NCBI RefSeq assembly: GCF_001263415.1
Contig: NZ_LGTE01000003.1
Location: forward strand, 62,001-126,000
Reading direction: 5' to 3'
DNA length: 64,000 nt
Origin: Thermincola ferriacetica
GTDB lineage: Bacteria; Bacillota; Thermincolia; Thermincolales; Thermincolaceae
The notes under the pieces: generated by a model
What the model was told of the DNA's origin: nothing
Seen by the model: the letters and a program-made list of their open reading frames with translations, nothing else
Databases searched by the model: none
Shown: positions 1 through 64,000 of the stretch, piece by piece
How the letters are laid out: the number at the start of each line of letters is the position of its first letter
Numbering within the stretch: the stretch's first letter is position 1
Made by a program: the position numbers and the translations under genes

Positions 1-782
1 ATAAGGGCGCCCGCCAGGGCAAGCGGTTTCCCTGATAAGGCTATGGTTATATCATCAGTGGCATGCTCTTTTTCCTGGGACAGATCCCGGAAGAGCCAGT
101 ACATTACCGGAGTGAAAAACATTACGTCTCTTAAAAAGACGGTAATCCAGTTTAAAATTGAGTCAGACCTGATGATATGAGCAAGTTCATGGGCCAATAC
201 CGCTTCCAGTTCATCTTCATCTAGGTTGTCAATAAGTCCCTGGGAAAGAACAATTACCGGCTTTTTAAAACCAAAGGTAAAAGACCGGGCAAACCGATCC
301 CTTGTGACAAGTACCCTTGGTACCGCAATATCTGCTTTATGGCATAGCCCTTTTAAGATTTTGAACAACACCGGGAAATTTTCCGGCAAGGCAAAACCAT
401 AACGCCGAATCATCCTGTTGCAGGCTATCAGGCTGACAATAGCCTTAAAGATGGCCAGGGCGCCTGTAAGAAGAAACAGCGGCGTTATATAAGTGGCTAA
501 GACATTTCCCATGGAACAAAGCCACTGGTTTATCATATTAAATGTCTTATGGTTATAATCAACAGTTAAGATACACTGCTGGTACCGAGTAGTTTGCAGT
601 ATAATAAACGCGCCAAAGGGAAGCAACAGGGGAATAAACAGCATGTATACCTTTGCCCTGGCATTTTGAAACCTCGGCATCCTAAATAACTGCTTTATCA
701 GGACATAGGAAAAAAGAGTTCCGAATAATACATATAAAATAAAGGGGTGGGCTACCTGGGAAACAAATAGTTTGAAATCCAT
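1..782 (-). CDS. BlaR1/MecR1-type M56 membrane zinc peptidase, partial (C-terminus beyond window)
   Basis: The reading frame opens at an ATG at 782 and runs off the left edge, giving about 260 residues. The N-terminal half has several hydrophobic membrane segments. Near residue 215 there is an HELAH zinc-metallopeptidase motif (HExxH), in the context expected for the M56 peptidase of BlaR1/MecR1-like antirepressors. The start has a G-rich ribosome site (AGGGGG) about 10 nt upstream, inside the end of the preceding repressor gene. It lies 2 nt after the BlaI-type repressor stop, so the two are a classic repressor/sensor-protease pair. In known systems the membrane protease senses a cell-wall signal and triggers repressor cleavage. 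Whether this one carries a penicillin-binding sensor domain cannot be seen. Confidence 0.85.
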   Translation of the reverse strand, partial: MDFKLFVSQVAHPFILYVLFGTLFSYVLIKQLFRMPRFQNARAKVYMLFIPLLLPFGAFIILQTTRYQQCILTVDYNHKTFNMINQWLCSMGNVLATYITPLFLLTGALAIFKAIVSLIACNRMIRRYGFALPENFPVLFKILKGLCHKADIAVPRVLVTRDRFARSFTFGFKKPVIVLSQGLIDNLDEDELEAVLAHELAHIIRSDSILNWITVFLRDVMFFTPVMYWLFRDLSQEKEHATDDITIALSGKPLALAGAL

Positions 783-784
783 TT

Positions 785-1225
785 TTACTTAGCCCCCTTG
801 GACCGCCTTTCCCTGATAAGCTTCTCCAGTTCGGCGATCTTATTTTCATCCTCCGAGCTAATCCTCTCAACTAAATGGGATATCGCAGGTTCAGCAAATT
901 CTTCTAACAGCCCGTCAAGCACTTCACTGACAACTTGCTTGGAAAATTCCTCCTGGGATACTGTGGGCGTATAGACATAAGCATTACCCAAAGGTTCTTT
1001 AGTGAGCAAATTCTTCTCCGCCAACCTGCCCATAATGGTCATTACAGTAGTATAGGCTATCTCTCTTTGTAACCGAAGCGCTTCATATACATCCCTAACA
1101 GTAGCCTTGCCTTCTTTCCAAATAATTCCCATAATATCGGCTTCTAAATCACCCAAAACCTTTTTCAGCCCCATTTTATGAGGTTTGAAATCTGAAATCA
1201 GGCTCTTGAAAAACTTCACCCTCAT
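785..1225 (-). CDS. BlaI/MecI/CopY-family transcriptional repressor
   Basis: About 146 residues. The winged-helix segment (GDLEADIMGIIWKEGKATV, then TVMTIMGRLAEKNLL) is typical of the BlaI/MecI/CopY family, followed by a helical C-terminal dimerisation and cleavage region. The frame is open further upstream to 1279, but that extension would be encoded by the probable operator. I chose the ATG at 1225, which follows GGGAGGGA; a GTG two codons later has better spacing and is a real alternative. It is followed after 2 nt by the M56 peptidase gene, so it probably represses this pair and is inactivated by it. The signal is unknown and beta-lactam need not be the inducer. Confidence 0.85.
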   Translation of the reverse strand: MRVKFFKSLISDFKPHKMGLKKVLGDLEADIMGIIWKEGKATVRDVYEALRLQREIAYTTVMTIMGRLAEKNLLTKEPLGNAYVYTPTVSQEEFSKQVVSEVLDGLLEEFAEPAISHLVERISSEDENKIAELEKLIRERRSKGAK

Positions 1226-1254
1226 TCCCTCCCTATATATCTGTAAGAACATCA

Positions 1255-1287
1255 TACTACATATTGGTACTACAGTCAATAGTAGTA
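1255..1287. promoter_or_regulatory. Probable BlaI-type operator
   Basis: There is a dyad TACTAC-N8-GTAGTA at 1268-1287 plus an additional TACTAC half-site at 1255-1260, immediately upstream of the repressor start. BlaI/MecI/CopY proteins are known to bind TACA/TGTA-centred dyads with flanking TACTAC-like arms. Autoregulation is inferred from position. It lies between the repressor and the divergent Na/Pi transporter, so it could affect both. Confidence 0.55.
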
Positions 1288-1365
1288 TTTGGTTTATGAC
1301 TGTCCGTCATATTTTCGCATATCCCACATAAGAGTTATTGTAACCTCTTAAACCGGAGGTAAAAT

Positions 1366-2289
1366 ATGACTGTTTTGTTGAAACTGAGCGCCGGCATGGC
1401 CCTGTTGCTGTTTGGCATGCAGTTTATGAAAACGGGTCTGGAAAATGTAGCCCAACGCCGAATGCGGCAGGCTCTGCATACCCTTACCCGAACCGCGGCT
1501 ATGGGTACCCTGGCCGGCACCATAATTACCATGTTAGTTCAAAGCAGCACTGCGATTACGGTAATGACAATAGGTTTGGTAAATGCCAGAGTTATCAGCT
1601 TTACCCAGGCCCTGGGCATTGTCCTGGGCACTAATATAGGTACATGTATAACAACGCAAATCATTTCCTTTAACCTGAATGACCTGGCCCTCCCCGCTAT
1701 CGGATTAGGCGCCATCATCATGACCTGGAGTAGGAGGAAGGGCTGGTATTACCTGGGGCAGTCAATTGTGGGGTTTGGTATCGTGTTTTTGGGCATTGGC
1801 GTAATAACCGGCTCCATGGAGCCCCTAAAAAATTCTTCCTTGTTTAACACCGTAATGCATTCGCTGGGGCAATCGCATCTCCTGGCACTTCTGGCAGGTA
1901 TAACAGTTACAGCGTTAATCCACAGCAGCAGCACGACCACCGGTATTATCATTGCTTTGTCTCACCAGGGACTGATAGACTTGCCCATGGCAATAGCCAT
2001 GGTCCTGGGCAGTAACATTGGCACCTGTATTACCGGAATACTGGCAGCCATCGGCAGTTCACCTGCAGCGCAAAGGGTGGCGTGGGCTCACGTTCTTTTA
2101 AATGTGGTAGGTGTACTGATCTTCTTTCCTTTAATTGCTCCGTTCAGCAACCTGTTAACCATAACTGCCGATAGCCTGCCCCGCCAGATTGCCAATGCGC
2201 ATACCATTTTCAACGTCATCAGCTCGCTGGCAGTACTCCCGTTTATCAGGCAGTTCGCCGCCCTGCTGGAAAGGATAGTGCCGGATTAA
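1366..2289 (+). CDS. Na+/Pi-cotransporter family protein (short, without PhoU domain)
   Basis: A 307-residue integral membrane protein. It carries the two inverted-repeat signature segments of the Na/Pi cotransporter II (NptA/YjbB-like) family: MLVQSSTAITVMTIGL near residues 56-71 and ALIHSSSTTTGIIIAL near 185-200, each followed by a GxNIGTCIT motif. Many relatives have a C-terminal PhoU-like domain. This one stops after the membrane part. The start has a strong GGAGG site (CCGGAGGTAAAAT before ATG). The family exports or imports phosphate with sodium, but the exact substrate and direction cannot be read here. Transcribed divergently from the BlaI gene. Confidence 0.85.
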   Translation: MTVLLKLSAGMALLLFGMQFMKTGLENVAQRRMRQALHTLTRTAAMGTLAGTIITMLVQSSTAITVMTIGLVNARVISFTQALGIVLGTNIGTCITTQIISFNLNDLALPAIGLGAIIMTWSRRKGWYYLGQSIVGFGIVFLGIGVITGSMEPLKNSSLFNTVMHSLGQSHLLALLAGITVTALIHSSSTTTGIIIALSHQGLIDLPMAIAMVLGSNIGTCITGILAAIGSSPAAQRVAWAHVLLNVVGVLIFFPLIAPFSNLLTITADSLPRQIANAHTIFNVISSLAVLPFIRQFAALLERIVPD

Positions 2290-2311
2290 GACCAGGGCCC
2301 TGCCCGACATA

Positions 2312-2334
2312 AAAAGCAGGCCAGGCCTGCTTTT
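2312..2334. terminator. Bidirectional terminator between convergent genes
   Basis: A near-perfect palindrome (AAAAGCAGGCC-A-GGCCTGCTTTT) lies between the stops of the Na/Pi transporter (+) and the chemoreceptor (-). It has T-rich tails both ways. Confidence 0.8.
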
Positions 2335-2337
2335 CCC

Positions 2338-4011
2338 TTATACTTTAAAACGGCTGACACTTTCCCTGAGCTCATTGGCCAGGTCCGCCAAAACACTGGC
2401 TGAGGCTGCCGTTTCTTCCACAGATGCAGTCTGTTCTTCAGCCGCTGCAGCCACCTGTTGGGCGCTGGCGGCTGTTTCCTCGGAAATACTGGCAACGTTT
2501 TGAATAGCGGCAACTGCCTGTCCAGCAGCGGCAGCCATCTCTTCGGCAGCTACGGAAACCTCCTGGATCTGGTCCACTACTTTGGATATAGTATTCATAA
2601 TATTTTTAAATGCTTCGCCGGCATTATTTACAGCCACTGTTCCGTTAGCAACTTCCTGCAAACCTGATTCCATGGCCTGAACCGCCTGCTCTGTATCTTC
2701 CTGAATTTCTTTCACCAGGTCGGCTATTTGTTTTGCGGCCTCTCCCGACTGTTCCGCCAATTTTCTCACTTCTTCCGCTACAACCGCAAATCCCCGGCCC
2801 TGTTCCCCGGCCCTGGCTGCCTCAATGGCAGCATTTAAGGCAAGTAGGTTGGTCTGCTTCGCGATACCCGTGATTATATCCACTATGTAACCAATCTGCT
2901 GGGACCTTTCTCCCAATGCCCTGACAGTTAAAGCTGAATTATTTACAGTTGTACTTATGGACGCCATTTGTTTAATGGCATTTTCAACAGCCTTACCGCC
3001 CTCCAGGGCAGCTTCGTTAGCTTCATGGGAGGCGTTTAATACGTTTTGGGAATTGCCGGCAACCTGCTGGATGCCCTTGGACATCTCGTTAATGGTGAGT
3101 GATGTTTGTTCTATACTTTTGGACTGGTCTTCCGTTCCCGTAGCCACCATCTGGACAGTCTGGGCTATCTGCTCCGTAATCTTGGAAGATTCGGCTGCGC
3201 CGAAATTAAGAGTATCGGCATGATTAGCAACTTTTTCAGCAATGGTCACTATATTATTAACCAGTACACCAATATGGTCAATCATGCTGTTAAATTTTTC
3301 GCCGAGAAAACTGAATTCGTCCTGGGTATCGATATCCAGTTTGACAGATAAATCGCCTTTTTCAGCGTTGGTCATTCCGTCTACTATCTGGTTTATCGGC
3401 TTGGAAATGATGCGGGTAATCATGTAAAATATAAAACTGGTTACAAAAAGCGCAAAGTAGGCTCCCGCCATCATTTTTATCTGCAGGTTCCGGATCATCA
3501 CCTTGTGCCTGTTAGCAGGAACAGTTACGATCCAAAACCCGACCTGCTCCCCGCTCTTTGTAACAATTGGCCTGACCCCGACCTGATTACCGGCAATACT
3601 TTCCAGCCCGGCCCTGGTAGACCGCGCCAGGCGCTCCAATTCCTGCCCCCCAAACCCTTCCTTATTCACATCACCGGTGCTTCCGGCCAACAGTTGCCCT
3701 CTAAAATATAACTGCACAGTATCTCCTGTTAACTTAGCCAGTTTAGTAACAAAAGGAAAATCAGAGGCAATCTGCAAATCGCCTTTGTAAAGATTGCCGC
3801 CCCGAACATACCAATCCCCCGGATAGATAACTTCCAGCAGCTCACTCCCAGTCGCTATATCAGACATAAGCTTTTCACTAATCAACGCTTTCATCTGACC
3901 ATCCATGTTATTCAGCGCGTAAAGTCCGACCCCGGTGGCCACAAAAAACAGCATTATCACAAACACCACAACCAGTTTTAGTCCGAAGCTGCGCTTTAAC
4001 AAGACTACCAC
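2338..4011 (-). CDS. Methyl-accepting chemotaxis protein
   Basis: 557 residues. The N-terminal TM helix is at about 10-30, followed by an extracellular Cache-like sensor region of about 150 residues. A second TM helix is at about 185-205 and a HAMP linker at about 206-260. The long cytoplasmic helical signalling domain has the hairpin tip [19 protein letters not shown] near residue 390. Alanine/glutamate-rich methylation-type helices flank the tip. The ligand is unknown. The GTG start at 4011 abuts its AGGGGAGA site, so a TTG three codons in (4002) is a credible alternative. A sigma-H-like promoter lies about 50 bp upstream. It is monocistronic, ending at a shared terminator. Confidence 0.9.
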
Positions 4012-4062
4012 TCTCCCCTAATCCGACTTAGATATAACGTGCAAGTACTTAATTCGTTATTT

Positions 4063-4089
4063 TTCGACAAGGAGATGGAAAGTTCCTTC
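4063..4089 (-). promoter_or_regulatory. Sigma-H-like promoter of chemoreceptor gene
   Basis: On the minus strand, GAAGGAACT - 12 nt - GTCGAAAA. This fits the Bacillus sigma-H pattern RnAGGAwWW-N11-12-RnnGAAT with mismatches in the last bases. One of five such sites in this window, all in the sense orientation. Confidence 0.45.
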
Positions 4090-4111
4090 TTTTGGCAGAA
4101 CCGGAGCAAAA

Positions 4112-4135
4112 AATAAACCTGAGCCGCGGCTCAGG
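4112..4135 (-). terminator. Intrinsic terminator of the 102-aa gene
   Basis: A perfect 18-bp palindrome (CCTGAGCCGCGGCTCAGG, 4118-4135) is followed on the minus strand by TTTATTTTTT. It overlaps the stop codon of the gene it ends. Confidence 0.8.
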
Positions 4136-4439
4136 TCTTTAGCTTAATTTCCGAGCGTTTATGACCAATGCCGTCCAGGTAACCGATGGTATAACACTCC
4201 CTGGCATGAATATCCAGGAGGTTATCCAGGGCAACCATGATATCCTTGACATTACCCGTTTTGTGTTCCGACATGTAGTTATAAAATACTTTTTTCAAGA
4301 GCCGGTTATTTTTAGCCAGCAAGCTCTTAATTCCAGCTTTTTCCGGTGTGTCCAGCCTGTTCATAATCTGGTCATGCAAAATTTCTAATGCAGAACTTTT
4401 AAGCAACTTCAAATCTGGTCTTTTGGGGTTTTGGTCCAT
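4131..4439 (-). CDS. Hypothetical 102-aa cytoplasmic protein
   Basis: A charged, soluble, mostly helical protein with no signal peptide or membrane segment and no family I recognise. It is preceded by an AGGTGAAAAT ribosome site and ends on a strong terminator, so it is very likely expressed. The C-terminal half contains HARECYTIGYLDGIG, which resembles the helical tail of small Firmicute regulatory or antirepressor-like proteins, but this is only a resemblance. It lies downstream of a small membrane protein and the D,D-carboxypeptidase on the same strand, with a 48-bp gap. Confidence 0.65.
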   Translation of the reverse strand: MDQNPKRPDLKLLKSSALEILHDQIMNRLDTPEKAGIKSLLAKNNRLLKKVFYNYMSEHKTGNVKDIMVALDNLLDIHARECYTIGYLDGIGHKRSEIKLKT

Positions 4440-4487
4440 ATTTTCACCTCAATAAATAGTATCTCCCAAATAGACCAATTTATTTAA

Positions 4488-4742
4488 CTAACCTATATCT
4501 TTCATACGTTTAATATGTTTGAACCGGTTATAACTCCACCATAAATCAATTAAAAAGAAAGCAACAGTAAGAAAAAAAAGGGCTCCAACAATTGTCAGGT
4601 ACAGACCAAAAGTCTTCTGAAGCCATACCAGAAAAAAACAATATAAAATCATAAATACAACCCCGAGACCCCATGTTACAAAAGCTGTCGTAACTTTGAT
4701 TATCTCATCCCAAAAGGCTTCAAAAAACAATTTTACATCCAT
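4488..4742 (-). CDS. Hypothetical small membrane protein, two TM helices
   Basis: 84 residues. Two hydrophobic stretches at about 18-42 and 46-68 are separated by a short loop, with a basic C-terminal tail (NRFKHIKRMK) that should face the cytoplasm. The upstream AAAGGG is a modest ribosome site. It lies 33 bp after the D,D-carboxypeptidase stop on the same strand, so it is probably cotranscribed with it. No family recognised. Confidence 0.65.
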   Translation of the reverse strand: MDVKLFFEAFWDEIIKVTTAFVTWGLGVVFMILYCFFLVWLQKTFGLYLTIVGALFFLTVAFFLIDLWWSYNRFKHIKRMKDIG

Positions 4743-4775
4743 TTTACCAAACCAACCCTTTCTAACTTTTGCCGT

Positions 4776-6017
4776 TTACCTGATGGGGCCCCTGTAAAAA
4801 TGTTTGAAACCTTTTCTGTACCGCCGTAAAGCGCGTTTCCTGTTCCATGTTATTACAAACCCCAGACAAAGGGTGATTCCTGCCACCGGCAGTATCCAAG
4901 GGTGCCTTTCCACCATCACTTTTTTATCAACGGCATTGGCCGCCACCAAATATACGCGCCCGATTTCCTTATCGCCGAAGTTATAAGTAATATATCCGAC
5001 CTTTTGGCCTTTTTTGATAGGAGCAGCCAATCCCTTGAAAATAATGGTTTTTGCTTTGGGAACCTCATTGTCCGCCAGTTTGCCGGTAAAGTATTGTTCC
5101 TTTTCCGTGACAACCCGCACTTTACCTGTCCCGTCTTTGACAGAAATCTCCTGTATGAACTTGCCTTTCTCGACAAGTTTGGTTGTCCGGAAATTTTTAA
5201 ATCCATAGTCAAGCAGGGCCATAGAATCTGTCCAAATGTTATTCCCCACCGAACCCAAAACCACCGCTATAAACTCCTGGTCCCCACGTTTTGCGGATGA
5301 AACCAGGCACTGCTGGGCAACCCTTGTGTAGCCCGTCTTAATTCCATTAGCCCCTTCATAGCGCCACAACAATTTATTATGGTTTATGAGTCTGAAGAAA
5401 TTGGCCGGATCGGCCCGTTTAATTTCCTTTACCTTGGTAGCGGCCATCTCCCGAAACAAAGGCAATTCCATAGCATGTTTGGCAATCATGGCTAAATCCC
5501 TGGCAGTGGTATAATGTTCATCATTGGGCAACCCATTAGGGTTGCAAAAATTGGAATTTGTTGCGCCCCATTCTTTCGCTTTTTTGTTCATCAGCTCTAC
5601 AAAGGCAGGCACAGAACCGGCAATATGCTCGGCTACAGCCACAGCCGCGTCATTTCCAGAGCTTAAAAGTACGCCGTATAACAGGTCTTCCAGAGTCAGG
5701 GTTTCCCCTGCCGTCAGATAAATAGATGAACCTTCCTGCGTTACAGCGTTTTTACTTACCGTAACTTTGTCGTTAACATCCCCTTCCTCCAACGCTATGG
5801 CCACTGTCAGTATTTTGGTTGTGCTCGCTGGAGGCAGCCGGAGATCCGGGTTTTTGGCGTAAAGCACCTGGCCGCTTCTGGCATCAATCAAAACCCCGGC
5901 TTTTCCGACAATACCGGGTTCCTGGGCATATACCGGAGCAATAACCGGTCCTCCTACAACAGTTATTACAAAAAAAACCACCAACAATATACTGATTGAC
6001 CGTTTACCAAAGGACAT
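4776..6017 (-). CDS. D-alanyl-D-alanine carboxypeptidase (S11, DacA/DacF type)
   Basis: 413 residues. An N-terminal signal peptide is followed by the S11 peptidase domain with its three catalytic motifs: SxxK in PPASTTKILT (about residue 65), SGN in LSSGNDAAVAVAE (about 120) and KTG in GIKTGYTR (about 225). A PBP5-like beta domain follows. A C-terminal TM helix (about 370-390) with a basic tail holds the enzyme on the outer face of the membrane. The family trims the terminal D-Ala from peptidoglycan pentapeptide and controls cross-linking; relatives act in vegetative wall or spore cortex. Start supported by GGGGGTAACA before ATG. Confidence 0.93.
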   Translation of the reverse strand: MSFGKRSISILLVVFFVITVVGGPVIAPVYAQEPGIVGKAGVLIDARSGQVLYAKNPDLRLPPASTTKILTVAIALEEGDVNDKVTVSKNAVTQEGSSIYLTAGETLTLEDLLYGVLLSSGNDAAVAVAEHIAGSVPAFVELMNKKAKEWGATNSNFCNPNGLPNDEHYTTARDLAMIAKHAMELPLFREMAATKVKEIKRADPANFFRLINHNKLLWRYEGANGIKTGYTRVAQQCLVSSAKRGDQEFIAVVLGSVGNNIWTDSMALLDYGFKNFRTTKLVEKGKFIQEISVKDGTGKVRVVTEKEQYFTGKLADNEVPKAKTIIFKGLAAPIKKGQKVGYITYNFGDKEIGRVYLVAANAVDKKVMVERHPWILPVAGITLCLGFVITWNRKRALRRYRKGFKHFYRGPIR

Positions 6018-6127
6018 TGTTACCCCCTAAATAAATTAATTGTGAAGTACTTATTTCCTGATTTACCTCGTTTTATTTTTTTCGCTATGAAAACAAATAA
6101 TCCTGTTAAAAAAGAACAAAAGATTAT

Positions 6128-6178
6128 TAACAAAGGCAGAAACCCGATTTCACATAGAGTACGAACCGGGTTTCTGCC
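6128..6178 (-). terminator. Terminator of the 1118-aa SLH gene
   Basis: A long hairpin with 12-bp arms (GGCAGAAACCCG / CGGGTTTCTGCC, 6135-6178) lies 25 bp after the stop. The minus-strand tail is moderately T-rich. Confidence 0.7.
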
Positions 6179-6202
6179 ATAATGTCATAGCTTTTTTAGA
6201 GC

Positions 6203-9200
6203 CTATTTCTTTTGTTCGGCCAGTGTTTCCATAAGCCGCACCATCATAGCAGCCGCCTGGGCCCTGGTAGTAGTTCCCTGAGGTAGAAATCTGTATTCTC
6301 CCGTTCCCTGCAAAAGCCCGGCCTCTACTACCGAAGCAACTTCTATATCAGCAAACTTACTAACCTTTTTGCCATCTACAAAGCTGTCGAGAACTTCCTT
6401 GGCCTTGTCATTGTCAAGCATTTCCACATTTGCCGCCCTTGCCAGCATTACGGCTGCCTGCTCCCTGGTGATGGTTCTGGCGGGCGCAAAATAGCTGGCT
6501 GAAACGCCGTTCACTATACCCGCCCGCACCGCTGCCTCAACATAGGGAAAAGCCCAATGATTCTCATCAACATCACGGAAGGACTCGCTTTGCGGCTCGT
6601 ATGGGTCCAAACCGCAGGCCTTGGCCAACATAGTGGCAAATTCAGCTCTGGTAATTAGCCCATCGGGATTGAAACGTGAACTTGGCTGGCCTGTAATAAT
6701 TCCCTGGGAAATCAGATACTCAATATCCTTCTCAGCCCAATGGTTTATTATATCGTCGAAGGTTTTAAAATATACCATTACCGCATATTTTCCTTCTTTG
6801 TCCGTTTTAACGGATATAGTTTTATTTTCTGTATTTATTTTCCCTCCCAGAACCTTCCATTCATCTTTGTCCTCATCATAATAAAACACCGACAGTCTAC
6901 GGGCCTGCGCATCTTTTATTACCTTATCGTACTTTAATGTCAGGACAAAAGGTTCGAGAGGCGCCCGCTCAAAATCAATGTCTGTTACCGGCCCGACGTA
7001 GGCCGCGGAAAGGGGTGGTTCTTCGATATCTTCCGGGTCAACTATTTTCATATTGAGAGTATTTTCGGCGTAATCATTCCCGGCCGTTTTTATATTTAGG
7101 AACTCACCGAAAGCCTTGGTTTCTTCTCCTTTTTTCACCGTAAGTTCAACTTCCGCACCGGTTTTGGCGATGTCGTTGTAATAAACGGTATACTTTTTCG
7201 TTGTTGTTTTACTCCCTCCGGTCGCGGATATATCGATAGAATTTGCTCCTGCGACAAGAGTTACGGATTTGGAAAAATCCCCGCCCTGGTCAAAATCGAC
7301 GACCTCATTATTTATCTTCAATCCGCCGGCCTGTGTCCGTTCAACTTGGCCAGTTATTTTAAGCTTGTTGGAAAAGACCGTCATCCCGTCAAAGATTGAA
7401 TATACTGTCACCCCGGGGGAGTTATCATATTTAACTTTTAACTTTTTTTCCAGGGGTTTGTCTGCTCCGTAATCAACAGTAATCTTGATTTCATTATCCC
7501 CTTCTTTTAATTTCACAGGCTGGTCAAAAGCCCCGGTATTCCCGTCACGAACTACCTTGTATGTACGTCCGTCACACTCCATAGTAAAGGAGTTCAAACC
7601 GTCTACAGGGTAAACGGTACCCTTGACGTTGATGTAACCGGTGGTCACAGTGGACCCGTCCATGGGTGAGTCAATCTTTAATACAGGGTCTCCGGTATAA
7701 TAAACTACAATAGTCTTACCGGTTGTAACCCCGTCTTTTGTGGCTTTAAGGACTATATTGTTTACTTTTCTGGTCAGGTTCACCGTTTTCGAGAAATATC
7801 CATCGGCGCTTAAGGGAACAAGAGCATCATTGACAGTAAACCCCCACTTATCCGTATTAAACGCATACCCCGTAACAGTAACCGATGTCTGGGGAGTGGA
7901 AATACCCGATGAGGGTGCAGTAACGTTTATAATTGGGCTGGTATCACATTTGATGATCAGGGTTTTAGTCACCGTAGTATTACCGTCAGTAGCCGTCAGG
8001 GTCACAGTATTATCTCCCTGATTTAAAGTTAAGGTTTTCGCAAAGTTCCCATTGACATCAAAAGCTACTACAGACCCGTTTATTTTTAAACCGTCTTTTA
8101 CAGTATTGAACACTTGCCCGCCAATGGTTACTGTAGTGGAATACACTATTTCGTTCACGTTAGGGCTTGTTACATTGATTACCGGCACACCGCTGTAAGT
8201 AACCTTAATAGTAGTGGTCACCGTTACTCCGCCCGAGGTAGCCGCCGTAAATGTTATGGAGTTTAATCCCGGTTTAAGGTTAATTGTTTTGCTGAAAGAT
8301 TTATCGCTATTAATGGGAACATTTTCTTCGACAGGATTTAAACCGGTATTGTTTTTGACCTTCAGGGATGTGGTATTGGCATTGACCGTGCCCTTCACTG
8401 TAATAGTGTTATTCCCGGTGACATATCCATCGGCCGGTTCTGTGATTGTTACGGCAGGTCCGTTAGTATAGGTTAACCGGTAAGTATAGGTGTTAATTGA
8501 GCCGTTTTTGCCTACTTCCATGGGAATGTTATTCAAACCCGGTGTCAAGGTGATATTGGCAGAAAACGTACCTGTAGCGCTTAAAGGAACGCTGTTCCCA
8601 TTTATTTTCAGGGATGTGGCTCCAAAGGTGGCGCCCGTTAAAGTAACTGTGGCTGAAGTACTGGTTATTACTGAGTCGGGAGCAGGATTGAGGTTATAAA
8701 CGAAAGGTTGGCCGTTGTCATAAAGGACCCGAAATGTTCTAACTAAGGCGCCATTGTCCACATCGACAGTAAAACTGTTTTCACCGGGTTGAAGGAAAAA
8801 ATCCTCAGAAAAGGATCCGCTGACGGTCCGGCCGTTAATTGTGCCGCTCAGCGGAGTAAGTATGGAACCGGAAACAGTCACATGCCCCGAATTTACAACC
8901 ATCCAATCGGTTGCGGGCAGGCCGTTGACCTGCAGACTGTCCAGCAGCGCCGTCTGGTTGTAAGTTAAATAGAGATAGGTTTCGGAAGTAACTACCCCGC
9001 CGTCGGTAACTTTTACATGAACAGTATTCAGTCCCTGATTCAGGGTTAAAGGGTAAGTAAACCTGTCATCGGTATTAATGACTGCTTTGTTTCCGTTTAT
9101 CCACAGCTCAGTCCCAACCGTTCTGTTCTTTACAACGCCCTGAAGATTTATACTCGGCGATGAGACAACATCGTTTGTTTTGTGACTCGTCACCTCTACC

Positions 9201-9559
9201 TGTGGCGCAGTGGAGTCATAATAGACGTTTACGGTTTTGGTGGTGGTATGTCCGGTGGAACTGGTGGCTGTCACAGTGATTGTATTATCTCCTGCATTTA
9301 GTGTTACAGGCCAGTTAAAACGACCTCCCGCATCAAAAGCTACAACGGCGCCGTTGATCCGTAGGCCCGAAGCGGCCACATCGCTCACATAGCCGCTTAT
9401 ACTTACAGTATTGTTGTATACTACAGCCCCGTCAGCCGGACTCAAAATGGTCAGGCTCGGCGTCCCCGCCCAAACAGGCTTAACCGGGAGCAGGCTCAGT
9501 AAAAAAATGAAAATTGTCAATGTTACTACTATCTTGCCTCGCACATCAACCAAAACCAT
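6203..9559 (-). CDS. SLH-domain surface protein with tandem Ig-like (glucodextranase-like) repeats
   Basis: 1118 residues from the ATG at 9559, which has AAGGAG 8 nt upstream; an upstream in-frame ATG at 9631 lacks a ribosome site. A signal peptide (about 1-30, cleaved near VWAG) is followed by roughly ten Ig-like beta-sandwich repeats of about 80-95 residues. These recur with patterns such as LKINGxxVxFDxxGNF and LxxGxNTVTxTATxG. Three SLH domains fill the last 200 residues (HWAEKDIEYLISQGIITG, FRDVDENHWAFPYVEAAV, and a shorter third copy). SLH triplets bind pyruvylated secondary wall polymer, so this is a wall-anchored surface or S-layer-associated protein. No enzymatic domain seen; the role may be structural or adhesive. 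A sigma-H-like promoter lies just upstream. Confidence 0.9.
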   Translation of the reverse strand: MVLVDVRGKIVVTLTIFIFLLSLLPVKPVWAGTPSLTILSPADGAVVYNNTVSISGYVSDVAASGLRINGAVVAFDAGGRFNWPVTLNAGDNTITVTATSSTGHTTTKTVNVYYDSTAPQVEVTSHKTNDVVSSPSINLQGVVKNRTVGTELWINGNKAVINTDDRFTYPLTLNQGLNTVHVKVTDGGVVTSETYLYLTYNQTALLDSLQVNGLPATDWMVVNSGHVTVSGSILTPLSGTINGRTVSGSFSEDFFLQPGENSFTVDVDNGALVRTFRVLYDNGQPFVYNLNPAPDSVITSTSATVTLTGATFGATSLKINGNSVPLSATGTFSANITLTPGLNNIPMEVGKNGSINTYTYRLTYTNGPAVTITEPADGYVTGNNTITVKGTVNANTTSLKVKNNTGLNPVEENVPINSDKSFSKTINLKPGLNSITFTAATSGGVTVTTTIKVTYSGVPVINVTSPNVNEIVYSTTVTIGGQVFNTVKDGLKINGSVVAFDVNGNFAKTLTLNQGDNTVTLTATDGNTTVTKTLIIKCDTSPIINVTAPSSGISTPQTSVTVTGYAFNTDKWGFTVNDALVPLSADGYFSKTVNLTRKVNNIVLKATKDGVTTGKTIVVYYTGDPVLKIDSPMDGSTVTTGYINVKGTVYPVDGLNSFTMECDGRTYKVVRDGNTGAFDQPVKLKEGDNEIKITVDYGADKPLEKKLKVKYDNSPGVTVYSIFDGMTVFSNKLKITGQVERTQAGGLKINNEVVDFDQGGDFSKSVTLVAGANSIDISATGGSKTTTKKYTVYYNDIAKTGAEVELTVKKGEETKAFGEFLNIKTAGNDYAENTLNMKIVDPEDIEEPPLSAAYVGPVTDIDFERAPLEPFVLTLKYDKVIKDAQARRLSVFYYDEDKDEWKVLGGKINTENKTISVKTDKEGKYAVMVYFKTFDDIINHWAEKDIEYLISQGIITGQPSSRFNPDGLITRAEFATMLAKACGLDPYEPQSESFRDVDENHWAFPYVEAAVRAGIVNGVSASYFAPARTITREQAAVMLARAANVEMLDNDKAKEVLDSFVDGKKVSKFADIEVASVVEAGLLQGTGEYRFLPQGTTTRAQAAAMMVRLMETLAEQKK

Positions 9560-9601
9560 AAGACCACTCCTTAGCAAAATTTTGTAACATCTTCTATGTA
9601 T

Positions 9602-9627
9602 TTCGACAAATACTAACTTTTTCCTCG
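9602..9627 (-). promoter_or_regulatory. Sigma-H-like promoter of the SLH gene
   Basis: Minus strand: CGAGGAAAA - 11 nt - GTCGAAATA, about 43 bp before the start codon. The AGGA and GAA cores and the spacing fit sigma-H; the first base of the -35 deviates. Confidence 0.4.
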
Positions 9628-9634
9628 TCACCTT

Positions 9635-9671
9635 TGAAAAAAATAGCTGCCGCTGAAAAAGCGGCAGCTAT
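9635..9671 (-). terminator. Terminator of the splB operon
   Basis: A hairpin ATAGCTGCCGCT / AGCGGCAGCTAT (9643-9671) is followed on the minus strand by TTTTTTT. It overlaps the last codons of the spore photoproduct lyase gene. Confidence 0.85.
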
Positions 9672-10723
9672 ACGAAATACTCCGTTTTTGCCTGGGGAAA
9701 GAATTCCTTCACCATACTTTTCATAAAGCTTTCTATTTCCTGTAGCGTTTCTTTAGGATAGATGAATTTTCCGTATCCGAATTGTCCGAATTTAAATTGC
9801 CGTTGTTGTTCTTCCATCGGCAAGTCACTTTGCGGAAACAGGCTTAAAATATTGGCCTTAGCCCGTCTGGTAAACCGGTGAGTAATAAATTCAAAAGTCA
9901 GGTCCTGTACCTTGCCCAATTGACAATAAAGCTCTTCAAACAATTTTCTGTAGTCCTGCTGCCACCCATCATATACAAAAATGGGGGCAACGATAAACCC
10001 CAGCGGATATCCGGCCTTAAATACTTTGCCCGCAGCCTGTATTCTTTCCTTTAGGGGCGGGGTCCGGCGTTCATAACGTGAAATGACTTGGTCACTGTTA
10101 ATACTGAATCTGAAACGGGTGTGGCCGTTATGTTGCAGACTGAGCAAACCCTCTACTTCAGTAAATTTTGTGACAAAGCGGAAACGCCCGTATTCCTGCT
10201 GCCCAAAAAACTCTATGGCCCGGCGCAATGCCCCAGACAAATACTCAACCGGCACCGGGTCCGATGTAGCCGCCCCTTCAAAAATTGTTATCTCGGGTTT
10301 ACGCTGATTAATGTATTCGCGGGCCCGGGTCAGAATTTCCTCAATATTGACATAAACCCGGACATAAGGCTTTTTACCCAGAGTGGTATTGAGATAACAG
10401 TATTCACACATCCCCGGGCAACTGGTAACTAAAGGCAACTGGTAGTGCGCGGAGGGTTTGCAGGATTCGAAATTTTTACTTCTGCGCACACCAACCACCA
10501 AGGTCCTTTTTGCTTCGCGGTAACTCATTTGTGGCGTATCACCGGGTATGCCCGTAACCCTGTTGTGGGACCCGACCATTTTAATTTCCGTCCCTTCTTT
10601 TTGGACCCGCTCGTAGATTTGTCTGCCCAAAGGATAATTAAGGGCCTCCTGCTCAAAATAAACGCGAACAGGTTGAAACAAGTTAGTTGTCTTTTTTTTG
10701 GAAACCTCTAATGCGGTCTTCAT
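9668..10723 (-). CDS. splB: Spore photoproduct lyase (radical SAM DNA repair)
   Basis: 351 residues, aligning by eye over its full length with Bacillus SplB. The radical-SAM cluster motif is TSCPGMCEYCYL (C102, C106, C109), followed by the family segment KKPYVRVYVN. FRFSINSD and GYPLGFIVAPIF are also conserved. The enzyme reverses the 5-thyminyl-5,6-dihydrothymine lesion in germinating spores. Where Bacillus has its catalytic cysteine in FEASCTSD, this protein has FEGAATSD; instead it has C88 in NFESCKPS. I recall this arrangement from the Clostridium acetobutylicum enzyme. The start overlaps the upstream small ORF stop (ATGA), implying translational coupling. It implies an endospore former. 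Confidence 0.92.
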   Translation of the reverse strand: MKTALEVSKKKTTNLFQPVRVYFEQEALNYPLGRQIYERVQKEGTEIKMVGSHNRVTGIPGDTPQMSYREAKRTLVVGVRRSKNFESCKPSAHYQLPLVTSCPGMCEYCYLNTTLGKKPYVRVYVNIEEILTRAREYINQRKPEITIFEGAATSDPVPVEYLSGALRRAIEFFGQQEYGRFRFVTKFTEVEGLLSLQHNGHTRFRFSINSDQVISRYERRTPPLKERIQAAGKVFKAGYPLGFIVAPIFVYDGWQQDYRKLFEELYCQLGKVQDLTFEFITHRFTRRAKANILSLFPQSDLPMEEQQRQFKFGQFGYGKFIYPKETLQEIESFMKSMVKEFFPQAKTEYFV

Positions 10724-10905
10724 TCTTTTGCTATAGGTGCGTCAACCTTTTTCTCCTTATTCATGATCTGGTTGGCCGGGTCAGGGTTATCTTCTATCAT
10801 TATCTCCCTGTCAAGGGGGCGGCCCGCCACATTGGCCTGGATGGCAGAACCCAACTCCGTGGGGACAAAGTCATGTACATCACGTCTGTTCTTATCGTCT
10901 TTCAT
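10720..10905 (-). CDS. Hypothetical 61-aa protein coupled to splB
   Basis: A short charged, probably disordered protein with no membrane segment. It has an excellent ribosome site (GAAGGAGG, about 7 nt before the ATG) and its TGA overlaps the splB ATG, so it is almost certainly translated and coupled to it. It occupies the place of Bacillus splA upstream of splB, but I see no sequence resemblance to SplA, a TRAP-like protein of about 79 residues. A role in regulating or assisting the lyase is only inferred from coupling. Confidence 0.75.
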   Translation of the reverse strand: MKDDKNRRDVHDFVPTELGSAIQANVAGRPLDREIMIEDNPDPANQIMNKEKKVDAPIAKE

Positions 10906-10971
10906 TTTCTAACCTCCTTCGGGTTTTATTATCCCCAACTCCGCCCCACCCAACCCGTTCCCCCAAAAAAA

Positions 10972-11122
10972 TTCTGAGTAAATATACTCAATGTTTGAAG
11001 ATGGCGAAGGCCGCCGGGAAGTCCGGCACTCAACTCAAGTTAAGTGCTCGGACGGGAGGCGGCCTTGCTTTTTAAGAAGTCAATATGAAACTTTGTCTAT
11101 AACTTTTTCTGAGTAAATGTAC
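10972..11122. other. Large hairpin flanked by short direct repeats
   Basis: Two copies of TTCTGAGTAAAT[AG]TAC (10972-10987 and 11107-11122) flank a long hairpin. Its outer arms are AAGGCCGCC (11007-11015) and GGCGGCCTT (11058-11066), with inner arms around GTCCG/CGGAC and ACT/AGT. On the plus strand it is followed by GCTTTTT, on the minus strand by no T-tract. It may be a structured RNA, a terminator for an unseen plus-strand transcript, or a small mobile hairpin. No ORF in it. Confidence 0.4.
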
Positions 11123-11138
11123 ACAAATTTTTCTCCAG

Positions 11139-11891
11139 TTAGATGCCTGTTTTTTGAATTATCTCGCGCACAGCCTGAACTGCCACGGAACCATCGGGAA
11201 GATCAAACAATGGTTTGCTCTTCAGGTCAAATTCAGCTACCATCGGGTCATATGGAATGGTACCAATAAGTTCCACACCTGTTGCTTTAATCTCATCCAT
11301 TAAATCATCTATACCCTGTTCCATTGTCTTGGTTACTATAAGATATACTTTTTTTACAGGAGTGGACAGGTTTTTGACAATCTGGTTAACCCTACCGGCG
11401 GAACGAATTCCTCTGGCCGATGCATCACTGATTATAAAGAGATAGTCCACGTTCTGAATAACCTGGCGGCTTAAGTGTTCAAGGCCGGCCTCATTATCAG
11501 TCACTACATAATCATAATTATCCCGCAGACTGGCTAGATGGTCCCTTAACAGGTTGTTAGGATAACAATAACAACCGGAGCCCTCGGGTACACCCATTAC
11601 CAATAAATCGATATACTGGGTTTCAATTAACGCCTGGCTTAGTCTCCATTTCATAAAGGCTTCTTTGGTCATTCCGCTGGGAATTGTTTGACCGGACTTT
11701 ACTTCGTCGACGGCGTCAGAAATAGTAGTATCCACTTCCAGCCCTAAAGCCTCGTTCAGGTTAGCGTTGGGGTCTGCATCAACGGCCAGTATGGCGGCTT
11801 TTTTGTTTTTAACTAACTCCCTTAAAAGTATAGCAGTAAATGTAGTTTTCCCAGTACCGCCTTTTCCGGCAACGGCTATCAGTTTCGACAT
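11139..11891 (-). CDS. cooC: CooC-type nickel-inserting ATPase for CO dehydrogenase
   Basis: 250 residues from the ATG at 11891, supported by AAGGAGGGACAGCA upstream; an upstream start at 11912 would swallow this site. The deviant Walker A motif AVAGKGGTGKTTFTA is at the N-terminus. The CxC motif that binds metal at the dimer interface in CooC is visible as GSGCYCYPNNLLR (about 110-122). Walker B/switch elements include VVTDNEAGLEH. CooC loads Ni into the C-cluster of carbon monoxide dehydrogenase or acetyl-CoA synthase. No CODH gene lies in the window, so it is an orphan here, but it points to CO or Wood-Ljungdahl metabolism. Confidence 0.88.
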   Translation of the reverse strand: MSKLIAVAGKGGTGKTTFTAILLRELVKNKKAAILAVDADPNANLNEALGLEVDTTISDAVDEVKSGQTIPSGMTKEAFMKWRLSQALIETQYIDLLVMGVPEGSGCYCYPNNLLRDHLASLRDNYDYVVTDNEAGLEHLSRQVIQNVDYLFIISDASARGIRSAGRVNQIVKNLSTPVKKVYLIVTKTMEQGIDDLMDEIKATGVELIGTIPYDPMVAEFDLKSKPLFDLPDGSVAVQAVREIIQKTGI

Positions 11892-12001
11892 TGCTGTCCC
11901 TCCTTGAAGCATTGGTGTATTGTCTGAAAATTCTATTCATTCTCTTGTTATTATCATACCGCAAAGTCCGGAAATTAACAACCCCCTAAATTACGTAAAT
12001 G

Positions 12002-12751
12002 CTAAGAACTAAGCGCCTGATTCAAGAAGTAATCCCGTAACCCGTCGGCCAAAGCTTTGGCCAGCCCTTTTTGATAATCTTGGTTTGACAGTAGCCTTTT
12101 TTCTTCGGGATGAGTCATAAAACCCATCTCGACCAGAGCTGCTGGGATTTTAGCATTTCTAAGCAGGTAATAGTTGGCCGTGCACGCCTTATGAATAGCC
12201 AGTTCCCCTTCTTTTTTGTAATCGGCTACATAATGGTTTAACTGGGCCGCCAAACATTCGGCCAGCATTTTTCCAGATTCCGAATTTTTATGGTAATAAA
12301 CAAAAGCTCCCCTGGTTCTGTGCGCCCCCCGACAGGCATTTACATGCAGACTGATAAATACATCGGCTCCACTTTCATTCATTAATTTTCTGCGGCCGTC
12401 CATATCCCGGTGGTAACGTTTTTTGCCAGGGTCACCTTTTTCCGTTACGTCACTGTCATCAGTCCTGGTCATAATAACTTCGGCCCCGCCAAGAACCAGC
12501 AGCTCTCTAAGTTTCAGAGCCACTTCAAGGTTTACCGTTTTTTCTTTAAAACCGGAAGAATCGTTGGCCCCGCTGTCGACTCCTCCGTGTCCCGGGTCAA
12601 GCACTATTTTTTTTCCCTGTAAAGGATAATAAGCCTTACGGGCCAAAGCGCTTGCAGCCCAGTGATAAAGGCCCGTTGTCAAAAAAAGAGCAGCAATAAA
12701 AAGTACCACCATTTTTTTTCTGATAATGAAAAGCAAAGTCCTACCAGCCAT
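12002..12751 (-). CDS. cwlD: N-acetylmuramoyl-L-alanine amidase (Amidase_3, CwlD-like)
   Basis: 249 residues. An N-terminal membrane/signal helix (about 12-33) precedes the Amidase_3 zinc hydrolase fold, with ligands and catalytic residues in LDPGHGGVDSGA, EKTVNLEVALKL, ISLHVNA and ALVEMGFMTHPEE. It is a single compact domain without a wall-binding module. That size and architecture match CwlD, which with PdaA makes the muramic-delta-lactam of spore cortex. I assign it as CwlD-like; a vegetative amidase of similar size remains possible. Confidence 0.85.
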   Translation of the reverse strand: MAGRTLLFIIRKKMVVLFIAALFLTTGLYHWAASALARKAYYPLQGKKIVLDPGHGGVDSGANDSSGFKEKTVNLEVALKLRELLVLGGAEVIMTRTDDSDVTEKGDPGKKRYHRDMDGRRKLMNESGADVFISLHVNACRGAHRTRGAFVYYHKNSESGKMLAECLAAQLNHYVADYKKEGELAIHKACTANYYLLRNAKIPAALVEMGFMTHPEEKRLLSNQDYQKGLAKALADGLRDYFLNQALSS

Positions 12752-12835
12752 ATCTTTCCCCCTTTTCCTGAATGCCTATCAAGAAAATATATGGGGAAAA
12801 ACAGCATGGTAGAATTAAAAGTATGGAAAAACCTC

Positions 12836-14863
12836 TTACTTTTCTGCCGCTTCCTTTGCCGCCCTTGCCTGGTTAATTATTTCTTCGGCCAGCCGAGCCG
12901 GAACCTCTTCATATTGAGCAAATTCCATAGTAAACTGGCCACGGCCCTGGGTCATAGACTTTAGATCAATGGCATACCTGTACATTTCTGCCAAAGGAAC
13001 CTGAGCCTTTACCACTGTATACTTACCTAGCGGATCCATACCAAGAATACGTCCGCGCTTGGTATTGAAGTCACTGATAATATCGCCCATATAACCTTCG
13101 GGCACTGTCACTTCTACATTCATAACCGGCTCTAACAATATTGGCTTTGCCTGCAACACACCTTTTTTAAAAGCCTGGGCCGATGCAATTTTAAAGGCCA
13201 TTTCTGACGAATCAACGGGATGATGTGAACCATCGTAAACCACTGCCTTAATGCCTGTTACGGGGTAGCCGGCTATCACACCCTCAGCCATCGCTTCACG
13301 GATTCCTTTCTCCACAGCCGGGATGTATTGTTTGGGCACGGCGCCACCGAAGATTTCTTCGTCAAACTCAAATTCTTTATCCATTAGAGGTTCCAATCTC
13401 AACCATACATGGCCGTATTGTCCGTGTCCACCTGTCTGTTTCTTATGTTTACCTTCCACCTTTACGGTAGCTCTGATAGTTTCACGGTAAGGTACCCGTG
13501 GGTCCTTCATAACTACATCAACGCCAAACTTACGCTTCATTTTTTCCAAAACAATATCAATGTGGGCTTCGCCCATTCCGGTTAAAATTGTTTCATGGGT
13601 TTCCATATTCTTTTCCACACGCAGGCAGGGGTCTTCCTCCAGGCACTTATGAATAGCATTCCCCAGTTTATCCTCGTCACCTTTTGTCCTGGGAGCGATG
13701 GCCACCGACAAAGTAGGGACGGGGAATACTATAGGATCAAGTTTGACGTCTTTCTCCTTCAGGCACAATGTATCGTTGGTATCTGTATTCTGCAGTTTTA
13801 CCAGACCTACTATATCCCCCGCCCAGGCTTCGGTTATGGGTTGGGTAGTCTTCCCCCGCACAAATAAAATCTGCCCCACCTTTTCGGCCTGGTTTTTGGT
13901 GCTGTTAAATAAAGGCGTATCGGCAGCAAGCCTACCGCTGTAAATCCGGACAAAATTCATTTTGCCCACATAGGGGTCAACAATAGTTTTAAAGACCAAA
14001 GCAGATAAAGGTTCAGTACTTCTGTCTTCAGGACTGGGCATATAATTAACGACAAAATCCAGTAACTGCACGGCGCCCTGGTTTTTATTAGCAGAGCCGC
14101 AAAGAACCGGATTTATTTTTCCCTCTTTTATACCCAATTTGAGACCGGTAATAATTTCCTCCTTGGTGAGCTCTTCCCCATTCAAATACTTTTCCAGCGC
14201 CTGGTCCGTCATTTCTGCTGCCGATTCGATGAGTTTTTCGCGGTAAGTTGCCACCTCTCCGCTAATTCCCGCCGGTATTTCTACTTCTTTTACCTTACCG
14301 TTAGTTTCATATTGGTAAGCCTTCTGTTCCACCACATCAACAAAACCCTGAAAGGTTTCGGCTTCCCCAATAGGGATCTGTAACGGCACAAAGTTTCCGT
14401 TCAGGTTGTCCTGTAAACTGGCTAAAGTTTTTTGAAAACTGGCATTTTCCCGATCCATTTTATTTATAAACACTACCCGGGGCTTTTTGTCTCCGTCAAT
14501 TATATTCCAGATAATTTCCGTTTGCACTTCCACTCCGGCTGCAGCACAGACTACAAAAACGGCACTGTCCACCGCTCGCAAAGTAGCTTTAACGTCGCCG
14601 ATAAAGTCTGCGTAACCAGGGGTATCAATTAGATTAACCTTACAGTCTTTCCATTCTACCGGCACCAATGTGGCATGAATGGTAATCTGCCTTTTTATTT
14701 CTTCAGGGTGATAATCTGCCGTGGTCGTTCCATCTTCTACTCTTCCTAACCTGTTAATGGCTCCGGTGTTAAACAGCATAGCTTCTACCAAACTTGTTTT
14801 TCCGGCACCCCCGTGGGCAACAATGCCTATGTTTCTGAGCTGGCCTGCTTGATAATTTTTCAT
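12836..14863 (-). CDS. Elongation factor G-like GTPase (EF-G paralogue)
   Basis: 675 residues, slightly shorter than canonical EF-G. G1 is GIVAHGGAGKTSLVE, where housekeeping EF-G has AHIDAGKTT. G3 is DTPGYADF and G4 NKMD. Domains II to V follow in the usual order, including KMKRKFGVDVV and the domain IV/V junction GGHGQYGHVWLRLEP. The altered P-loop and position away from str/tuf genes mark it as an EF-G-like paralogue of the type seen as second copies in clostridia and Thermotoga, not the main factor. Suggested roles of such paralogues include ribosome recycling or rescue, but none can be read from sequence. Strong ATG context; unlinked to neighbours. Confidence 0.88.
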   Translation of the reverse strand: MKNYQAGQLRNIGIVAHGGAGKTSLVEAMLFNTGAINRLGRVEDGTTTADYHPEEIKRQITIHATLVPVEWKDCKVNLIDTPGYADFIGDVKATLRAVDSAVFVVCAAAGVEVQTEIIWNIIDGDKKPRVVFINKMDRENASFQKTLASLQDNLNGNFVPLQIPIGEAETFQGFVDVVEQKAYQYETNGKVKEVEIPAGISGEVATYREKLIESAAEMTDQALEKYLNGEELTKEEIITGLKLGIKEGKINPVLCGSANKNQGAVQLLDFVVNYMPSPEDRSTEPLSALVFKTIVDPYVGKMNFVRIYSGRLAADTPLFNSTKNQAEKVGQILFVRGKTTQPITEAWAGDIVGLVKLQNTDTNDTLCLKEKDVKLDPIVFPVPTLSVAIAPRTKGDEDKLGNAIHKCLEEDPCLRVEKNMETHETILTGMGEAHIDIVLEKMKRKFGVDVVMKDPRVPYRETIRATVKVEGKHKKQTGGHGQYGHVWLRLEPLMDKEFEFDEEIFGGAVPKQYIPAVEKGIREAMAEGVIAGYPVTGIKAVVYDGSHHPVDSSEMAFKIASAQAFKKGVLQAKPILLEPVMNVEVTVPEGYMGDIISDFNTKRGRILGMDPLGKYTVVKAQVPLAEMYRYAIDLKSMTQGRGQFTMEFAQYEEVPARLAEEIINQARAAKEAAEK

Positions 14864-15062
14864 TTACTACGCCTCCCACCATTTTTAAAATTTAAGGAAA
14901 TCATGCTTTATTTCCTGCCATGGGGTCAAAAACTCTAAATGTCAGTTTGAAAACCGGTTTAGAAAAATCAGGCTATACCCCCTTTGCTTTAATGGTTTTT
15001 GATGTCATGCCCCCAAAATCCGCCAAAAAACAATTTTTTATATTAAAAAATTGGACAACGCG

Positions 15063-15093
15063 AAAAAAAGAACGGCACAAAAATAGGCCGTTC
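15063..15093 (-). terminator. Terminator of the 47-aa mini-gene
   Basis: Hairpin GAACGGC...GCCGTTC (15070-15093) followed on the minus strand by TTTTTTT, directly after the small ORF stop. Confidence 0.8.
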
Positions 15094-15237
15094 TTATCCA
15101 TAAATCTGTTTTCCGTTTTTATTTGTCCTACCGACAATCATAGCATCAGCAGCAGTCAAAACCCTGCGGGCCCTGACTATGTCCTCACCGGACCAGACTT
15201 TATTCAAGCCCCATGCAGTAAAACTACAAACTAACAT
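15094..15237 (-). CDS. Hypothetical 47-aa protein
   Basis: A short ORF with a clear ribosome site (TTTGGAG, 8 nt before the ATG) that stops exactly at the base of a strong terminator hairpin. It is therefore a compact free-standing gene. It begins MLVCSFTAWGLNKVW and ends TNKNGKQIYG, with a basic, helix-prone middle (EDIVRARRVLTAADAM). No family recognised and no membrane segment. It lies between the EF-G paralogue and a divergent selenoprotein gene. Confidence 0.6.
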   Translation of the reverse strand: MLVCSFTAWGLNKVWSGEDIVRARRVLTAADAMIVGRTNKNGKQIYG

Positions 15238-15406
15238 AAGACCATCTCCAAATTAAGCTGTCATAAAAGACAAGCAGCTATATTTATATTTTACACCCTC
15301 CGGTCATCTGAGTCAATGTCGGTAGTCAAGAATATATATATAGAATTCCGGGTAATATATGCTACAAAAAGATGTTGTTTTTTATTCAAGAAAGGAGACC
15401 ATATAA

Positions 15407-15640
15407 ATGAGTAAGGAAATTATTGTATTTACTACGCCAACCTGACCGGCATGCCTGCACCTGAAAGAGTATCTTTCAGAAAAAGGTGTTTCTTTTAAGG
15501 AACGTAATGTGGCCGAAGACCCGACTGCTCGTGAGGAAATGATTACACAAACCAAAAGTATGGCCGTGCCTACCAGTATAATCGACGGCGAAGTCGTCAT
15601 AGGTTTTGATAAGTCCAAAATCGAGCGTCTTTTACAGTGA
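15407..15640 (+). CDS. Glutaredoxin/NrdH-like selenoprotein (UGA-encoded Sec at residue 13)
   Basis: Read with TGA at 15443-15445 as selenocysteine, the frame gives 77 residues with a thioredoxin-fold glutaredoxin pattern: VFTTPT-U-PAC in place of TPTCPxC, KEYLSEKGVSF, the cis-proline TVP-like segment MAVPTSIIDG, and GFDKSKIERLL. The UGA sits exactly at the first redox cysteine. An AAGGAG site precedes the ATG by 9 nt. A bacterial SECIS-like hairpin follows the UGA, and a terminator follows the true stop. Conventional callers break this gene. It would act as a thiol-disulfide oxidoreductase, perhaps served by the thioredoxin reductase 3.5 kb away. A pseudogene is unlikely because all other codons are intact. 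Confidence 0.85.
15458..15488 (+). promoter_or_regulatory. Bacterial SECIS element
   Basis: Stem CTGAAAG / CTTTCAG (15461-15467 / 15473-15479) with loop AGTAT, and an outer CACC/GGTG pairing. The loop starts 22 nt after the UGA and has G in its second position, both within the known requirements for SelB-binding bacterial SECIS hairpins. Confidence 0.75.
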
Positions 15641-15664
15641 AAAACGTTTGCTTCTCCGTACCCG

Positions 15665-15690
15665 CCCCCGGTTCATGGCCGGGGGTTTTA
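15665..15690 (+). terminator. Terminator of selenoprotein gene
   Basis: Perfect CCCCCGG-TTCATGG-CCGGGGG hairpin followed by TTTTA, 25 bp after the stop codon. Confidence 0.85.
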
Positions 15691-15770
15691 TGTGGGCCCG
15701 TAATTACGAAAATACTAGTAAGAAATATTATTAATTTTTATCTGGAAATTACCAAAAGAAATCGACAATT

Positions 15771-15800
15771 TGCAGGAATTTGTAGGTTTGTGTCGAAGAA
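15771..15800 (+). promoter_or_regulatory. Sigma-H-like promoter of the rhodanese lipoprotein gene
   Basis: GCAGGAATT - 11 nt - GTCGAAGAA. The -35 fits the sigma-H consensus RnAGGAwWW perfectly and the spacing is right. It shares TTGCAGGA...TGTGTCGAAGAA with the site before the next chemoreceptor gene. Confidence 0.5.
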
Positions 15801-15882
15801 CTAATATTATCCATTACTACTATGTTGTGCAGTATGTTTTTCCCCTTAACGGGGACAAAAAAATGTCATGGGAGGGGTTTGC

Positions 15883-16947
15883 ATGCCTGGTAAGAAGAAG
15901 CTTCTGTTGTCCATTCTCGCCCTAGTCCTGTTGGTAGGCCTAGCGTTTACTTTTTCAGGCTGCGGTGGCGGACAGGAGGAAGGAGTGGTCCAATCGGATA
16001 CCACTGAAAACAGCACATCCGAGAACAACACTAATACACCTGCTGCCGACGGCTCCGAAACAGCCAAGATTATTGATGCTACCAACGCTTACTTAAGTTC
16101 CGGCAAAGCGCCCACTATCTCAGTTGAAGAAGTATACGAAAAAGCTGTAAAAGGCGGGGACCAAAGTTATTTCCTCTTGAGTGTCAGGAAACCTGAACAT
16201 TATGCCAAAGGGCATATTAAAGGAGCAATAAACATACCTTATCAGGAAATCTTCAAGAAGGAAAACCTGGCTAAAATACCTAAGGACAAAAAGGTTGTTG
16301 TTATTTGCTACACCGGCCATACAGCCAGCCAGGTTACATTGCTGCTTAACCAGTTAGGATACGATGCCTATGCCATGAAATATGGTATGATGGGCTGGAC
16401 CAGTAACAAAGACGTTCTTGCCATAGAACCCTTTACGAAAGCTGCTGACTACGAAGTTGACACTGCTGCTGTAGAAGCTGAAGCCAACAACGAATTGCCG
16501 GCAGTAAATACCGGCAAATCTACTACTGAAGACATCATTCTGGCCCAAACTGAAAAATATCTGACTTCCGGACGGGCGCCGACAATTTCCGTGGACGAGG
16601 TATATAATACTGTTATCAGGGGCGGCGACCAGGGATATGTTGTACTTGACATTCGCAAGCCCGAACATTACGCTAAGGGACATGTAAAAGGAGCTATCAA
16701 CGTTCCCTTCGCAGAAATTGCCAAGGAAGAAAACCTGAAAAAACTACCTAAAGACAAAAAGATTGTTGTCATCTGCTATACGGGACACACAGCCAGCCAA
16801 GCCACCATGTTCCTCAACCAGCTTGGTTATGAAGCTTATGCCATGAAGTTTGGCATGATGGGCTGGACCAGCAATAAAGACATTATCGGCCTTGAGCCTT
16901 TTGCCAAGGCTCCTGACTACCCGACAGTAGCAGGTTCCAATCCTTAA
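15883..16947 (+). CDS. Lipoprotein with two rhodanese (sulfurtransferase) domains
   Basis: 354 residues from the ATG at 15883 (GGGAGGGG upstream). A lipoprotein signal peptide ends in the lipobox TFSGC, so the mature protein is anchored to the outer membrane face by its cysteine. A Ser/Thr/Asn-rich linker follows, then two closely similar rhodanese domains (about 80-190 and 225-340). Each has the active-site loop VVICYTGHTASQ and the phrases KPEHYAKGH and AYAMKxGMMGW. The near-identity of the halves points to a recent internal duplication; both catalytic cysteines are kept. A periplasm-side sulfurtransferase or polysulfide-handling role fits, but the substrate is unknown. Confidence 0.9.
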   Translation: MPGKKKLLLSILALVLLVGLAFTFSGCGGGQEEGVVQSDTTENSTSENNTNTPAADGSETAKIIDATNAYLSSGKAPTISVEEVYEKAVKGGDQSYFLLSVRKPEHYAKGHIKGAINIPYQEIFKKENLAKIPKDKKVVVICYTGHTASQVTLLLNQLGYDAYAMKYGMMGWTSNKDVLAIEPFTKAADYEVDTAAVEAEANNELPAVNTGKSTTEDIILAQTEKYLTSGRAPTISVDEVYNTVIRGGDQGYVVLDIRKPEHYAKGHVKGAINVPFAEIAKEENLKKLPKDKKIVVICYTGHTASQATMFLNQLGYEAYAMKFGMMGWTSNKDIIGLEPFAKAPDYPTVAGSNP

Positions 16948-16970
16948 AATTTTCTAATCCGGTATACTCG

Positions 16971-17006
16971 AGAGCTTGCCGTTCAGGGCAGGCCCTCTAT
17001 TTTTTT
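16971..17006 (+). terminator. Terminator of the rhodanese gene
   Basis: Imperfect hairpin AGAG..GCC / GGC..CTCT followed by ATTTTTTT. Confidence 0.65.
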
Positions 17007-17084
17007 GTACCTAATTTCAATATCAACTTCCTTATTATTGTTTCGTAATATTTTTTTTCTATTTTTCCTTATTTTTCAATTCTT

Positions 17085-17114
17085 GCAGGATTTCTGTCAA
17101 TCTGTGTCGAAGAA
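17085..17114 (+). promoter_or_regulatory. Sigma-H-like promoter of chemoreceptor gene
   Basis: GCAGGATTT - 12 nt - GTCGAAGAA, 84 bp before the ATG. A full match to the sigma-H -35 and spacing. Confidence 0.5.
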
Positions 17115-17195
17115 TATAGTTGTTTAGATAATTCCTGGTATTCCAGTTGGCCTAAATGATCATGTAAATTCTGTCAGGGGCGGGGTGTAAAACTT

Positions 17196-19055
17196 ATGAA
17201 CTCAGTTAAAAGGATCAAAAAACCGAAAGTAGGATTTAGTTTTAACAAAGATTCGTTAGCCACAAAATTTACCTTATTTGTAGTCGGGTTAATCATAGTT
17301 GTTCTGTTTATCTATACTACTTTCGTCATTCAGCAAAACACCAGTATCATGTATGAACAGGTTATCCAGAAAGGGGTCAGTTTAACTTCTGGTCTTTCAG
17401 GAGTCGCTTCAAATAACATCGGCTTGCAGCAATTCTTCACACTGCAGGAGGGCCTGGTAACAGTAAAAAACAAAAACCCTGACCTCAAAGAAATTTACTT
17501 GATTGACAAAAACGGCAAAATATTTGCTCATAGCGAAAGCAATGAAGTGGGTAAGGTCCTCCAGGATGAATTTACAAAAAAGGTTAGCCAGGTAAACGAG
17601 CCTTATTTCAAGAAGTTTACTGCCGGAGACGGAAGTGAATACTACCGGATTGCCATGCCCGTGTCTTATGACCTGGAACGCTGGGGCACCCTCGTAGCCA
17701 GTTTGGATACAAAACACGTAGCCATTGCCAACGCTAAAGCCCGCAACCTGGCTATCGGTATTGCCCTCGTACTGATTATCGTAAGTACTATCCTTACCTA
17801 CTTATTAGTAAGATTAATGATGAAACCCCTCAACTACCTTGGGGACAAAATGAAACTTATGGCCGAAGGAGACTTCAGCCAGGATATTCATTATAAACGA
17901 AACGACGAAATCGGCGCGCTGGCAAAATCCATGAATTTAATGCTATCGAATATACGCTCCCTAATCGGCCAGGTTATCAATGCCAGCCATCAGGTCACTA
18001 CTACCAGCGAGCAATTGTCTTTGAACGCTGATGAGGCCGCCAAGGTGACCCAAAGCGTCGCCGCTTCCATCGGCACTGTAGCGACCGGCAACCTGGAACA
18101 GACGGAAAGTGTCAATTCGGCAGTACAAACCTTCACTCAACTAAGCCGGGCCATAGATCAAATTGCCATGGGCGCCCAGGAACAGGCCCGTAGTATTAAC
18201 GATACCTCAGAAGTGGTTTCCGCTATGGCAAGCGCCATCGAAGACGTTGCTAACAGGTCAAAAAATGTTTCAGAAGCCGCAAATAAAACTGCCGAAGTAG
18301 CTGCCACCGGCGGCCATGCCGTTCAATCCGCCATTGTAGGTATGAACCGCATCAAGGAGACAGTTTTTGAAACAGCAAACAGAATCCGGGAGTTGGGCGA
18401 ATACTCCGGCAGAATCGGTGAAATCATCCAGGTCATTGATGATATAGCTGACCAAACAAACCTCCTTGCTTTAAATGCCGCAATTGAAGCGGCTCGGGCC
18501 GGTGAGCATGGTAAAGGCTTTGCTGTCGTGGCTGATGAGGTAAGAAAGCTTGCTGAACGCTCAAGTCACGCTACTAAAGAAATAGCAGAATTAATCACTA
18601 ATATCCAGCAAGGAACCAACCGGGCCGTAAAAGCTATGGACGAAGGCACCCGGGAAGTGGAAGCCGGCTCCAAATTAGGTCTGGACGCAGGAAAGGCCCT
18701 GGAAGATATAGTAAAGAATGTAAACCTGGTTACGGAATATATGCAAAGTATCACAATTTCCACCCAAGGATTATCCGAAAACAGTATTAAGGTTGTAGAA
18801 TCCATGAACAATATAGCAGCAATAGCCGAAGAAAACTCTGCCTCTACAGAGGAAATTGCGGCAAATAACAAGGTAGTTATTTCTGCTATAGATAAAATTT
18901 CCCAGATTGCTGATGAAAATGCCAGGAGTGCAGAACAAGTATCGGCTGCAACCCAGGAAATGACTGCTACCAATGAGGAAATGGCCGCATCTGCCAAGGC
19001 CTTGGCTCAATTAGCCGAACAGTTGGATGAAATAGTAAGTAAGTTTAAAATATAA
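17196..19055 (+). CDS. Methyl-accepting chemotaxis protein
   Basis: 619 residues. TM1 is at about 24-46. The extracellular single Cache-type domain (about 50-180) contains [18 protein letters not shown] and [21 protein letters not shown]2 is at about 190-210, then HAMP and a long helical signalling domain with the tip [19 protein letters not shown] near residue 430. It probably senses a small organic or redox-related ligand, but the ligand cannot be predicted. It shares its sigma-H-like promoter type with the upstream rhodanese lipoprotein, so the two may be expressed together in the transition phase. No chemotaxis core genes are in the window. Confidence 0.9.
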
Positions 19056-19074
19056 CGAGGTCAGTAGGCCGCGC

Positions 19075-20010
19075 TTAATTGGTAAGATATTTTTCAGCGT
19101 TAACTGCTGCTGTTGCGCCATCTCCCGCAGCTGTTATCGCCTGCCTGACTTCTTTTTTTCTGATATCTCCAGCCGCAAATACCCCGGGTAGCTTGGTACG
19201 CATTTCACCATCTGTTATAATATACCCTGTTTCATCCATATCTACCTGTCCTTTAAACAGTTCTGATTTTGGTTCTGTACCTATATATACAAAAACAGCA
19301 TCTGTTTCAACTGTTTCTTCCTGCCCTGTGACAGAATTATAAACAGTAACTTGAGAGACCTTATCGTCTCCGTGTATTTTTCGGATGGTAGAATTCCATC
19401 TAATTTTTATCTTGGGATTATTAAAAACTTCTTCCTGGGCAACTTTAGACCCCTGGAAATGGTCAAATTGATGGACTATTGCTACCTGTTCGGCAAACCT
19501 GGTTAAAAAGACAGCTTCCTGCAATGCGGAATTTCCGCCTCCCACCACGATAACCCGCTTCCCCTGGTAAAAGGGACCGTCACATGTGGCACAGTAGTGC
19601 ACACCCCGTGATTTAAAAGTATCAGCTCCTTCTACTTGCAGCTTCCTGGGCTGCGCACCGGTCGCTATAATGACCGCACGACTGGTATAATCCGCATTTT
19701 CGGTCTTTACTACTTTCTTATCACTTATGAGGTTAACCTCCTGTACCTTGACTCCGCTTTGAATGTCTGCCTGAAAGTATTCAGCCTGTTTGCGCATATT
19801 GTTGGTTAATTCGGCACCGTTAATTACTCCGGAGGTTCCGGGGTAGTTGGCAATATGATAAGTGGTGGCCGCCTGACCGCCTGGAACCCCTTCTTCTAAA
19901 ACGACAGTTTTCAGCTTAGCCCTGCCGCAGTAAATTGCCGCTGATAACCCGGCCGGACCGCCGCCTAAAATTAAGACATCGCATTCAATCTTTTGTTTTT
20001 CCTTATCCAC
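19075..20010 (-). CDS. trxB: Thioredoxin reductase-like flavoprotein
   Basis: 311 residues from a GTG at 20010 with AGGGGG 9 nt upstream; longer frames run through non-coding promoter sequence. The FAD-binding GGGPAGLSAAIYCGRA is at the N-terminus, the redox-active CATCDG at about 135 and the second dinucleotide-binding GGGNSALQEA at about 155. The C-terminal GVFAAGDI is typical. The NADPH-specifying HRRxxxR motif of classical enzymes is replaced by VHQFDHFQ, with no arginines. NADPH is therefore unlikely, and NADH or another donor should be considered. It is convergent with the chemoreceptor gene and divergent from the Cys-rich MerR gene. Confidence 0.9.
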   Translation of the reverse strand: MDKEKQKIECDVLILGGGPAGLSAAIYCGRAKLKTVVLEEGVPGGQAATTYHIANYPGTSGVINGAELTNNMRKQAEYFQADIQSGVKVQEVNLISDKKVVKTENADYTSRAVIIATGAQPRKLQVEGADTFKSRGVHYCATCDGPFYQGKRVIVVGGGNSALQEAVFLTRFAEQVAIVHQFDHFQGSKVAQEEVFNNPKIKIRWNSTIRKIHGDDKVSQVTVYNSVTGQEETVETDAVFVYIGTEPKSELFKGQVDMDETGYIITDGEMRTKLPGVFAAGDIRKKEVRQAITAAGDGATAAVNAEKYLTN

Positions 20011-20121
20011 TATGACATTCCCCCTAGACCAATCCGTTAAAAATATTTTACCCGACGATTGTTTCATTATTCCGGTGAAATCACCGACTATCGGCCACTG
20101 TCTATATTTGTAAGTAAATAT

Positions 20122-20150
20122 TTGCAAAAATATCCAATTGCCATTAAAAT
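20122..20150 (+). promoter_or_regulatory. Sigma-A-type promoter for the MerR-family gene
   Basis: TTGCAA - 17 bp - TAAAAT in the 199-bp divergent region between trxB and the MerR gene. Confidence 0.4.
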
Positions 20151-20209
20151 ATATATAGAATAATTCACTTTTTTTCACAAACAACCACCATTTCAAAGAA
20201 GGTGATTGC

Positions 20210-20623
20210 GTGCCTGCACAGAATCTTGAAGACAAGCCGATGTACACTATCAGCGTTGTTGCAGAACTAATGAAGGTGCACCCTGAAACTTTACGTATTT
20301 GGGAAAAAAACAAGCTTATTACCCCGGCCCGCAGAAACAAACAAAGGCTATACAGCGAAATGGATGTGAAAAAATTACAGTTTATATACTATCTCATTAA
20401 CGAAAAAGGTTTGAATCTGGCCGGTGTTCACCAGATTGTCTCCATGTATCCTTGTTGGCATATTAAAAACTGTTCGGGCGGCGCTAACCGGGACCAGGAA
20501 CCTGTCAACCAGTCTAAACCCTGCTGGAAATCTCCTGGAACTTTCTGCAAAGTAATTATAGACCGCTCTGAAATGTGTGCCAGTTGTAAATATTATGTAG
20601 AAAATAACTGTTCCTGCCATTAA
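20210..20623 (+). CDS. MerR-family regulator with Cys-rich (two-CW-like) C-terminus
   Basis: 137 residues, GTG start with GAAGGTG upstream. The N-terminal MerR winged helix (YTISVVAELMKVHPETLRIW, then RRNKQRLYSEMDVKKL) is the HspR/GlnR-like form. The C-terminal half has eight cysteines in a YPCWHIKNC ... KPCWKSPGTFC ... CASCKYY ... NCSC layout, resembling the small two-CW domain. This suggests metal, Fe-S or thiol sensing. It is divergent from trxB, so redox control of trxB or of itself is plausible. The NifX-like gene follows 24 bp downstream and is probably cotranscribed. Confidence 0.8.
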   Translation: MPAQNLEDKPMYTISVVAELMKVHPETLRIWEKNKLITPARRNKQRLYSEMDVKKLQFIYYLINEKGLNLAGVHQIVSMYPCWHIKNCSGGANRDQEPVNQSKPCWKSPGTFCKVIIDRSEMCASCKYYVENNCSCH

Positions 20624-20647
20624 TAACTTAACCGGAGTGATTACTTT

Positions 20648-21004
20648 ATGCGCGTAGCCATTCCCGAGCTTTATGGCAAGGTCAATCCCCATTTCGGGCA
20701 GAGTACCAACTTTTCCATTATAGACCTTAATAATTCAGAAATAGTAGGGATGAAAACAATTTCTGCCCACGGACTGCAACATAAATATGACCAGACAGCC
20801 CAGTTATTGCAGGCTAACCAGGTAGACGTAGTCTTAGCGGGCAAAATTAACAAAAAGTGTTTTAATACATTAAAGAATTACGGGTTCCTCGTCATATCAG
20901 GAGTTGACGGTGATATCATCTCAGCGGCTATTGCCTACGCCCAAGGCGAATTAATAAATTATGAATATAACTGTTCCCGTAAAGAACGCTGCCGCCCTGC
21001 ATAA
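20648..21004 (+). CDS. NifX/NifB-C-terminal-like (dinitrogenase iron-molybdenum cofactor) family protein
   Basis: 118 residues. The fold signature is MRVAIPE at the start, then VNPHFGQSTNFSIIDL, DVVLAGKINKKCF and the IAYAQGEL helix, as in NifX/NafY/MTH1175-like proteins that bind metal-sulfur cofactors. It has an added Cys-containing tail (NCSRKERCRP). No nitrogenase genes are nearby, so it is more likely one of the widespread orphan members in anaerobes, probably involved in Fe-S or metal handling with the neighbouring Cys-rich regulator and ferredoxin. CGGAGTG precedes the ATG. Confidence 0.8.
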   Translation: MRVAIPELYGKVNPHFGQSTNFSIIDLNNSEIVGMKTISAHGLQHKYDQTAQLLQANQVDVVLAGKINKKCFNTLKNYGFLVISGVDGDIISAAIAYAQGELINYEYNCSRKERCRPA

Positions 21005-21007
21005 AAT

Positions 21008-21037
21008 GAAAAACGCCGGTTAAACCGGCGTTTTTCA
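21008..21037. terminator. Bidirectional terminator
   Basis: AAAAACGCCGGTT / AACCGGCGTTTTT palindrome between the convergent NifX-like and ferredoxin genes. Confidence 0.85.
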
Positions 21038-21241
21038 TTTTACTTCCACTGATATTGCCTTATTGGGGCACACTTCCTGGCACTTGCCACATCCCAGGCA
21101 GATGCTCCCATCAATTAATATTTTCCCGTTTTTATAGCTTATGGCTCTCACTGGGCACGCCCTTTTAGCGAAACATCCGCCGGAACGTTCACATTTCTCT
21201 CTGTCGATGGTGACCTTCACACCGTTTATTCCAAGGGACAC
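21035..21241 (-). CDS. Ferredoxin with one complete and one degenerate cluster motif
   Basis: 68 residues from a GTG at 21241, with AGGAGG 8 nt upstream; a GTG at 21250 overlaps that site. The second motif CLGCGKCQEVCP is a complete [4Fe-4S] signature. The first, KCERSGGCFAKRACP, lacks the second cysteine (Ser in its place) and has two extra residues before the last. The first site may therefore hold a [3Fe-4S] or no cluster. Probable electron carrier for an unknown partner. The 61-residue gene lies about 80 bp upstream on the same strand. Confidence 0.82.
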   Translation of the reverse strand: MSLGINGVKVTIDREKCERSGGCFAKRACPVRAISYKNGKILIDGSICLGCGKCQEVCPNKAISVEVK

Positions 21242-21320
21242 ACCGAACACCTCCTAATCAGCAAAAAGCCCTATTTTTTTCAGGTTCATTGACGGATTTA
21301 TGCGCAGGATAGCGCCTTCA

Positions 21321-21500
21321 TCATATTTTCTCCTTTCCCTCTTTTGTTTCCGGCTCTGCCCCAAGCAGCAATTCCAACTGTTCTTCCAGTTCTTCCAGTT
21401 CAATGAGCATGGGCGGCTTCACCGAATGGGCCGGTAACCTTGACTTTAAATCGGCAATCTGCTCCCTTAGTTTGTTGATACGCTCTTGTCTGGTCTCCAT
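21321..21500 (-). CDS. Small conserved-looking coiled-coil protein
   Basis: 59 residues, ATG at 21500 with GAGGAG 7 nt upstream. It is an amphipathic helix, then RLPAHSVKPPMLIELEELEE. I associate this segment with a widely distributed small anaerobe protein often mislabelled histidine kinase; it has no kinase domain. Function unknown. It may be cotranscribed with the downstream ferredoxin. Confidence 0.65.
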   Translation of the reverse strand: METRQERINKLREQIADLKSRLPAHSVKPPMLIELEELEEQLELLLGAEPETKEGKEKI

Positions 21501-21623
21501 AAGCAACTCCTCACACGAATCATCTTTATTTAGGGATGGTTTTATACCCTGCTGGGGTATACTAACATAATGATACTATACTATACTTTTCACTGTCAAT
21601 ATATTACACCTACTTAAAAGCGA

Positions 21624-21655
21624 AAAGGGCCTCACCCGTAAGGCCAGCCCTTTTA
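21624..21655 (-). terminator. Terminator of the BchE-like operon
   Basis: Nested hairpin AAAAGGGC...GCCCTTTT with inner GGCCT/AGGCC, about 115 bp after the stop, followed by a T-rich minus-strand tail. The remainder of 21507-21768 shows no gene. Confidence 0.65.
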
Positions 21656-21768
21656 TCAACCAACTTTTTTCAGTTCATGATGAAGAATACCCACCCTGTC
21701 AACAACAACCATCCTCCGCCACTGAAAACAGGGCGCCAAAGATATTTACCGCCCCATTATGGATAAAT

Positions 21769-23217
21769 TCAGCTTACCCAGGTTTTCAACAGCTTTTCCA
21801 CCGATTTTGGTATTGAGCCCAGTTTTAACACATGTTCTTTAAGAAAAGAGTTTTCCATAATGGCCTTCATGGACTGAATGGCGTACCTTTTCTTGAAACC
21901 GTCCTTAAGCGTGGCCCACTCGGCAATCTTCCCGAAATAAAACTTCTGGTAACACTTCAATACCTGCATAAACAATTCATCAGTAGTCATCCGGGCAGGT
22001 TTAATTACCGGCTCCACCAGATTATACCTGGCATAATCAGCAGTAACAATATACTGTTTCAGGTCTTTATACATGTCGGCATAAGGCCAGGGGGCCAGCA
22101 GAAGAAAATGGGCAAAATCAGGGTTATACCTGATAGCCGTTTCCAGGGTTCTTTTGATGCTGGCCTTGGTCTCTTGAGGTATCCCCAACACAAAAGAAGT
22201 CTCACTGACTATGCCGTGGGCATGGATAATGTCCAACGCCCTCTTGGAATCATCGGCAACTATGCCCTTGTTGAATATGTCCAGATTTTCCTGGGAAGTT
22301 GCCTCAATTCCCACGTATATATGTATTATACCGGCCTGCCGGTATTTGTGCATGATGTCTTCATCCCGGATAATATCGTCAACCCTGGTTTCAATCAGAA
22401 ACATTGCCCCGAGCTGTTTATCTATCAGCCAGTCCAGGATTTTTTCCCAACGTTCCCGATCAGCGGTAGGATATTCATCGGAGATAAAGAAAATTTCCAC
22501 GCCGTATTCTTTGACCAGGTGTTCTATTTCGGAAGTAACACTTTCCACGCTCCTGGCTCGCCAGGTCCGTTGCCAGAACTTGTGTTGCGAACAAAAACCA
22601 CAATCATGTTGGCAGCCCCTGGAAGTAGATATAATGCCCAGGCGAGAACCGGGATACACATAAAATGTATAGTCCTCCCAATCCAACAAATCCCAGGCCG
22701 GAACCAAAGTATCCAGGTCCTCTATATAGGGGCGTAATTCTGTAACAACAACCTGTCCATTTAACCGGTAAGCTATGCCTTTCACTTCAGCCAGGGGTCT
22801 TTGACCGAAATGGGCTTCCAGCAATTCCGGCATGGTATACTCCCCTTCATAGCGTACAACATAGTCGATAAAAGGATGCCCGTTTAATACCTCCTCATAC
22901 AAAAAGGTAGGATGAATACCCCCGATGACTGTAACAACTGCCGGATGGCATTTTTTGGCCCGGTACAACAATTCCGCCGCAGCGGGCATAGACGCGGTAA
23001 AAGCCGTCGTTGCCACAACGTCAGGTTTAATTTTCTTTATCTCTTCGGTAATCCGCACCAGGTCGTGGCCTTTGGACATGGCGTCATATATAATGACGTC
23101 AAAACCCCTTTTCCGAAGTTCACCCGCTATATAGACAAATCCTATATGCGGCCACCGACCGGCCGATTCCACTACCCCGCTGTGATAATCGGGGGTTACC
23201 AACATGACTTTGACCAA
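21769..23217 (-). CDS. BchE-like B12-binding radical SAM protein
   Basis: 482 residues from a TTG at 23217 placed 9 nt after GGGAGGT; longer ATG forms overlap the upstream gene. The N-terminal B12-binding Rossmann-like domain (PHIGFVYIAGELRKRGFDV) precedes a radical SAM domain with SRGCQHDCGFCSQHKFW (C-x3-C-x2-C). Stretches such as DEYPTADR, YVGIEATSQENLDIFNK, APWPYADMYKDL and VEPVIKPARMT match by eye the layout of BchE, the anaerobic Mg-protoporphyrin monomethyl ester cyclase. No chlorophyll genes are present, so the substrate is unknown; a tetrapyrrole or other oxidative cyclisation is possible. Confidence 0.85.
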   Translation of the reverse strand: MVKVMLVTPDYHSGVVESAGRWPHIGFVYIAGELRKRGFDVIIYDAMSKGHDLVRITEEIKKIKPDVVATTAFTASMPAAAELLYRAKKCHPAVVTVIGGIHPTFLYEEVLNGHPFIDYVVRYEGEYTMPELLEAHFGQRPLAEVKGIAYRLNGQVVVTELRPYIEDLDTLVPAWDLLDWEDYTFYVYPGSRLGIISTSRGCQHDCGFCSQHKFWQRTWRARSVESVTSEIEHLVKEYGVEIFFISDEYPTADRERWEKILDWLIDKQLGAMFLIETRVDDIIRDEDIMHKYRQAGIIHIYVGIEATSQENLDIFNKGIVADDSKRALDIIHAHGIVSETSFVLGIPQETKASIKRTLETAIRYNPDFAHFLLLAPWPYADMYKDLKQYIVTADYARYNLVEPVIKPARMTTDELFMQVLKCYQKFYFGKIAEWATLKDGFKKRYAIQSMKAIMENSFLKEHVLKLGSIPKSVEKLLKTWVS

Positions 23218-23224
23218 TTTCTGG

Positions 23225-23593
23225 TTACCTCCCCACGAAATTTCGATATTTCCTATATAATCCAACCAGCATCGTTATGCCTACAAGAACTATCGAAAAT
23301 AAAATGAAATGTTTTATATAGAGGGCCGTTATTTGTCCTTTGCCGGCGGCCGGCAGGTATTCAAAATCCCGGTAAGCCCATGCCCTAATAACGCCAAATA
23401 CCAGGTTTAGGCCCAAACTTAGCAGGGAGGTTTTCACAAGTACCGGAAAAACTTTCATGTACAGGGCATCGGGTTGCCCTCCCGCCGTCCGAGCGGCCCG
23501 GTCCAGGTACCATATAACCATAACAGAAACAAACCATAAAGCAGAGGTCAGGTCATGAAAGAAATTGTTTAGCATAACTAAAATCGCGGTCAT
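23225..23593 (-). CDS. Small four-TM membrane protein upstream of the BchE-like gene
   Basis: 122 residues with about four hydrophobic helices and an N-terminal NNFFHDLTSALWF segment whose histidine sits inside the first helix, as in small CopD/heme-binding membrane proteins. It ends 7 nt before the start of the BchE-like gene and shares its ribosome-site region, so the two are an operon. I do not recognise a named family. A membrane partner or heme-binding role is only suggested by the histidines and context. Confidence 0.75.
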   Translation of the reverse strand: MTAILVMLNNFFHDLTSALWFVSVMVIWYLDRAARTAGGQPDALYMKVFPVLVKTSLLSLGLNLVFGVIRAWAYRDFEYLPAAGKGQITALYIKHFILFSIVLVGITMLVGLYRKYRNFVGR

Positions 23594-23821
23594 TTTACTC
23601 TCTCTTTACCCTTTATAATTTTTCTAAATTTTTTCATATGTATCCTCTGTCTTTCGCCAAAATGCCTAAGATTTCCTGCTTTGCCGAGATAATTTTAAGT
23701 TTATCTTGTTTGACTATTCCCTTGTTTAGAGGTAAAATAGATTTAATAATATGGTTATCTTTTCCTTGTTGATTAAATTTGCGCAATTTTCTGTACCTTT
23801 GTGGAAAGGAGTGTGCCGCCA

Positions 23822-24802
23822 GTGAAACCCGGTGTAATTAGAAAATACTGCTTGACCATAGTAACAAGCGCCGCATTTTTGGTAACTTACAATTTCGGTC
23901 TCTACCCGTTATTAGCAAAGAAAAGTATTGCCTTTGAATCCCCCAGGGCTGCGGCAGAAGTAACCGTTGACGCAGATGATTCTGATGCGGAACAGGGCGC
24001 AACAACCCAGGGGACCACTGGTTTAGTTACGCAGGAGCAACCAACTACGGGCGCTAATGAAACCGGAGCAACAACAGCGGTAGAAAACAGCAATTTGGGA
24101 ACCAACCAAAATTCGGTTGATCCGAACGATGACCGCCAGGATACGGACAATCCTGCCGAAACGAGCGTGGCCGATACGGTATACGGCAATATATACCAAG
24201 AAGGCCCCGGAGATACCGTTTTGGAAGAAGTATATGATTTGCCCAACCTTGAGGATTTGCTGGACCTTCCTGTAATACCGGAACTGGGCGAAGAGGTGGT
24301 AATGAATATCGTATATAACTCCCTTTCCGGATGTGTTCTAGACAATTTGACGGGCGCCCCTTTAGAGCAAGTAACGGTGACCCTGACCGGGCCCCAGGGC
24401 ACTTTCACCACAACTACTGACAAAGCAGGTAATTATGATATAATGGTACCAAAGGGAGATTATTATCTGGTCTTTTGGTTATACGGGTATGATATGGAAA
24501 AATTTATCGTCCCGTTGCATACGGATGAAGTTCAGGACTGCGTACTGTCCAGGCTCGTACCCGTGAGTTTCCGGGTCACCGGGGCAAAAGACAGTAACTC
24601 TTTAAAAATTGTCCGGGCCAAACTCCATGTGGGCCCCGACTTTTCACGGCCCGATTATGAACTGGCCATTGGCTCTGACGGCACTGTTGATGCTGTTATG
24701 CTGTCTCCGGGCAGGTACTATGCCAAAGCAGCCAAAGGAGCGGCCATCAGTGAATTTTGGGTTACCAATGAAGGAAACCAGGTAATTATTAAAGAGGATT
24801 AA
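23822..24802 (+). CDS. Exported protein with carboxypeptidase-regulatory-like (Cna-B-type) domain
   Basis: 326 residues from a GTG at 23822 with AAGGAG 10 nt upstream; the GTG at 23801 has no ribosome site. A membrane/signal helix (about 8-30) is followed by about 110 residues of Asp/Thr/Glu/Asn-rich low-complexity linker. A beta-sandwich then contains GCVLDNLTGAPLEQVTVTL, TTTDKAGNYDIMVPKGDYYL and KFIVPLHTDEVQDC, the carboxypeptidase regulatory-like repeat. A final beta domain ends at GRYYAKAAKGA. No catalytic residues. Likely an extracellular membrane-anchored structural protein. Confidence 0.78.
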   Translation: MKPGVIRKYCLTIVTSAAFLVTYNFGLYPLLAKKSIAFESPRAAAEVTVDADDSDAEQGATTQGTTGLVTQEQPTTGANETGATTAVENSNLGTNQNSVDPNDDRQDTDNPAETSVADTVYGNIYQEGPGDTVLEEVYDLPNLEDLLDLPVIPELGEEVVMNIVYNSLSGCVLDNLTGAPLEQVTVTLTGPQGTFTTTTDKAGNYDIMVPKGDYYLVFWLYGYDMEKFIVPLHTDEVQDCVLSRLVPVSFRVTGAKDSNSLKIVRAKLHVGPDFSRPDYELAIGSDGTVDAVMLSPGRYYAKAAKGAAISEFWVTNEGNQVIIKED

Positions 24803-24854
24803 CCCAAATTTCCATCTGAGCGGAGTAAAGCGAAGCAAGAGGATAACAGCGGAT

Positions 24855-24892
24855 GAAAGAAACCATGTTCCGGTGAGAACATGGTTTCTTTC
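24855..24892. terminator. Bidirectional terminator
   Basis: GAAAGAAACCATGTTC / GAACATGGTTTCTTTC palindrome between convergent genes. Confidence 0.85.
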
Positions 24893-24902
24893 TATAGTTA
24901 CT

Positions 24903-25703
24903 TTAAAAATTGCTTAGCGGCAAATGGGGAATCCACCAATAGCAAAAAACAATTATGGGGAAAGCTGCCAGCGTCATTATTTGCAGTTTCACCCCCCGCC
25001 ACCCAAAGGAAAAATATAAGTGCAAAAATAAACCATAAAGCAGCCATGCCAATAAAGTCCATGTTTCCACCGGGTCCCAGCTCCAATAACTTCCCCAGGC
25101 CTCCTGCGCCCAAATAGCGCCGGTAATAAGCATCAGGGCATGGCTGACAAACCCGGCAGCCACAAGGCGAACATTATATTCATCCATTAACGCTTCCCCG
25201 GCAGCAGCGCTATAATTTTCCCGCCCCAAAGATTTATTCAAGAAATATAAACAGGAAATAGCAAATGACATTAAGTAAAAGGCCAAAGCAGTAAAAGCGG
25301 AGAATATATGGGCTACCAACCAGATACTTTGGTATTCCGGCTTTAATGTTTCCACGCCGGTAAACAAAGTTAAGCTCCACCCTAACAGGATTGCGGTGAA
25401 GCCAAAAACTACCACCCCCACCACCCGCAGTTCCCGTACTTTCCATTGCAGAAAAAGGTACAGGGCTATGGCCAAACACACCCCTGAAGAGTTTAATTCA
25501 AACATATTCACCGGCGGGTGCCCCGCTTGCAGCCACCTTATTACCACTGCCGCAAGATTGAGGAACAAACCTATCCATCCAGCCTTTATTGCATACCTGA
25601 TGAAAACTTCTTTTTTCGTTACCAGCCCAAAAATAAAAAACAAAAAGATTCCGGAATATAGCAATGCCGTTGCCATTATCAGTATAACATCAGCCTTTAG
25701 CAA
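24903..25703 (-). CDS. ccsA: Cytochrome c biogenesis protein CcsA/ResC
   Basis: 266 residues from a TTG at 25703 with AAGGAGG 6 nt upstream. About eight TM helices, with the tryptophan-rich heme-handling WWD motif WGSYWSWDPVETWTLLAWL near residue 205. Conserved histidines lie before and after it (AHIFSAFTALAF; LMLITGAIWAQE follows SHA). CcsA and ResB form the system II machinery that exports heme and attaches it to CxxCH motifs outside the membrane. It overlaps the end of resB and is the last gene of the operon that starts with an NHL protein and the 17-heme cytochrome. Confidence 0.93.
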   Translation of the reverse strand: MLKADVILIMATALLYSGIFLFFIFGLVTKKEVFIRYAIKAGWIGLFLNLAAVVIRWLQAGHPPVNMFELNSSGVCLAIALYLFLQWKVRELRVVGVVVFGFTAILLGWSLTLFTGVETLKPEYQSIWLVAHIFSAFTALAFYLMSFAISCLYFLNKSLGRENYSAAAGEALMDEYNVRLVAAGFVSHALMLITGAIWAQEAWGSYWSWDPVETWTLLAWLLYGLFLHLYFSFGWRGVKLQIMTLAAFPIIVFCYWWIPHLPLSNF

Positions 25704-26997
25704 GATTATCCTCCTTATACTCAAAAGCGTGCAAAATGTTACGAATTAAACCGGCCAGGGAATTCTTGTAATGATAAGCCCAGCCAGAAACGACTAAAAC
25801 CTGCTGCCCGTTTTGGCTACCCTTTTCTACCGTGATTACCCTGTAGTCAGACAAAAGGGTTATAATAAGACCCCCTGCTCCCAGGAAAAGTCCCGCATAC
25901 ATAACCCATAAGCCTGGTAAAAAAGAAACATTGAAAAATCCGTAGTACCGGACAGCTTCAAACTTGACTGCCAGTCCGCTGGGCAGGGCCAATGCCTCGC
26001 CGGGCTTTAAAAACCCTTTCTTTAACAAATTGCTGTCTTCCCACAATTCCAGTTCCATAACCGGGTTTTTTAAAAGTAATGACCGGGAAAGCCATTGACC
26101 GGACTTGCTTTCAGCTTCCGGATATATCCTGATCTTGGCCAGGACCGGCGTTTGGGGAAGCTCCACCGTATCATAAAAGGTCAATGGCGGGCCTGTTTTT
26201 CCCCCGGCCGCTAAAGTTATAATACTTCGCCAACGCTCCGTGCCGTTAAAATGGACACTTATGACCGGCGCGGCTCCAAAATTGCCCAACATAATTTTTC
26301 GCCCACAAAAAGTAATGCCTTTATTGGGTCTGATAGGCTGAGAGAGGCTGCCTCCCTCTTTGTTTTTCAACAGCACGTGTCCTTCCAGTGCAGAAAAACT
26401 CTTATTGCCATACCTGAATTCGGGCCTCAGGTTATCTACATAAATGGAAAAACCGGCATGGGATTCGTCAAAAAAAGCGCCTTCCCAAACCTTACCCACA
26501 TAAGCATCATGCTCCTCGACCACGGCATGCCCAACGGGAATGGCCATGGCGCCGGACATGCCGAATAAATTGTTCAGGATAATCCCCAATCCCGCAATGC
26601 TGAAACTGATATGGAAAAGAACAGAACCCCAAATGGCGATTTTCCCTTTCCTGGCCACCCAGCGGGAACCGGCATCACCAGTGACCAGGTAACCGGCTTT
26701 TGCAAAAAGTCGCCGCAGCTTTTCCGATATTTTTTCTGTGTCTCCGTCACCGGCAACCACGAATCTTATGTCGTTGTATTGAGCCGGCCCGTCTTCCGGC
26801 CTGACCAGCCTTTTAACCGAGCAGGCCGTCGAATTAAGGGCGATTAATATAATTAAGCCGGAAAACCACCATGTCCGGTAAAGAAAAAACTGGGGCTGCA
26901 GCCGGTTTGCCCACTGACCGGCGAAAGAAAGGACCAAAGCCACAGCTAGTAAAACAGCATTTGTTTTTCTGGAAGTTAAAAAATTAAGCAGCTTCAT
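25690..26997 (-). CDS. resB: Cytochrome c biogenesis protein ResB/Ccs1
   Basis: 435 residues. Three N-terminal TM helices (about 15-30, 40-58, 125-150), a large extracellular beta-rich region (about 175-345), and a fourth TM helix (FLPGLWVMYAGLFLGAGGLII, near 365-385). The motif after TM4 (LLSDYRVITVEK) matches ResB. Partner of CcsA in system II heme ligation. It lies 31 bp downstream of the 17-heme cytochrome and overlaps ccsA, so it is in the cytochrome operon and may be a dedicated maturation pair for it. Confidence 0.93.
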   Translation of the reverse strand: MKLLNFLTSRKTNAVLLAVALVLSFAGQWANRLQPQFFLYRTWWFSGLIILIALNSTACSVKRLVRPEDGPAQYNDIRFVVAGDGDTEKISEKLRRLFAKAGYLVTGDAGSRWVARKGKIAIWGSVLFHISFSIAGLGIILNNLFGMSGAMAIPVGHAVVEEHDAYVGKVWEGAFFDESHAGFSIYVDNLRPEFRYGNKSFSALEGHVLLKNKEGGSLSQPIRPNKGITFCGRKIMLGNFGAAPVISVHFNGTERWRSIITLAAGGKTGPPLTFYDTVELPQTPVLAKIRIYPEAESKSGQWLSRSLLLKNPVMELELWEDSNLLKKGFLKPGEALALPSGLAVKFEAVRYYGFFNVSFLPGLWVMYAGLFLGAGGLIITLLSDYRVITVEKGSQNGQQVLVVSGWAYHYKNSLAGLIRNILHAFEYKEDNLAKG

Positions 26998-27028
26998 AGT
27001 CCCAGTCCCTCTTACGAACAGAAGAAGT

Positions 27029-30000
27029 CTACTGCACAGGCTGGGTATTCATCTGGCATTCACTGATGCCAACCTTGGCAGTGCAGGAACCGCCGTTAGC
27101 GGAATCAAACTTGGATATCAGATTCCCATGTATCAGGGCCTCTGTCCGGCCAATAGCCGTGTCATACTTGTAAGTCCGCCCGTGAATACTGCCCCTTAAA
27201 GCGCCGCCGCCGATACCCTGCTCTTTGCCGCTGGTCACTTCTTTTAACATGTCCGGGTTGCCTGAATGACAACCGTAGCAACCATAAGCATTGGCCGTGT
27301 AATGCGCATATTGCTTGGAGTGGGTTGCCGGTGCAATGGAACCCTCCCCGCTGCCGGCCGTATTCCCAACCCCGTAAGTGGTCTCTTTATGACACATCAC
27401 ACATAAAGCGTCGTATACCAGAACTCCCTGGTTCGTTCTGTTATCAGCGTCAGGATGTAACGCGGTATTGGTGCCAACCCGCTTCAGCATGTATTTGTTG
27501 GTGGAGCTATGGGGCCCGGCCGGCCTGGTCCCGTCCGTATTGTGACAATCCAGGCAGACCATGCGGTTATTGGGGTCCTGGTCAAAATTATCCCACGGCG
27601 GATAGGCCGTAGTTGAGTTTACATACAGGTTCGGTTTTGGCGCCTGCATAATGGGGTGCCAGGAGTCCGTGCCGTAAACGAAATCGTAAATTCCGGCCGC
27701 GCTCTCCGTCCCTCCGGGAGATAAATAGGTATGGTTGTTTTGTTCCACCCGGTGGCAGCTCATGCACAATTCGTTGACACCTCTTTTGTCTGTAGGCAGA
27801 ATGCCTGAGACAGGCGCAACAGCGGTATTCCCTCCCGTTACCCGCAAGTGTTTGCCCGGGTCAGTCCCGGCGAAAGTTGGCGGATTTTCTTCGTTAAATA
27901 CGTTGTGGTCCGTATGGCACATACTCAAGCAGGTATAACCTTCGGGCGGATTGTAGTCCGCAGCAAAGGATGTAATCTGGTGACGGTAATTAACGGAATT
28001 CATGCCCATCCAGTCAGTAAGTTCATGACAGAGGTCACAGTCTTTCCCGCCCGGGCTCCGGCCGTAAGGTTCGGGAGCATGCGCTGCCTGCATGGGATCT
28101 CCATAACCATGGCAGTCCGAACACGGCTTCGCCTTAGCAGGGTCCACATTTCTGGCATGCTGGTTGATGGTGGTAACCTGCGGCCAGGTTGCCGCCAAAT
28201 CAGGCAATCTGGGCATGTTGTTGCCCCGCCATTGATTAAGTACAGAATCGTCGGTGGCCGTGTGGCACTTCAGACACATTGCCCGTTGGTTCGCTACGGT
28301 CCCGTCGTAAAGATTGCTGCCCAGCCTGTCGTTCAGCAGCTTATTATTGTTGTTGGCCGAACCGTGGGGGTTATGGCAGTCGTTGCAGGGGATGCAGTAC
28401 CCCAGAGGCACCGGCTTTCCGTCAATATAAAACCCATTTTCATGGACATAGTGTCCAGAAGCGGTTACACTTGTACCATCGTCTTTACGGTAACTACCGC
28501 TGTAATACCTGGCAATATCCTGGGCCGGCCCGTCGCTGTCATGGCATTTAAAACACAAAGCGTTATATTTAAGGATACCTGCCGTTGAACCGGCATCGGG
28601 ATCATCAGGCGGCGTAACCTGATAAAGGTCTACCAGCATTTTTCCGTAGGGAGTCCCGTGGGGATTGTGGCAGTTCAGGCATTGTCCCCTTTGCTCTTCG
28701 TCGGGGATGCTGTCCGAGGTCCGTGATACGCTGTATGGCCCGCCCGGATAAAGGACCCCGGTGGATTTACGCCCGTGGGCGTTAAGGTAAGTGGCTTCAA
28801 AAACAGTTTTCCCGAGGTAAGGGGCATCCCCTGTCCCCATCGGCCCCTCATGGCAGGCATAACATAGGGTGTTATTGTTTCCTTCCACGTTATACTTCCC
28901 GCCATTGACACTTTCGCGCAACAGTTTGGGTAACCGCGAACCATGTTTTTCATGACAGGCACAGCAGTTGATCTGCGTCTGCGGGTCAGGCGGAGCCAGA
29001 GAAGCATCGGTTCCATTATTTTTATAAACATGGGCCCCTACCATATCACCGTCGTAAACCGTTGCTGCCGTGTAATATGTTTCATGGTCATCCACACCGG
29101 ATATTCCCGTCAACCGGCGCACGCTGCCACCGTGAAGAGCAGGGCTACCGTGGCAGGCAAAACAGACATCATTGCCGCTGTTGTACTCATGGCCATTGGC
29201 ATCCCTGGTATCCAGCAGTTTGGGGTAATGGACCCCTGCCCCGTCATGGGGATTATGACAGTCAATACAGCTTTGTTGGTCGTTCGGCACACCATGATGG
29301 CTTGTATTAGCCCCCACAGCGTCAATAGAGCCGAATTCGGCCAAAATATTCTTGGTACTGATTCCGCTGGCGTCATGGCACATATAACAGAGAAGCTTTT
29401 CGTTTTCCCGTTGCAATAAAACAGGGCCGGCAGCGGCGTGGGTAACATGACAGGTTGCACACAACTCCGATGTCAGGTCAAAGTTGCCATGCGGGTAAAA
29501 AGTAGTGCTGCCCATGCCTACAAATTCAAGTTTATTGACATTTGGCGGGTCAGTATTTAGTATGTTGCCCGCAGCGTCTGTAACCGAAGGGTTGACTTCG
29601 ACAGTATACCTGGTTCCAACCGTCTGGTCAGCAGTTATAAGTCGGATTGTCCTCTGGTCACCTTTCAGTTGAACCGCTGATATCTCTAGAACATTAACGG
29701 GATTCCCAGATTCATAAATTTGGTAAACGGCCGGATTTTTAGCGGTTTCGCTATCCATGCAACTGTCAATAAATTCTATGTCTACCATATTTTTGGTGCG
29801 TACTATTGCCTGACTCAAAACAGGCCTGGTATTATCCACATAATAAGTAAAGGTCTTGATGGAAGTATCTCCATCACGGTTAGTCGCTACAATTTTGATC
29901 AGATATGCACCATCTCCCCCCGCGGCTGCCGTGTCCCAGTTAACGGAATAAGTTGTGCCGTCAGGAGTATGGTCACTTCCGATGAACGTCCAGGTAGCAC

Positions 30001-31423
30001 CCCCATCGGTGGAATATTGCCACTCCACGCCGGCTATGCCATTGGCATCCGTTACGTTGGCAGACAATGTCTGAACATGTCCCCGCAGATAAGACCACAT
30101 CTGCGGATTTATTTGGGAAATCTCCGGCGGATTATTGTCTATGTGGTAAGTCACACCGGGACTTACGGTCTTGTGACCCCACGGGGAAGAATCAACCGCC
30201 GTCACCCTAATCAGGTAATTATTCATATCAGGCAGATCTTCGGTCGGAAATATGTAAGAAAAGGTATAGACACCGCCGGCAACAGATTCCGGTTTCTTGC
30301 TGGTACCTATGGGAATCCACGATGTACCGTTATCTGGTGAATATTCCCAGGTTACCCTGCCTATTCCTGCCGGGTCCTGGGCGCTGACGCTCAGTTTTTG
30401 GTCTCCTTTTAACCTGGCTCCGTCAACAGGCGTGAAATTTGATAAAACAGGCCCCTGGTTCTCCAGGGTATAATACTTCAGATCAGAAACAGTAAATTCG
30501 TCCAGTGAGTCTTTTGCCACCGCCCTGACCTGGTACAGGCCATCAGGCAAAGCGCCGGTATTCCAGTCTATTCCATAGGTATAGCTGTCAACCGTCGAAT
30601 TGTACGTGGCCCCGATAACATGCCATGTACTGCCGCTATCGCTTGAGTACTCCCACTTAATGCCATCACCCGGCGCTTGTTTGATACCCTTGGGGTCCCA
30701 CGCCCACAGGGATAACCCGGCAGTCCCGTGGAGCAAAGTACCGTCCTGCGGTTTCAGGTCAAAAATCAGGGGCCCAGCGCTATGGGTATAATCTATGTTT
30801 ACGTTTACGCTGTCCCAGTAAACGTAACCCATCAATGATTTGCCTGCCTGGTTGCCCACCTTCCAGTAAAGCCTGAGAAGATACCTGTTCCCGGCAGTTA
30901 ACCCGTTGACTGGAGCAGAAAAACTTTTCCACGTATCGGAAACATCGGTCAAAAGCCCGGCAGCCTTCTGGACGCCGTTCCAGTCACAGATTTCCCAGCC
31001 TACCTCCCAAGTCCCATAATTATTTGTTGAACGATAAATTCTATAATTAAAACTAACCGTCACGCTATTTACCCCTTCAGAGGGCAGGGCAAATACATGT
31101 TCGTACCCGGCCGTATCGCTATTTAAATTGGTTGCCGTTAAAGAAATATATTGTTGAGCCGAATATACATTTGTGTATGCCGTCGCGTTTGTCTGGCTGA
31201 AGGCAGTCCCCCCGCCTTCACTGAAGGTTCGCCACCTGCTGTACTGCGTCCCTTCAAAATCGCCGTCTCCTCCCAATACATCCGCCGTTTCTGCCATTGC
31301 TATATTAAGAGCGGCAAGAAGCAAGACGCCCAATAGAAAAACCAGCAGCACCGCAAAAAATTTTTTGCGGCGCCGACCATTGTCATTATTAGCTCCAATA
31401 AGCTTGTCCCATCTTGTACTCAT
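27029..31423 (-). CDS. Very large multiheme c-type cytochrome (17 heme motifs) with Ig-like stalk
   Basis: 1464 residues. A basic N-terminus and TM/signal helix (about 20-43) are followed by a carbohydrate-binding-like beta domain, then Ig-like repeats of about 100 residues (DGTLLHGTAGLSLWAWDP, DGARLKGDQKLSVSAQDP). A Big_5-like domain comes next. From residue 655 to about 1386 there are sixteen CxxCH motifs and one CxxxCH (TCLSMCHTDH, the thirteenth). Many are followed by NPH(D)G or distal histidines suited to bis-His ligation. This size and stalk suit a cytochrome that spans the thick wall/S-layer. It is in an operon with an NHL protein upstream and resB-ccsA downstream. Role in extracellular electron transfer inferred. 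Confidence 0.92.
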   Translation of the reverse strand: MSTRWDKLIGANNDNGRRRKKFFAVLLVFLLGVLLLAALNIAMAETADVLGGDGDFEGTQYSRWRTFSEGGGTAFSQTNATAYTNVYSAQQYISLTATNLNSDTAGYEHVFALPSEGVNSVTVSFNYRIYRSTNNYGTWEVGWEICDWNGVQKAAGLLTDVSDTWKSFSAPVNGLTAGNRYLLRLYWKVGNQAGKSLMGYVYWDSVNVNIDYTHSAGPLIFDLKPQDGTLLHGTAGLSLWAWDPKGIKQAPGDGIKWEYSSDSGSTWHVIGATYNSTVDSYTYGIDWNTGALPDGLYQVRAVAKDSLDEFTVSDLKYYTLENQGPVLSNFTPVDGARLKGDQKLSVSAQDPAGIGRVTWEYSPDNGTSWIPIGTSKKPESVAGGVYTFSYIFPTEDLPDMNNYLIRVTAVDSSPWGHKTVSPGVTYHIDNNPPEISQINPQMWSYLRGHVQTLSANVTDANGIAGVEWQYSTDGGATWTFIGSDHTPDGTTYSVNWDTAAAGGDGAYLIKIVATNRDGDTSIKTFTYYVDNTRPVLSQAIVRTKNMVDIEFIDSCMDSETAKNPAVYQIYESGNPVNVLEISAVQLKGDQRTIRLITADQTVGTRYTVEVNPSVTDAAGNILNTDPPNVNKLEFVGMGSTTFYPHGNFDLTSELCATCHVTHAAAGPVLLQRENEKLLCYMCHDASGISTKNILAEFGSIDAVGANTSHHGVPNDQQSCIDCHNPHDGAGVHYPKLLDTRDANGHEYNSGNDVCFACHGSPALHGGSVRRLTGISGVDDHETYYTAATVYDGDMVGAHVYKNNGTDASLAPPDPQTQINCCACHEKHGSRLPKLLRESVNGGKYNVEGNNNTLCYACHEGPMGTGDAPYLGKTVFEATYLNAHGRKSTGVLYPGGPYSVSRTSDSIPDEEQRGQCLNCHNPHGTPYGKMLVDLYQVTPPDDPDAGSTAGILKYNALCFKCHDSDGPAQDIARYYSGSYRKDDGTSVTASGHYVHENGFYIDGKPVPLGYCIPCNDCHNPHGSANNNNKLLNDRLGSNLYDGTVANQRAMCLKCHTATDDSVLNQWRGNNMPRLPDLAATWPQVTTINQHARNVDPAKAKPCSDCHGYGDPMQAAHAPEPYGRSPGGKDCDLCHELTDWMGMNSVNYRHQITSFAADYNPPEGYTCLSMCHTDHNVFNEENPPTFAGTDPGKHLRVTGGNTAVAPVSGILPTDKRGVNELCMSCHRVEQNNHTYLSPGGTESAAGIYDFVYGTDSWHPIMQAPKPNLYVNSTTAYPPWDNFDQDPNNRMVCLDCHNTDGTRPAGPHSSTNKYMLKRVGTNTALHPDADNRTNQGVLVYDALCVMCHKETTYGVGNTAGSGEGSIAPATHSKQYAHYTANAYGCYGCHSGNPDMLKEVTSGKEQGIGGGALRGSIHGRTYKYDTAIGRTEALIHGNLISKFDSANGGSCTAKVGISECQMNTQPVQ

Positions 31424-31450
31424 GATGTTTCCCCTCCAGACGAAGCCATG

Positions 31451-32419
31451 TTAACCAGGATAACCCCAAACAGCTACCCGGCCATCGCCTCTGTTGGCCA
31501 CGTAAATCCTGCCGTCCTCATCTACCGTGATTCCCACGGGTAAATTTAACCCTTCTTCCGGATCTTCCGACTGACCAAAGGTAAACAATAATCTGCCCCG
31601 GCCGTCATAAACCAACACCCGGTTGGCAAAGGACTGGGTAACCATCAGACGGCCTAAATTATCCGCCGCCAGCCCTTTGACCATCCCTGTCGGTAAGACT
31701 CCTACGGGAACAGTAACCGAACGGACAACTTTTTTACCTGTTATCTTTTTAATCTGACATTGGCCTTCGTCCACCACCCAAAGGTGTCCGCCACTGTCCG
31801 CCTGAATTCCCTGGGGATGTGTAAGAGCGGCCTCAATTTCGCCCATGTATCTCCCTCCGGCATCAAAAACAACAATTCCATGCCGGGCCAGGTCCGATAT
31901 GTAAACCTTACCGTCCTGCCCCAGGCACATTAAGCCGGGCTTAATCCCATAATCAGCCACGCCAATTGTCCGCAAATACCGGCCTTTGGCATCAAATTCC
32001 TGAACAGTAAAGTTTTCAGGATCGCTGACCCAGAGCCGCCCGTCGGAAAAAACCGCCAGGCCATATGGATAATTAAACTTGCCGGCTCCTTTGCCCCTTT
32101 CGCCGATGGAATAAAGGTAACGGCCTGAATTCTTATCGAAAACGCACACTCTATCGGTGCCCACGTCGGCAACATAAACCAATTCCTTTTCTTCTGATAC
32201 GGCCACCGCCACCGGCTGTTCCAAGGCCGCTCTTTCCCCTCCGGTAAGGCTGTACAAATAAGACGGTCTGTCCCCTATGGCCCGGGGCAGGTGTAATAAC
32301 ACACATGAGTGACTGTCCCCAATCAGCCAGTCGGCAAAACCGGCCGCTAAAAGTGCCAGGAGTAAACCCAAGTATAGAGCAGGCTTTTTCAAAATATCTT
32401 TGCGCGATCCGGTGTCCAC
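31451..32419 (-). CDS. Membrane-anchored NHL-repeat beta-propeller protein
   Basis: 322 residues, GTG start. An N-terminal TM helix (about 14-32) is followed by about six NHL blades with the repeating pattern of PxGIAVxxxGxxYVADxxxxRVxVFD, for example VYVADVGTDRVCVFD and PYGLAVFSDGRLWVSDP. It faces the outside and is probably a protein-interaction scaffold. Its stop is 27 bp before the 17-heme cytochrome, and a second NHL protein sits beside the hexaheme gene. This recurrent pairing of NHL and cytochrome genes suggests a role in cytochrome assembly or filament formation. Confidence 0.88.
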   Translation of the reverse strand: MDTGSRKDILKKPALYLGLLLALLAAGFADWLIGDSHSCVLLHLPRAIGDRPSYLYSLTGGERAALEQPVAVAVSEEKELVYVADVGTDRVCVFDKNSGRYLYSIGERGKGAGKFNYPYGLAVFSDGRLWVSDPENFTVQEFDAKGRYLRTIGVADYGIKPGLMCLGQDGKVYISDLARHGIVVFDAGGRYMGEIEAALTHPQGIQADSGGHLWVVDEGQCQIKKITGKKVVRSVTVPVGVLPTGMVKGLAADNLGRLMVTQSFANRVLVYDGRGRLLFTFGQSEDPEEGLNLPVGITVDEDGRIYVANRGDGRVAVWGYPG

Positions 32420-32508
32420 TGTCAGGTCACTTCTCTTCTTAATAATTGATTAATGTATTTGTAATCCTTTTTTTATATATTACGAAAGTGATTGGTTCTA
32501 TAAGACCG

Positions 32509-32643
32509 TTAAAAACTCCTTCTATTTTCATTAATTTTTCCAATTTTTCTGAATAAAGTAGTGTCCATAATTCCCCGGCAAACGATTAAAACATCGTCGA
32601 TTCTTCTCATATCAAAACCATGAGATATCAAACCCGCTGGCAA
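32509..32643 (-). CDS. Candidate 44-aa ORF upstream of the NHL/cytochrome operon
   Basis: A TTG start at 32643 lies 8 nt after a very strong ribosome site (AAAGGAGG). The 44-residue product is basic, with GFDMRRIDDVLIVCRG and ending NENRRSF. No family recognised. It sits in the leader of the 17-heme cytochrome operon, 90 bp before the NHL gene, so it could be a small protein or a leader peptide. The TTG start and short length leave real doubt. The rest of the 32420-32853 gap holds only the terminator-like hairpin and the transporter promoter region. Confidence 0.4.
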   Translation of the reverse strand: MPAGLISHGFDMRRIDDVLIVCRGIMDTTLFRKIGKINENRRSF

Positions 32644-32731
32644 GCAGTTCCCCCTCCTTTCACAACAGAATATTCAAAGGCAGTTTGTTTTATGTCTGCA
32701 CTGACGTTGTTAATGTTTTTTTACCCCATGC

Positions 32732-32760
32732 AAAAATAGGTTGCCTAAAAAAGGCAACCT
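32732..32760 (-). terminator. Minus-strand terminator-like hairpin without an obvious gene
   Basis: AGGTTGCC / GGCAACCT hairpin with TATTTTTG following on the minus strand. The only gene upstream in that direction is on the opposite strand, so it may end a small RNA or act in the cytochrome operon leader. Confidence 0.5.
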
Positions 32761-32853
32761 GCTTAATTGAATCAACATCACATAAAATCCGGTATACTTT
32801 CAAAATCTAATTAAAAAACAGCGTCATTCCAAAAATTCAAGGTCGGTGATTGG

Positions 32854-33966
32854 ATGAACCAGCATACAGAAAAAAAACTTTCTCCCTTTCTCATCGCGGC
32901 GACTTACATCGGAACAGTGGTTGGAGCCGGCTTTGCTTCGGGCCAGGAGGTCCTTCAGTTTTTTGGTTTCTTTGGGCCGGCCGGGATACTGGGCATGTTA
33001 CTGACATCGGTTTTGTTTGCATTTTTTGGCAGAATTATTATGCAGATGGGCAAAGACTTACAGGCAAAATCCCACCTGCCGGTGATCCAAAAAGCCGGCG
33101 GCCTTTGGATAGGCCGGTTTATAGATTATACTATTACGTTCTTTCTGTTCGGAGCCGTAACTGCTATGGTAGCGGGGTCGGGAGCCATTTTTGAAGAACA
33201 GTTCGGTATTCCCAGCATTTGGGGTAACCTGGCAATGGCCGTTGCGACCATGATTACTGTATTGATTGGTTTCGGCGGTGTTGTTTCAGCCATCAGTTTT
33301 GTGGTCCCGCTCCTTTTAGCGGCCGTACTGGGTATCAGTATTTACACTTTAATTGGTTCGCCGGTAAGTTTATGGAGACATGCCGCCTCTATTGACAACA
33401 GAGCTGCTGTACCTTTCTGGCCCTTATCCGCTTTAATATACGTCTCTTATAACCTGGTTATGGCTATAGCAGTATTGTCCCCCCTGGGTATGCATGCTGA
33501 AAGCGATGTTGCTCTGGCCCGGGGCGCAAAATACGGTGGATATGGTTTGGGGTTAGGCGCCCTGGCCATTCTTTTGGCTTTACTGGCAAATTTACCTGAA
33601 GCAGCCCGTTACGATATACCCATGGCTTTTATTGCCGGCAAAATTTCGCCTATCATTAAAGGCGCCTACGCTCTTGTATTGTTGGCTGAAATTTATACTA
33701 CCGCCGTAGGAAGCCTGTATGGCTTTTCAGCACGACTGGCGGACCCTGATTCTGCCAGAGCAAAATGGGTAACAATCGGCGCCGCCGCTACGTCGCTGTT
33801 GGCCAGCCGGTTCGGTTTCACCAACCTGGTCCGTTTTCTTTATCCCGTCGTAGGTTATGCCGGCCTGCTGCTGCTGGCCGGACTGGCATACAGTTATTTT
33901 AGAGAACGGTTATTTTATCTGGTTCCTGCACTCAGGAAAAGAGAATATAGGCAAAAAAACAAATAA
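32854..33966 (+). CDS. YkvI-family membrane transporter (APC superfamily)
   Basis: 370 residues with about ten TM helices. The N-terminal TYIGTVVGAGFASGQEVLQF is the hallmark of the Bacillus YkvI family, with an unwound-helix Gly-rich motif typical of APC/LeuT-fold transporters. Substrate unknown; amino acids or similar small organic ions are likely from the superfamily. It is monocistronic, flanked by terminators, and oriented against the surrounding cytochrome operons, so it probably has no direct role in them. Confidence 0.82.
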   Translation: MNQHTEKKLSPFLIAATYIGTVVGAGFASGQEVLQFFGFFGPAGILGMLLTSVLFAFFGRIIMQMGKDLQAKSHLPVIQKAGGLWIGRFIDYTITFFLFGAVTAMVAGSGAIFEEQFGIPSIWGNLAMAVATMITVLIGFGGVVSAISFVVPLLLAAVLGISIYTLIGSPVSLWRHAASIDNRAAVPFWPLSALIYVSYNLVMAIAVLSPLGMHAESDVALARGAKYGGYGLGLGALAILLALLANLPEAARYDIPMAFIAGKISPIIKGAYALVLLAEIYTTAVGSLYGFSARLADPDSARAKWVTIGAAATSLLASRFGFTNLVRFLYPVVGYAGLLLLAGLAYSYFRERLFYLVPALRKREYRQKNK

Positions 33967-33974
33967 AAAAGTAC

Positions 33975-34003
33975 AAAAAAAGAGGCGCCCTGTGCGCCTC
34001 TTT
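33975..34003. terminator. Bidirectional terminator
   Basis: AAAGAGGCGC-CCTGT-GCGCCTCTTT hairpin. T-tract is stronger on the minus strand, serving the YkuK gene as well as the YkvI gene. Confidence 0.75.
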
Positions 34004-34122
34004 GGGGGGTTCATCCCTTCCCCCGCCCGTTCATATAGCTAAAAGCTATCTTGTTTAAATTATACCATATCTGGTAAATCAGTCAAAGACTTTCACCCAG
34101 ATATATTGTATACATTTCATCA

Positions 34123-34590
34123 CTATTTGGTATACCGGTCCGCCACTTTACTGGCGCCGTAAGAATAGGGTTTTACCCTGGCCAGAAATCCGCTCATATT
34201 CACCATACCAACAACCTGCTGAATCAGTTCCTTGGTTTTACCCTTTGTTCCCACATCCAGGTGAATTTCAATGGTAAGTTCAGGGTTAATAGCAGATAAC
34301 TTTTCCATCAACCGCGCGGCTATATCCAGACTTTCATTGGCTTCGGCAAAAATTCGCTGCTGCAAAGAATGATATGGCTTGTGATAAGTTCGCCGGTAAT
34401 AGAATTTGGCACCTTTACCTGCGCGGTGAATAATGACCGCAGTAACAAAACAGGTTTTTTCGCCCTGTTGTGAATCAGTCCCAATAATTATCCGGTAGCT
34501 GTCTTTCGGGGACTGAACAGTGAAATTAATCAAATCGGTAACCATTTCCTCGAGGCTAATGGAACCCTTGGACGGACTAATGAAACGCAT
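34123..34590 (-). CDS. YkuK family (DUF458) RNase H-like protein
   Basis: 155 residues. RIIIGTDSQQGEKTCFVTAVII near the N-terminus carries the IGTDSQ motif of the DUF458/YkuK family, which has a predicted RNase H-like fold, and the DVGTKGKT block follows at about 115. The family is scattered in Firmicutes and its biochemical role is not established; nuclease activity is a structural inference. Start supported by GGAGGTAACCGG. It is a single gene between the transporter terminator and the kinase gene. Confidence 0.8.
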   Translation of the reverse strand: MRFISPSKGSISLEEMVTDLINFTVQSPKDSYRIIIGTDSQQGEKTCFVTAVIIHRAGKGAKFYYRRTYHKPYHSLQQRIFAEANESLDIAARLMEKLSAINPELTIEIHLDVGTKGKTKELIQQVVGMVNMSGFLARVKPYSYGASKVADRYTK

Positions 34591-34716
34591 CCGGTTACCT
34601 CCGTTCTAAATTGAATTGTTTGTATATACTATATAGTATATCATAATTTGGGCAATTAATTGTTACCAAAAGTACAAATTTTAGTTTCCTACCGGACGCG
34701 CACTTTTTTAATATTT

Positions 34717-34815
34717 GGAAATGATGCTTTAAGGCAAAATTGTGGATAACCTCAAAGCATAATTTCGGATATCAACAAAAGTTTCCAGGAAATCTCGATA
34801 GAAACTTTTGTTTTT
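34717..34815. repeat. Dispersed two-hairpin repeat, copy A
   Basis: About 95 bp with two hairpins: GATGCTTTAAGG...CTCAAAGCAT and CAAAAGTTT...AAACTTTTG, joined by GGATATCAA. It lies just after the seven-PAS kinase stop. Copies B and C are near 57.2 and 57.6 kb in the opposite orientation. Confidence 0.7.
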
Positions 34816-34833
34816 GCCATGGTTACGAATGCT

Positions 34834-37800
34834 TTAGCTAATCATTCTCTTGCCGTAAATCACCCGGTGGACAACTTTACTTAATTCCACCATTTTATAA
34901 GGTTTGGCGACAACGTCTATAAATCCATACTGCTGGTAATTTGCCATAATCGGGTCATTGGAGTAACCGCTGGAAACAATAGCCTTTATATTGGGATCAT
35001 AATCCAGCAGCTTCGCAATGGCCTCTTTACCGCCCATGCCACCGGGTATAGTCAAATCCATGATTACTACATCGAAAGGGCGGCCTGCCTCTTTGGCCAG
35101 CCTGTATAATTTTATAGCCTCTGCTCCGTCTCTTGCTTCTTCCACATGATAGCCAAAATGGTTCAACATGCTGCGGACTACATAGCGAATGGTTTCTTCA
35201 TCATCCATAATAAGTACCCGCCCTTTTCCTTGTAGCGGATAACTATGTATGTTCTTCTTGGAACAAACCTGTTTTGGGGAAGCCGGCAAGTAAATGTAAA
35301 ACCTTGTTCCTTGTCCTGGTTCCGATTCAACCTCAATATGCCCGTTATGTTTTTTGATAATGGAATAGGCCGTTGCCAGGCCCAGTCCACTCCCTTTAGG
35401 TTTGGTAGTAAAATAGGGGTCAAAAATCCGGGGCAGATTTTCTTCAGGTATACCTATCCCCTGGTCATCTACAGTTACTTTAACATATCTTCCTTCGGCA
35501 AGGGAAATAAACTCACCGGTACCTATATAAACATTTTCCGCCTTTACCTTAAGTACCCCGCCCTCCGGCATAGCCTGTTTGGAGTTAATCACCAGGTTGT
35601 TGATAACCTGACTGATTTGCCCTTCATCGACTTTTACCGCCCACAAATCCGGCGGCATGGAAAATTCGCACTTCACGTTGGAACCCCGCAAAACAAAACT
35701 TACCGTATCTCTTATGAGCTGTTTTATCGAAGCCGTTGTCAATATGGGAGCGCCACCCTTGGCAAAGGTGAGCAACTGTTTCGTCAAATCTTTAGCCTGC
35801 ATGGTCACCTTTTCCATTTCTTCCAGTTGAGCATATGCCTCTGAATCAGGCGGCGTGAGCATCTGAACCAGGGAAATGTTACCAAGAATCACCGTCAGGA
35901 TGTTATTAAAATCGTGGGCGATACCTCCGGCAAGAATACCCAGGGATTCGAGCTTCTCTACCTTAAGGAATTCCTCTTCAATTTTTCTCTGGTCGGTAAC
36001 ATCTCTGATAACCAGCACGACCCCGACAATTTGACCGCTGTCGGTACAAATAGGCCTTGCGCTGTCCACAATAATTCTCTCTGTTCCGTTCCTGTTCACA
36101 AGTATCTTTTGTTCTGTAAAAGTAATACCCTGTCCGCTGTCTAATACCTTAGTTCCGGCATCGGCGCACCTTTCTCCTGTTTTCTCGTTTCTAACGTTAA
36201 CTACTTCCGTCAATAATTTCCCGATGGCCTCTTCCTGACTCCATCCTGTCAGGTTTTCAGCCACCAGGTTCATGAGTACGATTTTCCCTTTACTGTCAGC
36301 CGTAATTACTCCCTCATCGATACTGCGCAGGGTTACCGCCAGCCGCTCCCTTTCTGTAGCCAGAGCGCCCTCCGTCTCTTTACGCTGGGTAATGTCCCTA
36401 ATAATCATCTGGATAGCCGGTTTTCCTTTAAAAGTATAAGGTATCAATGAAAGTTCCACATCTATGACGGCCCCGTCAACCCGCAGAAATTTTTCTTCCG
36501 TTACAGGTTTGACTGAACCCTTTTCACCGGTTTGAATCTTTTCCTGAACAGCCTCCCTATGATCGGGGTGGACCAAATCAAGTATAGGTCTGCCGATTAA
36601 TTCTTCAGGGTCGGAGACACCAAACAGCGTTGCACCTGCCCGGTTAATAAATACGATGTTGCCGTCCATAATTACGGAAATAGTATTCGGGAAAAATTCC
36701 ACCAGACGGCGGTAGCGCTCTTCACTTTCCCTTAATGCCTTCTCATCTTCTTTTTGCTTCGTTATGTCCCGGCCTATGCCGATCATGGCGGGCTGCCCCT
36801 GCCAGTATACCTTGGTAAGAGTCAGATCCATGACCTTTACTTTTCCATTCACCCAGTATTCCGTTTCAACGGTACCACCATTAACCCAATAAGGTCTTTG
36901 CTGTTTTAGCATGCCCTCCCGGCCCGGGGGTACAGTATTTTTGACATTCATGGTCAAAAATTTTTTTCTGTCGCATTCCAAAAATTTTAATGCTTCTTCA
37001 TTGCAGTCTATGTAATTTCCTTTTTTGTCAATGACGATAATGGGGTTCTGGGACTTTTCAAATAAGGTCCGATACATGGCTTCTCGTTCTTCAAGAGCTT
37101 GCACCGCCAGGTGCCGTTCGGTTATATCCTGAATTTGAGAAACAAAGTAAGAAGGATTTCCCTCGTTATCCCTGACCAGGGTAGCGCTGAGCAGACAATG
37201 GACCACTCGGCCGGACTTATGTATATACTTTTTTTCTGTCCAGTAGTTGGCAAGTTCGCCCTTTTCCATCTGAAACCGCTTACTGACGGCTACATCCAGG
37301 TCTTCGGGGTGAGTGATGTCCTGAAATCTCATGGACAACATTTCCTGTTCCGTATAACCAAGTATTTCACACAGGGATTTATTGACTTTTAAAAAACCTC
37401 CGTCCAAAGAAACCAGGGCCATGCCAATCGGGGCATAGTTAAATGCCTGCCTGAACCTTTCCTCGCTGGCCTGCAGTAATGCCTCGGCCCGTTTGCGGTC
37501 AGTAATATCGCGGACAACACCCATATTGCGACCGCCCCCCAGAGATACGGCATGGATTTCGACAGTAATTTCCGTGCCATCTTTTCTGCGGGCGGTAATC
37601 TCGCCTTTACTCTCACCTGTTTCCATCAACTTTTTAAAGTGTTCAAAGCCGTCAGTCTGACCGGAAGCTATTATGTCCGCTATAGTCATATGGAGCATTT
37701 CATCCTCAGTATAACCCAGCATGGCACAACCTGCCGGGTTTACTTCCAGGTACCTTCCCTCATTATCAACAATGTGTATACCATCTATAGACTGGTTAAT

Positions 37801-38643
37801 GTATGATTTAAACTTGGCTTCGCTTTTGCGCAAAGCTTCTTCAGCTTTTTTCCGCTCCGTTATATCCTGAAGTTGCATGACAAAATACAACGGCTGTCCC
37901 TGGTTGTTTCGTACGAGAGTGGCATTGGTCAGGGCCATAACAACCTGCCCCAATTTATGGATGCACCGTTTTTCTATTTGATAAGTGCTTCTTTCTCCGG
38001 CAATTAGCTGCTGCATAAAGTTTTCTTCTACCGGCATATCATTGGCATGGGTTATGTCTTTTAAGGCCAAACTTAACAATTCAACTTTTGGAAACCCCAG
38101 CATCTCGCAAAGGGAATTGTTGACTTTGAGAAAATATCCTTCAAGGGACACCAGCGCCATACCTATAGGGGCATATTCAAAGGCACATTTAAATTTTTCT
38201 TCACTGGCCTGCAGCGCTTCTTCGGCCCATTTTTGCCAGGTTACATCTTGAAAATAAATCAGCAGTCCTGCCCCGGAAGGAACAGCCCGTACAGAAAACC
38301 AAAGATTGCAAGGTTTATGATATATTTCAAATTGAACTGAAATCTGTTTATTCTTGGCTGCATAAAGTTCCTTGTAAAAATTGGAATCAGCAGTTTCCGA
38401 AAAGATTTCCCATAAATTTTTACCAATTATCGCTGACCTCGGTTGCTGCAAAATTTGCTCGGCCGCCTTGTTAACACTTACAAATTTCCAGTCATTATCC
38501 AATGATAAAAAGGCCTGCGGTATGTTTTCAAAAAACCTGGCGAATAATTTGTTAAGCCTCTTCCAAGTTGCGATATCATGGGTAAGATGCAGCCTTTTTT
38601 GTTCCCTTGTAAGGTTTGTGGTACTGGTTAACTTATCAGTCAT
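34834..38643 (-). CDS. Hybrid sensor histidine kinase with seven PAS domains and C-terminal receiver
   Basis: 1269 residues from the ATG at 38643 (GGGAGGGG upstream). There is no TM helix, so it is cytoplasmic. Seven PAS/PAC units run from about residue 25 to 880, each ending in a D(I/V)T(E/D)RKxxE linker. A HisKA domain has its phospho-acceptor in LAGGIAHDFNNIL (about 900), then an HATPase_c with NLVINSKQAMP, DQGIGIPEENL and GSGLGLATAY, and a receiver with IMDDEE and phospho-Asp in VIMDLTIPGG. PAS 2 and PAS 4 are clearly similar (EYAPIGMALVSL / NYAPIGMALVSL), an internal duplication. Redox, oxygen or ligand sensing is plausible; the output partner is unknown. Confidence 0.92.
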   Translation of the reverse strand: MTDKLTSTTNLTREQKRLHLTHDIATWKRLNKLFARFFENIPQAFLSLDNDWKFVSVNKAAEQILQQPRSAIIGKNLWEIFSETADSNFYKELYAAKNKQISVQFEIYHKPCNLWFSVRAVPSGAGLLIYFQDVTWQKWAEEALQASEEKFKCAFEYAPIGMALVSLEGYFLKVNNSLCEMLGFPKVELLSLALKDITHANDMPVEENFMQQLIAGERSTYQIEKRCIHKLGQVVMALTNATLVRNNQGQPLYFVMQLQDITERKKAEEALRKSEAKFKSYINQSIDGIHIVDNEGRYLEVNPAGCAMLGYTEDEMLHMTIADIIASGQTDGFEHFKKLMETGESKGEITARRKDGTEITVEIHAVSLGGGRNMGVVRDITDRKRAEALLQASEERFRQAFNYAPIGMALVSLDGGFLKVNKSLCEILGYTEQEMLSMRFQDITHPEDLDVAVSKRFQMEKGELANYWTEKKYIHKSGRVVHCLLSATLVRDNEGNPSYFVSQIQDITERHLAVQALEEREAMYRTLFEKSQNPIIVIDKKGNYIDCNEEALKFLECDRKKFLTMNVKNTVPPGREGMLKQQRPYWVNGGTVETEYWVNGKVKVMDLTLTKVYWQGQPAMIGIGRDITKQKEDEKALRESEERYRRLVEFFPNTISVIMDGNIVFINRAGATLFGVSDPEELIGRPILDLVHPDHREAVQEKIQTGEKGSVKPVTEEKFLRVDGAVIDVELSLIPYTFKGKPAIQMIIRDITQRKETEGALATERERLAVTLRSIDEGVITADSKGKIVLMNLVAENLTGWSQEEAIGKLLTEVVNVRNEKTGERCADAGTKVLDSGQGITFTEQKILVNRNGTERIIVDSARPICTDSGQIVGVVLVIRDVTDQRKIEEEFLKVEKLESLGILAGGIAHDFNNILTVILGNISLVQMLTPPDSEAYAQLEEMEKVTMQAKDLTKQLLTFAKGGAPILTTASIKQLIRDTVSFVLRGSNVKCEFSMPPDLWAVKVDEGQISQVINNLVINSKQAMPEGGVLKVKAENVYIGTGEFISLAEGRYVKVTVDDQGIGIPEENLPRIFDPYFTTKPKGSGLGLATAYSIIKKHNGHIEVESEPGQGTRFYIYLPASPKQVCSKKNIHSYPLQGKGRVLIMDDEETIRYVVRSMLNHFGYHVEEARDGAEAIKLYRLAKEAGRPFDVVIMDLTIPGGMGGKEAIAKLLDYDPNIKAIVSSGYSNDPIMANYQQYGFIDVVAKPYKMVELSKVVHRVIYGKRMIS

Positions 38644-38832
38644 AATTTCCCCTCCCACTCTACAAAGCCAACCTCATTAAAACCGAAATAACCCGTTACT
38701 CTCGACCAATCTTTTTTGTATCAGACCCCTCCTTTTCAGCCCGAATCAGTAATAATTATGGTATTAATTCTTTCTTTCTCAATTATCTTCCTTTATATTT
38801 AACAATAAATCGTTCACCAAATTCCTTTGTTT

Positions 38833-38857
38833 TTCGACACCTGCATCGAAATCCCGG
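38833..38857 (-). promoter_or_regulatory. Weak sigma-H-like promoter upstream of the kinase
   Basis: Minus strand CCGGGATTT - 10 nt - GTCGAAAAA, about 190 bp before the ATG. The -35 and spacing are off by one, so this is the weakest of the five sites. Confidence 0.25.
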
Positions 38858-38873
38858 GCAAAATTAGTATAAT

Positions 38874-38903
38874 AGAAAACCGTGTCCCAAAATGAAACAC
38901 GGT
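38874..38903 (-). terminator. Terminator of the SLH gene pair
   Basis: ACCGTGT / ACACGGT hairpin followed on the minus strand by TTTTCTATT, about 230 bp after the last SLH stop. The intervening 38904-39131 has no supported gene. Confidence 0.65.
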
Positions 38904-39131
38904 ATAGGAATACTTCCCAGTTAAGGAACTCCCAGAGGTCTTACCTGTACATGTTTAAAGCTAACCTTAGTTGTAAATAATTTCTAGTCACGAACCGGTT
39001 AACGGATTATTATCAGTATGGTCTTCTTTACTGTGGAACGAAATAATACAAGTGCGGCCGTTCTTGTTGATCTAACCATGTTACTTTCAATGATTTAATC
39101 ACGTCCCATTTTCCCACCTGAGGTTTTGCCC

Positions 39132-41720
39132 TTATATGAAACCTGTGCCCAACAATTTGTTTATCATTATGGCCGACTCTGCTCTGGTGATATAATTACC
39201 GGGAGCAAAGTAACCGTTTATATAACCGGCTATTATCCCGTTTCGGGCGGCCAGCGCCACAAAAACCTTAGCCCATGGGCTAATCTCCGACTTATCTTTA
39301 AATCGGGCCAAAATTTTTTCGCTGTCTATATCGGCAGTGGAAACACCGGCGAATTTCAAGGCCCTCACCATGATAGCCGCTGCTTCCTCTCTTCTGATAT
39401 ATCTGTCAGGCCGGAAAGTTCCGTCCGCATACCCGTTAATCAAACCGGCATTAACAGCAGCGTTAACTGGACCGGAGTACCACGCAGCGCCCTTAATATC
39501 CTTAAAATAACTCCAGGTATCTTCTGGTTTTAATCCCAATGCCTTTACCAGCATCGTTGTAAATTGGGCCCTGGTAACTTTATTATTCGGAGCATATGTA
39601 TTTGGTTTTATTCCCTTGACGATCAATTTGGCCGCTAAATCATTGATATCATTTTCGGCCCAGTGGTTTTGCAAATCCTTAAACCTGGGAATGTTTTCTA
39701 CAGCGGTGTAAATGCCTGTGTACCTGCTTTTGATTACAGCGGCGGAACGGCCTCCGTCTACCCTGAACCGGGAAGGTACGGGCAATAAAGCATTGTTGTA
39801 AATCGATACTCCACCAACGTATCTGTTATTGACGGTTTGAGATAAATAGATGATAAGACTGGCATACCTGTTTAAATTCCCTACTGTAATTCGCTTATCA
39901 CCGGCCGATGCCTCTATCTTAAATTCAATCGGATATGATAACATTTTCAGCTTATCTTTATTGGTTAATCTGCCTATTAAGTTGACATCTCCCGCCTCGG
40001 CATTTTCGACGGTAATTTTTACCTCTAGCTCACCGTTTTGGCCGTCAAGATATCTCCCTATACTTTGTTCGATATCTGGGGCAGACAATACAATGGCCCC
40101 TCTAGTCGTACGTACTTCGACCAGCGCGCCTTTTCCGGAGAGTTTATTTAACAACCCACCTTTAAAATACACATTTACGGAGTCCGCTTCCACTACTACC
40201 GGAATCAATGCAACCCGCACATTGGAATAACCTTCAATTATTTTCAGGGCAACCTTTTCATCAACCTGCGCATTGACGGTGAACCGGTCATTAATTATGG
40301 AGAAACTGCTGGTTACCGCGTCGGATAAATCTACTTTCTCTGTGACAGCCCCCTCCCGGGGAACCCCTTCAGTAACAAAGCTCAACGAATATGACTGCAA
40401 CAATGGTTTCCCCGCCGTATCGACTACCGCACCCTCAGGAACGGTAACAGTATATTTGGTACCGTAAGCCAATTTCACCGAAGGAATAATGGTCAGAGTA
40501 TCACCTGTCAATTGAGTTGTAAACTGCAGCTTTCTATCCTCCACCGTGAAAATAATATTATCAAAAGAACTGCCTTTACGTACCAAATCATTAAAAACAA
40601 CAGAAATCTTTGTATCCACGGGTACCTGTTCGGCCTCCGGCTCCGGAATGCTCGCAGACACCGCTAGGCACGGGTAAAAATCAAATATCCCTCTTCCTTC
40701 ACGGGTCTTTCCGTAACTGTCGGTGGCCTTAATCACCATAATGTAAGTACCTTCGGCTACGTAATTTCCGGCAGTATCTTTTCCATCCCACGACACCGAA
40801 TTATACCCTGCCCTCTTTTGTTGTTTATTAATTATTGTCCGGACAAGGGTACCTCCTTGATATACCGCAACTGAAACCTGCGCATCTTCACTTAATATAT
40901 ATCTTGCAGTTAACTGCCTACTTTTATTTAAGTGAAAGGGATTGGGATAGATAGTGAAATCCTTTATAAAAGGAATTTCTTTTTCCACATTGACATTTAT
41001 TTTAAATGTGGTGTTAAAGGCCGGTACTGTCGGGTTCTCAGCATAAATCCGGCAAGTATAAGTACCGTCGGCGGCAACAGTACCGTCATCCAGCCTACCA
41101 TCCCATGTGGTACTGTATGTGCCTGCATCTTTCTCCTCTTCAGAAATTAATGTCTTGACCGGAAGGTAGTTTTTGAGGATACTTATTGTAATTTTGGCTT
41201 TGTCTGTCAGCGTATAATTAATCATCATTCTCTCTCCGTCCAGGGGGTTGAAGGGGCCCGTCACGCCGGTTACCTCAGCGATTTTGGGAGGTCGGGCAGC
41301 TAACACAATTTTTTCCCGCGACCCCAGAGTTATACCGTCTTTACCTTTCGCTGTAATAACAAATTTATAATAGCCGTCACCAACTAACTCGTTATTGACA
41401 TTTTTTCCGTTCCAGGCCTGGAAGTTGGCTCCGGCATAACGATAGACATTGTCCAGAATAGTTTGCACCTTATGCCCTGTTTCACCCAGGTTGCTGGATT
41501 CGTAGACATCAATAGTGATATAGGCTCCTTGCGACAAAGTATACTGAAGATACGCGCCGGAACCAAGTCTTATAGGGTCAGGCCCTATGTCTAAAGGGCC
41601 AATTACCATTGAACCCTCGGCCTCAGCCGCTTTGGCATAAAGCATACTAACCAATGCTGCCGTAAGAGCCACAGCAACTAGGAAGGTGGCTAATCCGGAA
41701 GGCAGCCTGCCCGACTTCAT
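39132..41720 (-). CDS. SLH-domain surface protein with FlgD-like Ig modules
   Basis: 862 residues. A signal peptide (about 1-33) is followed by three FlgD-type Ig modules (pattern WDGKDxxGNxVxxGTYxxxIxA, for example SVSWDGKDTAGNYVAEGTY) and a Big_5-type domain (VPVDTKISVVFND ... PEGAVVDTAGKPLL). A beta-rich linker leads to three SLH domains in the last 220 residues (LQNHWAENDINDLAAKLI, AAVNAGLINGYADGTFRP, AARNGIIAGYINGYFAPG). It is anchored to wall polymer by the SLH domains. The FlgD modules are closely similar to those of the decaheme cytochrome two genes upstream. Its ATG overlaps the stop of the upstream SLH gene, implying coupled, roughly stoichiometric expression. Confidence 0.9.
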   Translation of the reverse strand: MKSGRLPSGLATFLVAVALTAALVSMLYAKAAEAEGSMVIGPLDIGPDPIRLGSGAYLQYTLSQGAYITIDVYESSNLGETGHKVQTILDNVYRYAGANFQAWNGKNVNNELVGDGYYKFVITAKGKDGITLGSREKIVLAARPPKIAEVTGVTGPFNPLDGERMMINYTLTDKAKITISILKNYLPVKTLISEEEKDAGTYSTTWDGRLDDGTVAADGTYTCRIYAENPTVPAFNTTFKINVNVEKEIPFIKDFTIYPNPFHLNKSRQLTARYILSEDAQVSVAVYQGGTLVRTIINKQQKRAGYNSVSWDGKDTAGNYVAEGTYIMVIKATDSYGKTREGRGIFDFYPCLAVSASIPEPEAEQVPVDTKISVVFNDLVRKGSSFDNIIFTVEDRKLQFTTQLTGDTLTIIPSVKLAYGTKYTVTVPEGAVVDTAGKPLLQSYSLSFVTEGVPREGAVTEKVDLSDAVTSSFSIINDRFTVNAQVDEKVALKIIEGYSNVRVALIPVVVEADSVNVYFKGGLLNKLSGKGALVEVRTTRGAIVLSAPDIEQSIGRYLDGQNGELEVKITVENAEAGDVNLIGRLTNKDKLKMLSYPIEFKIEASAGDKRITVGNLNRYASLIIYLSQTVNNRYVGGVSIYNNALLPVPSRFRVDGGRSAAVIKSRYTGIYTAVENIPRFKDLQNHWAENDINDLAAKLIVKGIKPNTYAPNNKVTRAQFTTMLVKALGLKPEDTWSYFKDIKGAAWYSGPVNAAVNAGLINGYADGTFRPDRYIRREEAAAIMVRALKFAGVSTADIDSEKILARFKDKSEISPWAKVFVALAARNGIIAGYINGYFAPGNYITRAESAIMINKLLGTGFI

Positions 41721-44719
41721 CTCTTAACACCCCCGTTTTGTACGGAAAATGTCTTTTTACTTTCCGATACTTTTCCGTATTTATCCACTGCGGTAATTTC
41801 AACAGTATAATTTCCTGCGCTGACATACTTGCCGTTACTTCCTTTTCCGTCCCACCAGGCGCTGTTCGGACCCGCCCTTCTGGCAGCATCATTGTCAAAA
41901 ACTTTTATCACATTGTTCTTATTGTCAAGTATTTTTAAGGTTACATCAGCATCTTCACTGAGGGTATAGATTATGTTTAACCATACACCGATAGGCAGTG
42001 GATCAGGCCCAACAGTAAAGTCTTTTATAACGGGGGGACCTTTTTCAACAACAATGTTTCTCCTGACCGTTGTTTTAAAAGAAGGTTCAATGGGGTTGAC
42101 GGCCTCAATCTGATAAACGTATGTACCATCTTCCACCAAATTGCCGCTGCTGTCTTTTCCGTCCCAGTAAACAGTATTTTTACCGGCAGACTTAAGGGAA
42201 TCAGCGATCAGGGTGACTACCGGAGCATAATTTTTTAGGATGGTCACCGTAATAAGGGCATCACAGGACAGCTCAAATTGGCTAGTCCTACCCCCGTTCA
42301 GGGGGTTAAACAATTCCTGCCCATCACTTACCTCGGTGATGATAGGCACTCGGGCAGCAACCTGCACCTTTTCTGCCTTCCCGATAAGCTTTCCCTCTTT
42401 GTCTCTGGCTTCCACCACAAGCTTATACTTACCGTCGGCAACCAGATTGCCGTCTTCATCCTTGCCATCCCATACCAGGAACTGGAGACCGGCCGTTTTA
42501 AAAACATCCCTGGCAAGGGTGCGTATACAGTAACCGTTAGCGTTATATATCTTCACGGTCACGCAACCATCCACAGTCAGTTTATAAGATATACTAATCC
42601 CCGCTCCGATTCTAATCCGATCAGGCAGTGTTAACCCGGTGACCCGGTTGTCGTTATAAATTACCCGGCGGATTATCGTCGCCATATTTCCCGCCTTGTC
42701 CCGGGCAGTAATAAACAACCTATTACTGTACACAGCAAGGTCCACAACTTTACTAAAGTTCCTCTCACTGTCAAGCGGAACCTCAGACCAGTTAACATTT
42801 ACGGTACTTTCCGGCTCAGCGTACCCGGTAACTATCACCATATCATTACCTGTCTCCGTTTCTTCTGTTGGACTGGTTACAAACAGTTCGGGAGGTGTAT
42901 GATCATAAACTACGGTCCGGGAACAGGTCTGGGCGTTGCCGGCATTATCAATAACTGAAACCGCCAGTAAATTTTTACCGGGGTTCAGGTTAATGAGACT
43001 TCTAAAATTGCCCTGGTTGTCCGTTTTGGCAACTCTTCCATTAACCTTCACTATACAGCCTGGTTCAGCATAACCGGCTACAGCCAGGGGACTTTTGTTT
43101 GTGAGTAAATTGTCAACGGGCGCTATCACATCAAAATCAGGTGCATACTTGTCATAAATGACAGTACGTTGCAAACTGGCTCTGTTGCCCTTTTGATCAG
43201 TAGCTGTGACCGTAATCGTATTGTTACCGGGGGACAAATAAACAGCATCAGAGACGAAACTGCCTGTAGGCTTGAGGTACACCGGTTTATTATTGACAGT
43301 GACAGAACTTCCGGCCTGAGCCTTTCCGAAAACAAAGACATAATTTTTGTTCGTTTTAAAATTATCAATAGGGGAATCAACCTGAAAAGCAGAGGTGATC
43401 AACTCTGCTTTTCTTAACATTCTGGTGATCATAACAACGGCTTCTGCCCTCGTACAGGGTTTTTCTAGGCTTAGCAGTCCCTCACTGTTACCGGTAATGA
43501 TGTGGCTTTTTATTGCTATGGCTGTCAACTGCTTAACCCACGGTCTGACGGTACTTTTGTCTTTAAACGGGGCCAGCAGCCCAGCCGTCTCTGTCAGAGT
43601 GACAGTATTTTTTTTATTCAGCATATCCAGGGTTGAGGACAGCATTATAACTGCCTGTTCCCTTGTTACAAAGACGTTCGGTTTAAAGGTTCCGTCTTTA
43701 TAACCTTTGATTATGCCTGCTTCTGCCGCAGCTCCAACTGTACCGGCATACCAGTCGCTCGCCCTGATATCGCGAAATGTTTTTGCCGCCAGCTTAGGTT
43801 CTAAACCCAAGGCCCTGGTTAACATGGCCGTAAATTGGGCCCGTGTAATTTTGCTGTCAGGGGCAAAGCTGTTGTTATTAACACCTGCGATGACCATTTT
43901 TGACGCCAGTAGGCTAATTTCATCCTGCCCCCAATGAAGCAGTGTATCCTCGAAATTCTTTTCATTGTCAATAACTGTGTAAACCCCGTTCGCCTGGTGT
44001 TTGATAATTGCTGTTACCCGGCCATTGGAATCTTCTGTAAATTGGGTCGGGACCGGTATGAGCCTGCCCTGACCGGTTAACGCTGCGCCCGTTGTCCTGT
44101 TAATATCTATTGGCGTTTCAACAGTCATGGTACGGGTAATAAAACTCTTGAACTTTTTAATTTCAACAGACCTTTCGCCAGCAACCGCTTCGACCTTAAA
44201 CTCAACAGGTTTAACCACTTGGCGCAGCATGTTTTCCTCGGTAAATGTTCTGATATAACCTTCCTGCTCGGCATCGACTTTACCAATAATAATGTTTATA
44301 CAAAACAGATTTTCAGGTACAGCCAACTCTTTGGCAAGGGCAGCAACCGGAATTTCCGAAGCTGGAAGTAAATAGGTGCTGTGTAATGCCGCCACTTCTA
44401 TCTTGATATTTCTACCGGCTAAAGCCCTTAAAGTCTCACTTGCCAACTGTACCGTAATTGTAGAAGAAGTATTATTTATGGGAATGAGCACATTGGAAGC
44501 AACTTGGTCCTGGTTTAGCCGGTCCAGCAAATTTTTTTCGTCAATTTTCACTAAGTTAACAGTTTGTCCACTAATTTGGGAAGAAGAGATATCTACAATC
44601 CTTGCAATAATTTTGCCTGTACCTGCTTCTGCCAACCGGAGATTGCATACCGAAAATACGGACAAGAAAATAATGGCTAAACAGATGCAAAACCAATATG
44701 AACGCAGTTGTTGTAACAT
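41717..44719 (-). CDS. SLH-domain protein with internal SLH triplet and C-terminal Ig repeats
   Basis: 1000 residues. After a signal peptide (about 1-32) comes a beta-rich region, then three SLH domains placed internally (about 255-445; HWGQDEISLLASKMVIAG, AAEAGIIKGYKDGTFKPN, AIKSHIITGNSEGLLSLE). Three glucodextranase-like Ig repeats follow (NNKPVYLKPTGSF, VNGRVAKTDNQGNF), then three FlgD-like modules to the C-terminus. The order wall anchor, then outward-reaching Ig arm, is unusual; SLH triplets are mostly terminal. Cotranscribed and coupled with the next SLH gene. Likely a wall-bound scaffold, possibly for cytochromes bearing the same FlgD modules. Confidence 0.88.
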   Translation of the reverse strand: MLQQLRSYWFCICLAIIFLSVFSVCNLRLAEAGTGKIIARIVDISSSQISGQTVNLVKIDEKNLLDRLNQDQVASNVLIPINNTSSTITVQLASETLRALAGRNIKIEVAALHSTYLLPASEIPVAALAKELAVPENLFCINIIIGKVDAEQEGYIRTFTEENMLRQVVKPVEFKVEAVAGERSVEIKKFKSFITRTMTVETPIDINRTTGAALTGQGRLIPVPTQFTEDSNGRVTAIIKHQANGVYTVIDNEKNFEDTLLHWGQDEISLLASKMVIAGVNNNSFAPDSKITRAQFTAMLTRALGLEPKLAAKTFRDIRASDWYAGTVGAAAEAGIIKGYKDGTFKPNVFVTREQAVIMLSSTLDMLNKKNTVTLTETAGLLAPFKDKSTVRPWVKQLTAIAIKSHIITGNSEGLLSLEKPCTRAEAVVMITRMLRKAELITSAFQVDSPIDNFKTNKNYVFVFGKAQAGSSVTVNNKPVYLKPTGSFVSDAVYLSPGNNTITVTATDQKGNRASLQRTVIYDKYAPDFDVIAPVDNLLTNKSPLAVAGYAEPGCIVKVNGRVAKTDNQGNFRSLINLNPGKNLLAVSVIDNAGNAQTCSRTVVYDHTPPELFVTSPTEETETGNDMVIVTGYAEPESTVNVNWSEVPLDSERNFSKVVDLAVYSNRLFITARDKAGNMATIIRRVIYNDNRVTGLTLPDRIRIGAGISISYKLTVDGCVTVKIYNANGYCIRTLARDVFKTAGLQFLVWDGKDEDGNLVADGKYKLVVEARDKEGKLIGKAEKVQVAARVPIITEVSDGQELFNPLNGGRTSQFELSCDALITVTILKNYAPVVTLIADSLKSAGKNTVYWDGKDSSGNLVEDGTYVYQIEAVNPIEPSFKTTVRRNIVVEKGPPVIKDFTVGPDPLPIGVWLNIIYTLSEDADVTLKILDNKNNVIKVFDNDAARRAGPNSAWWDGKGSNGKYVSAGNYTVEITAVDKYGKVSESKKTFSVQNGGVKR

Positions 44720-44779
44720 ATCTTCTTACCCCTTCCTTAAACTCATGACAATATAAAAACCTGACAAGGATTATAGTGT

Positions 44780-44818
44780 AAAAAGGGGAGCAGCAACAAA
44801 GCCACTCCCCTTTTCCGC
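44780..44818 (-). terminator. Terminator of the decaheme cytochrome gene
   Basis: AAAAGGGGAG / CTCCCCTTTT hairpin with a T-rich minus-strand tail directly after the stop. It separates this gene from the SLH pair. Confidence 0.85.
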
Positions 44819-44820
44819 CA

Positions 44821-47800
44821 CTATTTATAGATTACCTCTATCCTGTAGCCGGCAGGCAGCGCCTGATCAGAAGCATTATGAGTGGCTCCGCCATAAAACC
44901 AGATCATTACCTTATGTTTATCCTTTCTAAAGGTTACATTAAAGAAGTTTGCTCCCGGCATCGGCGCTTCGGAGGCCAGGGTCCAACCTTGGGCCGCCAG
45001 TTCAGTTTTATAGAAGTTCCAAACGGTATCCCCTATATGGTCTGGACGACGGTTGGAAATAACCACTTTGCCACCAACCAGGAATTCATCGGGCATCCAG
45101 GACTCCCCCGCCCACAGCGAAGCATCCTGCGGTTGGGTCCACTGGGTATAGACAACGTCGCCAACGGTTTTGCGGTAAAGGGGGATGTCTGCCGGAACCG
45201 TCTCTGCAAACATTATGTTATGAGCCTCACGGTGACAGGCTGCGCACTGTCTATTACCGGTACTGAGAGCTCCTACTACAGCAGGCTGAGTACTGGCGTG
45301 GCAGGTATCACAGGTCCAGGATTTTGCCTGCCCTGTTACAGGATCGGTTTGTGTTTTCGGGTTATTTAAGTGTTCTTGGGTCAGGCTGTTAATATGGCAG
45401 GTGGTACAATTGGCATCTAGCGCTGTCGTAACGTGCATTTCTTCATGGCCTGATGTCGGGCCATGGCAGGCGGAACAATTGGTTTGCCGATTGTAAATGG
45501 CTTGTTGTACAGTCTCCTTGGTACTCTGGTGACAGGTGTTACAATCATAGGGTACCAGCGTCACGGGGTCCGCATATTTGGGGTGTTCAACAGTCAAATT
45601 CCGGTCATGGCATTTTTCACAGTCGGCGCTCACATCGGCCGTATGAATCACATTAATATCCCCGTGTGCAGGAATCTTATAACTGTAGGTAGGATTGTGG
45701 CAGAATTCACATTCATATTTTTCCAGAACAGAACCGTCACTATGAGTCTGCCATGTCGGGTGGCAGAAAGCGCAATCCTGAAGGGGTTCATTGTCACCGT
45801 GGCAGCCAAAACAGTTGTTCATGGGATGAACAACCGGATACCCCGCATGGCATTGCTTACAATTGTTAGGCTCAGACGGCGGCAATGGAGGCCCGATAAG
45901 TTCTCCGGTCACCTCAACAGCGCCGGAGGCCTGAGCAGCCTTATAGTACCCTATGACAGAAGATGCATCTATTGTATATTTAAGAGTACCTGTTACCAGC
46001 CGACCGTTTTCGTAGACATTCAAAACAACGGAATCTGCACCTGCCGATATCTTTTCATAAGAACGCAGGGTCTTCCAAACCTGGTTATTGGCATCGAAAA
46101 CCTTTAATGTCACATAGGAATCCTCAGATACATTATAAGAAATGGTTGTCGTGGTTTGGCCTGTAGACAAATCAATTGTTTGTGGGGTTGCCTTAACATT
46201 GGTGATTTGGGGTGGCACTGCTGCCTGGAAAGCCAGTTCCGAGGAGCCTGCTTTACCGAAACTGTCAGTAGCGCTTATTTTAATGATATAGTCCCCGGTT
46301 AAAACTAAATTACCCCCATTGTCCCTGGTATCCCAGGTTAAGGAGTAGTAGCCTCCTGCAGTTTTTGTCTCTGACGGGAAGTCACGGACTACTTGCAGGG
46401 TTTCCGATTTTAATATTTGGGCACTAACGGTGGCCGGTTCACTCAGGGTATACCTGAAAGTAGCCTGATAACCTACCTTGGCCACAGTGGGGGCTACTAT
46501 TATGTCATTGATGGCCGGCGCCCCGGATTCTACCGTGACAGTTCCCTTATAAATGCTCCTGAATGTCTCAACCATAGGGCTTACTGCTTCTATCTGGTAT
46601 GTATAGAACCCATCCTTAACAGGTTGACCGCTATTGTCTTTTCCGTCCCAGGTAATAGTCCGGGAGCCAAATGGTACATTTTTTTCGGAAATAGTCCTTA
46701 CCGGAAGGGAACCATTCATAATAGTAACAGTTATGTTAGCGTCACTGGACAAATCAAACTTAAAAGTGGCACTGCCCTGCGCCGGGTCATATGGCTCCGG
46801 CGTATGGGTTGCATTGCTGATAACCGGCAAATATCCGGCCGTTACAGTACCACTGACTTGACCGGTAAGACCGGTACTGTCAACAGCGCTGACAGTTACG
46901 GTATAAATTCCTTCGTCAACAAAGTTGTTGGCCTCATTTTTACCGTCCCAGGAAACTCCGTTACTACCGGCATTCTGGGATTTAGCGGTGATAATTTTCC
47001 TGACCAGTAAGTCTCCTTGATAGACATTTACGGATACCATAGCATTTTCACTTAAGTTGTACCTTATGGAAAGAACACCGGCAGCGCCCAATTTGTATGG
47101 CTCGGGACTCAATGTAAGGTCAGTTATTTTGGGTGCGCCTTTCTCCACTGTAACCGTTCCTTTGGCCGTGCTGCAGAAGGTATCCACCACTGCGCTCTGC
47201 GCCTTTATCTGGTAAATGTAAGAACCGTCAGCCACAACGTTTCCGTTATCGTCTTTACCATCCCATATAACGGAATTGACACCGGAGCCCCTTTGCTGCT
47301 TATCAACGATTGTCCTCACCGGCACACTGCCGTTCAGTATTTGCGCAGTTACCAATGCATCGTTAGACAAAGTATAGGAAACAGTAGCCTGATTATTTGT
47401 CGGGCCAGTGGGGTCAAAAACAACCGGGGCAACGGAAAGGTTGCTGATAGTCGGTTGAAAACCTGCCTTAAAGTTTACTGTCCGGTCCCCGGAAGATTTG
47501 CCGGAATTATCTACTGCATTAATAACAACCGAGTAAGAGCCTTCAGGTATATAATTAGTATTATCAAATTTTCCATCCCAGGAACTGCTGTTGTAGCCAG
47601 CCTTTTTGGGGGCATTTTCCAAAATAGTCTTGACAACATTTCCGCCGCTATCGTAAACCTTCATGGTAACGGCAGCATCTTCGCTCAACGTATACCTTAT
47701 GCTCATGGTGGAACCCGCAATTTTAAACAGGTCAGAACTAAGAGAAAAATCAGTCACCTTGGGCGGATCTTTCTCTACAGTCACATAAGCCCTATAGGCG

Positions 47801-48489
47801 CTGTTGAAACTGCTGACCAAAGGACTTTCAGCATAAATCTGGTACATATAAGTCCCATCGGCAGCGAAACTGCCATCGCCCAGTTTACCGTCCCAGGTTA
47901 CGCTGTAAGTCCCGGCGTCTTGCGTCACGTTACTGGCGATAGTCCTGACCGGCACATAATTCTTGAGAATAGATATAGTAACTTTGGCATTACTGGTTAA
48001 CGTATAATTTAGGGCCCACTGTTGACCAGCGCTTGGATTAAAAGGATCCGGGTCGTCAGTTACCCCGGTAATACCAGGGCTACGGGCAGCCAGTACAGTC
48101 TTTTCTGCCGAGCCAATGGTCGCGCCGCCGGCGTCCTTTGCTGTAACCACGATTTTATAATTACCGTCGGGAACCAGGACATTGTTGGCATCCTTTCCAT
48201 CCCAGGTCTGGTAGTTGGTTCCGGCATACTTATACACATTGTTTAAAACCGTCCGTACCTTCTCCCCCGATTCTTTAAACACGTCGATAGTCACATAAGA
48301 ATTTTCACCCAAGGTATATACGATATTGGCATTAGACCCTAGTTTAATCGGGTCAGGACTGATAGACAGCGAAATCTCCCCCACAGCCGTAGCAATGGAA
48401 ATGCCGGCTATGGCCACAAGTACAGCAAGAACCAATATTACTACTTTTTTTGAACCATTGTTTCCTACTTTGCCAATTAATTGAATCAT
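44821..48489 (-). CDS. Decaheme c-type cytochrome with long FlgD-Ig stalk
   Basis: 1222 residues. A signal/TM helix (about 15-35) is followed by about nine FlgD-like Ig modules up to residue 860 (repeated TVSWDGKxxxxxxVxDGTY and VTAGYLPVISN-type linkers). Ten CxxCH motifs lie between residues 877 and 1086 (CKQCH, CFGCH, CAFCH, CEFCH, CEKCH, CNTCH, CSACH, CTTCH, CDTCH, CAACH). A 130-residue C-terminal globular domain without hemes (VPADIPLYRKTVGDVVYTQW ...) closes it. The stalk could carry the heme head through the wall. Strong start (GAGGAGGTTAAAGTT). The closing domain is not one I recognise and might bind a partner or substrate. Confidence 0.92.
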   Translation of the reverse strand: MIQLIGKVGNNGSKKVVILVLAVLVAIAGISIATAVGEISLSISPDPIKLGSNANIVYTLGENSYVTIDVFKESGEKVRTVLNNVYKYAGTNYQTWDGKDANNVLVPDGNYKIVVTAKDAGGATIGSAEKTVLAARSPGITGVTDDPDPFNPSAGQQWALNYTLTSNAKVTISILKNYVPVRTIASNVTQDAGTYSVTWDGKLGDGSFAADGTYMYQIYAESPLVSSFNSAYRAYVTVEKDPPKVTDFSLSSDLFKIAGSTMSIRYTLSEDAAVTMKVYDSGGNVVKTILENAPKKAGYNSSSWDGKFDNTNYIPEGSYSVVINAVDNSGKSSGDRTVNFKAGFQPTISNLSVAPVVFDPTGPTNNQATVSYTLSNDALVTAQILNGSVPVRTIVDKQQRGSGVNSVIWDGKDDNGNVVADGSYIYQIKAQSAVVDTFCSTAKGTVTVEKGAPKITDLTLSPEPYKLGAAGVLSIRYNLSENAMVSVNVYQGDLLVRKIITAKSQNAGSNGVSWDGKNEANNFVDEGIYTVTVSAVDSTGLTGQVSGTVTAGYLPVISNATHTPEPYDPAQGSATFKFDLSSDANITVTIMNGSLPVRTISEKNVPFGSRTITWDGKDNSGQPVKDGFYTYQIEAVSPMVETFRSIYKGTVTVESGAPAINDIIVAPTVAKVGYQATFRYTLSEPATVSAQILKSETLQVVRDFPSETKTAGGYYSLTWDTRDNGGNLVLTGDYIIKISATDSFGKAGSSELAFQAAVPPQITNVKATPQTIDLSTGQTTTTISYNVSEDSYVTLKVFDANNQVWKTLRSYEKISAGADSVVLNVYENGRLVTGTLKYTIDASSVIGYYKAAQASGAVEVTGELIGPPLPPSEPNNCKQCHAGYPVVHPMNNCFGCHGDNEPLQDCAFCHPTWQTHSDGSVLEKYECEFCHNPTYSYKIPAHGDINVIHTADVSADCEKCHDRNLTVEHPKYADPVTLVPYDCNTCHQSTKETVQQAIYNRQTNCSACHGPTSGHEEMHVTTALDANCTTCHINSLTQEHLNNPKTQTDPVTGQAKSWTCDTCHASTQPAVVGALSTGNRQCAACHREAHNIMFAETVPADIPLYRKTVGDVVYTQWTQPQDASLWAGESWMPDEFLVGGKVVISNRRPDHIGDTVWNFYKTELAAQGWTLASEAPMPGANFFNVTFRKDKHKVMIWFYGGATHNASDQALPAGYRIEVIYK

Positions 48490-48581
48490 AACTTTAACCT
48501 CCTCCCCCTTTCCTCAAATTTTGCACTGCATAATACCTCCTTTCATTTCGTTCTATAGCAGTTGCCCAAAGGTGCAACTTA

Positions 48582-49316
48582 CTACCAACTTTTACCTTTC
48601 ATAGTTGAATTAGATTGCAAGTCAACCAAAAGGAGGGCGGGGTCAACAAATGATTGAGCACTTTTAATAGCAAAATGAAGGTGGGGACCGGTGCTCCGGC
48701 CTGTATTTCCTGACCACCCTATCAGAGTCCCGGTGTTTACCGCGGTTCCATCTTTAATAGGTGCCCAATCACTTAGGTGGCCGTAATATGTAGTTAACCC
48801 GTTATTGTGAACGATGTATACATATTTGCCCAAACCTCCATCTCCCTGATCTCCCTTAAAAACTACACCGTTATATGAGGCTATAATCGGCGTCCCTATC
48901 GGAACAGCAATGTCTAATGCCCGATGCTTTTTACCTTCCCGGTCTTCATAAAAAGTAGAAGTGATCACGGGGTCTATTCCAGCCACCGGCCATAAAAACA
49001 CAGAACGTTTTTTGCTAAAAGTCTGTTCAGATAGTCGCTGGTTTGAGATAAGTTCTGTTATTTGGCTTTCAATCTTGGGCTTATGACGATTCGTAAATTT
49101 TTTGATACGAGAACTAATTAACCCCTGCTGCAATCCGTGTGGTAGTTGCTCCATTGCAGTCGTAAGGTACCCTTCCCTAGATCGAAGTGCATCGTCCCTG
49201 GTTCTTTGGACCGTCCCCAAGCCGGTCATAACAACATCAAAATTTAAAATACCGGTAAAAGGCAGGAACAGAAATATGACCAGAATTGCAGATACTAATT
49301 TGTAATTTACTGGCAT
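48582..49316 (-). CDS. M23-family peptidase (LytM-type endopeptidase)
   Basis: 244 residues. N-terminal membrane/signal helix (about 8-30), a helical region (about 35-105), then the M23 domain. Zinc ligands are visible in KHRALDIAVPIG (HxxxD) and GPHLHFAIK (HxH), with the intervening TYYGHLSDW histidine. The family cuts peptidoglycan peptide cross-bridges. It sits between the 8-heme and 10-heme cytochrome genes on the same strand, 37 bp after the former. Local wall remodelling to let large cytochromes through is an attractive explanation, but is inference. Confidence 0.88.
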   Translation of the reverse strand: MPVNYKLVSAILVIFLFLPFTGILNFDVVMTGLGTVQRTRDDALRSREGYLTTAMEQLPHGLQQGLISSRIKKFTNRHKPKIESQITELISNQRLSEQTFSKKRSVFLWPVAGIDPVITSTFYEDREGKKHRALDIAVPIGTPIIASYNGVVFKGDQGDGGLGKYVYIVHNNGLTTYYGHLSDWAPIKDGTAVNTGTLIGWSGNTGRSTGPHLHFAIKSAQSFVDPALLLVDLQSNSTMKGKSW

Positions 49317-49353
49317 AAGCTATTCCTCTCCTGTCAAAGGCCAATTATTGAGT

Positions 49354-51222
49354 TTACTGCGGCCCGTGGGCAGCCGCCACAGGGGAACCGCCGTGGCAGG
49401 AACTGCAATACTGCGTATCGGTCGCAGCATGCCCGGGAATATCGTATACAAAACCGGCAACAATACCGTATAATTCAGTTTCATTGTTATGACAACTTGT
49501 ACAGAATCGCCGTTCATTGGCAGGATCCCAGGTATCCCCTTGTGATAAAAACTGTCTACCCTTGTTATGGCCAAGTTTTTCCCGCAGCATTTTTAAGTTA
49601 GAGGAACCGTGCGTATTGTGGCAGTCGGAGCAGGCCAAATGGCCGTTCAGGTAACTGCCGTCCTCGGCCTTGATGGTATGCCGGGAAGGTTGTTTATAAT
49701 AGGTTGCTATATCAGAAGCGTTAGAACCGTCATGACATCGCAGGCACAGGCTGTAATCCTCGGGAGTTCCTTTGCTTGTATGCCATTTTCGGTAATTGTA
49801 CATAACGTACGTTACTCTGGGGTCATCTTTGATAGTAGAAAGATGACAGTTTTCACACAATGCTTCCTCGGTACTGTTCGGAAGATACGGATTAGTGGGG
49901 TCATTATGTTCGTAATAGTAATAATCCATTAATAAATCGGGGTTTTCTTCAGTCAGGGTCAGATGGGGGTTATGACAGCCTGCACAGGCACTTGGGCCGG
50001 CTGTCCCCTCTATGCTCATCCGAAAATTATGGTTGTTCGCCGCAGGCCAATTTTGGGGAAGCGGTGCGGCGGTACCATCATGGCAGGCGTTGCAATAGTC
50101 ATCTATTATTGGGGCCTGAGCATCTATAGGCCGGCTTAGCTTAGGATCCTGAGCGCGATGCGGTCGGTGGCAGTTCACACATGTATTCACATTTAAAGTA
50201 TAATTGCCATGTGGGTTCTCATATACCGTAGCGCCGGTAGTCTGGAATTCCCATACCCTGGGATACACGGGGTTTCCGGCAGCATCCTTTAACAGGGGGT
50301 TCACCGACACCCGGTACTTTGTATACGGCCTGAGAAGTGCATTAGGTTGAAAGATAATTTCATAATAGGGATCGCCGTATACCGTAGTATAAACAGCGCT
50401 GTAAACCGTACCGTACACTGTCTCCCCTGTCGTTCCTCCCACCTCAGCAAGGCTTATGGCTGTCCGCATGGTTTCGGCGTCCATTGGGTATTTCTCAACC
50501 AAATATACTCTTGCCAAAACATCCAAGGGCACCTGGGTCATATCTTCGGGAGGACTGAAATCGGGCAGAATTACCGGGCGGGTCGTATCCAGAATAAAAG
50601 AACAGTTTGGTGCAGTTGTCACGTTGCCTGCCTTATCTACCGCCGTGGCATATACCGTATGTTGGCCCTCGGGAAGGGTCTGGTCGAAATAAAACCAATT
50701 ACCAAGCAGATCCGAACGCACCGTGGCCTGTTTACCGTAAACAAAAACCGTAACATCAGTTTCCGGTTCCGTCCTGCCTTCGATTAAAGGCAAATTAACG
50801 TAGGAACCGTTGACCGGTTTGGTAATAGTTAACTCTGGCGCCGTCACATCCACTTGAAAATTAACCCTATTGGAGATACCCACATTGCCACCCGAATCCG
50901 TCGCCGTGGCATAAAGGCTGTGGGTACCTTCCCCAACACTGACCGCATTGAAAGTCCAGTTGCCACTACTGTCCGGAACAGTGGACCCTTGCCATACATC
51001 ATCTATATATACATCAACCGTAACGGTTGTTTCTGTCGAACCTAAAATACTCACGGAAGTAGTATTTAAAGCCTGTCCTTCAACAGGACTGGTAATATTA
51101 ATCATAGGGGGTATTGCCGCAACAGCAAGTTGGTGAATGGGAAGCGGTACTGCTATTGTAACAAAGGCAAGGGCTGTTATGGTCAAAAGCACGATCGGCT
51201 TAAGATGCAGGTGGTATTTCAT
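49354..51222 (-). CDS. Octaheme c-type cytochrome with Ig-like N-terminus
   Basis: 622 residues; ATG at 51222 chosen because an ATG two codons earlier abuts the GGGGG ribosome site. Signal peptide (about 1-35), two glucodextranase-like Ig repeats (SPVEGQALNTTSVSILGSTE, KPVNGSYVNLPLIEGRTE), and a Big_5-like domain. Eight CxxCH motifs follow between 348 and 606 (CVNCH, CNACH, CAGCH, CENCH, CLRCH, CSDCH, CTSCH, CSSCH). Several are followed by xPH or xTHG. The Big_5-to-heme junction (HGNYTLNVNTCVNCHRPH) closely resembles that of the 17-heme protein (HGNFDLTSELCATCHVTH), indicating shared ancestry. Confidence 0.92.
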   Translation of the reverse strand: MKYHLHLKPIVLLTITALAFVTIAVPLPIHQLAVAAIPPMINITSPVEGQALNTTSVSILGSTETTVTVDVYIDDVWQGSTVPDSSGNWTFNAVSVGEGTHSLYATATDSGGNVGISNRVNFQVDVTAPELTITKPVNGSYVNLPLIEGRTEPETDVTVFVYGKQATVRSDLLGNWFYFDQTLPEGQHTVYATAVDKAGNVTTAPNCSFILDTTRPVILPDFSPPEDMTQVPLDVLARVYLVEKYPMDAETMRTAISLAEVGGTTGETVYGTVYSAVYTTVYGDPYYEIIFQPNALLRPYTKYRVSVNPLLKDAAGNPVYPRVWEFQTTGATVYENPHGNYTLNVNTCVNCHRPHRAQDPKLSRPIDAQAPIIDDYCNACHDGTAAPLPQNWPAANNHNFRMSIEGTAGPSACAGCHNPHLTLTEENPDLLMDYYYYEHNDPTNPYLPNSTEEALCENCHLSTIKDDPRVTYVMYNYRKWHTSKGTPEDYSLCLRCHDGSNASDIATYYKQPSRHTIKAEDGSYLNGHLACSDCHNTHGSSNLKMLREKLGHNKGRQFLSQGDTWDPANERRFCTSCHNNETELYGIVAGFVYDIPGHAATDTQYCSSCHGGSPVAAAHGPQ

Positions 51223-51306
51223 AAGCATCCCCCTTTTGGCAGTGTTGTTGACAAAATACCGGAAAAGAAATTATAATTAAAAGATAAAGAAATTATATAA
51301 GTAAGG

Positions 51307-51388
51307 GCTAAGGTATTATGGGGGGCATAATACCTTAGCCAAATCCGGTTATTTCCCTGTAGAGCTAACAAAGTTATTTTGTTAGCTA
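51307..51388. other. Two consecutive hairpins after the hexaheme gene
   Basis: CTAAGGTATTATG / CATAATACCTTAG (51308-51338) and AGCTAACAAA / TTTTGTTAGCT (51363-51387) lie between the hexaheme and octaheme genes. On the minus strand neither is followed by a clear T-tract; on the plus strand the second is followed by ATTTTTTT. They could partly terminate or stabilise the upstream cytochrome mRNA, giving unequal output from one operon. Confidence 0.55.
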
Positions 51389-51393
51389 TTTTT

Positions 51394-53028
51394 TTACCAG
51401 TTGTGCTCCAGGCTGGTGTCAATACCGGTTGAACCACCGTGGGGCACGCCTGCAGTATTCCAGAAGAAGTCATTGTTCTTGAGCTGTTCAGCCTTGGAGT
51501 CAGTATGGCACTTCCAGCAAACTGCCATATTGGTGTACCGCTTCAAAGCAGAAGACGGGTTCTTATCGAGGAGGTAAGCTTTGGCAGTTGCTTGGTCAGT
51601 CTTACCGGCAGCAACAAGGCGGTCTACTGTCCAGTCATTGGCATCCTTCATAACAGTTACGTCAGTACCGTGAGCGAAGTGGCACTTCAGACAGGTGTAA
51701 CGGTCGTTGTTGGTGGTGTGCCGGAAGGCTGTAGTGTACATACCGGTACCGTTTACATAGTCTTTTCTGTTACCGGCAGATGCAGCCAGGTAGTCAACGT
51801 GGCAGGCGCCGCAGTACTTACCGATAGCGACACCGTATCCGGCTTCATCGTAAATATCGGGGTTGACCTTGGTGATGGCTACGCCGCCAAAATCCGCAAT
51901 TTTCTGCATAGGCATATCAATAATGGTGCCGTCTTTTTGCTTGGCAGGACCACCGAGTTTAACAACGTAAACGCGGGAGATATCAGCCCTGACAGCCAGG
52001 TTAACATCACCTTTGGCATAGGACAGGCCGTATTCAACCTCAATACCCTTCTCATTCAGTTCTTTGTTATTGGCATCCCAGAATGCAGTATAGTGAGGAG
52101 CGCTATAATAGGGATAGCCGTATAACCATGGAGTTTTATCCATTACATAAGAATAGGTCTTATCAGCATTTTGAACCTTCTTCATCAGAACGATTATAGG
52201 AGTGCCTGTAGTTTCCTGGGTGACACCAACTGCATCAGCAGTTGTCCTGTAGACAACAAAATCAGGTGAAGTTGCAGAAGCTTGAGGAAGCGCATCATAT
52301 ACAGAATCAGAAACCTTCTGTCCACCGTTAGCTATAGAAACTGTGGCCATGCCGTTGGGGTTGTAATGTAATAGACGATCACTGTAGGAACCGTGCGGGC
52401 TGTGGCAGGAAGCGCAATCGAACTTGTCGCCCCATGCGCCGTTATTGGTTCCGGTCTTCATTAAGTTACCGCCGGGAGCAAGAGCATGCTCAATGTATCC
52501 TTCAGCCAGGTGTACGGAGGCGTTGCCATCCATAGTTCCGCCGAAAGTACCTGCTGTCGGCAGACTGCCATCGATATTCTTGGTGGCAAATACGTTGTAG
52601 AAACCTAAAGTACCGTCATGGCAAGCTGTACATGTATTGTATACACCCATCTTGAACAACAGGTCTTTGGATGCGCCAGTATGGGTCTGGTGGCAGCTTG
52701 CACAGGAGTTGGTGTTGTTTTGGTACTCACCGTGCGTCCTCTGGGTACGCGGACCGGTGAAATCATTCATCAACATATTTTTGGACTTAATAACGTTGTA
52801 AGGGTCCTGGGCATTAGTGGGATTTTCTAACTCCACGCCATTACCGGTAGCGTTGGCGTTACCAGGCCCCAGATCAATTTCGTCACCGTCTGTCAGCGGT
52901 GCCGTGTAACTGGGCGCCCCCATGGTATCCGGGGTACCGTTAAGTCCCGAATAAGCAGCGAAGGCGCTGGTTGCTGCACCGAAAACAAACATCCCGGTGA
53001 GCAAAACAGTAAACAGCTTTTTCTTCAT
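51394..53028 (-). CDS. Hexaheme c-type cytochrome, OmcS-like motif order (nanowire candidate)
   Basis: 544 residues. A classical cleavable signal peptide (MKKKLFTVLLTGMFVFGAA...AFA) with no TM anchor or stalk means it should be released outside. Six CxxCH motifs between residues 109 and 508: CASCHQTHTG, CTACHDG, CASCHSPHGSY, CGACHVDYL, CLKCHFAHG, CWKCHTD. The order and the residues after each motif match those I recall for Geobacter OmcS (CxxCHxxH, CxxCH, CSSCHDPHGKY, CANCHTDIH, CLSCHRAHA, CNKCHA). It also has a long loop region between hemes 3 and 4. OmcS polymerises into conductive filaments. An NHL gene lies directly upstream in the operon. Filament formation is a hypothesis. Confidence 0.9.
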   Translation of the reverse strand: MKKKLFTVLLTGMFVFGAATSAFAAYSGLNGTPDTMGAPSYTAPLTDGDEIDLGPGNANATGNGVELENPTNAQDPYNVIKSKNMLMNDFTGPRTQRTHGEYQNNTNSCASCHQTHTGASKDLLFKMGVYNTCTACHDGTLGFYNVFATKNIDGSLPTAGTFGGTMDGNASVHLAEGYIEHALAPGGNLMKTGTNNGAWGDKFDCASCHSPHGSYSDRLLHYNPNGMATVSIANGGQKVSDSVYDALPQASATSPDFVVYRTTADAVGVTQETTGTPIIVLMKKVQNADKTYSYVMDKTPWLYGYPYYSAPHYTAFWDANNKELNEKGIEVEYGLSYAKGDVNLAVRADISRVYVVKLGGPAKQKDGTIIDMPMQKIADFGGVAITKVNPDIYDEAGYGVAIGKYCGACHVDYLAASAGNRKDYVNGTGMYTTAFRHTTNNDRYTCLKCHFAHGTDVTVMKDANDWTVDRLVAAGKTDQATAKAYLLDKNPSSALKRYTNMAVCWKCHTDSKAEQLKNNDFFWNTAGVPHGGSTGIDTSLEHNW

Positions 53029-53039
53029 TTTTTTCCCTC

Positions 53040-53079
53040 CTGATTGATTTTTTATATAACACCCCCAACCATCAATCAG
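53040..53079 (-). promoter_or_regulatory. Inverted repeat abutting the hexaheme ribosome site
   Basis: CTGATTGAT / ATCAATCAG arms (9 bp, perfect) end immediately before the GGAGGG ribosome site of the hexaheme gene. Placement suggests translational or mRNA-processing control, perhaps to raise output of the filament subunit relative to upstream genes. Confidence 0.45.
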
Positions 53080-53140
53080 ATATGAGCAGCCTGCTTCCCC
53101 CCTTTCTCTTTTATTCTGGGGTTGGGAGGGTTACCCCCTC

Positions 53141-54139
53141 TTATTCGTAAACAGCTATCCGCTGGTTGACAGTATCCGTTATCAATACCTCATCATTTTC
53201 GGTGATGAACAGTCCATTAGGCAAGCTAAACTGATCATTAGCTGAACCATTGCCGCCGAAAGTGAATACCTGGTTGCCCTCTCTGTCAAAGCCATGGACA
53301 AAATGGGTCAAGTTGCTGACTACATAGACGATGCCACGGGAATCAATTCCTATGCCGCGGGGATTAACGAATTGTGAGGGCCCCTTACCGTCCGGGGAAC
53401 CATTGATAATTCTTAAAAACTTTCCTTTTTTATCAAATACCTGTACCCGCTGGTTACCGGTATCGACCACGTAAATGTTGCCTTCTTTATCAGCGGTTAC
53501 GGCATTAGGGGCCCGTAATTCCCCTTCTTTGATGCCCATTTTTCCGATTTCCAGCAGTTTTTTCCCCTCCATGTCAAAAACATAAACCTTCGACTTAGTA
53601 ATATCGGTAACGTAAACTTTATTATCAATTATTCTTAAGCCGCCCGGGGTTTCAATAGTTTTCTCCGCAGGTTTTTTTTCCGCGAAATACTTTATAAACT
53701 TCCCTTTACTGTCATGCACCGAAATTCCACCATTATATAAATCCGCTACATAGACGTTGCCTTTATTATCCCCGGCTATTCCATAAGGAAACTGAAACTC
53801 GCCGGGGCCGTCCCCCTGTTTGCCAAATTTAAAGATGGGCGTACCACCGGTATCAAAAACCTGAACCCGGTGGTTGTTGGTGTCGGTCACATATATAAAC
53901 TGGCCGATTACAGCAACATCCATGGGCTTCTTCAGGGCTTCTTCGCCAAACCCCCCGTATATCATCCGGCTGAATTTAGGCGGCCCGTTAGGATCTACTA
54001 AAGCGGGAATTGCTTCCACCTCTACCTGATTGTAAAATAGGTAGCCGTATATGGCAGACACCGCCAGAAAAGTAAGCAGCATAAGGCTATACACCTTAGA
54101 CTTTTTAATAGTCCGTTTTACATTTGCCGCGTTTCCCAT
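53141..54139 (-). CDS. Membrane-anchored NHL-repeat protein upstream of hexaheme cytochrome
   Basis: 332 residues from the ATG at 54139 (GGAG 9 nt upstream); an in-frame ATG at 54154 has its site too close. N-terminal TM helix (about 15-35), then six NHL blades with repeats such as VYVADLYNGGISVHD, IYVVDTGNQRVQVFD and VLITDTVNQRIAVYE, forming a closed beta-propeller outside the membrane. It is in one transcription unit with the TPR and 12-heme genes upstream and the hexaheme gene downstream. I recall NHL genes beside omcS in Geobacter, which makes an assembly or secretion role for the filament plausible. Confidence 0.88.
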   Translation of the reverse strand: MGNAANVKRTIKKSKVYSLMLLTFLAVSAIYGYLFYNQVEVEAIPALVDPNGPPKFSRMIYGGFGEEALKKPMDVAVIGQFIYVTDTNNHRVQVFDTGGTPIFKFGKQGDGPGEFQFPYGIAGDNKGNVYVADLYNGGISVHDSKGKFIKYFAEKKPAEKTIETPGGLRIIDNKVYVTDITKSKVYVFDMEGKKLLEIGKMGIKEGELRAPNAVTADKEGNIYVVDTGNQRVQVFDKKGKFLRIINGSPDGKGPSQFVNPRGIGIDSRGIVYVVSNLTHFVHGFDREGNQVFTFGGNGSANDQFSLPNGLFITENDEVLITDTVNQRIAVYE

Positions 54140-54160
54140 CTGATTCAACTCCATTCCTGT

Positions 54161-54835
54161 CTATTTTTGTACCCGCTTCAAAGCTTCGGCGGCCTCTTTA
54201 TACAGGGGGTCGTAACTCAGAGCCTCTTTATATATACCGGCCGCAGTCTTTTTATCTCCTTTTGCTTCCGCGACCATACCAATTTCATAAATAATATTGG
54301 CGCTCCCCGGCGCAAGCTTGTTGGCTTTTTCCAAAGACTCGAGGGCCTCCTTGTACATACCCATTTTTCTGTACGTAATCCCTTTATTCAAGTAACCTTT
54401 ATGGTCCCTGGGTGATATTTCCACACACTTTTGAAACTCATCTAAGGCATCGTCCAATTTGCCCTCGTCAAGGTAAACCAGCCCAAGATTGTAATGAGCG
54501 TTATAGTAATTTTTATCAATCTCCAAAACCTGGTTAAGTTCCTTAACAGCCTTTTCATTTTCACCCTTTAGATAATAGGTATAACCCAAGGCTACCCGGT
54601 TTTCCAGGTTTTTAGGCTCGGCCTGCACCTTCTTCTGTAAGTATTCCAACTGCTGTTGTACCCTTTGCATATCCAGGTCCGACCAGAAAAAGTACTTGCC
54701 GGCCGCATACCAGCCAACAACACTAACGACAAAGGTGAGTAAAACCAGGGTGACGGCCTGTAGTAGGGTGAAACCATCTTGTTTTTCCTTCCTCTCGATT
54801 TTATGCAAGCTGAGTTCTGAGTTGGTAACTGACAT
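54161..54835 (-). CDS. Membrane-anchored TPR-repeat protein
   Basis: 224 residues. A TM helix (about 23-42) is followed by a short coiled coil (MQRVQQQLEYLQKKV) and four to five TPR units (VALGYTYYLKGENEKAV, AHYNLGLVYLDEGKLDDAL, YLNKGITYRKMGMYKEAL, IIYEIGMVAEAKGDKKTA). Probable scaffold for assembling extracytoplasmic cytochromes, by analogy with TPR proteins of cytochrome maturation and of filament cytochrome clusters. Between the 12-heme gene (28 bp upstream) and the NHL gene (21 bp downstream). GGGAGGGG before the ATG. Confidence 0.87.
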   Translation of the reverse strand: MSVTNSELSLHKIERKEKQDGFTLLQAVTLVLLTFVVSVVGWYAAGKYFFWSDLDMQRVQQQLEYLQKKVQAEPKNLENRVALGYTYYLKGENEKAVKELNQVLEIDKNYYNAHYNLGLVYLDEGKLDDALDEFQKCVEISPRDHKGYLNKGITYRKMGMYKEALESLEKANKLAPGSANIIYEIGMVAEAKGDKKTAAGIYKEALSYDPLYKEAAEALKRVQK

Positions 54836-54863
54836 TTTTTCCCCTCCCTAATCAAAAATATAA

Positions 54864-56042
54864 TTAATTGGCTCTCTTTTGTATCTTCCCGTGACACCTG
54901 CCACAGCTTTCCTGGCTGTGGCAGGTGTAGCATGATTCATCAACCTTCCCATTGGGCGGTAGTTCAAAGGGATGGTAAAATTTCTTGGACCGGTGTATGC
55001 TGGGATGACATTCATTGCAGGAAATATTAGCTACCGTATTGGGACCGCCCTGACCTTTGGGCCCCTGGGGCCCCTGGTTGTCATGGCATGTGTAGCACCT
55101 CTGTTTGTCTTTTTGGGCCATCTGCCCGTGTTTTTCAATAAACATAGCTTCATTGTGGCTGGGTGGCCTTTTCTGGTGACAGGCCTTGCACCAGGTATTT
55201 TCCCTGGAATAAGTAATCACGCTTAGGCTGTTGTTTTGGTTTTTATCACCACCTAAATACTGAAGATATTTTTCAGGCTCTTTTAATGTTTCGATTTTTT
55301 TCTCACTCATATAACTATGGCAGGAATCACAGTACCCCAGGTCCCCTGCTGCTATCTTGCCATGACCGCCATTTCTGAAATTCCCCTTTAAGTGGTCTGC
55401 CGGTTTCATACCGTTTTTGTGGCAGGCGTCACATGCTACGGTAACCTTCCGCAACTGATGGCAGCGCATGCATAAATCCATATCAGGCCGGACATATTCG
55501 GCATTATTTTTCATCAATGATTGGCCCAGTGTGGCATTCCACCTCTGGTAATCTCCTTCATAGGTAATTTTTCGCTTAGCAATGTTGCCATGGGTTATGC
55601 CCTGGTGGCATTTAGAGCAATTGACCTTTTGCTTTTTGTGTTTTCCATGTGGGATGATCAAGTCTTCTGAAGTTGTAACTATCCGGTTTTCCATATTGTG
55701 ACAGCGTTCACAGGCCGCATCAGACATTGGGCCGAGTTTGATAATCGGCGCCACATAAGATTTGGTTGCCATTTTGAAGAAATGCTTGACCCCAGTAATG
55801 TTAGCTTTAATAAATGGCCCGGGGCCAGGGGGAATATGACAGGATATGCAGTTTACTTTCGCATGCGACGACGCCAGCCAGGTATAATACTCCGGTTTCA
55901 TCATGTGGCAGGCGCCGCACATTTTCGAAGGTATGTTGGCCGTCCAGGCCCGAGACGCTATGGCTGCTGCCGTACCAAGTAAAAAAAGAAGGACTAGCAA
56001 GACCTTAATAAGCTTATGAAAGGTTTTTATGTTAAAGCCCAT
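54864..56042 (-). CDS. Dodecaheme NapC/NirT-like membrane cytochrome
   Basis: 392 residues. An N-terminal TM helix (about 12-32) is followed by a NapC/NrfH-type tetraheme region: CGACHMMKPEYYTW, NCISCHIPPGPGP, CERCHNM and CSKCHQGITHG. Eight more CxxCH follow (CMRCH, CDACH, CDSCH, CKACH, CYTCH, CNECH, CYTCH, CGRCH), 12 in all from residue 42 to 384. The NapC family oxidises membrane quinol. Here the quinol-oxidising head appears fused to an eight-heme extension, giving one protein that could pass electrons from the quinone pool outward. It is the first gene of the operon leading to TPR, NHL and hexaheme genes. Two 27-bp repeats lie in its promoter region. Confidence 0.92.
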   Translation of the reverse strand: MGFNIKTFHKLIKVLLVLLFLLGTAAAIASRAWTANIPSKMCGACHMMKPEYYTWLASSHAKVNCISCHIPPGPGPFIKANITGVKHFFKMATKSYVAPIIKLGPMSDAACERCHNMENRIVTTSEDLIIPHGKHKKQKVNCSKCHQGITHGNIAKRKITYEGDYQRWNATLGQSLMKNNAEYVRPDMDLCMRCHQLRKVTVACDACHKNGMKPADHLKGNFRNGGHGKIAAGDLGYCDSCHSYMSEKKIETLKEPEKYLQYLGGDKNQNNSLSVITYSRENTWCKACHQKRPPSHNEAMFIEKHGQMAQKDKQRCYTCHDNQGPQGPKGQGGPNTVANISCNECHPSIHRSKKFYHPFELPPNGKVDESCYTCHSQESCGRCHGKIQKRAN

Positions 56043-56129
56043 GATAGCCCCTCAACTTTTCGTAGATTTTGTATCGGCACATTACAATTAACGTAATGCT
56101 ATTCATATTTTATTGCTGAAGATGTCCCT

Positions 56130-56156
56130 TTTGTACAAACTTTGATTTAAAATTCC
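56130..56156. repeat. 27-bp direct repeat, copy 1, upstream of the 12-heme operon
   Basis: TTTGTACAAACTTTGATTTA continuing AAATTCC. The near-identical copy 2 is at 56278-56304. On the minus strand it includes AAAGTTTGT, which fits the LytTR half-site pattern WMMGTTNRK. Probable binding site for the adjacent LytTR regulator. Confidence 0.5.
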
Positions 56157-56277
56157 CTATCTTTGTCCAAAAAGACATAACCTGAATAGCAGTTATTTTT
56201 CTTTATGAATTTAACCACATGTTCTGCACAATCTAACCTCTTTCTTATTGCACAATTTTAATTTATCTAAATGGCAA

Positions 56278-56304
56278 TTTGTACAAACCTTGATTTAAAG
56301 TTCC
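56278..56304. repeat. 27-bp direct repeat, copy 2, upstream of the 12-heme operon
   Basis: TTTGTACAAACCTTGATTTA continuing AAGTTCC, differing from copy 1 at two positions, 148 bp away. The remainder of 56043-56335 is AT-rich promoter sequence without a gene. Confidence 0.5.
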
Positions 56305-56335
56305 TTCCAATTGTTTGAAAAGGTAAAAATATGTT

Positions 56336-56367
56336 TAAAAAAAACGTCCCTCAAAACAGAGGGACGT
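56336..56367 (-). terminator. Terminator of the LytTR regulator gene
   Basis: ACGTCCCTC / GAGGGACGT hairpin followed on the minus strand by TTTTTTTT, overlapping the stop. It isolates the regulator gene from the cytochrome operon. Confidence 0.85.
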
Positions 56368-57116
56368 CAATCAATAAGATATTTTTCTTGAAACTCTTTC
56401 GCCTTATCAAGGGTCATCAAAACCGTTTCCTTTGTGCCCTTCAACCTGACCAGATAAGTCTTATGTCCCCAGGGCGATAGCTCCGTAACCTTATCGGCAT
56501 TTATAATGTACCCCTTATGACACCGGAAAAAATTTTCCGTCTTTAGGCGGCGGTGGAGTTTTTCCAAAGATTCATTAGTCTTAAAAACTCCTGTAGAAGT
56601 ATGGATTGCTGTCTTCCGGTCTTCCCTGGTAATAAAAATAATATCCTGGATGTCAATTATATTGCAACTATCCTGGGTCTGTATTTTTAACTTCATGTTT
56701 TTGTTACCCATCTGGGATGCCATGCGTTCGATTATTTTAAGGCGTTCTATTTCATCTTTCCAGGCCTTGACCCGGGCTATTGTCTGGTGAATACGTTCCA
56801 CCTCGAAGGGTTTCATTATGTAATCACAGGCATAAACCTCAAATGCTTCAAGAGTATAACTGTCGTAACCCGTGGCAAAAACTATAAAGATGTTGGGGTT
56901 TACACTGAAAATTTCCCTGGCCGCCTGCGCCCCGTTCATTTCCGGCATATCCACATCAACAAATACAATATCAGGTTGCATGTCCTTGACCATTTCCACC
57001 AGTTGGCGCCCATTTTCTGCTTCTCCTATTACCGTGACCCCGGAAATACTGTTTAAAATCTTTTTCAAAACATTCCTTATATCCGGACCATCATCGGCAA
57101 TGACAACTTTTAGCAT
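56367..57116 (-). CDS. LytTR-family response regulator
   Basis: 249 residues from the ATG at 57116 (GGAAGGTGAGAGT upstream; an upstream in-frame ATG lacks a site). Receiver domain with VVIADDGPDIRNVL, phospho-acceptor Asp in DIVFVDVDMPEMNG (about 54) and the switch lysine in CDYIMKPFEVERI. A coiled linker is followed by a LytTR DNA-binding domain (IIFITREDRKTAIHT ... FFRCHKGYIINADKV). No cognate kinase is adjacent. Its mRNA begins with a GEMM-I riboswitch and terminator, so expression should respond to a cyclic dinucleotide. The neighbouring cytochrome operon is its most obvious target. Confidence 0.92.
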   Translation of the reverse strand: MLKVVIADDGPDIRNVLKKILNSISGVTVIGEAENGRQLVEMVKDMQPDIVFVDVDMPEMNGAQAAREIFSVNPNIFIVFATGYDSYTLEAFEVYACDYIMKPFEVERIHQTIARVKAWKDEIERLKIIERMASQMGNKNMKLKIQTQDSCNIIDIQDIIFITREDRKTAIHTSTGVFKTNESLEKLHRRLKTENFFRCHKGYIINADKVTELSPWGHKTYLVRLKGTKETVLMTLDKAKEFQEKYLID

Positions 57117-57217
57117 ACTCTCACCTTCCCGGAAGAAGCCCATGAAGGAAACAACCCTTTGTAACTGAATGTTTTGCATGCATCCACAAACAATAATCCA
57201 AATATTTTATAATAGAA

Positions 57218-57310
57218 ACAAAAGTTTTTATCGAAACCTCATGGAAACTTTTGTTGATATCCGGAAATCATGCTTTGAAGTTATCCATAATTTTACCTCA
57301 AAGCATAACT
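57218..57310. repeat. Dispersed two-hairpin repeat, copy B
   Basis: ACAAAAGTTT...AAACTTTTGT hairpin, linker TGATATCCGGAAATC, then ATGCTTTGA...TCAAAGCAT hairpin. It lies between the riboswitch terminator and the LytTR start. Inverted relative to copy A at 34.7 kb and same orientation as copy C. Confidence 0.75.
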
Positions 57311-57322
57311 CTCTAAAATATT

Positions 57323-57353
57323 AAAAAAATCTTTGTCGGAACTGCCAACAAAG
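57323..57353 (-). terminator. Riboswitch-controlled terminator
   Basis: CTTTGTTGG-CAGTT-CCGACAAAG hairpin followed by ATTTTTTT on the minus strand, 16 nt after the GEMM aptamer. The expected expression platform. Confidence 0.75.
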
Positions 57354-57368
57354 AATGCTTAACCTACA

Positions 57369-57482
57369 AATATTTGGCAGCCCGGCGGTCATAGAGCATT
57401 GGACACAGATTACTGCCCGCTATTCTTCAGACCCGTAGCTTTGCGTCCTTGCCTTTCGACAAGTTTGCTTTTCACAAATATT
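57369..57482 (-). promoter_or_regulatory. GEMM-I (c-di-GMP-I / cGAMP) riboswitch aptamer
   Basis: Minus strand: P1 arms AATATTTG / CAAATATT close the element. Inside are GCAAAC, a P2 stem CTTGTC-GAAA-GGCAAG with the GAAA tetraloop, GGACGCAAAGCTACGGGTCT, a variable P3, and GCCGGGCTGCC. All conserved GEMM-I blocks are present in order. By hand alignment with Vc2, the base matching G20 is A (AAAAGCAAAC). I recall A20 as typical of the cGAMP-responsive or promiscuous subclass found before Geobacter exoelectrogenesis genes. Controls the LytTR regulator. Confidence 0.88.
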
Positions 57483-57556
57483 CCCTTACTTTTATCGGAT
57501 TTATCAACTTATTCCATTTATTCTATATCCTAAGCTTATTTCCTGCAAAAGCTAGG

Positions 57557-57649
57557 ACAAAAGTTTCTATCGAAACCGCATGGAAACCCGTTGATATCCG
57601 GAAATCATGCTTTGAGAATATTCAACAATTCTACCTCAAAGCATAATTC
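57557..57649. repeat. Dispersed two-hairpin repeat, copy C
   Basis: Same layout as copy B, about 85 percent alike by eye, including GTTGATATCCGGAAATCATG. The right arm of the first hairpin is degraded (CCCG for CTTTT). Lies downstream of metY. Confidence 0.7.
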
Positions 57650-57652
57650 CCT

Positions 57653-57696
57653 AAATATGAAAAATAGCCCATTATTTTTGTTAATAATGGGCTATT
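57653..57696 (-). terminator. Terminator of metY
   Basis: AATAGCCCATTATT / AATAATGGGCTATT hairpin with a T-rich minus-strand tail. Confidence 0.85.
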
Positions 57697-57728
57697 CCAG
57701 GCAGGCACAATTTCTCAAGAACCCTTCT

Positions 57729-59039
<1,311 letters not shown>

Positions 59040-59059
59040 TCATTGTTAACCTGATGGTG

Positions 59060-59977
59060 TCACTTGATAGCACTTAAATCGTATGGTGTCTCCTGATATA
59101 CGTAATAATTTGACCAGTTGGAAAAGAGCAGGTTGGCATGGCCCCGCCAATTGACTACAGGCTCTAGCGAAGGGTCGTCATTGGGGAAATAGTTCCGGGG
59201 AATATTAACTTTGAGCCCTTTGCTGATATCCCGCTCATATTCGGCTTTCAAGGTCAGCGGATCATACTCGGCATGGCCGGTTATAAAAATCTGCCGCCCG
59301 TCTCTGGTTGCTATGATGTACATACCCGCGATGTCTGACTCTGCCAGCACTTCCAGCTCCGGGATTCTCTCCACATCCTCCCGGCGGTTTTCCGTATGGC
59401 GCGAATGGGGCACGTAAAAGATATCGTCAAACCCCCGCAATAACTTGACGTTCTTCTTGGTAACCACGTGCGAAAAAACGCCAAACATTTTTTCTTCCAG
59501 AGGGTATTTGGGAATACCGTAATGGTGGTAAAGACCCGCCTGGGCTGCCCAGCACAAGTGAATTGTCGAAGTAACATGATGTACCGACCAGTCCATTATT
59601 TCTTTCAGCTCTTCCCAATAGGCCACCTCTTCAAAAGGCATCTGTTCCACAGGAGCCCCGGTAATGATCATACCGTCAAATTTCTCGTCTTTTACCTGGG
59701 GAAAAGTTTTATAAAAAGCAATCAGATGCTCCTGGGGAGTATTCTGCGACGTATATGATTGGGGATGCAGAAACTCCACTTCAACCTGTAACGGGGAATT
59801 CCCCAATAACCGTAATATTTGGGTCTCTGTAACAATTTTCGTAGGCATGAGGTTAAGCAGTAAAATTTTCAATGGACGGATGTCCTGGTGAAATGCCCTG
59901 TCCTCATCCATGACAAAAATGTTTTCCTGGGTCAGGATTTCTTTCGCTGGTAAATCGTTTGGTATTTTGATCGGCAT
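59060..59977 (-). CDS. metA: Homoserine O-acetyltransferase (MetA family)
   Basis: 305 residues, class I glutamine-amidotransferase-like fold. Nucleophile C142 is in [17 protein letters not shown], with the catalytic histidine/glutamate pair in [13 protein letters not shown]. Residue 111 is Glu (GAPVEQMPF). In characterised members Glu at this position selects acetyl-CoA and Gly selects succinyl-CoA, so this should be an acetyltransferase despite the common succinyltransferase label. That agrees with the adjacent O-acetylhomoserine sulfhydrylase. First gene after the SAM riboswitch. Confidence 0.93.
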
Positions 59978-60026
59978 CTCAGTTTTAACCCCCTATTTTA
60001 TTGTGTTTCGCCAAAATATTTAATAA

Positions 60027-60055
60027 ACAAAAAACCTCTTCCGATAAGAAGAGGT
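60027..60055 (-). terminator. S-box terminator
   Basis: ACCTCTTC-TTATCG-GAAGAGGT-type hairpin followed on the minus strand by TTTTTTG, between the aptamer and metA. Expected to form when SAM is bound. Confidence 0.85.
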
Positions 60056-60082
60056 CAAAATCAAACATTATACCTATCCCTC

Positions 60083-60194
60083 CTCTCATCTCTCAGGAAT
60101 GATCCTGCAGGAATTGGCACATTTCCAAAGCTTTTACAGCTTTGGCTGTTGCCGGGTTTCATTGGGCCAGTCCCTCCACCTCTCTGGATAAGAG
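60083..60194 (-). promoter_or_regulatory. SAM-I (S-box) riboswitch
   Basis: Minus strand: CTTATCCAGAGAGGTGGAGG start, GGGACTGGCCCAATGAAACC, CCGGCAAC, the P3 CCAAAGCTGTAAAAGCTTTGG hairpin, GTGCCAATTCCTGC and closing GATGAGAG. All canonical S-box blocks are present in order. Controls metA and metY by SAM-dependent termination. Confidence 0.95.
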
Positions 60195-60302
60195 TCTCCC
60201 TGGTAAGGAGAATTGATTATTAACTTTGAATATATACTAACAGATGTAGGAGGCAAGGTCAATAAAAAAATTATTACAAAATTTCGGCAATATTCGGTAA
60301 AA

Positions 60303-60325
60303 ACAAAAAAACCGCTCTGACGCGG
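60303..60325 (-). terminator. Terminator of the 33-aa mini-gene
   Basis: CCGC-GTCAGA-GCGG hairpin followed on the minus strand by TTTTTTGTTTTT, about 25 bp after the stop. Confidence 0.7.
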
Positions 60326-60350
60326 CAAACCTGCAATGTACCTTAGGCTG

Positions 60351-60452
60351 TTAATTATTTTGTTCCGCAAAACAGTCATAAATCATGGCCCACGTGGCCA
60401 CTACCAATACAACTGCAAAAGTAACAGCCAAACCAATCTGGAGAGCTACCAT
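60351..60452 (-). CDS. 33-aa single-TM membrane protein
   Basis: The product starts MVALQIGLAVTFAVVLVVAT, a single hydrophobic helix, and ends with a short acidic tail (YDCFAEQNN). AAGGTGG lies 5 nt before the ATG and a terminator follows, so it is a complete mini-gene. Function unknown; the topology is like small regulatory or complex-stabilising membrane peptides. It lies just upstream of the SAM-riboswitch operon and has its own promoter region with a palindrome. Confidence 0.6.
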   Translation of the reverse strand: MVALQIGLAVTFAVVLVVATWAMIYDCFAEQNN

Positions 60453-60493
60453 AAAACCACCTTCTTACTTTAAATCTACTTGTCGCCGCGAAT

Positions 60494-60523
60494 GGTCGTT
60501 TTCAAACCGTTAACGGTCGTTTT
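60494..60523. promoter_or_regulatory. Possible operator upstream of the 33-aa gene
   Basis: A perfect 12-bp palindrome ACCGTTAACGGT (60506-60517) overlaps two direct copies of GGTCGTTTT (60494-60502 and 60515-60523), exactly 21 bp apart, two helical turns. Confidence 0.4.
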
Positions 60524-60612
60524 TCGAAGTTGATTGGTTTTCCTAGGTTAATATTAGCAATATTTATTTAAAATTTCAAGGGCATCAACCAAATCCAGAA
60601 TATTTTCACGAA

Positions 60613-60640
60613 CACTAAAAGAGGCCTGTTGGCCTCTTTT
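60613..60640 (-). terminator. Terminator of the membrane-protein cluster
   Basis: AAAAGAGGCC-AACA-GGCCTCTTTT hairpin (60617-60640) overlapping the last stop codon of the five-gene cluster. Confidence 0.8.
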
Positions 60641-61217
60641 ACATCATATTCATACCGCCCATGCTTGCGAAATTGCCTCCCATATTGCCGGTGCCGCTCA
60701 TGGAACCGGCACCGCCCATATTTGTTCCTACGCCCGTGCCGCCAGGCATACCCTGGGTGCTCATCTGCCGGTTCATATACATTTCAGTTATTCGGGCAAG
60801 CTGCTGCCGCATCTGCATCATGTTCACCTGAAGATTATAGATTTGAGCCTCCAGGCTCCCTGTTGCCAAACCGTTATTATAACCGGGCACCTGAGTTGCT
60901 ACAGGTACAAAACCGGGCGCCTGATATGCCGGCACATTAACGGCGGCGCTGCCTCCATGGGCAGAATGGATATCCTGGCCACCGGAAAGGCTGTTCACAA
61001 ATCCCAGGGCAAAAGAAGCGATAATGATACCTACAAAAGATGTAATAGCAAGCTTGATCCACTTATTCATTGATTTTCCTCCCTTTTTGTCAAGGTAATT
61101 TTCTACAGTATCCCAATATTTTCTGGCCAGGGTTACAGCTACTACCGCTGTCCCGGTAACCAAAACAAGAATTAGCAGCAAGACGTAAAAGTTACCCACA
61201 GATCCCAGTACACTCAT
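60639..61217 (-). CDS. Membrane protein with Met/Gly-rich tail; possible internal start
   Basis: 192 residues. TM helices at about 10-30 and 53-73, then a Pro/Gly/Ala linker, a helical stretch (EAQIYNLQVNMMQMRQQLA) and a tail very rich in Met and Gly (GNMGGNFASMGGMNMM). An in-frame ATG at 61070 (residue 50) has a stronger ribosome site (GGGAGG, 8 nt) than the first, so a 143-residue single-TM form may also, or only, be made. Met-rich tails can bind Cu(I) or Ag(I), but nothing else shows that here. Last gene of the cluster. No family recognised. Confidence 0.72.
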   Translation of the reverse strand: MSVLGSVGNFYVLLLILVLVTGTAVVAVTLARKYWDTVENYLDKKGGKSMNKWIKLAITSFVGIIIASFALGFVNSLSGGQDIHSAHGGSAAVNVPAYQAPGFVPVATQVPGYNNGLATGSLEAQIYNLQVNMMQMRQQLARITEMYMNRQMSTQGMPGGTGVGTNMGGAGSMSGTGNMGGNFASMGGMNMM

Positions 61218-61230
61218 TCTTTCACCTTTC

Positions 61231-61578
61231 CTATATCCATAGTACGACCAGCAATGCGGAAGCGCCCACCATAAGCGGTAGCATCAGCAATATGGCCGCT
61301 GAACTTCCCAAATCCAGGGAACTTATATAAAAGGGTAACGGGTGATGACCTGCGACTGTCTCAGCGTGGTGCGGCAGGTTGGCATTAAATAACCCGTCTA
61401 ATATATTGCTTAAGCTAAACCCCCATACATGCTCATTTTTCATCATAAATCCCATTGACCCATTCATATCTTTGACAGTTTTCAAACCATAACTATCGCC
61501 ACTGACAACAGCCATCATGGTAACAACAGAAAACACAATTACAAGAAGCCAAAATCCCGTTTTCCCCTTGACAGTCAT
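61231..61578 (-). CDS. Hypothetical two-TM protein with extracytoplasmic His-rich loop
   Basis: 115 residues from the ATG at 61578 (GGAGG 8 nt upstream), overlapping the previous stop as ATGA. TM helices at about 8-28 and 90-113. The loop between them contains NANLPHHAETVAGHHPLPFY, with two HH pairs that could bind metal or heme. Coupled to its neighbours, so probably a subunit of the same membrane assembly. No family recognised. Confidence 0.7.
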   Translation of the reverse strand: MTVKGKTGFWLLVIVFSVVTMMAVVSGDSYGLKTVKDMNGSMGFMMKNEHVWGFSLSNILDGLFNANLPHHAETVAGHHPLPFYISSLDLGSSAAILLMLPLMVGASALLVVLWI

Positions 61579-61850
61579 TTTCTCTTCCTCCATATTTTCA
61601 AGAACAAACCTGCTTCAATACCCACAAATATCATTAATAACGATAACTGGCCCGATTGTCGGAATAAATAGCTAAAAACCTCAGAATTATCCATGGACGC
61701 ACCCATAAGCGAATTATGCATTGCTGACATCATGCCTTCCATCCAGCGCATAACCTGCAATTCTGTAGGACCTGGCTTTAAAAGGGCTATTGCCACCGTT
61801 GCCGCAACAAAAACATAGAACGAACTTAGGGCCCAGTAGAGGAAACGCAT
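61575..61850 (-). CDS. Hypothetical two-TM membrane protein
   Basis: 91 residues from the ATG at 61850; longer versions of the frame run back through the upstream cytochrome b-like gene. TM helices at about 3-24 and 66-84, with a Met-containing loop (RWMEGMMSAMHNSLMGASM) between. Weak ribosome site (GGGAAT). Overlaps the next gene by 4 nt. No family recognised; context suggests a small subunit of the cluster. Confidence 0.65.
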   Translation of the reverse strand: MRFLYWALSSFYVFVAATVAIALLKPGPTELQVMRWMEGMMSAMHNSLMGASMDNSEVFSYLFRQSGQLSLLMIFVGIEAGLFLKIWRKRK

Positions 61851-61876
61851 GATTTTATTCCCGTTAACTTGTATTG

Positions 61877-62338
61877 CTATCGCCGACCACCCCCGAAAAT
61901 GAGCACATGGGATTTGTCGTACAAGTGCCAAGTCATACCTATTATCATAGCAAAGGTCACTGTCTGGTGAACAACGGACGCTAGGGCTGTTACCCCGTGG
62001 TCGTCTTCGGTACAATGCCATAACAGCAGGCCTGAAATGATCAGAAGCCAGGCAGAAATAAAGGTAATCAGGGCAAAACCACTTTTCCCAATGACCAACC
62101 AGGGTTCCCGTTTCGAATCATTAAAAAGAATTCGCTTTAGTTCCAATAATATTTCTATAAATAACAGCCCCGTAAATAAAATCGCCACTGTACGGTGCAG
62201 GTAATCTGCCATTGCCAGGTTGTAATTGAGTGCCCAGCCGTATCTGGGCCCGAGAAGGGCCAGGCCGGTAATAAGCAGTATTCCAAAAACCGCTGCCCAT
62301 ATCCAATGTAGGATAAATTCTAACCTAAACCTGTCCAT
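61877..62338 (-). CDS. Cytochrome b561-like membrane protein
   Basis: About 153 residues; ATG at 62338 preferred (AGGA 8 nt upstream), ATG at 62347 is possible. Four TM helices with histidines at positions suited to two b-type hemes: FILHWIWA (helix 1), MADYLHRTVAILF (helix 2), LASVVHQTVTFAM and GMTWHLYDKSH (helix 4). This matches the four-helix core of b561-like, HupC and formate dehydrogenase gamma subunits. It probably exchanges electrons with quinone inside the membrane. The only redox-recognisable member of the cluster. Confidence 0.75.
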   Translation of the reverse strand: MDRFRLEFILHWIWAAVFGILLITGLALLGPRYGWALNYNLAMADYLHRTVAILFTGLLFIEILLELKRILFNDSKREPWLVIGKSGFALITFISAWLLIISGLLLWHCTEDDHGVTALASVVHQTVTFAMIIGMTWHLYDKSHVLIFGGGRR

Positions 62339-62392
62339 CGATTTCATCCTATTCTGAACCAAATACTGTTTCTTGGTTTGATTATTGTAAAA

Positions 62393-63319
62393 TTAAAGGT
62401 TTGGCCGCGGAACATTCTCTGCAAATAAGCTCCCAATAAACCCTACCATAGAAACAATGGCAATAATAACTGAAACAATCAGTACCAGGCTGAAAATCAA
62501 TTTAATGGTGTTGGCATTCAAAAAGCCGTTGCCCGGAACACTGTGGTTTTGATGTAAATTCGCCTGACTGCTACCAGGCTGGCCTGTCACGCCGCTTTGA
62601 GATTGATTGTCTGCCGTCTGTCCCTGGGCAATCCCCTGCTGGCCGTTACCTGAGCTGTAATAATTCTGGTTATAAGGGCTCTGATAAGGGTTTTGTGCAA
62701 GGTAAGGATTATACTGATTATAAGTCGGCGGTAAGTTTTGCCCGTACCCATAGGGAATACCCGTTACAGGCGGCAGTTGCTGGGTCTGGGTGTCCAGGTC
62801 TTTGGACATATTATCGATGAGATATTCCATGCCAGCTATATCCTGTCCAAGACTATAAAATTCCTCGTGTAATTCATTCATATTACCGGCGCCTGAAGAA
62901 GTCGTCCCGTTTGACTGGACCACTGTTTCCCCACCGCTGTTAGCAGCTATCTTCGCATTGGCTTTATCGATGGACTTGAGTCTCTCCTTCAACAGGTCTA
63001 CGTAGAACCGGGGGTCTGTTTTCGGCACCTGAACGGGGACCTGTATTACAACAGGGCCCTGAGCCTCATTAGGGTTATTTTTTTCTATAGCTGAGCTACT
63101 TTTGTCTTTGCTGTCCGCGGATTCCGTATTGGCAGCATCTTTGTCATGGTTTTCTTTTGCAGGTTCGGAGCTCGTTTTTTGCTGTCCCGTGCCCACATTA
63201 ACTGCCGTCGCTTTACCATGGTCCATGTTGCCCATTCGGACAAGATAAATCCCTCCTGCCGCTATAATAAAAACAAAGATTACTACCATTACTGTCAAAA
63301 CTTTTTTCAGCGCCTCCAC
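62393..63319 (-). CDS. Hypothetical protein with N- and C-terminal TM helices and Pro/Gln/Tyr-rich loop
   Basis: 308 residues from a GTG at 63319 with AAGGAG 7 nt upstream. TM helix at about 8-30, a charged Asp/Lys/Ser-rich linker, a helical region (DPRFYVDLLKERLKSIDKA), a Pro/Tyr/Asn/Gln-rich low-complexity part (NPYQSPYNQNYYSSGNGQQG) and a second TM helix at about 275-298. The large loop should be outside. First gene of the five-gene cluster, divergent from the OmpR-type regulator. No family recognised. Confidence 0.7.
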   Translation of the reverse strand: MEALKKVLTVMVVIFVFIIAAGGIYLVRMGNMDHGKATAVNVGTGQQKTSSEPAKENHDKDAANTESADSKDKSSSAIEKNNPNEAQGPVVIQVPVQVPKTDPRFYVDLLKERLKSIDKANAKIAANSGGETVVQSNGTTSSGAGNMNELHEEFYSLGQDIAGMEYLIDNMSKDLDTQTQQLPPVTGIPYGYGQNLPPTYNQYNPYLAQNPYQSPYNQNYYSSGNGQQGIAQGQTADNQSQSGVTGQPGSSQANLHQNHSVPGNGFLNANTIKLIFSLVLIVSVIIAIVSMVGFIGSLFAENVPRPNL

Positions 63320-63407
63320 TATAGATCTCCTTTCCTTTTTGTTATTTTTACGTTCTACGGTAAATTCTAATACCAAGGCTATAAACGTTCCATAATCATG
63401 CACAATC

Positions 63408-63442
63408 TTCACAAAATCTTCACAAACGCTTTTTACTATAAT
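63408..63442 (+). promoter_or_regulatory. PhoP/OmpR-type direct repeats and promoter of the response regulator
   Basis: Two TTCACA units with an exact 11-bp period (63408-63413, 63419-63424) lie upstream of a TATAAT -10 (63437-63442). The PhoP-box pattern TT(A/C/T)ACA-N5-TT(A/C/T)ACA of Firmicutes fits. Autoregulation by the OmpR-family protein encoded downstream is likely, and the divergent membrane cluster may be co-regulated. Confidence 0.5.
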
Positions 63443-63474
63443 TTTTGAATGCCATATTTTAGTGGAGGTATGCT

Positions 63475-64000
63475 ATGAGGGTTTTAGTCGTTGAAGATGA
63501 GCCGGATATCCGGAGATTGTTAAGGGCTTACCTGGAAAAGGAAGGCTTTATTGTAGAGGAAACCAATAACGGCCAGAGGGCCTTGACCATGGTTGACCGG
63601 AATTCATATGACTTGATAATTCTGGATATTATGATACCGGAGATAGACGGATGGGCAGTCTGCCAAAGAATCAGAAAAAAGTCCAATATTCCGATCATAA
63701 TGGTCACCGCAAGGGGGGCGGAACCTGATAAGATAATGGGCCTGGAATTAGGAGCGGACGATTATCTTGTGAAACCCTTCAGTCCTAAAGAGCTTATCGC
63801 CAGGATTAAAGCGTTGTTTCGCAGGATAAAGGCAAAAACTCCCCCTGCGGAAACAAATGACCGCATCAGCCTCGGGCAAATGTCCATTGACCCACAAAGC
63901 CGTGAAGTTAAGGTGAACGAGTGCCCCATACCGCTGACCCCGAAAGAGTTTTCGATACTGTATACACTGGCCAGACATCCCAATAAGGCTTTTACCAGAA
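63475..64000 (+). CDS. OmpR/PhoB-family response regulator, partial (C-terminus beyond window)
   Basis: About 175 residues visible. The receiver domain has VLVVEDEPDIRRLL, the phospho-acceptor in LIILDIMIPEIDG, a T in MVTARG and the switch lysine in DDYLVKPFSPKEL. It is followed by the start of a winged-helix domain (LGQMSIDPQSREVKV ... LTPKEFSILYTLA). GGAGG lies 7 nt before the ATG. The window ends within the DNA-binding domain. A partner kinase gene is expected just downstream. Confidence 0.92.
   Translation, partial: MRVLVVEDEPDIRRLLRAYLEKEGFIVEETNNGQRALTMVDRNSYDLIILDIMIPEIDGWAVCQRIRKKSNIPIIMVTARGAEPDKIMGLELGADDYLVKPFSPKELIARIKALFRRIKAKTPPAETNDRISLGQMSIDPQSREVKVNECPIPLTPKEFSILYTLARHPNKAFTR

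Follow-up and report, generated by a model that had tools for sequence, protein, structure and literature searches.

A UGA-containing glutaredoxin gene in Thermincola ferriacetica read as a selenoprotein gene with a conserved SECIS core

The gene and its flanking signals

The stretch of DNA analysed here, which we call the window, comprises 64,000 nucleotides of a contig of Thermincola ferriacetica. On its forward strand lies a gene at 15407..15640 that, when an internal TGA is translated as U, encodes 77 residues plus a stop and belongs to the YruB/Cp9-like glutaredoxin family. The product is MSKEIIVFTTPT-U-PACLHLKEYLSEKGVSFKERNVAEDPTAREEMITQTKSMAVPTSIIDGEVVIGFDKSKIERLLQ, and the sole internal TGA is codon 13 (15443..15445). 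The ATG at 15407 is preceded at a distance of 9 nt by a Shine-Dalgarno sequence AAAGGAG (15391..15397, + strand), the true stop is a UGA at codon 78 (15638..15640), and a strong intrinsic (rho-independent) terminator follows on the same strand at 15664..15686. The initial annotation had described a frame intact except for one TGA, with its ribosome site and terminator in place, and direct reading bears this out. The start sites in related genomes are likewise preceded by purine-rich sequence (AAAGGGG or GGAG).

In the open reading frame list of the window the glutaredoxin frame has no normal ORF of at least 60 aa, and the single ORF of that size covering most of the gene is antisense. As a selenoprotein gene it is clean and proven by comparison, and it is closed to ordinary gene calling.

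The product matches the Pfam Glutaredoxin family PF00462 (E 6.6e-17, 61.9 bits; cut-off 22.9). Its best family match is TIGR02196 GlrX_YruB (E 2e-24, 85.9 bits), just missing the curated NCBIfam cut-off of 88.55. The best match in the PDB is 7c10, the Grx1 of C. oremlandii (cGrx1), with E 3.3e-20 and the whole protein aligned. The motifs of a glutaredoxin are present, i.e. UPAC at 13-16, VPT of the cis-Pro loop at 54-56 and GF at 66-67. The active site reads TPT-U-PAC, and the UGA codon aligns with catalytic residue 13 of cGrx1, so that it falls on the first active-site cysteine as initially annotated. Both proteins have Cys at position 16, the resolving Cys, which is encoded here at 15452-15454 (+).

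A scan of the window found two TGAs flanked on both sides by coding-like sequence, at 15443 and 48516; the latter lies just upstream of the start of a normal gene. Readthrough of UGA as Trp does occur in bacteria, and codon 13 could in principle be read through by a near-cognate tRNA for Trp or Cys, or decoded under a variant genetic code, with no involvement of SelB. Yet the gene uses UGA as its own stop, the scan yields one convincing UGA with coding on both sides, and a conserved hairpin together with a strict co-occurrence with SelB (both below) points to selenocysteine (Sec). We regard SelB-independent recoding as highly improbable.

The hairpin downstream of UGA13

A hairpin with an 8-bp stem and a GUA apical loop is located at 15461..15479 on the + strand, with the sequence CUGAAAGA-GUA-UCUUUCAG. 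It had been annotated as a small-loop hairpin beginning 22 nt after the UGA. Such a hairpin exists, although the 22 nt is the position of its loop; the stem starts 15 nt past the UGA, and the apical loop starts at 22 nt if taken as A-GUA-U or at 23 nt if taken as GUA. With 8 bp, a GUA loop, 23 nt and -15 kcal/mol, it conforms to all four published bSECIS rules (PMC13188914). The hairpin 3′ of the terminal UGA, by contrast, has an apical loop that breaks the SECIS rule; this hairpin is the terminator. An Rfam search gave no match across the glutaredoxin gene. Elsewhere in the window, on the - strand, a c-di-GMP-I-GGC riboswitch (57372-57478) and a SAM riboswitch (60083-60194) both score above the Rfam gathering threshold.

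Taken by itself, the hairpin is near the chance level and is weak evidence. Its folding energy of -15 kcal/mol is a modest gain over shuffled sequences (z -1.8 to -2.2), a rule-conforming stem of equal or greater length follows 40 of the 1961 TGAs in the window (about 2%), and an equally good stem is reached in 8% of synonymous recodings. Folding energy alone was therefore dropped as proof of a SECIS.

Comparison between genomes is far more informative. The gene is found in eight of the nine other genomes of the class, and all eight have TGA at codon 13; the ninth genome, which lacks a glutaredoxin match, is only 75% complete. A TGA-bearing match is present in 69 of 399 sampled genomes of the phylum. 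The position of the TGA was read base by base for 27 loci (the window copy, the eight class relatives and 18 other genomes of the phylum), the remainder of the 69 being counted as TGA-bearing matches, and in 27/27 it is at codon 13. The 26 other loci keep the full frame and are not truncated at the UGA. Every TGA relative in the phylum retains the resolving Cys of UPxC, while homologues with Cys at the position of the UGA encode it by TGT or TGC.

Over the 27 TGA genes the synonymous identity of codons 21-23, which hold the apical loop and the adjoining stem, is 1.00, i.e. there is not a single synonymous difference. Outside the SECIS region of the same genes the mean is 0.40, with 0.70 for the highest-scoring single codon. 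Among Cys homologues the corresponding values are 0.30-0.53 for codons 21-23, and 0.46 for codons 20-24 (n=20). Synonymous change is thus wholly suppressed over the loop in the TGA genes, unlike the Cys homologues, in keeping with the initial reading of the hairpin as a SECIS element. A conserved RNA element that overlaps the frame accounts for this suppression, and protein constraint does not. Covariation was set aside as a proof of the SECIS. There is little of it because the stem hardly varies; the one double change is at the base of the stem in the window copy, where C-G replaces G-C with pairing kept.

We consider the comparative evidence to be decisive, and far stronger than the fold of the hairpin. 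It also disposes of the idea that the TGA is a Cys codon altered by decay of the gene or by a sequencing misread. Conversion of TGC or TGT to TGA needs one point change, but loci of 26 other species share the TGA at this position, the gene is otherwise intact in its frame, ribosome site and terminator, and genomes with the TGA always contain SelB. A pseudogene or sequencing error is refuted by these data, and we give it virtually no credence. A Sec-glutaredoxin with one near-invariant SECIS core would seem to be widespread in the phylum, given the 69 of 399 genomes with a TGA-bearing match.

Two Cys homologues (L061 and L074; TGT/TGC) retain a SECIS-like core over codons 13-25. In L061 the key G of the loop has become A through a synonymous change, and both genomes still have SelB. 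Both seem to have switched from Sec to Cys recently and to carry the decaying fossil of a SECIS. In a different group, three loci of Desulfobacteraceae/Desulfobacterales (L042, L043 and L045) have TGA at the same codon within a UGPC or UGSC motif. These share the core AGAGUAUCU with the window SECIS, at a protein identity of only about 44%.

Selenocysteine decoding in the host

The initial annotation proposed a search for the four sel genes, taking absence of SelB or SelC as grounds for rejection. All four are present in the host genome (3.18 Mb, 99.9% complete). The tRNA-Sec gene selC scores 74.9 bits with the anticodon tca and selB scores 367.7 bits, while selA and selD are adjacent. SelD is itself UGA-encoded at the active site (...SAGUAAKIGP...), with its own short GGA-loop hairpin after the UGA, and so provides a control for an internal UGA within the genome; a UxxK motif has been published for SelD (PMC9312934), with which the host SAGUAAK agrees. 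The selD gene lies directly after selA at 1474-2430 of locus L018 (host contig C18), and its start codon is probably the TTG at 1474, behind AGGAGG. A second candidate selenoprotein of redoxin type is found at 1381-1791 of locus L079 (host contig C36), with the UGA in W-U-P-G-C; it is apparently an exported or membrane-anchored thioredoxin-like protein.

SelB is above its curated cut-off in 69 of 69 TGA genomes compared with 25 of 60 Cys-only genomes, a count that excludes six genomes with weak matches. The Fisher p value of 1e-15 ignores phylogeny and is thus inflated by relatedness, but no exceptions were seen.

With the Sec machinery, the conserved TGA, the conserved SECIS core and the co-occurrence with SelB all in agreement, the original reading as a selenoprotein is right in substance. 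UGA13 almost certainly encodes Sec in a protein with a glutaredoxin-type redox role, a judgement that does not extend to the reductant. By the established bacterial mechanism, SelB carrying Sec-tRNA-Sec would bind the hairpin downstream of UGA13 so that Sec is inserted, while UGA78, which has no SECIS-type hairpin after it, would terminate translation.

Redox role and relation to known selenoproteins

As a glutaredoxin of YruB/Cp9 type, the product is predicted to be a small thiol-disulfide oxidoreductase of the cytoplasm, with Sec as the attacking residue of UPAC. By analogy with C. oremlandii Grx1, Sec13 would attack a disulfide or oxidised thiol of the client, and Cys16 would then resolve the mixed selenenylsulfide. 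The oxidised glutaredoxin would probably be re-reduced by a flavoprotein of the thioredoxin reductase type, as for Cp34-Cp9 of C. pasteurianum. Such a route is somewhat favoured over glutathione, though no other part of the mechanism is as uncertain as the reductant.

A thioredoxin reductase gene (TIGR01292, 373 bits, over cut-off) is located on the opposite strand at 19075-20340, a distance of 3.4 kb downstream; it is separate from the glutaredoxin gene, with no shared operon. A normal thioredoxin is also present and is a possible partner of the reductase. In the host genome no GshA of the PF04262 type, the one ligase family searched for, was detected; glutathione might also come from ligases of other families (GCS2) or from import. 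Nor was a homologue of MsrA detected there, and no AhpC/TSA peroxiredoxin scored above cut-off. A Sec-glutaredoxin without MsrA, a canonical peroxiredoxin and possibly glutathione might represent an undescribed combination of client and electron donor, a suggestion that we make tentatively. With the known client MsrA absent from the genome, the physiological role of the glutaredoxin becomes a concrete question.

The gene is apparently monocistronic. Its conserved neighbours in relatives are a divergent EF-G gene and a convergent RNase H-like gene, and in another clade aminotransferase-like and spore-coat-like genes (named by eye from sequence). An operon partner was rejected as a clue to function, as these neighbours indicate no redox partner. 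In the window the divergent EF-G-like gene is at 12836-14863 (-), and it adjoins the glutaredoxin gene in 9/9 class members inspected. Directly downstream, at 15868-16947 (+), is a gene whose product resembles a lipoprotein and has two rhodanese domains in tandem; in class relatives the place of this gene is taken by the convergent RNase H-like gene.

UXX-star selenoproteins (NF041212, NF041114 and NF041211) share the glutaredoxin fold and a Sec near the N-terminus, and a role as a selenol ligand of metals or metalloids has been proposed for them (PMC13188914). The protein encoded in the window could be a real Sec-redoxin acting in this way, not as a disulfide reductase, since it has weak NCBIfam matches to the UXX-star models and the host genome has no obvious client such as MsrA. 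However, these matches are below cut-off (55.4 bits for NF041212 against a curated cut-off of 66). The listed members have UxxT or GxGU motifs (PMC13188914), whereas our protein and all its TGA relatives in the phylum keep the resolving Cys of UPxC, as in cGrx1. We therefore think the role of metal ligand unlikely, and prefer that of a disulfide reductase.

Experimental support exists for Sec-glutaredoxins, which are listed as a selenoprotein family (PMC13188914, PMC9312934). They were predicted in 2006 in Moorella thermoacetica, Alkaliphilus and Geobacter (PMC1794560), other anaerobes of different genera; those proteins are of the same annotated UxxC glutaredoxin kind, a likeness of annotation and not residue by residue. 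The Cp9 (YruB, TIGR02196) protein of C. pasteurianum is similar in sequence family (E 2e-24), in its 75-80 residues and in its anaerobic host. Cp9 passes electrons from an NADH-dependent TrxR to a peroxiredoxin (PMC3720550). However, Cp9 is a Cys protein encoded in a TrxR-Cp9-Prx operon, whereas the window protein is predicted to contain Sec, is apparently encoded by a monocistronic gene and is found in a genome without an AhpC/TSA peroxiredoxin above cut-off.

The closest parallel is cGrx1 of Clostridium (Alkaliphilus) oremlandii, a native selenoprotein in which the catalytic Sec precedes the resolving Cys16 in a U/C-P-x-C motif, with structures in the PDB (7c10, 7c12 and 7c13) and glutathione named as its reductant (PMC7642778). 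The two proteins agree in length class, Sec13, Cys16 and U-P-x-C, with E 3e-20 from end to end. They differ in that cGrx1 has UPHC in place of UPAC, and MsrA, its proposed client, has no detectable homologue in our host genome. UPxC Sec-glutaredoxins have thus already been described, with one structure solved. The biology of the window glutaredoxin will be no surprise to a selenoprotein specialist, and the gene is a further, convincingly supported case.

Follow-up and report, generated by a model that had tools for sequence, protein, structure and literature searches.

In the genome of Thermincola ferriacetica, a well-supported riboswitch of the GEMM-I class, with adenine at position 20 (A20), precedes the gene for an orphan AgrA-like regulator. 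It was located in a stretch of 64,000 nucleotides of contig NZ_LGTE01000003.1 (the window, to which all coordinates without a prefix refer). We infer that this RNA acts as a transcriptional OFF switch on the LytTR regulator gene and that its natural ligand is most likely c-di-GMP produced by canonical GGDEF proteins, a reading to which a probability of roughly 55% is assigned. The adenine at position 20 would then tune the affinity of the aptamer or permit some response to cGAMP.

A cmscan of the whole window yielded two matches only, a SAM riboswitch and the GEMM-I aptamer. For the latter, RF03167 (c-di-GMP-I-GGC) is the best cmscan family by E-value, matching above its gathering score at 57478-57372 (-) with 63 bits and E 1.7e-12 (Rfam cmscan). 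RF01051 (c-di-GMP-I/GEMM-I) scores 73 bits at the same place (E 2.5e-14; curated cut-off 35), and a covariance model of our own, trained on nine further GEMM-I RNAs without A20, of which eight belong to this genome and one to a relative, finds the aptamer at 75.5 bits (E 3.4e-15). According to these covariance-model matches, the aptamer spans 57372-57479 (-). The 5' strand of P1 (57475-57482, -), read from the sequence, forms 8 bp with 57376-57369, and P1 is also present in the minimum free energy (MFE) fold. All GEMM-I blocks and a downstream terminator had been described in a sequence-only reading of this DNA, and both are indeed present (aptamer 57479-57372, terminator 57354-57330, -). The strand was left unstated there; riboswitch, terminator, and LytTR gene all lie on the minus strand.

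Position 20 of the aptamer is occupied by A57469 (-), which stands opposite the invariant first G of AGGCAAAC in the alignments to RF03167 and to our own model, with the posterior probability at the top mark in both displayed alignments. This G is position 20 in Vc2 numbering, followed by G21, C22, A23, A24, A25, and C26, with G14 at 57475. An adenine in place of G20 had been proposed from a hand alignment, and the covariance check upholds it, since two independent models both give A57469 and not G20; a misalignment of position 20 in that reading is ruled out by their agreement. Both alignments also contain the ligand-contact bases of GEMM-I, namely A47 (57442, -), an A in the GEMM-I consensus and a G in the RF03167 model, and C92 (57377, -), which pairs with a guanine of the ligand, a role taken from the equivalent C75 (PMC9262584). 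The RF03167 consensus shows G at positions 20 and 47, whereas the window RNA has A at both, and the G at position 47 that characterizes members of RF03167 is thus absent (A57442).

The sign of control is predicted from two competing folds, both of them computed. The intrinsic terminator (57330-57354, -) consists of a 10-bp stem and T7, its letters being TCTTTGTTGG-CAGTT-CCGACAAAGA-TTTTTTT from 57354 to 57330. A putative antiterminator strand, GGGCUGCCAA at 57374-57383 (-), contains C92 and can pair with 57348-57339, as judged from computed folds and complementarity. In the full leader, the MFE structure comprises aptamer and terminator (-47.5 kcal/mol), and forcing the antiterminator gives -46.8; in a transcript ending inside the terminator, the antiterminator is itself the MFE structure (-40.2). 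If the full leader is taken a little further at the 5' side and less far at the 3' side, its MFE structure, too, contains the antiterminator (-46.2). The two states are therefore balanced, and the energy gap between them lies below the prediction error. Of 1000 letter shuffles, 6 reached the complementarity between aptamer and terminator, as did 15 of 1000 dinucleotide shuffles. Two further GEMM-I leaders of the genome show comparable pairing potential between aptamer and terminator (L011, 3/1000; L007, 26/1000), and the test is weak or unsupportive for L001 (744/1000) and for the second A20 copy of the genome, L012 (123/1000).

In the absence of ligand, the C92-bearing 3' strand of P3 (57383-57374) would pair with the 5' arm and loop of the terminator (57348-57339), and the gene would be read. 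Binding of a cyclic dinucleotide would stabilize the aptamer and keep the C92 strand occupied, whereupon the terminator would form and transcription would stop. Because the antiterminator uses the strand that binds the ligand through C92, the ligand should favor termination, and transcriptional OFF is the likelier sign of control under this model. Within this aptamer class, Cd1 is a known OFF switch (PMC9262584). This RNA from Clostridioides difficile (RF01051), in which antiterminator formation costs the aptamer its binding pocket, has in common with the window RNA the three-helix aptamer, the GAAA tetraloop on P2, C92, A47, and a transcriptional terminator. The window RNA differs from RF01051 and Cd1 by A20 where Vc2 has G, by its long P3, and by preceding a LytTR regulator gene instead of flagellar genes. 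An ON switch, with the ligand preventing termination, would correspond to the cGAMP RNAs of Geobacter, whose A20 switches turn genes on (PMC6456294); it appears quite unlikely here, since P1 (to 57369) and the terminator (from 57354) do not overlap and both form in the MFE fold, and since the strand competing with the terminator is the very one engaged by the ligand. Regarding the start of the transcript, weak promoter-like hexamers (TTTGCA-18-TAGAAT; 57520-57549, -; 9/12 matches) lie upstream of the aptamer; they are not significant, because eight such sites were found against 5.6 expected. A promoter inside a repeat downstream of the terminator may drive the LytTR gene, which would count against the proposed OFF switch.

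Of the two dinucleotides considered, c-di-GMP is the likelier ligand for the A20 aptamer. In Geobacter RNAs, A20 gives a strong preference for cGAMP, and the exchange A20G reverses the preference in Gmet_0970 (PMC6456294). Other work regards the base at position 20 as a selectivity factor rather than a strict filter (PMC9262584), and a natural A20 aptamer of Desulfobacca shows increased affinity for cGAMP and perhaps slightly reduced affinity for c-di-GMP (PMC9481103). In view of this selectivity role and of the Desulfobacca affinities, A20 alone leaves both ligands open. Several observations speak for c-di-GMP: ten or more GGDEF domains of this genome are canonical and intact, with Asp where the base is contacted; neither a Ser/Thr Hypr GGDEF nor a SMODS cyclase was found in it; most of its other GEMM-I RNAs have G20; and its paralogous agr-like LytTR operon, like one in a relative, carries a G20 GEMM-I RNA. 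That the aptamer is instead a genuine cGAMP riboswitch (GEMM-Ib) whose ligand comes from an unrecognized cGAMP enzyme, for example the GGDEF protein with Asn at its specificity site (C6:80256-80726), is unlikely, although two covariance alignments place an A at the discriminating position and the Desulfobacca case demonstrates a gain of cGAMP affinity through this base. With the GEMM-Ib RNAs of Geobacter (Gmet_0970, pilM), the window RNA shares A20, A47, C92, and nearby cytochrome genes. Those RNAs, however, turn genes on, lie immediately ahead of cytochrome or pilus genes, and come from genomes that encode Hypr GGDEF proteins, whereas the window RNA is predicted to be OFF and precedes a regulator gene, and no Hypr GGDEF was found in its genome. 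The Desulfobacca acetoxidans aptamer is, as here, a natural A20 copy beside G20 paralogs in one genome, but it is arranged in tandem with an AdoCbl riboswitch, unlike the window RNA (PMC9481103).

The Hypr signature is a Ser (or Thr) in place of the canonical GGDEF Asp (PMC6456294). Thirteen GGDEF loci of the genome show Asp at the specificity site, including one frame-disrupted and one truncated copy, two further divergent copies show GD there, and one (C6:80256-80726) combines Asn with GGEEF; a single weak sub-cut-off match without a readable specificity site stands outside this residue count. The Ser/Thr signature was found in none of the readable GGDEF domains of the genome, and SMODS cyclases (DncV type) gave no match in it, i.e. 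neither of the known kinds of cGAMP synthase (Hypr Ser/Thr GGDEF or SMODS of the DncV type) was detected.

The protein with the Asn residue (L232 3627-4766) is a membrane protein whose gene adjoins another GGDEF gene and pilus-type genes. Its best PDB match is 6d9m (137 bits vs 114 for the next), an entry described as a GAF-containing diguanylate cyclase fused to lysozyme; we regard it as the Hypr GGDEF studied in PMC6456294. Like that enzyme, the Asn protein shows Tyr at the apparent cross-dimer position, but Tyr, Phe, or His occupies the same site in several other GGDEF proteins of the genome. In the tree, nine of the ten sequences with the Hypr motif cluster together (88/88) and leave the Asn protein outside. 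Its best matches among the GGDEF domains compared are canonical paralogs of its own genome, and it carries GGEEF, a motif that abolishes activity when the specificity site is Ser. Hypr membership, as suggested by the top PDB match, is rejected in view of these closest paralogs and of its exclusion from the Hypr group. The protein is the only candidate in the genome for an unusual product and, judged from its sequence, could make another dinucleotide. In a far-reaching scenario, a lineage of Bacillota would employ GEMM-I RNAs to switch off agr-type LytTR regulators; one of these RNAs would sense cGAMP through A20, and this non-Hypr GGDEF, with Asn instead of Asp/Ser at the base-recognition site, would supply the cGAMP. 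The scenario is very unlikely and, if true, would mean cGAMP signaling outside the Hypr clade.

A20 is common in Bacillota. Among the 15 GEMM-I matches of the T. ferriacetica genome, two have A20, two low-scoring copies have U, and the others have G; the second A20 copy (C2:264396) lies ahead of a chemoreceptor-like gene that encodes 4HB_MCP and HAMP domains and is cut off by the contig end. In a scan of named genomes, the A20 core was present in at least 116 stretches, mostly from Clostridia and Bacilli and, among the matches listed, also from some Omnitrophota, Pseudoalteromonas, and Desulfobacterota. A sample of 249 Bacillota genomes contained A20 in 18 (23 sites) and G20 in 138. The Hypr DNA pattern, present in 28/98 genomes of a control phylum (nearly all with Ser), was found in 4 of these 249 genomes, one of the four matches reading as a Thr-bearing GGDEF; the Ser form occurred in none of the 249, the 18 with A20 included. 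The pattern was also absent from 16 A20-bearing genomes. Both counts argue against cGAMP as the ligand. Within the control phylum, the A20 pattern itself occurs in 1/98 genomes only, and the lack of A20-Hypr co-occurrence in Bacillota therefore carries less weight than it seems to at first sight. At G150:C3:4237764-4237801, a Bacillota sequence reads NDKYGHPTGTAYL, a motif resembling GGDEF in which Thr occupies the Hypr position. Work on Geobacter has connected A20 with cGAMP sensing; since the survey reveals many A20 GEMM-I RNAs in Bacillota, with sampled genomes devoid of the Hypr Ser motif, position 20 alone is unfit to predict cGAMP signaling in this phylum. Judged by a crude motif, most first open reading frames (ORFs) at 122 public A20 sites seem to encode secreted or membrane proteins, and a profile search downstream of public A20 sites returned one LytTR match and no AgrB.

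The gene directly downstream of the riboswitch encodes a REC-LytTR response regulator (PF00072 and PF04397), in agreement with the earlier assignment of a LytTR regulator. This AgrA-like gene spans 56367-57116 (-), with the start set by homology with relatives; a longer reading frame opens at 57179. Its closest relatives in four other genomes show 60, 55, 44, and 41% identity, and all four related loci harbor AgrB and a GHKL kinase beside the LytTR gene, the partners having been identified by a Pfam run for two loci and read by sequence for the other two. The window gene has the REC-LytTR architecture of the AgrA type in common with these relatives but differs by having neither an AgrB nor a GHKL kinase gene in its operon; its neighbors are a Cys/Met-metabolism enzyme and cytochromes.

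GEMM-I RNAs with G20 are found before agr-like operons, at C6:119605 of this genome ahead of genes for a membrane protein, a kinase, AgrB, and LytTR, and ahead of the same arrangement in a distant relative (G055). GEMM-I control of LytTR modules thus recurs (three of about 21 loci tested); the association is not general, because no GEMM-I was found in the stretch scanned at about 18 other LytTR loci. This arrangement suggests a direct, testable RNA link from the intracellular dinucleotide level to regulators of peptide-type signaling. In two distant Bacillota, G20 GEMM-I RNAs (L210 1106-1192 and L209 7476-7559) lie directly upstream of agr-like operons with genes for a membrane protein, a GHKL kinase, AgrB, and LytTR.

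The sequence-only reading had further proposed a circuit leading from a cyclic dinucleotide via the LytTR regulator to the cytochromes. Its first part, an A20 riboswitch before a LytTR gene, stands; the cytochrome arm is not supported, adjacency being all that connects it. The LytTR gene ends in its own terminator (56343-56368, -), located before the cytochrome genes, with a cytochrome gene starting at 56042. No large ORF at the four related LytTR loci contains CXXCH, so that LytTR-cytochrome synteny was seen in none of these relatives, and no ORF with at least three CXXCH motifs, i.e. no multihaem gene, occurs within 6 kb downstream of the 122 public A20 sites. The position before exoelectrogenesis genes that is typical of GEMM-Ib is not seen in either A20 copy of the genome, the first gene being LytTR with its own terminator in one case and the chemoreceptor-like gene in the other. 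The only direct repeats before the cytochrome gene are one 8-nt pair, TGCACAAT, 24 nt apart, which is not enough to call a putative LytTR site.

The riboswitch is flanked by two copies of a dispersed two-hairpin repeat of about 108 bp, identified by sequence matches, one between terminator and gene (57215-57325, -) and one upstream of the riboswitch (57557-57662, -). Together with the nearest LytTR relatives, which have no GEMM-I nearby, and with degenerate GEMM-I copies elsewhere in the genome (L013, L015), this setting would fit a GEMM-I copy in decay or of weak specificity, with little function, amid repeat insertions. Such decay is decidedly improbable for an aptamer of 75.5 bits with binding-site bases intact except position 20, an 8-bp P1, and a strong terminator. 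The repeat has 22 matches in this genome, several in the related G003, and single ones in other members of the order (86-88% identity), and no match in Rfam. One stem pair is altered on both sides between genomes, from G-C to A-U. By eye, 17 of 18 own-genome copies are oriented like the next gene, and the repeat often follows the T-run of a terminator. At L015 (C27:9445-9548), a weak GEMM-I match of 34.9 bits, just below the cut-off, is followed by a terminator and a repeat copy (C27:9293-9401) before an NhaA-like gene. The SAM riboswitch of the window (RF00162, 92 bits; 60083-60194, -) is an ordinary one and precedes sulfur-metabolism genes.
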